Positions 1 through 14,247 of a stretch of DNA of 14,247 bases are shown in pieces (position 1 is the first letter of the stretch; the number at the start of each line of letters is the position of its first letter). The DNA lies in the NCBI GenBank assembly GCA_030618495.1, contig JAUXDE010000039.1, positions 1-14,247 on the forward strand. Reading direction: 5' to 3'. The notes under the pieces were generated by a model. It had not been told where the DNA came from and searched no databases. It saw nothing but the letters and a program-made list of their open reading frames with translations. This DNA comes from Clostridia bacterium (GTDB lineage Bacteria; UBA6262; WVXT01; JAUXBS01). A program made the position numbers and the translations under genes.

Positions 1-546
1 TTCTTTCAAGCCGTCAACATTAAATCCGCCCCTGTCGGTGAAGGTCATAAACCCGTCAAGTTCCATACCGCAGCCGTTAGAGAATATAAGCCGGTAATTC
101 CCCCAGAAAAGATCGGGCAATATTATCTTCTCTCCCGGGTTGCCAAAAAGATAACCGCAGAGACTCAGCCCGTGAGTAAGGGCATTCGTTACCACCGGCA
201 GGCTGAGGGAAGCTTTTTTCAGGGAAGGGTTTTTCGTCACAATCATTTCCTTCCACGCTTTTCTTATGTCGGGCCTGCCGTAACTCGGGGCATAAGGAAA
301 TACCTTTTCCTTTTCAATATTTATTCTCTCCGACAGGTTGGCCAGGCACATCGGCTTGCCGTCTTCTTCAAGCGCAATGCCGATAGTCGCGTTTATCTCC
401 TTGCCTTTTGCTTCCGCGGACTGCGATAGAATGCCCTCCTTCGGGAAAAATATCGCCCTGCCCTTGTCGGAAAGGATTTCATAAAGAGCCGGGTTTAACT
501 CCTTTATCCTCTCGTTAAGTTTTTCTGCCTGCGCGTTAAGTTTCAT
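1..546 (-). CDS. PLP-dependent aminotransferase, class I/II fold (partial, C-terminus outside window)
   Basis: I translated 182 codons from the ATG at 544-546 to the window edge; the frame stays open throughout. The protein begins MKLNAQAEKLNERIKELNPA. A segment around residues 118-151 resembles fold-type I aminotransferases: VVTNALTHGL, then GNPGEKIILPDLFWGNYRLI, matching the family pattern of a PGD/PGE-like turn followed by a W-x-N-Y substrate/cofactor region. The catalytic lysine lies beyond the edge and cannot be checked. The family transfers amino groups between amino acids and 2-oxo acids using pyridoxal phosphate; the substrate cannot be named, though aspartate- or aromatic-type enzymes are plausible. 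The start lies one base after the stop of the upstream transporter gene, so translation is probably coupled; the nearest Shine-Dalgarno-like purines (GGGGGAAAGG) sit rather far upstream. Confidence 0.8.
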   Translation of the reverse strand, partial: MKLNAQAEKLNERIKELNPALYEILSDKGRAIFFPKEGILSQSAEAKGKEINATIGIALEEDGKPMCLANLSERINIEKEKVFPYAPSYGRPDIRKAWKEMIVTKNPSLKKASLSLPVVTNALTHGLSLCGYLFGNPGEKIILPDLFWGNYRLIFSNGCGMELDGFMTFTDRGGFNVDGLKE

Positions 547-547
547 G

Positions 548-2218
548 TTAGTTCAATGCCTTTCCCCCGGTAAGCGCCTCGGCTATGTTCAGTGAATGGT
601 TCTTTATCCTTCGAAGCGCAACCATGATATCACTGAACGTCAGCCCGCTCAACGGGTCGTACTTGCCATTTTTGATATGCTCTAAATGGATTTCACGTAT
701 CTTATCTGCTTTATTACCGAGTTCACTATACCGGCTCCTGTGTTTTTTGAGACTAAATCCAGGATTATCAAGAACCGTCAAGGATTCCCTGTAAAACGCA
801 TGGACATCCTCAAGATACTCCGATAAAATCATTATACTCTCCGGGGTGAATTTGTCAATAATTTCAAACAACCTCTTCCTGTAATCAATAAGTGATTCAC
901 AATAATCCCCGACACTCTCAAGTTCATCGCTTGTCCTCAGTACCGTATTTACCATTTTTGTCTGTTCCGGATTGAGGGATGCTTCCATTACCTTGTGCAG
1001 GAAGAGCGTTATCTCCTTCTGGATGTTATCCGTTATTCCTTCATGCTTTTTCACTTCATCCGCTTTTTTGTTATCCGGCTTATCTTCAGTCATATATTCC
1101 CTTGTCAACATCAGGGTCTTGTCAACGATTTTAGACATCTTAAACATCTCCTGTTTTGCCTCTATAATCGCAAGTTCGGGAGACATGTTGTCAACTTCAC
1201 CGATAAATTTCAGTTTATTTATTTCCTTTTGTTCAGGCTCGGGCGTAATCCATGTCACGAATTTCGCCAGGTGCTTCACGAAAGGCAGGAAAAGTATTGT
1301 GGCGCTCACATTAAACACCGTATGGCTTGCGGCAATATGGGCTGCAATATTCGGTTTACTGCCATTGGCAAGAGTATAATCCGCCGCGCCCCCTATCAAC
1401 CATTCAATAAAGGGGATATAAAACCTGAATATCAAAACCATGGTAAACACTCCAAGGACATTGAAACATGCATGAGCGCGGGCCGCGCGCCTTCCCGCGG
1501 TATTCGTATTAATACTGGCAAGTAACGCCGTAATTGTAGTGCCTATATTCTCTCCAAGCACCAGCGCTACGGCGGTCTGGAAACTGATGATTCCGGTTAC
1601 GGCCAGGGAAATAGTAATACCAAGCATTGCCGAACTTGACTGGATTATCATGGTTAAACCGCAGCCAATCATGACACAGGCAAGAACACTCGGTATGTTA
1701 TCCGCCGAGAATATGACCAGGTATTTTAAAAAAGAATCATTATTTCTTAATGGCTTGAAAGCCATACCCATGAGTTCAAGCCCGAAGAAAATCAGGCCCA
1801 GTGAAAAGATACATTTGCCAATGGTTTTCCAGCGGTTACTCCTCGCAAAAATCATGGGAAAGATACCAAGAGCTATCAGGAGGAGTCCATATTTGCCGAC
1901 ATTAATCGCAATAATCCAGCCGGTAATGGTCGTCCCTATATTAGCGCCAAGAATCGCGCCTATTGCCTGTGTAAGCGACATCAGCCCCGCGTTTACAAAA
2001 CTCACAAGCATGACAGTTGTAACCGAACTTGACTGGATGATTGAAGTTATCGTCAGGCCCGTAAGAACGGCAAGTATCGGCTTGTCCGTTGCAAGCTTGA
2101 TAGCTTTCTTAATAATATTACTTCCCATGGACTGCAGGCTCTCCGAAAAACTGGTAATCCCGAAAACAAACAATCCCAGTCCCCCAAAAAGAGTGTACAA
2201 CATTTTAAACCAGTTCAT
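548..2218 (-). CDS. Na+/Pi-cotransporter family protein with PhoU-like C-terminal domain (copy 2)
   Basis: The 556-residue protein has the two inverted-repeat signatures of the Na/Pi cotransporter II family: QSSS at about residues 62-65 with GANIGTTITG at 91-100, and QSSS at about 193-196 with GENIGTTIT at 222-230. Several hydrophobic segments fill the first roughly 320 residues, so it should sit in the inner membrane and couple sodium to phosphate uptake or export. From about residue 350 to the end it is soluble, helical and charged, with a PhoU-like pattern (TSDELESVGDYCESLIDYRK), a common fusion in this family. It is collinear with the gene just upstream (2241-3911). The gap to that gene is 22 bases and carries a GAGG Shine-Dalgarno five bases from the ATG. 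Substrate is inferred from the family; some members may move other anions or act in phosphate homeostasis. Confidence 0.9.
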   Translation of the reverse strand: MNWFKMLYTLFGGLGLFVFGITSFSESLQSMGSNIIKKAIKLATDKPILAVLTGLTITSIIQSSSVTTVMLVSFVNAGLMSLTQAIGAILGANIGTTITGWIIAINVGKYGLLLIALGIFPMIFARSNRWKTIGKCIFSLGLIFFGLELMGMAFKPLRNNDSFLKYLVIFSADNIPSVLACVMIGCGLTMIIQSSSAMLGITISLAVTGIISFQTAVALVLGENIGTTITALLASINTNTAGRRAARAHACFNVLGVFTMVLIFRFYIPFIEWLIGGAADYTLANGSKPNIAAHIAASHTVFNVSATILFLPFVKHLAKFVTWITPEPEQKEINKLKFIGEVDNMSPELAIIEAKQEMFKMSKIVDKTLMLTREYMTEDKPDNKKADEVKKHEGITDNIQKEITLFLHKVMEASLNPEQTKMVNTVLRTSDELESVGDYCESLIDYRKRLFEIIDKFTPESIMILSEYLEDVHAFYRESLTVLDNPGFSLKKHRSRYSELGNKADKIREIHLEHIKNGKYDPLSGLTFSDIMVALRRIKNHSLNIAEALTGGKALN

Positions 2219-2240
2219 TAATGCCTCATTTGTAATCTAA

Positions 2241-3911
2241 TCAGTGCAGGACTATTTCCTTGGTTAAAGCCTCTGCAATATTAAGCGAATGGTTTTTTAC
2301 CCTTCGAAGCGCAACCATAATATCACTGAAAGTGAGTCCGCTCAGCGGGTTATACTTACCTTCCTTGATATGCCTCAAGTAAACTTCACGTATCCTGTTT
2401 GCCTCTTTGCCGAGTTCACCATACCAATCACGATGTTTTTTCAAGTCAAAACCAGAACTGTCAATAGCAGTAATGGATTCCCTGTAAAACGCATGGACAT
2501 CATCCAAATACTTAGACAGCATTTCCATGCTTTCCGGAGTGAACTTCTCTATTATTTCATATAACCTCTTCTTGTAATCCACCAGCGATTCACAGTAATC
2601 CCCAACGCTTTCCAATTCATCGCTGGTCCTCATCAAACCGTTCACCATTAAAGTCTGTCCCGGAGAGAGGGACACCTCTATTACCTTATGCAGAAATAAT
2701 GTAATTTCCTTTTGGATATTATCGGTAATTTTTTCATGCCTGTATACTTCCTCGGCAACCTTATCATCCGGCGAATCAGATATCAGATATTCCTTTGTCA
2801 AATCAATTGTCTTGTTTACTATCTGATACATCTTTAGTATTTCCTGTTTCACCTGGGCAATTGCAAGTTCAGGAGTCATGCTCTTTACGTCCCCGATGAA
2901 TTTTAACTTGCTTATCTCCTTTTGTTTTGGTTCGGGAGTAATCCATGTAACGAACCTCGCCAGGTACTGTAGGAACGGCAGAAACACGAGCGTGATGGTA
3001 ACATTAAACACCGTGTGCGTGGCGGCAATATGAGCGCCAATGAGCGGTTTTGTGCCGTTCGCAAGCATATAGTTCGCATCTCCCGGAATAAGCCAGTCAA
3101 TAAAATGAATGTATGACTTGAACAATATAATTATCAGTATTACACCCGAAACATTAAAACACGTATGCGCGCGCGCCGCGCGTTTTGCCGCTGTTGTTCC
3201 TCCCGCGCTGGCAAGCAGGGCCTTTATGGTCGTACCGATGTTTTCACCGAAGACCAGCCCCGCAGCTGTCTGGAACTCCAGTATACCCATAGCTGCCATG
3301 CCAATCGTAATACCTATCATCGCAGAACTTGACTGGACTATTATCGTTAATAGGCATCCCATACCTATACAGGCAATCAAACTCCACACTGTATTACCTG
3401 AAAAAACGGTCAAATACGATAGGAATGTTTCATTCGTCCTTAACGGGCTGAAAGCAAGGCTCATATTTTCAAGGCCGAAGAAAACAAGACCAAGGGCAAA
3501 GACACATCTTCCGATTGTTTTCCACAGGACATTCTTTCCAAACAGCATGGGAAATACTCCCAGTCCTACCAGGGCAAGCCCGTACTTGCCGATATTAATC
3601 GCTATAATCCAGCCGGTGATTGTCGTACCGATATTGGCGCCGAATATTACTCCGATTGCCTGGTAAAGGGTCATCAAGCCGGCATTTACGAAACTAACCG
3701 TCATAATTGTCGTAACGGAACTTGACTGAACGATAGAGGTTATTGTCAATCCCGTAATGACCGCCAGCACGCGGTTATCCGTTACCTTGCTGATAGCGCG
3801 CTTTATAACATTACTCCCCATTGCCGACAGGCTTTCAGAGAACTGGGAAATTCCGTAGAAGAACAATCCAAGCCCACCAAGAAGAGTATAACCCATCTTG
3901 AACCAGTCCAT
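2241..3911 (-). CDS. Na+/Pi-cotransporter family protein with PhoU-like C-terminal domain (copy 1)
   Basis: This is also 556 residues and aligns to its neighbour without visible gaps. In the first 100 residues I count about 25 differences. It has QSSS at about residues 62-65 and 193-196, GANIGTTITG at 91-100 and GENIGTTIK at 222-230, followed by a PhoU-like helical tail containing TSDELESVGDYCESLVDYKK. The family performs sodium-coupled phosphate transport across the cytoplasmic membrane, and the tail resembles the PhoU regulator. It is the first gene after pyrG and is separated from it by 81 bases that contain a good promoter. An AAAGGG motif five bases from the ATG serves as ribosome-binding site. 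One difference inside a core motif (GTTIK here, GTTIT in the other copy) could alter specificity, but this is speculative. Confidence 0.9.
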   Translation of the reverse strand: MDWFKMGYTLLGGLGLFFYGISQFSESLSAMGSNVIKRAISKVTDNRVLAVITGLTITSIVQSSSVTTIMTVSFVNAGLMTLYQAIGVIFGANIGTTITGWIIAINIGKYGLALVGLGVFPMLFGKNVLWKTIGRCVFALGLVFFGLENMSLAFSPLRTNETFLSYLTVFSGNTVWSLIACIGMGCLLTIIVQSSSAMIGITIGMAAMGILEFQTAAGLVFGENIGTTIKALLASAGGTTAAKRAARAHTCFNVSGVILIIILFKSYIHFIDWLIPGDANYMLANGTKPLIGAHIAATHTVFNVTITLVFLPFLQYLARFVTWITPEPKQKEISKLKFIGDVKSMTPELAIAQVKQEILKMYQIVNKTIDLTKEYLISDSPDDKVAEEVYRHEKITDNIQKEITLFLHKVIEVSLSPGQTLMVNGLMRTSDELESVGDYCESLVDYKKRLYEIIEKFTPESMEMLSKYLDDVHAFYRESITAIDSSGFDLKKHRDWYGELGKEANRIREVYLRHIKEGKYNPLSGLTFSDIMVALRRVKNHSLNIAEALTKEIVLH

Positions 3912-3972
3912 TATGCTACCCTTTCTTTTTCTTTACTTCAACTACTTAATATTCTTAGTATTTTCTTATAGT

Positions 3973-4001
3973 ATTATAAATATTTAAGGACATTAATTCA
4001 A
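3973..4001 (-). promoter_or_regulatory. sigma70-type promoter for the Na/Pi transporter pair
   Basis: Reading the minus strand, TTGAAT (plus-strand positions 3996-4001) is followed by exactly 17 bases and then a consensus TATAAT (3973-3978). The -35 box lies inside the last codons of pyrG, and the spacer contains its stop codon. Transcription would start near 3966 and leave an untranslated leader of about 54 bases before the ATG at 3911. No convincing terminator hairpin follows pyrG, so some read-through from the upstream operon is also likely. Confidence 0.65.
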
Positions 4002-5597
4002 TGTTTTAGTATTTTTAAACTTCATTGCCGCTCTGATGAACTCCCTGAAAAGAGGGTGGGCCCTGTTGGGCCTTGATTTGAATTCGGGGTGGGACTGAAC
4101 CGCAACGTACCACGGGTGATTTTTCAATTCTATTATTTCCACGAGGTTCTTTTTTTTATATATCCCGCTCATCACCAGTCCTTTTGATTCCAGTTTCCTG
4201 CGGAACTTATTGTTTAGTTCAAAACGATGCCGGTGTCTTTCGGAAACAACCGTTTTCCTATACGCCGAATAAGCGCGGGTATTCCTGCTTACTTTACACT
4301 GACAGGACCCCAACCGCATCGTTCCGCCCTTTTCAGTGACGCTTTTCTGTTCACGCAGTAAATCTATCACCGGGTATTTTGTCCTGGAGTTAAACTCGGT
4401 GCTGTTCGCCCCCTTCATGTCACACACATCCCTAGCAAAGCTAATCACTGCGCAGTGCAAACCCAGGCACAGCCCGAAGAACGGGATTTTATTTTCCCTT
4501 GCGTAACCCGCAACTTTTATCTTGCCTTCAATGCCCCTCAGGCCAAACCCGCCGGGGATGAGTATTCCGTCAACGTCTTTTAGTTCTTTTAAGAGATTCC
4601 TTTTTTCAACGTCAACATGTTTTATCCTGACAACAGCCCTGTTCTCAAAACCGGCGTGGGTTATTGCCTCCCAGATACTTTTATATGCGTCCCTGAGTTG
4701 AGTGTACTTTCCCGCAATTGCAATCGTTACGGTTTCCCTTGCGCCCGTAATCCTGTCTACTATTTCCTTCCAGGCATCAACATTACTCCTGACGCCCTTC
4801 ATCTTAAGTTTTTTTAAGACAAGCAGTTCCAGCTTCTCATTATAGAATTCTATAGGCACTTCATAGATGCTTATTTCCACGTCTTTTTCTTCAATAACCG
4901 CTTCGGGTTCCACCGCGCAGAACATGGCTATTTTATTTTTTAATTCCATGTTAAGGGATTTTTCCGTGCGGCATACGATTATATCGGGCTGTAATCCTAT
5001 TTCCCTTAACTTCGCCACGCTTTGCTGTGTCGGCTTCGTTTTCATTTCATCCGCCGCCCTGATATAAGGAACCAGGGTAACATGAATATGGCATACGTTG
5101 TAGGCGCCTATTTCCTGCCTGAACTGCCTTATTGCCTCTAAAAACGGCATCCCCTCAATGTCACCGGTTGTCCCCCCAACCTCCACTATTACAATATTAT
5201 CTCCACTGGAAAGTTTCAACATTCTCGACTTTATCTCGTTGGTAATATGAGGAACAACCTGAACTGTTTTACCCAGGTATTCACCTTTTCTTTCCTTTGA
5301 TATTACGGAATGGTAAATACTGCCGCTTGTAATATTATTATCCTGGCTTAAATTCATGTCCAGGAACCTCTCATAGTATCCCAGGTCAAGATCCGTCTCC
5401 GCCCCGTCATCTGTCACGTAAACCTCACCGTGCTGGAAAGGGCTCATGGTGCCCGGGTCAATATTCAGGTAGGGGTCTATCTTAATGATATTCACTTTCA
5501 AACCTGAACTTTTAAGCAAACTGCCTATTGAAGCGGCAGTAATACCCTTCCCGAGAGAAGAAATAACGCCCCCTGTAACAAAAATGTATTTTGTCAT
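3993..5597 (-). CDS. pyrG: CTP synthase (glutamine hydrolysing)
   Basis: PyrG makes CTP from UTP using ATP and ammonia released from glutamine, the last step of pyrimidine nucleotide synthesis. The 534-residue length is normal. The synthase domain shows the P-loop [15 protein letters not shown] near residues 9-23, [16 protein letters not shown] from about 63, and [11 protein letters not shown] from about 138. The class I glutaminase domain has FFGLCLGL with the nucleophile at about Cys377, GGTMRLG, and HPEF with His503 and Glu505. The usual Gln after the nucleophile loop (CLGMQ in well-studied enzymes) is His here (CLGLH). The start codon overlaps the purF stop as ATGA, indicating translational coupling, and AAGGGAG just upstream is the ribosome-binding site. 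Confidence 0.97.
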
Positions 5598-7042
5598 AGC
5601 GACTCCCTTAATGCCCCCTGATTCTTTCCCTTCTTCGTTTTCTCCAGTCTTTTCTTATCAAGAACGCCGTTTCTAACCGCATCCTTAACGGGGACAGGAT
5701 ACTTGCCGTTAAAACATGCGGTACAGAACGCGCTTGCAGGCAGAGGCATGGCTTTTAACATGCCCTCAATGCTTAAGTATCCCAGGCTGTCCAGGCCGAG
5801 GTATTCTCTTATTTCTTCAACGGTATTTGAAGAAGCTATCAGTTCCTTTTTTGACGGGAAGTCTATACCGTAAAAACACGGGTACTTATGCGGCGGACAG
5901 CTTACCCTCAAGTGTATTTCCTTTGCTCCCGCATCGCGCAGGGTCTTCACTCTTGCCCTGCTCGTGGTTCCCCTTACTATTGAATCCTCGATTATAATCA
6001 CTCTTTTCCCTTTAAATACTTCCTTTATGGGATTCAGTTTTATACGTACTTCCGCATCACGCTGGCGCTGAATGGGCTGGATAAAAGTCCTGCCGATATA
6101 GTGATTCCTTACTATACCCATCTCAAACGGTATCCCGGATTCCACGGCATACCCCATGGCGGCATAGTTGCCTGAATCCGGAACGGGAATAACGTAATCC
6201 GCTTTTGCGGGACACTCCCTGGCAAGCTGTTTCCCGAGTTTCACTCTTGTATCGTATACGCTTCCACCGAAAATACTGCTGTCCGGCCGGGAGAAATAGA
6301 TGAATTCAAATATACAGAAGGAACTTTTTGTTTCAGTGAAGGGTTTAATCGATTCAACGCCATTTTTATCGATTATCAATATCTCTCCGGGCTCGATTTC
6401 CCTTATATACTGTCCCTTTATAAGGTCAAACGCGCAGGATTCCGAGGCAACACAGTATTTATTATCAACCTTTCCGAGACACAGGGGCCTGAATCCGTTG
6501 GGGTCCTTCGCGGCAATAAGTTTATCCTCATTGAGAAGCACAACGGCATAAGCCCCCTTCACCTTTGAAAGAGAATTTACAATCTTATCTTTAAATTTTT
6601 TTTCTTTTGATTTTGCTATGAGGTGCGCTATAAGCTCGGTATCAATAGTTGTCTGGAATATTGACCCTGAAACTTCCAGCTTGTTACGCAAATTATGGGT
6701 ATTAACGAAATTCCCGTTGTGAGCGATGGCAATCGAACCGCCAAAATATTCAACAAAGAAAGGCTGCGCGTTTTTGACATCTGAAGAACCCGTCGTTGAA
6801 TAGCGGACATGCCCTATGGCGTTTTTCCCTGAAAGCCTGGCAAGAACTTCCCCGTCAAACACATCAGAAACCAGCCCCATATCCTTGATAACGTCTGTCC
6901 GGTACCCGTCTGAAACGGCAATACCCGCGCTTTCCTGCCCTCTGTGCTGTAGTGAATATATCGCAAGGTATGTAAGCTCCGCGGCATTCTTGTGGTTAAA
7001 AATGCCGAAAACACCGCAATGTTCTTTAGGTCCTTCTTTCAT
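5594..7042 (-). CDS. purF: Amidophosphoribosyltransferase (glutamine PRPP amidotransferase)
   Basis: PurF catalyses the committed step of purine synthesis, making phosphoribosylamine from PRPP and glutamine. The N-terminal Ntn-type glutaminase starts after a short propeptide: MKEGPKEH precedes CGVFGIF, so mature Cys9 is the expected nucleophile. The phosphoribosyltransferase loop IIIEDSIVRGTT lies near residues 349-360. Cysteines at about 243, 389, 440 and 443 (the last two as CTAC) match the ligand set of the Bacillus-type enzyme with an oxygen-sensitive 4Fe-4S cluster. Length is 482 residues. It lies eight bases after glmS, with a GGGAG ribosome-binding site inside the end of glmS, and overlaps pyrG by four bases. 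The Fe-S type would suit an anaerobic or microaerobic host; that is inference. Confidence 0.97.
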   Translation of the reverse strand: MKEGPKEHCGVFGIFNHKNAAELTYLAIYSLQHRGQESAGIAVSDGYRTDVIKDMGLVSDVFDGEVLARLSGKNAIGHVRYSTTGSSDVKNAQPFFVEYFGGSIAIAHNGNFVNTHNLRNKLEVSGSIFQTTIDTELIAHLIAKSKEKKFKDKIVNSLSKVKGAYAVVLLNEDKLIAAKDPNGFRPLCLGKVDNKYCVASESCAFDLIKGQYIREIEPGEILIIDKNGVESIKPFTETKSSFCIFEFIYFSRPDSSIFGGSVYDTRVKLGKQLARECPAKADYVIPVPDSGNYAAMGYAVESGIPFEMGIVRNHYIGRTFIQPIQRQRDAEVRIKLNPIKEVFKGKRVIIIEDSIVRGTTSRARVKTLRDAGAKEIHLRVSCPPHKYPCFYGIDFPSKKELIASSNTVEEIREYLGLDSLGYLSIEGMLKAMPLPASAFCTACFNGKYPVPVKDAVRNGVLDKKRLEKTKKGKNQGALRESL

Positions 7043-7050
7043 AAAGCTCC

Positions 7051-8934
7051 CTATTCCACCGTAACGCTCTTTGCCAGGTTACGGGGCTTGTCGACACTGC
7101 ATCCTTTCTTCACTGCTATATGATAAGCAAGCAGCTGCAGAGGGATTACGCTTAGAATCGGCACCAGGAAATCATCGGTCCTGGGTATGTAGATGGTTTC
7201 ATCAACTATGTTCCTGATTTTCCTGTTCCCCTCGGAGGCAACGGCAATCACTATGCCTCTCCTTGATTTTATTTCCCTGATATTGGATATGATTTTCTCG
7301 TATATTTCATCCTCAGTGTCGGTTGCTATGACAACCACGGGCATGTTTTTGTCTATCAGCGCTATCGGTCCGTGTTTCATTTCAGCGGCAGGGTATCCTT
7401 CAGAATGTATATAGGATATTTCCTTCAGTTTTAACGCTCCTTCCAGCGCCACGGGAAAGTTGTAAGCCCTGCCGAGGTAAAGGAAATTATTATATTTTGC
7501 AAGCCTCTTAGCCAGAAGTTTAATTGAATTGTCATTATCTATTATGTTTTTCATTTGAACCGGAACTTTTTCAAGGCTCTTAATAATCTTTTTCCCTCTT
7601 TCCAGTGAAATTTTACCTTTGTGCCTTCCAAGTAAAACAGCCATGAGGGCTAATATGATAGTCTGACCCGTAAAAGCCTTGGTCGAGGCAACGCCTATTT
7701 CGGGGCCGGCATGCAGGTAAATACCACCGCTCACCTCCCTTGCGATAGAGGAACCGACCACATTTACCAGTCCGAAAGTTACCGCCCCTTTCTTTTTTGC
7801 CTCTTTAATGGCCATCAGCGTGTCCGCCGTCTCACCCGACTGGCTTATAGCCAGCACCATATCGTTTTTGTTAATGCAAAGATTGCGGTACCGCGCCTCC
7901 GAAGCATACTCAACCTCCACGGGAAGCCCTACCAGGTTTTCAATGATGTACTCTCCTATAAGACCTGAATGCCATGAAGTACCGCAGCCGAGGATAATTA
8001 TCCTTGAGACATTGAGAAGATAATCCATGCCTGTCTTGCCCTGCTCTTTCTTGTTGTCCGTCCTCCACGTGGATTCAAGACCGCCGAACTTAATCATACC
8101 TTTTTTCTTGATAACATGGCTGAAGATTATATTTTTGACTATATCCGGCTGTTCATTTATTTCCTTGAGCATGAAATGCTTGTACTTGCCCTTCTCACTG
8201 TCCCCAAGCTCCCAGTCTATGCGTTCAATGTTCTTCACCAGGTTCCTGCTTAAATCGCTGATTTTTACTATATGATAATCCTTCATGCTCAAGACAGCCA
8301 TTTCGTTATCGGAAAGGTAAATAACCCTTTTCGTCAGCTTGCTGATGGGTGTGATGTCGGAAGCGATTATATAACTGCCTTTCTTAACCACTCCCATTAC
8401 AAGCGGGCTCTGATGTCTTGCTATGATAAGTTTCCCGGGTTCCTGGGCGCATATAACCGCAATCGCGTAAGTCCCCTTTACGAGCATCAACGCTTCCTTA
8501 ACCGCTCTCTCGATATTCCCTTTATAAAACTTTTCAATTAAGTGCGCCAGGACTTCGGTGTCCGACTCGGATACGAATTTGTGCCCTTCCTTGATAAGCA
8601 GCTTCTGAATTGAAACAAAATTCTCAATAATACCGTTATGAACCACGGCTATCCTGCCGGAACAGTCAAGGTGGGGATGCGCATTGCTAATTGAAGGCAC
8701 GCCATGAGTCGCCCAGCGGGTATGGCCTATGCCTATCCTGCCTTCTAACGGTTTTTTCAGGAAACCATCTTCCATAACAGAAATTTTTCCAACAGACTTC
8801 TTTACGCCAAGCCTGTCATTATGAATCGTTGCAATTCCTGCCGAATCATAACCTCTGTATTCAAGGTCCTTCAAACCCTGAAGAACCTTGTAGCCGGCAT
8901 TGTCATTACCGATGATTCCCACTATACCGCACAT
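7051..8934 (-). CDS. glmS: Glutamine-fructose-6-phosphate aminotransferase (isomerizing)
   Basis: GlmS converts fructose 6-phosphate and glutamine to glucosamine 6-phosphate, the entry step to peptidoglycan and other amino sugars. The protein starts MCGIVGIIG with catalytic Cys2 exposed after Met removal. The class II glutaminase domain shows HTRWATHG (about 71-78), NGIIEN (100-105) and SDTE (about 124-127). Two SIS sugar-isomerase domains follow: GCGTSWH (about 316), SQSGETADT (364-372) and STKAFTGQ (417-424) in the first, LKLKEISYIHSEG (about 501-513) in the second. The C-terminus NLAKSVTVE carries the conserved Lys (about 622). At 627 residues it is slightly longer than the Escherichia coli enzyme. 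It starts 23 bases after the carB stop, leaving no room for a glmS ribozyme. Confidence 0.97.
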   Translation of the reverse strand: MCGIVGIIGNDNAGYKVLQGLKDLEYRGYDSAGIATIHNDRLGVKKSVGKISVMEDGFLKKPLEGRIGIGHTRWATHGVPSISNAHPHLDCSGRIAVVHNGIIENFVSIQKLLIKEGHKFVSESDTEVLAHLIEKFYKGNIERAVKEALMLVKGTYAIAVICAQEPGKLIIARHQSPLVMGVVKKGSYIIASDITPISKLTKRVIYLSDNEMAVLSMKDYHIVKISDLSRNLVKNIERIDWELGDSEKGKYKHFMLKEINEQPDIVKNIIFSHVIKKKGMIKFGGLESTWRTDNKKEQGKTGMDYLLNVSRIIILGCGTSWHSGLIGEYIIENLVGLPVEVEYASEARYRNLCINKNDMVLAISQSGETADTLMAIKEAKKKGAVTFGLVNVVGSSIAREVSGGIYLHAGPEIGVASTKAFTGQTIILALMAVLLGRHKGKISLERGKKIIKSLEKVPVQMKNIIDNDNSIKLLAKRLAKYNNFLYLGRAYNFPVALEGALKLKEISYIHSEGYPAAEMKHGPIALIDKNMPVVVIATDTEDEIYEKIISNIREIKSRRGIVIAVASEGNRKIRNIVDETIYIPRTDDFLVPILSVIPLQLLAYHIAVKKGCSVDKPRNLAKSVTVE

Positions 8935-8957
8935 TTTAAAGTTTACCTTCCGGACAA

Positions 8958-10613
8958 TTATTTTTCATAGGTAGAGTAATAATAAGGTGTGTACGCTTCA
9001 AATTCAGCCCCGCAGGTGTCAACAACCTTGTAAATCGCCTTAATCCCTCTTGACAGGCGGAGTTTTCGCACCCCAAACTCATCCATGTTGAGCATCTTTC
9101 CCAGCTGCCTGTCAGAAAAACCATACTCCTTTGCTTCGCGCAACAAACTTTCCGGAATGCTTTTTCCCGGTTTATCGCGATATTTCTTAATCTTTAATTC
9201 AAGATCTATTATATCTTTAATGTTACTAAGGAACCATTTGTCTATCATGGAAAGTTCATGGATTTCATTAATCCCGATTCCCGCAAGTATTGCATACCTT
9301 ATATAAAATATCCTCTCTGAATTAGCTACCCTCAGCTTATTCCGGATCTCCTCGCCTGTAAGTTCCTCCGCAGTTACCCCGATATCATCCAGTCCATTCA
9401 CTCCGGTTTCCAGTGACCTCAAAGCCTTCTGCAGGGATTCCTTGAAGGTCCTGCCTATTGCCATGGTTTCACCCACCGATTTCATTGAAATGTTAAGAAT
9501 ATCTTTAGCACCTTTGAATTTCTCAAAAGTAAAACGGGGCACCTTGACAACACAGTAATCTATAGTTGGTTCAAAACACGCAGGTGTCTTTCTGGTAATA
9601 TCGTTGGGAATCTCATCCAGGGTGTAACCAACGGCAAGTTTTGCGGCTATTTTCGCTATAGGAAAACCCGTTGCCTTTGAAGCAAGGGCTGAGCTTCTTG
9701 ATACCCTCGGGTTCATTTCTATTATCACCATCCGCCCGTCTTTCGGGTTTACCGCAAACTGTACGTTTGAACCCCCGGTATCAACGCCTATCTCCCTCAT
9801 AACGGCAATGGCGGCGTCCCGCATATTCTGGTATTCCTTATCGGTAAGCGTCTGCGCCGGCGCGACAGTGATACTGTCACCCGTATGCACGCCCATGGGG
9901 TCCAGGTTCTCGATGGAACAAATTATTACCACGTTGTCCTTTGAATCCTTCATCACCTCAAGTTCATATTCCTTCCAGCCCATTATTGATTCTTCTATAA
10001 GAATTTCGCTTATCATGCTTGTCTTAAGCGCGTATGAAGCTAATTTTTTGAACTCCTCGAGGTTGTAAGCCACTGCGCCGCCCGTACCTCCCAGCGTGAA
10101 ACTTGGCCTTATAATCGCAGGAAAACCTATCACTTCAATAATCTCAAGAGCTTCCTTAATATTGTGAGCGTTTCCGCTTTCCGGCAAGTCAAGCCCTATT
10201 TTTTTCATTGCCCTTTTGAACTGTTCCCTGTCCTCGGCTTTTTTAATTGCCTTCCTGCTTGCCCCTATTACCTGGACATTGTACTTTTTAACAATCCCCT
10301 TCCTGCATAACTGCGTGGTAACATTAAGAGCTGTCTGTCCGCCAAGTGTCGGCAGTAATGCATCCGGTCTTTCCTTAGCGATTATTTCCTCAATTACTTC
10401 GACAGTTATAGGTTCAATATACGTCCTGTCGGCTATCATGGGGTCAGTCATGATAGTGGCAGGATTGCTGTTAACCAGGATTACCTTGTACCCTTCCTCC
10501 CTCAGCACTTTGCATGCCTGGGTGCCCGAATAATCAAACTCGCACGCCTGCCCGATAACGATTGGACCCGAGCCTATCAGAAGTATTTTCTTAATATCAG
10601 TTCTCTTTGGCAT
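8958..10613 (-). CDS. carB: Carbamoyl-phosphate synthase large subunit, N-terminal half only
   Basis: The protein matches the first half of CarB, which forms carboxyphosphate and carbamate from bicarbonate, ATP and ammonia. By my count Arg129, Glu215, Glu299 and Asn301 fall at the same numbers as the ATP-grasp residues of the Escherichia coli enzyme ([39 protein letters not shown]). The oligomerisation region follows and the chain ends at residue 551 with [18 protein letters not shown], then TAA. A normal CarB continues there into a second ATP-grasp domain and an MGS-like domain, about 1,070 residues in all. The ending is clean and glmS follows at once, so this looks like a natural split gene (as in some archaea and Aquifex) rather than decay; the partner must lie elsewhere if it exists. 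carA is 33 bases upstream. Confidence 0.93.
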
Positions 10614-10646
10614 GGTAAATTCCAGTTAAACAAATCATGAACATCA

Positions 10647-11729
10647 TTAACTACGATTCCTTTTTATTTTTTTTATGAATTCTTCAAACAAGTATTCAGC
10701 GTCCCTTGGGCCCGGGGACGCCTCAGGATGGAACTGAACCGAGTAAACGTTCAGTTTCCTGCACCTGATTCCCTCAACAGTGTTATCGTTAAGATTTGAA
10801 TGCGTTAGTTCAACACCCTTGTTTTTGAGTGATTTAATATTGACACAAAAACCATGGTTCTGGGAAGTAATTGAAATTCTATTGCTCGTAATATCCTTAA
10901 CAGGATGATTGGCTCCGTGATGGCCGAATTTAAGCTTATAAGTCTTACCGCCAAGGGCAAGGCCTATTATCTGGTGACCGAGGCATATACCAAAAATCGG
11001 CAGTTTACCCAACAACTCCCCGACTGTCTTTATGGTATAATTTATCGCGGCAGGATCACCGGGGCCATTTGACACCAGAACGCCATCCGGCTTATACTTG
11101 AGGATCGCTTCCGCGGATGTTTTTGCGGGGACCACACTGACACAGCAGTCAAGCCCGGCAAGTTTTCTTAAAATATTATACTTCACCCCGCAGTCAATTA
11201 CAACTACCTTGTATTTTCCCGCGCTGTTCCATTTATAACTTTTTTTTGACGTCACTTCCTTTACAAGGTCACGCCCTACCAGTGGAGGGGAATCCACGGC
11301 TTTCCTGACCAGGCTCTTCCTGTTAAAATCCTTCGTTGAAACCACTGCTTTCATCGCTCCTCCAAGCCTTATATGCCTGGTAAGCGCCCTTGTGTCGATG
11401 GCTTCAATACCCATGATACCGTTCTTCTTCAAATACCCCGAAAGAGTCTGTTGTCCCCGCCAGTTGCTGTAAATTTTACTGCATTCCTTCACGATAAAAC
11501 ATTCAAGCCAGGACTTCCTTGATTCAATATCTTCGTCGTTTAAACCGTAATTGCCTATAAGAGAATAGGTCATGCAGACCATCTGCCCCTTATACGAAGG
11601 GTCAGTGAGTATCTCTTGGTATCCGGTCATAGCGGTGTTGAATACAACCTCACCGATCCTTTCCCCGGAAACACCGAAAGACCTGCCTTTAAATATAGTC
11701 CCGTCCTCTAAAGCCAATACAGCCTGCAT
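10647..11729 (-). CDS. carA: Carbamoyl-phosphate synthase small subunit (glutaminase)
   Basis: CarA hydrolyses glutamine and channels ammonia to CarB, producing carbamoyl phosphate for pyrimidines and arginine. The 360-residue protein has the small-subunit N-terminal domain (ALEDGTIFKGRSFG; FNTAMTGYQEILTDPSY; later GIEAIDTRALTRHIR) and a class I glutaminase domain. Its triad is visible as Cys249 in PIFGICLGHQ and His334/Glu336 in QFHPEASPGP. An AAGGAG Shine-Dalgarno (11740-11745) lies ten bases before the ATG. A strong terminator-like hairpin stands just upstream of it, so expression needs either read-through of that hairpin or a promoter I could not recognise. It is the first gene of the carA-carB-glmS-purF-pyrG run. 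Confidence 0.97.
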   Translation of the reverse strand: MQAVLALEDGTIFKGRSFGVSGERIGEVVFNTAMTGYQEILTDPSYKGQMVCMTYSLIGNYGLNDEDIESRKSWLECFIVKECSKIYSNWRGQQTLSGYLKKNGIMGIEAIDTRALTRHIRLGGAMKAVVSTKDFNRKSLVRKAVDSPPLVGRDLVKEVTSKKSYKWNSAGKYKVVVIDCGVKYNILRKLAGLDCCVSVVPAKTSAEAILKYKPDGVLVSNGPGDPAAINYTIKTVGELLGKLPIFGICLGHQIIGLALGGKTYKLKFGHHGANHPVKDITSNRISITSQNHGFCVNIKSLKNKGVELTHSNLNDNTVEGIRCRKLNVYSVQFHPEASPGPRDAEYLFEEFIKKIKRNRS

Positions 11730-11750
11730 AATCTAAACTCTCCTTATATC

Positions 11751-11785
11751 AAAGGAAAAGGCACCCCTGTTTTGCAGGGGTGCCT
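11751..11785 (-). terminator. Intrinsic terminator or attenuator between gdhA and carA
   Basis: On the minus strand GGCACCCCTG (11775-11784) pairs perfectly with CAGGGGTGCC (11760-11769) around a CAAAA loop. One further A-T pair (11785 with 11759) closes the base. The stem is followed by TTTTCCTTT, a mixed U-rich tract. This fits a terminator after gdhA, about 100 bases beyond its stop. It also lies directly upstream of the carA Shine-Dalgarno, so it can act as an attenuator for the genes that follow. The remaining bases between gdhA and carA show no clear -35/-10 pair. Confidence 0.8.
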
Positions 11786-11887
11786 AATACTCTTTAAGAC
11801 CTATCAAAAAAATGTTTCATGGTTTACCCATATCTTTTAACTTACACAACACATGCTTCTCTTCCCGGGAAAAGTTAACTTGTAATC

Positions 11888-13228
11888 TTAAACCAGTCCC
11901 TGGTCCAGCATGGCATCGGCAACCTTCACGAATCCACCGATATTTGCGCCTTTTACGTAATCTATCCAATCACCTTCCTTGCCGTACTTTGCGCATGTAT
12001 CGTGAATGGCAAGCATGATATCATGCAGCTTGTTATCCACTTCCTCGCGGGACCAGGACATCCTCTGGCTGTTCTGTGACATCTCAAGTCCGGAAGTTGC
12101 AACACCGCCGGCATTGGCTGCCTTGCCCGGGGCAAAGCAAATTTTAGCGTCATGAAATACCTTGACGCCTTCCGGAGTCGTAGGCATGTTTGCGCCTTCC
12201 CCGACAGCCGCGCATCCGTTTTTAACCAGAGCTTCTGCATCGTCCCCGCTTATTTCATTCTGGGTAGCAGATGGAAAGGCGATATCGCATTTAATATCCC
12301 AGGGCCTCTTCCCTTCAAAGAACTTGCAATTATATTTCTCGGCATATTCCTTGATGCGTCCGCGTTTCACGTTCTTAAGCTCCATGACGAACGCCAGTTT
12401 CTTTTCATCTATTCCCTTCTCGTCATACACCGTGCCGTTTGAATCCGAGAGCGTAACGCACTTCCCGCCCAGCTGGTTCACCTTTTCAATGGTGTACTGC
12501 GCAACGTTACCCGAACCGGAAACCGTACATACTTTCCCTTTAAGAGACTGCTTCTTTTCCTTTAACATCGCATCAACCAGGTACACGCACCCGTAACCGG
12601 TTGCTTCCGACCTGATCAGGCTTCCTCCCCAGTTAAGGCCTTTCCCGGTAAGTATCCCGGTAAACTCATTTTTAAGCCTCCTGTACTGGCCGAACATAAA
12701 TCCGATTTCCCGGCCGCCGACACCGATGTCACCTGCAGGGATATCTGTATCGGGTCCGATGTGCCTGGAAAGTTCCGTCATGAAACTCTGGCAGAACTTC
12801 ATTACCTCGTTGTCTGTCTTACCCTTGGGGTCAAAATCGGCACCGCCCTTGCCTCCACCCATGGGAAGGGTGGTAAGGCTGTTCTTAAACACCTGCTCAA
12901 AAGCCAGAAATTTCAGTATACCCAGATAAACTGTCGGGTGCAAACGAAGCCCTCCCTTGTACGGGCCTATGGCGCTGTTCATTTCAATGCGGAAACCACG
13001 GTTAATCTGGACCTCACCCCTGTCATCAAGCCATGGAACACGGAACATAATTACTCTTTCAGGTTCCGCTATTCTCTCCAGGATTTTAAAATCAAGGTAT
13101 TTCCTGTTCTTTTCCACGAAGGGCATTACGGATTCTGCCACTTCCAGGACCGCCTGGTGAAACTCGGGCTCTCCGGGATTCTTCTTTATTATTCCTTCCA
13201 TGAATTTCTTTACATTTGCGCTTGACAT
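11888..13228 (-). CDS. gdhA: Glutamate dehydrogenase, hexameric GdhA type (probably NADP-dependent)
   Basis: GdhA reversibly aminates 2-oxoglutarate to glutamate and is a direct ammonium assimilation route. The 446-residue length is typical. Substrate-site motifs are GPYKGGLRLHP (about 88-98) and LPMGGGKGGADFDPKG with catalytic Lys127. PAGDIGVGGREIG carries Asp167, and the Rossmann loop is SGSGNVAQ (about 237-244) followed by LSDSNG. The C-terminal part has PSATQNEI and EGANMPTTPE. The loop and SDS pattern favour NADP(H), but this is inferred from family habits. AGGAGG (13237-13242) is a perfect ribosome-binding site eight bases from the ATG, suggesting strong expression. It follows the GAF-ANTAR gene by 15 bases and should be on the same transcript. 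Confidence 0.96.
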   Translation of the reverse strand: MSSANVKKFMEGIIKKNPGEPEFHQAVLEVAESVMPFVEKNRKYLDFKILERIAEPERVIMFRVPWLDDRGEVQINRGFRIEMNSAIGPYKGGLRLHPTVYLGILKFLAFEQVFKNSLTTLPMGGGKGGADFDPKGKTDNEVMKFCQSFMTELSRHIGPDTDIPAGDIGVGGREIGFMFGQYRRLKNEFTGILTGKGLNWGGSLIRSEATGYGCVYLVDAMLKEKKQSLKGKVCTVSGSGNVAQYTIEKVNQLGGKCVTLSDSNGTVYDEKGIDEKKLAFVMELKNVKRGRIKEYAEKYNCKFFEGKRPWDIKCDIAFPSATQNEISGDDAEALVKNGCAAVGEGANMPTTPEGVKVFHDAKICFAPGKAANAGGVATSGLEMSQNSQRMSWSREEVDNKLHDIMLAIHDTCAKYGKEGDWIDYVKGANIGGFVKVADAMLDQGLV

Positions 13229-13243
13229 ATCTAATCCCTCCTT

Positions 13244-13954
13244 TTATTTACTTGGTTTTTTCCTCATATCGTAAGATAAGACAATCGCCTCAGCCACCTC
13301 CCGCATTGTCTTGCGGTTGTCCATTGAATATTTCTGTATCCTAAGATATGCCGCTTCCTCGCTTAAACCTTCATCCTTCATCAGTATACCCTTTGCTCTT
13401 TCAATCCTCTTCCTGGCTTCAAGCTCTTCCTGAATCACTCTTGTTTTAACCATCAGCTCAGTATTTTCAATAGCCACAGCCGCCTGGTTGGCTATCGAGG
13501 TCAGGACATTTTTTTCCGTGACCGTAAAATCATGCGGCCCGGACGTATAACAGTTTATCACACCGATGACCCTGTTTTTTACTTTGAGCGGCACACATAA
13601 CAGAGAAGACAAACCTTCCTTCCTGGCTATTTCCTTGTACTTGTATTCCTTGCTCTTAATTATGTTCTTTAAAGCTATCGGCTTCCTGTTCTTTATGACC
13701 TTCCCCGTTATACCCTCTCCAAGCTTCAGCGGAAGCTTCTTGTTATACGCCTCGCTAATACTCTGGGTCGCCTTGATAACGAGTTCCTTCTTTTTCTCGT
13801 CAATGAGCATTATCGAGCATATATTAGACTCCATGACCTGGGCTGTCGCAACCACTATAAGCCGGAGTATGTCCTCTAAATACTGTTCAGAAGTTATTGC
13901 CTTACTTATCTTTGTAAGAACCTTTATCTGTTTTTCATAGAGCTTGTTATCCAT
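13244..13954 (-). CDS. GAF-ANTAR transcription antitermination regulator
   Basis: The 236-residue protein begins MDNKLYEKQIKVLTKISKAI. A GAF sensor domain spans about residues 22-165 (LKLGEGITGKVIKNRKPIAL; LCVPLKVKNRVIGVINCY; LTSIANQAAVAIEN). A short charged helix, likely coiled coil, leads to an ANTAR RNA-binding domain at about 178-226. ANTAR hallmarks are RIERAKGILMKDEGLSEEAA followed by YLRIQKYSMDNRKTMREVAE. ANTAR proteins bind paired hairpins in nascent RNA and stop terminator formation. No receiver domain is present, so the signal probably enters through the GAF domain; its ligand is unknown. I chose the ATG at 13954 because AGGGA lies upstream and because the alternative in-frame GTG at 14002 falls inside the leader terminator loop. 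It precedes gdhA and follows an ANTAR-type leader, so it probably controls its own operon. Confidence 0.92.
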   Translation of the reverse strand: MDNKLYEKQIKVLTKISKAITSEQYLEDILRLIVVATAQVMESNICSIMLIDEKKKELVIKATQSISEAYNKKLPLKLGEGITGKVIKNRKPIALKNIIKSKEYKYKEIARKEGLSSLLCVPLKVKNRVIGVINCYTSGPHDFTVTEKNVLTSIANQAAVAIENTELMVKTRVIQEELEARKRIERAKGILMKDEGLSEEAAYLRIQKYSMDNRKTMREVAEAIVLSYDMRKKPSK

Positions 13955-13980
13955 AAAATACTTTCCCTGTCTACATATAC

Positions 13981-14022
13981 AAAAAGACGCCCTGTATCCC
14001 ACTAGATATCAAGAACGCCTTT
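13981..14022 (-). terminator. Leader intrinsic terminator ahead of the GAF-ANTAR gene
   Basis: In the minus-strand RNA, AAAGGCGUUCU (14012-14022) pairs with AGGGCGUCUUU (13983-13993), eleven base pairs including three G-U pairs. Above a small asymmetric internal loop, UAUC/GAUA (14005-14008 with 13995-13998) caps the structure with the loop UAGUGG. The U-run of five ends at 13981. The ATG of the regulator lies 26 bases downstream. The 5' arm is the same sequence that forms the loop and 3' arm of the upstream antiterminator-like hairpin, so the two folds exclude each other. Confidence 0.72.
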
Positions 14023-14057
14023 GTTCTATTATTCACTATAGCACTCACATTGTGCCA
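14012..14057 (-). promoter_or_regulatory. Candidate ANTAR dual-hairpin RNA motif (antiterminator)
   Basis: Two successive hairpins can form in the minus-strand RNA. Hairpin 1 (14039-14057) is UGGCAC/GUGCUA with one G-U pair and the loop AAUGUGA. Hairpin 2 (14012-14027) is AGAAC/GUUCU with the six-base loop AAAGGC. They are separated by 11 bases. Known ANTAR targets have two hairpins with six-base loops carrying A at position 1 and G at position 4. Hairpin 2 fits exactly; hairpin 1 keeps A1 and G4 but its loop has seven bases. Hairpin 2 overlaps the terminator 5' arm, as the antitermination model requires. The adjacent gene encodes an ANTAR protein. The assignment was made by eye, without a covariance search. 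Confidence 0.7.
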
Positions 14058-14075
14058 TTAAATTATTTCAGTGGT

Positions 14076-14104
14076 ATTAAAGTAAATCTATTAACGTTTG
14101 TCAA
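14076..14104 (-). promoter_or_regulatory. sigma70-type promoter of the GAF-ANTAR-gdhA operon
   Basis: On the minus strand a consensus TTGACA (14099-14104) is followed by exactly 17 bases and TTTAAT (14076-14081), which differs from TATAAT at one base. A-T-rich sequence lies upstream. Transcription would begin near 14069, about 12 bases before the first regulatory hairpin, giving a leader of roughly 115 bases. No activator site is evident, which suits control by termination rather than initiation. Confidence 0.75.
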
Positions 14105-14247
14105 TAGTTTATTGCGGGAAAAATAAATATCCTGAAGGGAGCCCCCACAATGCCGCATTCGGGAATACTTTAAAGGTGAACTTCAACGCTTTCATGTTTC
14201 TAGTGTGGTGAGTCTAACATATCTTGACATATGCTGGAAGTATTTTG
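14105..14247. other. Non-coding stretch upstream of the operon promoter
   Basis: No gene could be supported here. The one notable element is a short dyad, AATGC-C-GCATT at 14149-14159, centred about 50 bases upstream of the -35 box. It could be a protein-binding site, but it may be chance. The upstream neighbour of the operon is outside the window. Confidence 0.3.

Follow-up and report, generated by a model that had tools for sequence, protein, structure and literature searches.

Does the regulator encoded at one end of this stretch of DNA control the transcription of its own gene? The region under study (hereafter the window; 14,247 nucleotides) makes up contig G000:C89 of a genome of 1.69 Mb, and its last minus-strand gene codes for a GAF-ANTAR protein that is preceded by a leader with two short hairpins and a terminator. 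An earlier note had read this arrangement as a positive feedback loop. In our assessment, the leader is very probably an ANTAR-type transcription attenuator at which the window's own GAF-ANTAR protein would open read-through into its own gene and into gdhA, the gene for glutamate dehydrogenase.

The genes of the locus

The GAF-ANTAR gene (13244..13954, minus strand) encodes 236 amino acids, and its ATG at 13954 is supported as the start codon by orthologous proteins that begin with MDNKLYEKQI or MDNISYKEQI. Both domains announced by the earlier note are matched by Pfam (GAF, 8.5e-23; ANTAR, 7.3e-21), the ANTAR domain (PF03861) with 74.1 bits against a curated cut-off of 27.3. Fifteen bases downstream lies gdhA (11888..13228, minus strand), assigned from its open reading frame and sequence.

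The solved structures most closely related to the GAF domain include GAF domains of phosphoenolpyruvate-protein phosphotransferase (nitrogen-PTS enzyme I; 3ci6, 3trc). Such GAF domains sense 2-oxoglutarate or glutamine, and that of the window protein may likewise sense the nitrogen status of the cell. The ANTAR domain was compared residue by residue through an alignment to the EutV structure 6wsh. The EutV residues that hold G4 and the RNA loop (Arg142, Lys143, Lys149, Glu160, Tyr164, Met172, Arg175; PMC8934654) are all kept, as R181, K182, K188, E199, Y203, M211 and R214. Lys147 is replaced by Arg and Asn173 by Asp; the replacement of Arg168 and Arg177 by Q207 and T216 was counted against assigning the protein to the ANTAR mode of action.

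Downstream of gdhA, and in the same direction, the minus strand of the window (13244-3993) carries carA, carB, glmS, purF and pyrG, all of which encode enzymes that use ammonia or glutamine. In the congeneric genome G001 (L146), open reading frames of corresponding lengths are arranged in this order as well. The genes from gdhA to pyrG possibly form a single long operon for nitrogen metabolism, in which 158 bases separate gdhA from carA. The carB gene (8958-10613, minus strand) encodes only 551 amino acids, the N-terminal half, and is followed by glmS. Since carB also has 548 amino acids in G001, a split gene is likelier here than a frameshift. No further copies of the leader motif were found within the window, for instance before carA or glmS.

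Architecture of the leader

All elements of the leader lie on the minus strand. Its promoter consists of a -35 element TTGACA (14099..14104) and a -10 element TTTAAT (14076..14081) at a spacing of 17 bases, and thus agrees with the consensus at 11 of 12 positions; a simple promoter scanner missed it because this scanner demands an A at position 2. TTGACA is equally placed in the relatives G001 and G032, where the -10 elements read TTTAAT and TATAAT, respectively. Hairpin P1 (GGCAC-AATGTGA-GTGCT; 14040..14056), supported by the covariance models R1 and R2 and by paired changes, has a stem of five pairs (seven with the flanking pairs) and a loop of seven bases, AATGTGA, with A1 and G4. Hairpin P2 (AGAAC-AAAGGC-GTTCT; 14012..14027), the putative antiterminator, is likewise recognized by the covariance models and carries the hexaloop AAAGGC, again with A1 and G4, on a five-pair stem. 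The linker between the five-pair stems measures 12 bases (10 with the extended P1 stem), inside the range of known ANTAR targets, which is 5-12 in the eut leaders and 2-25 in an actinobacterial set (PMC3369931, PMC8164766).

The predicted intrinsic terminator (13981..14022), supported by folding and by equivalents with paired changes in orthologous leaders, comprises a stem-loop (14022-13986) and a run of five T (13985-13981). Its 5' arm is made of the loop and the 3' arm of P2, so that P2 and the terminator are mutually exclusive. The predicted energies are -3.7 kcal/mol for P2 and -15.2 kcal/mol for the terminator (z of the whole leader, -2.6), and folding of growing transcripts predicts that P2 forms first and then gives way to the terminator; both results fit termination as the default. 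The near-consensus promoter, the two hairpins and the mutually exclusive terminator with its U-run, as described in the earlier note, were thus all recovered. Both hairpins have at least three pairs and A1/G4 in their loops, and the terminator overlaps P2; the loops, however, measure six bases in P2 and seven in P1, where the characterised ANTAR targets have six in both, which counts against the ANTAR reading. As far as its sequence goes, the window leader matches an ANTAR target in all tested respects except the size of the P1 loop.

Conservation of the leader

A dual hairpin of such grade together with a T-run occurs once in the window, against 0.03 expected from dinucleotide shuffles (both strands). 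The earlier note had proposed a search with a covariance model and an alignment of orthologous leaders, and both bore out its reading. Rfam 15, at a permissive threshold, offered no ANTAR family and no relevant match for the window and three relatives. The model R2 was built from nine leaders of other genera with the window and its congener left out: its top match genome-wide is the window leader (E 1.3e-6), which scores 43.8 bits against 6.6 for the next site inside the window. A strict descriptor missed many true sites.

The GAF-ANTAR protein shares 88% identity with its counterpart in the congener G001 and 72% with that in G032, a member of another family. The leaders of G001 (P1, AGCAC-AAAGTCA-GTGCT; P2, AGAAC-AAAGAC-GTTCT) and G032 (P1, GATAC-AACGTTA-GTATC; P2, GAAC-AAAGGC-GTTC) keep the promoter, the seven-base P1 loop, the P2 hexaloop, A1/G4 and a terminator beginning within the P2 loop; paired changes are seen across the orthologous leaders in P1 and in the terminator stem. 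Among ten leaders, three of the five P1 pairs have changed on both sides, and the covariation score exceeds that of 494 of 500 shuffles and collapses once the partners slide. Because the presence of hairpins was the reason for choosing these ten, more weight falls on the search with the leave-out model and on the tests of association described below.

The paired changes also bear on a quite different reading of P1, in which GGCAC...GTGCT would be a sigma-54 promoter (GG-N10-GC) and no RNA hairpin at all. The letters TGGCAC and TGC have the look of such a promoter, and nitrogen genes do lie downstream, but the GG-GC spacing is 12 instead of the strict 10, the GATAC...GTATC of G032 keeps the pairing while losing the sigma-54 letters, and a sigma-70-like promoter stands upstream. 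We give this reading practically no credence and continue to regard P1 as an RNA hairpin.

Association with ANTAR genes and nitrogen genes across genomes

The leader is linked to ANTAR genes well beyond the window. At 80 GAF-ANTAR loci, taken from named genomes of Omnitrophota in the main but also of Aerophobetes, Desantisbacteria and others, the model matched 57 times, in 52 cases on the same strand as the regulator gene (sign test, 3e-11). In a sample of 145 genomes from the phylum of the Omnitrophota genome G065, searched at a match threshold of E 0.01, 21 genomes contain a leader match, and every one of these possesses an ANTAR gene, compared with 99/145 overall (P 1.5e-4). Of the 27 matches, seven immediately precede an ANTAR gene; three others follow one immediately, and another follows one at a distance of 0.8 kb. 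Those matches that were inspected singly have promoter, P1, P2 and T-run.

The gene behind the motif is gdhA in L087, L093, L047 and G002; elsewhere it is amt, type I or type III glnA, gltB or the gene for a glutamate-synthase-domain protein, or that for a BBP2 porin. Most ANTAR targets described before are nitrogen genes (PMC3369931), and the nitrogen genes found here agree with that range. The BBP2 porin genes (PF07642; L079:8597-9877 and L054:12380-13696) fall outside the nitrogen enzymes.

Several leaders depart from the simple layout. Tandem leaders, in which one hairpin-plus-T-run unit is closely followed by another, occur at L033 (8687 and 8879), L147 (G002:C51; 6437 and 6505) and L148 (G004:C37; 84177 and 84205). 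At L037:10356, L094:13139 and L097:17218, P2 and the terminator are found but P1 is not clearly recognizable, an arrangement that would agree with a claim in the literature that one hexaloop alone can serve as a target. Furthermore, the element TTACCA-N13-TTTACTTG(TA), with a nearly always fixed spacing, lies 5-45 bases upstream of many dual-hairpin leaders (L037, L048, L054, L089, L094, L097, L103, L111 and others; e.g., L094:15674). The window leader lacks it. Exact copies number between 0 and 4 in a genome, and two riboswitches are preceded by the element as well, one for c-di-AMP (L165) and one of the c-di-GMP-I class (L170). Given its rarity and its position before riboswitches, we take it for a probable promoter, unusual in type, that serves attenuated leaders.

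The seven-base loop of hairpin P1

The seven-base P1 loop, which the earlier note had suspected to define a variant, recurs in G001, in G032 and in most of the related regulator leaders. To count loop sizes, sites were selected by P2 and terminator alone and the best upstream hairpin of any loop size was taken, the only count that is free of a bias towards A1/G4. P1 loops with A1/G4 number 9 for size six and 11 for size seven, against 0.6 and 0.46 in shuffles (a 15- to 24-fold excess), and those of sizes 4, 5, 8, 9 and 10 stay at chance level at these sites. A model-guided table gave 29 seven-base and 28 six-base P1 loops, although the picking behind it favours A1/G4. The seven-base consensus A-A-N-G-U-U-A corresponds to the hexaloop A-N-N-G-U-A with one base added after G4; a joint MAFFT alignment misaligned the six- and seven-base loops and was left out of this comparison.

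The excess over shuffles speaks directly to the view that P1 and P2 are parts of an ordinary terminator region, with attenuation of another kind (e.g., by leader translation) or a shield from upstream transcription as its function. Short hairpins are indeed common, and a terminator alone would explain the T-run. Neither point, however, would account for A1/G4 loops of just two sizes or for the linkage of the leader to ANTAR genes across genomes; a promoter directly upstream places the terminator inside the transcript, and orthologous leaders vary in length and sequence between the hairpins, which argues against a conserved leader peptide. We consider this view very improbable and retain ANTAR-type attenuation as the function of the leader.

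Since the dual hexaloop belongs to the published definition and to the curation rules (PMC8164766), the window leader is a variant, not a canonical member. On sequence grounds, P1 with seven loop bases is a variant of the ANTAR target that has been conserved. It is present in 15 of 16 leaders of the regulators' own genes as opposed to 5 of 26 that precede other nitrogen-related genes (Fisher's test, 2.5e-6, or 2.9e-5 with one leader counted per locus), a preference to be taken as an observation and not as a proven rule, given that the genes were assigned by hand, some from their first residues only, and that the genomes are related. Whether the seven-base P1 constitutes a second class of ANTAR recognition, preferred at own genes and with another threshold of self-activation than the hexaloops of amt, glnA and gltB, is a tentative idea that we hold to be possible but rather doubtful.

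Probable self-control and the second ANTAR protein

We propose the following course of events, in which the mechanism would most likely be ordinary ANTAR antitermination, as for EutV. RNA polymerase would start near 14069 and, by default, stop at the terminator at about 13981. With active GAF-ANTAR protein present, the ANTAR dimer would bind the nascent RNA first at P1, then at P2, via the flipped-out G4; with P2 held, its loop and 3' arm would be kept out of the terminator, and the polymerase would read on into the GAF-ANTAR gene and gdhA. Only 26 bases separate the T-run from the start codon, which leaves little room for another promoter, and the regulator would therefore promote its own synthesis, in a positive feedback that draws on basal read-through. 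Binding by an ANTAR protein, termination, the direction of the effect and self-control are what we infer for the window leader, the last of these from gene order.

The genome contains a second ANTAR protein, a GAF-GAF-ANTAR protein encoded on contig C39 that also matches the PtsP and NifA models. Close behind its gene and nadE lies a probable second ANTAR leader (G000:C39:13145-13185; L145), which precedes an open reading frame of 245 amino acids, amt and the genes for P-II, glnA and a glutamine amidotransferase. Its match is weak (E 0.13-0.19), with a P1 loop of eight bases (ATCGAACA) and a P2 loop, GAAGGC, that starts with G; in G001, a search for a homologous second leader found only coding-like matches.

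The C39 protein could in principle be the main opener of the ANTAR switch, and the window protein a downstream member of a cascade instead of its own activator. This is favoured by the presence of two ANTAR genes in the genome and by the position of the C39 gene, which likewise lies ahead of leader-bearing nitrogen genes. Yet in G159 and in G193 a single ANTAR gene was detected, and that gene is preceded by the leader; of the findings at hand, none argues more strongly for self-control. Moreover, leader and regulator gene have stayed together in G001 and G032. We regard the cascade as unlikely and control of the leader by the window's own protein as the preferred reading. The reading of the earlier note, in which the protein governs its own gene and gdhA, is supported with a qualification: the conservation, the co-occurrence with ANTAR genes and the nitrogen targets support the switch, whereas the action of the window's own protein on it we can only infer, because of the second ANTAR protein. 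Self-control is also not universal, as the leaders of the family-f2 relatives sit at gdhA (G002) or nuoE (G004) and not at the regulator gene.

Comparison with known ANTAR systems and implications

ANTAR antitermination has been worked out on hexaloop targets in Firmicutes and Proteobacteria, with EutV, AmiR and NasR as the few proteins studied. The amiR gene lies inside the operon that AmiR opens (amiEBCRS), so that positive self-control has a precedent; amiR has a distal position there, and AmiC keeps AmiR inactive, whereas in the window the regulator gene comes first. The amiE leader of Pseudomonas aeruginosa shares with the window leader the dual hairpin and the terminator (PMC3369931). 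The closest parallels are offered by EutV and the eutP, eutG, eutS and eutA leaders of Enterococcus faecalis (PMC3369931, PMC8934654), with two small A1/G4 hairpins, a P2 that overlaps the terminator and is held by the EutV dimer, the same RNA-contact residues and nitrogen-related genes; EutV, in contrast, belongs to the REC-ANTAR response regulators and has a kinase as its partner, and the eut leaders have hexaloops in both hairpins. NasR and the nasF leader of Klebsiella oxytoca likewise combine ANTAR antitermination and an A1/G4 hexaloop with nitrogen assimilation (PMC3369931), but NasR has a nitrate-sensing domain where the window protein has GAF, and nasF has hexaloops only. In the predicted ANTAR regulons of Desulfotomaculum (PMC3369931), leaders also stand before genes for glutamate synthase, glutamine synthetase, an ammonium transporter and P-II; their published motif is a dual hexaloop, whereas the present set comes from Omnitrophota and uncultured lineages related to them, and its P1 loop frequently has seven bases.

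As of the 2012 ANTAR paper, the GAF-ANTAR class had no characterised example. Our literature search found no paper on ANTAR leaders in Omnitrophota; none clearly dealt with the control of gdhA by ANTAR proteins, and the terms used brought up none on ANTAR autoregulation. Published search models and curation rules based on hexaloops would tend to miss the seven-base variant, which raises the question of why the ANTAR dimer would accept six or seven bases in P1 while P2 stays at six. In our view, these leaders show ANTAR antitermination as a form of nitrogen control in uncultured lineages, the Omnitrophota and their neighbours, where it would be run by GAF-ANTAR proteins.
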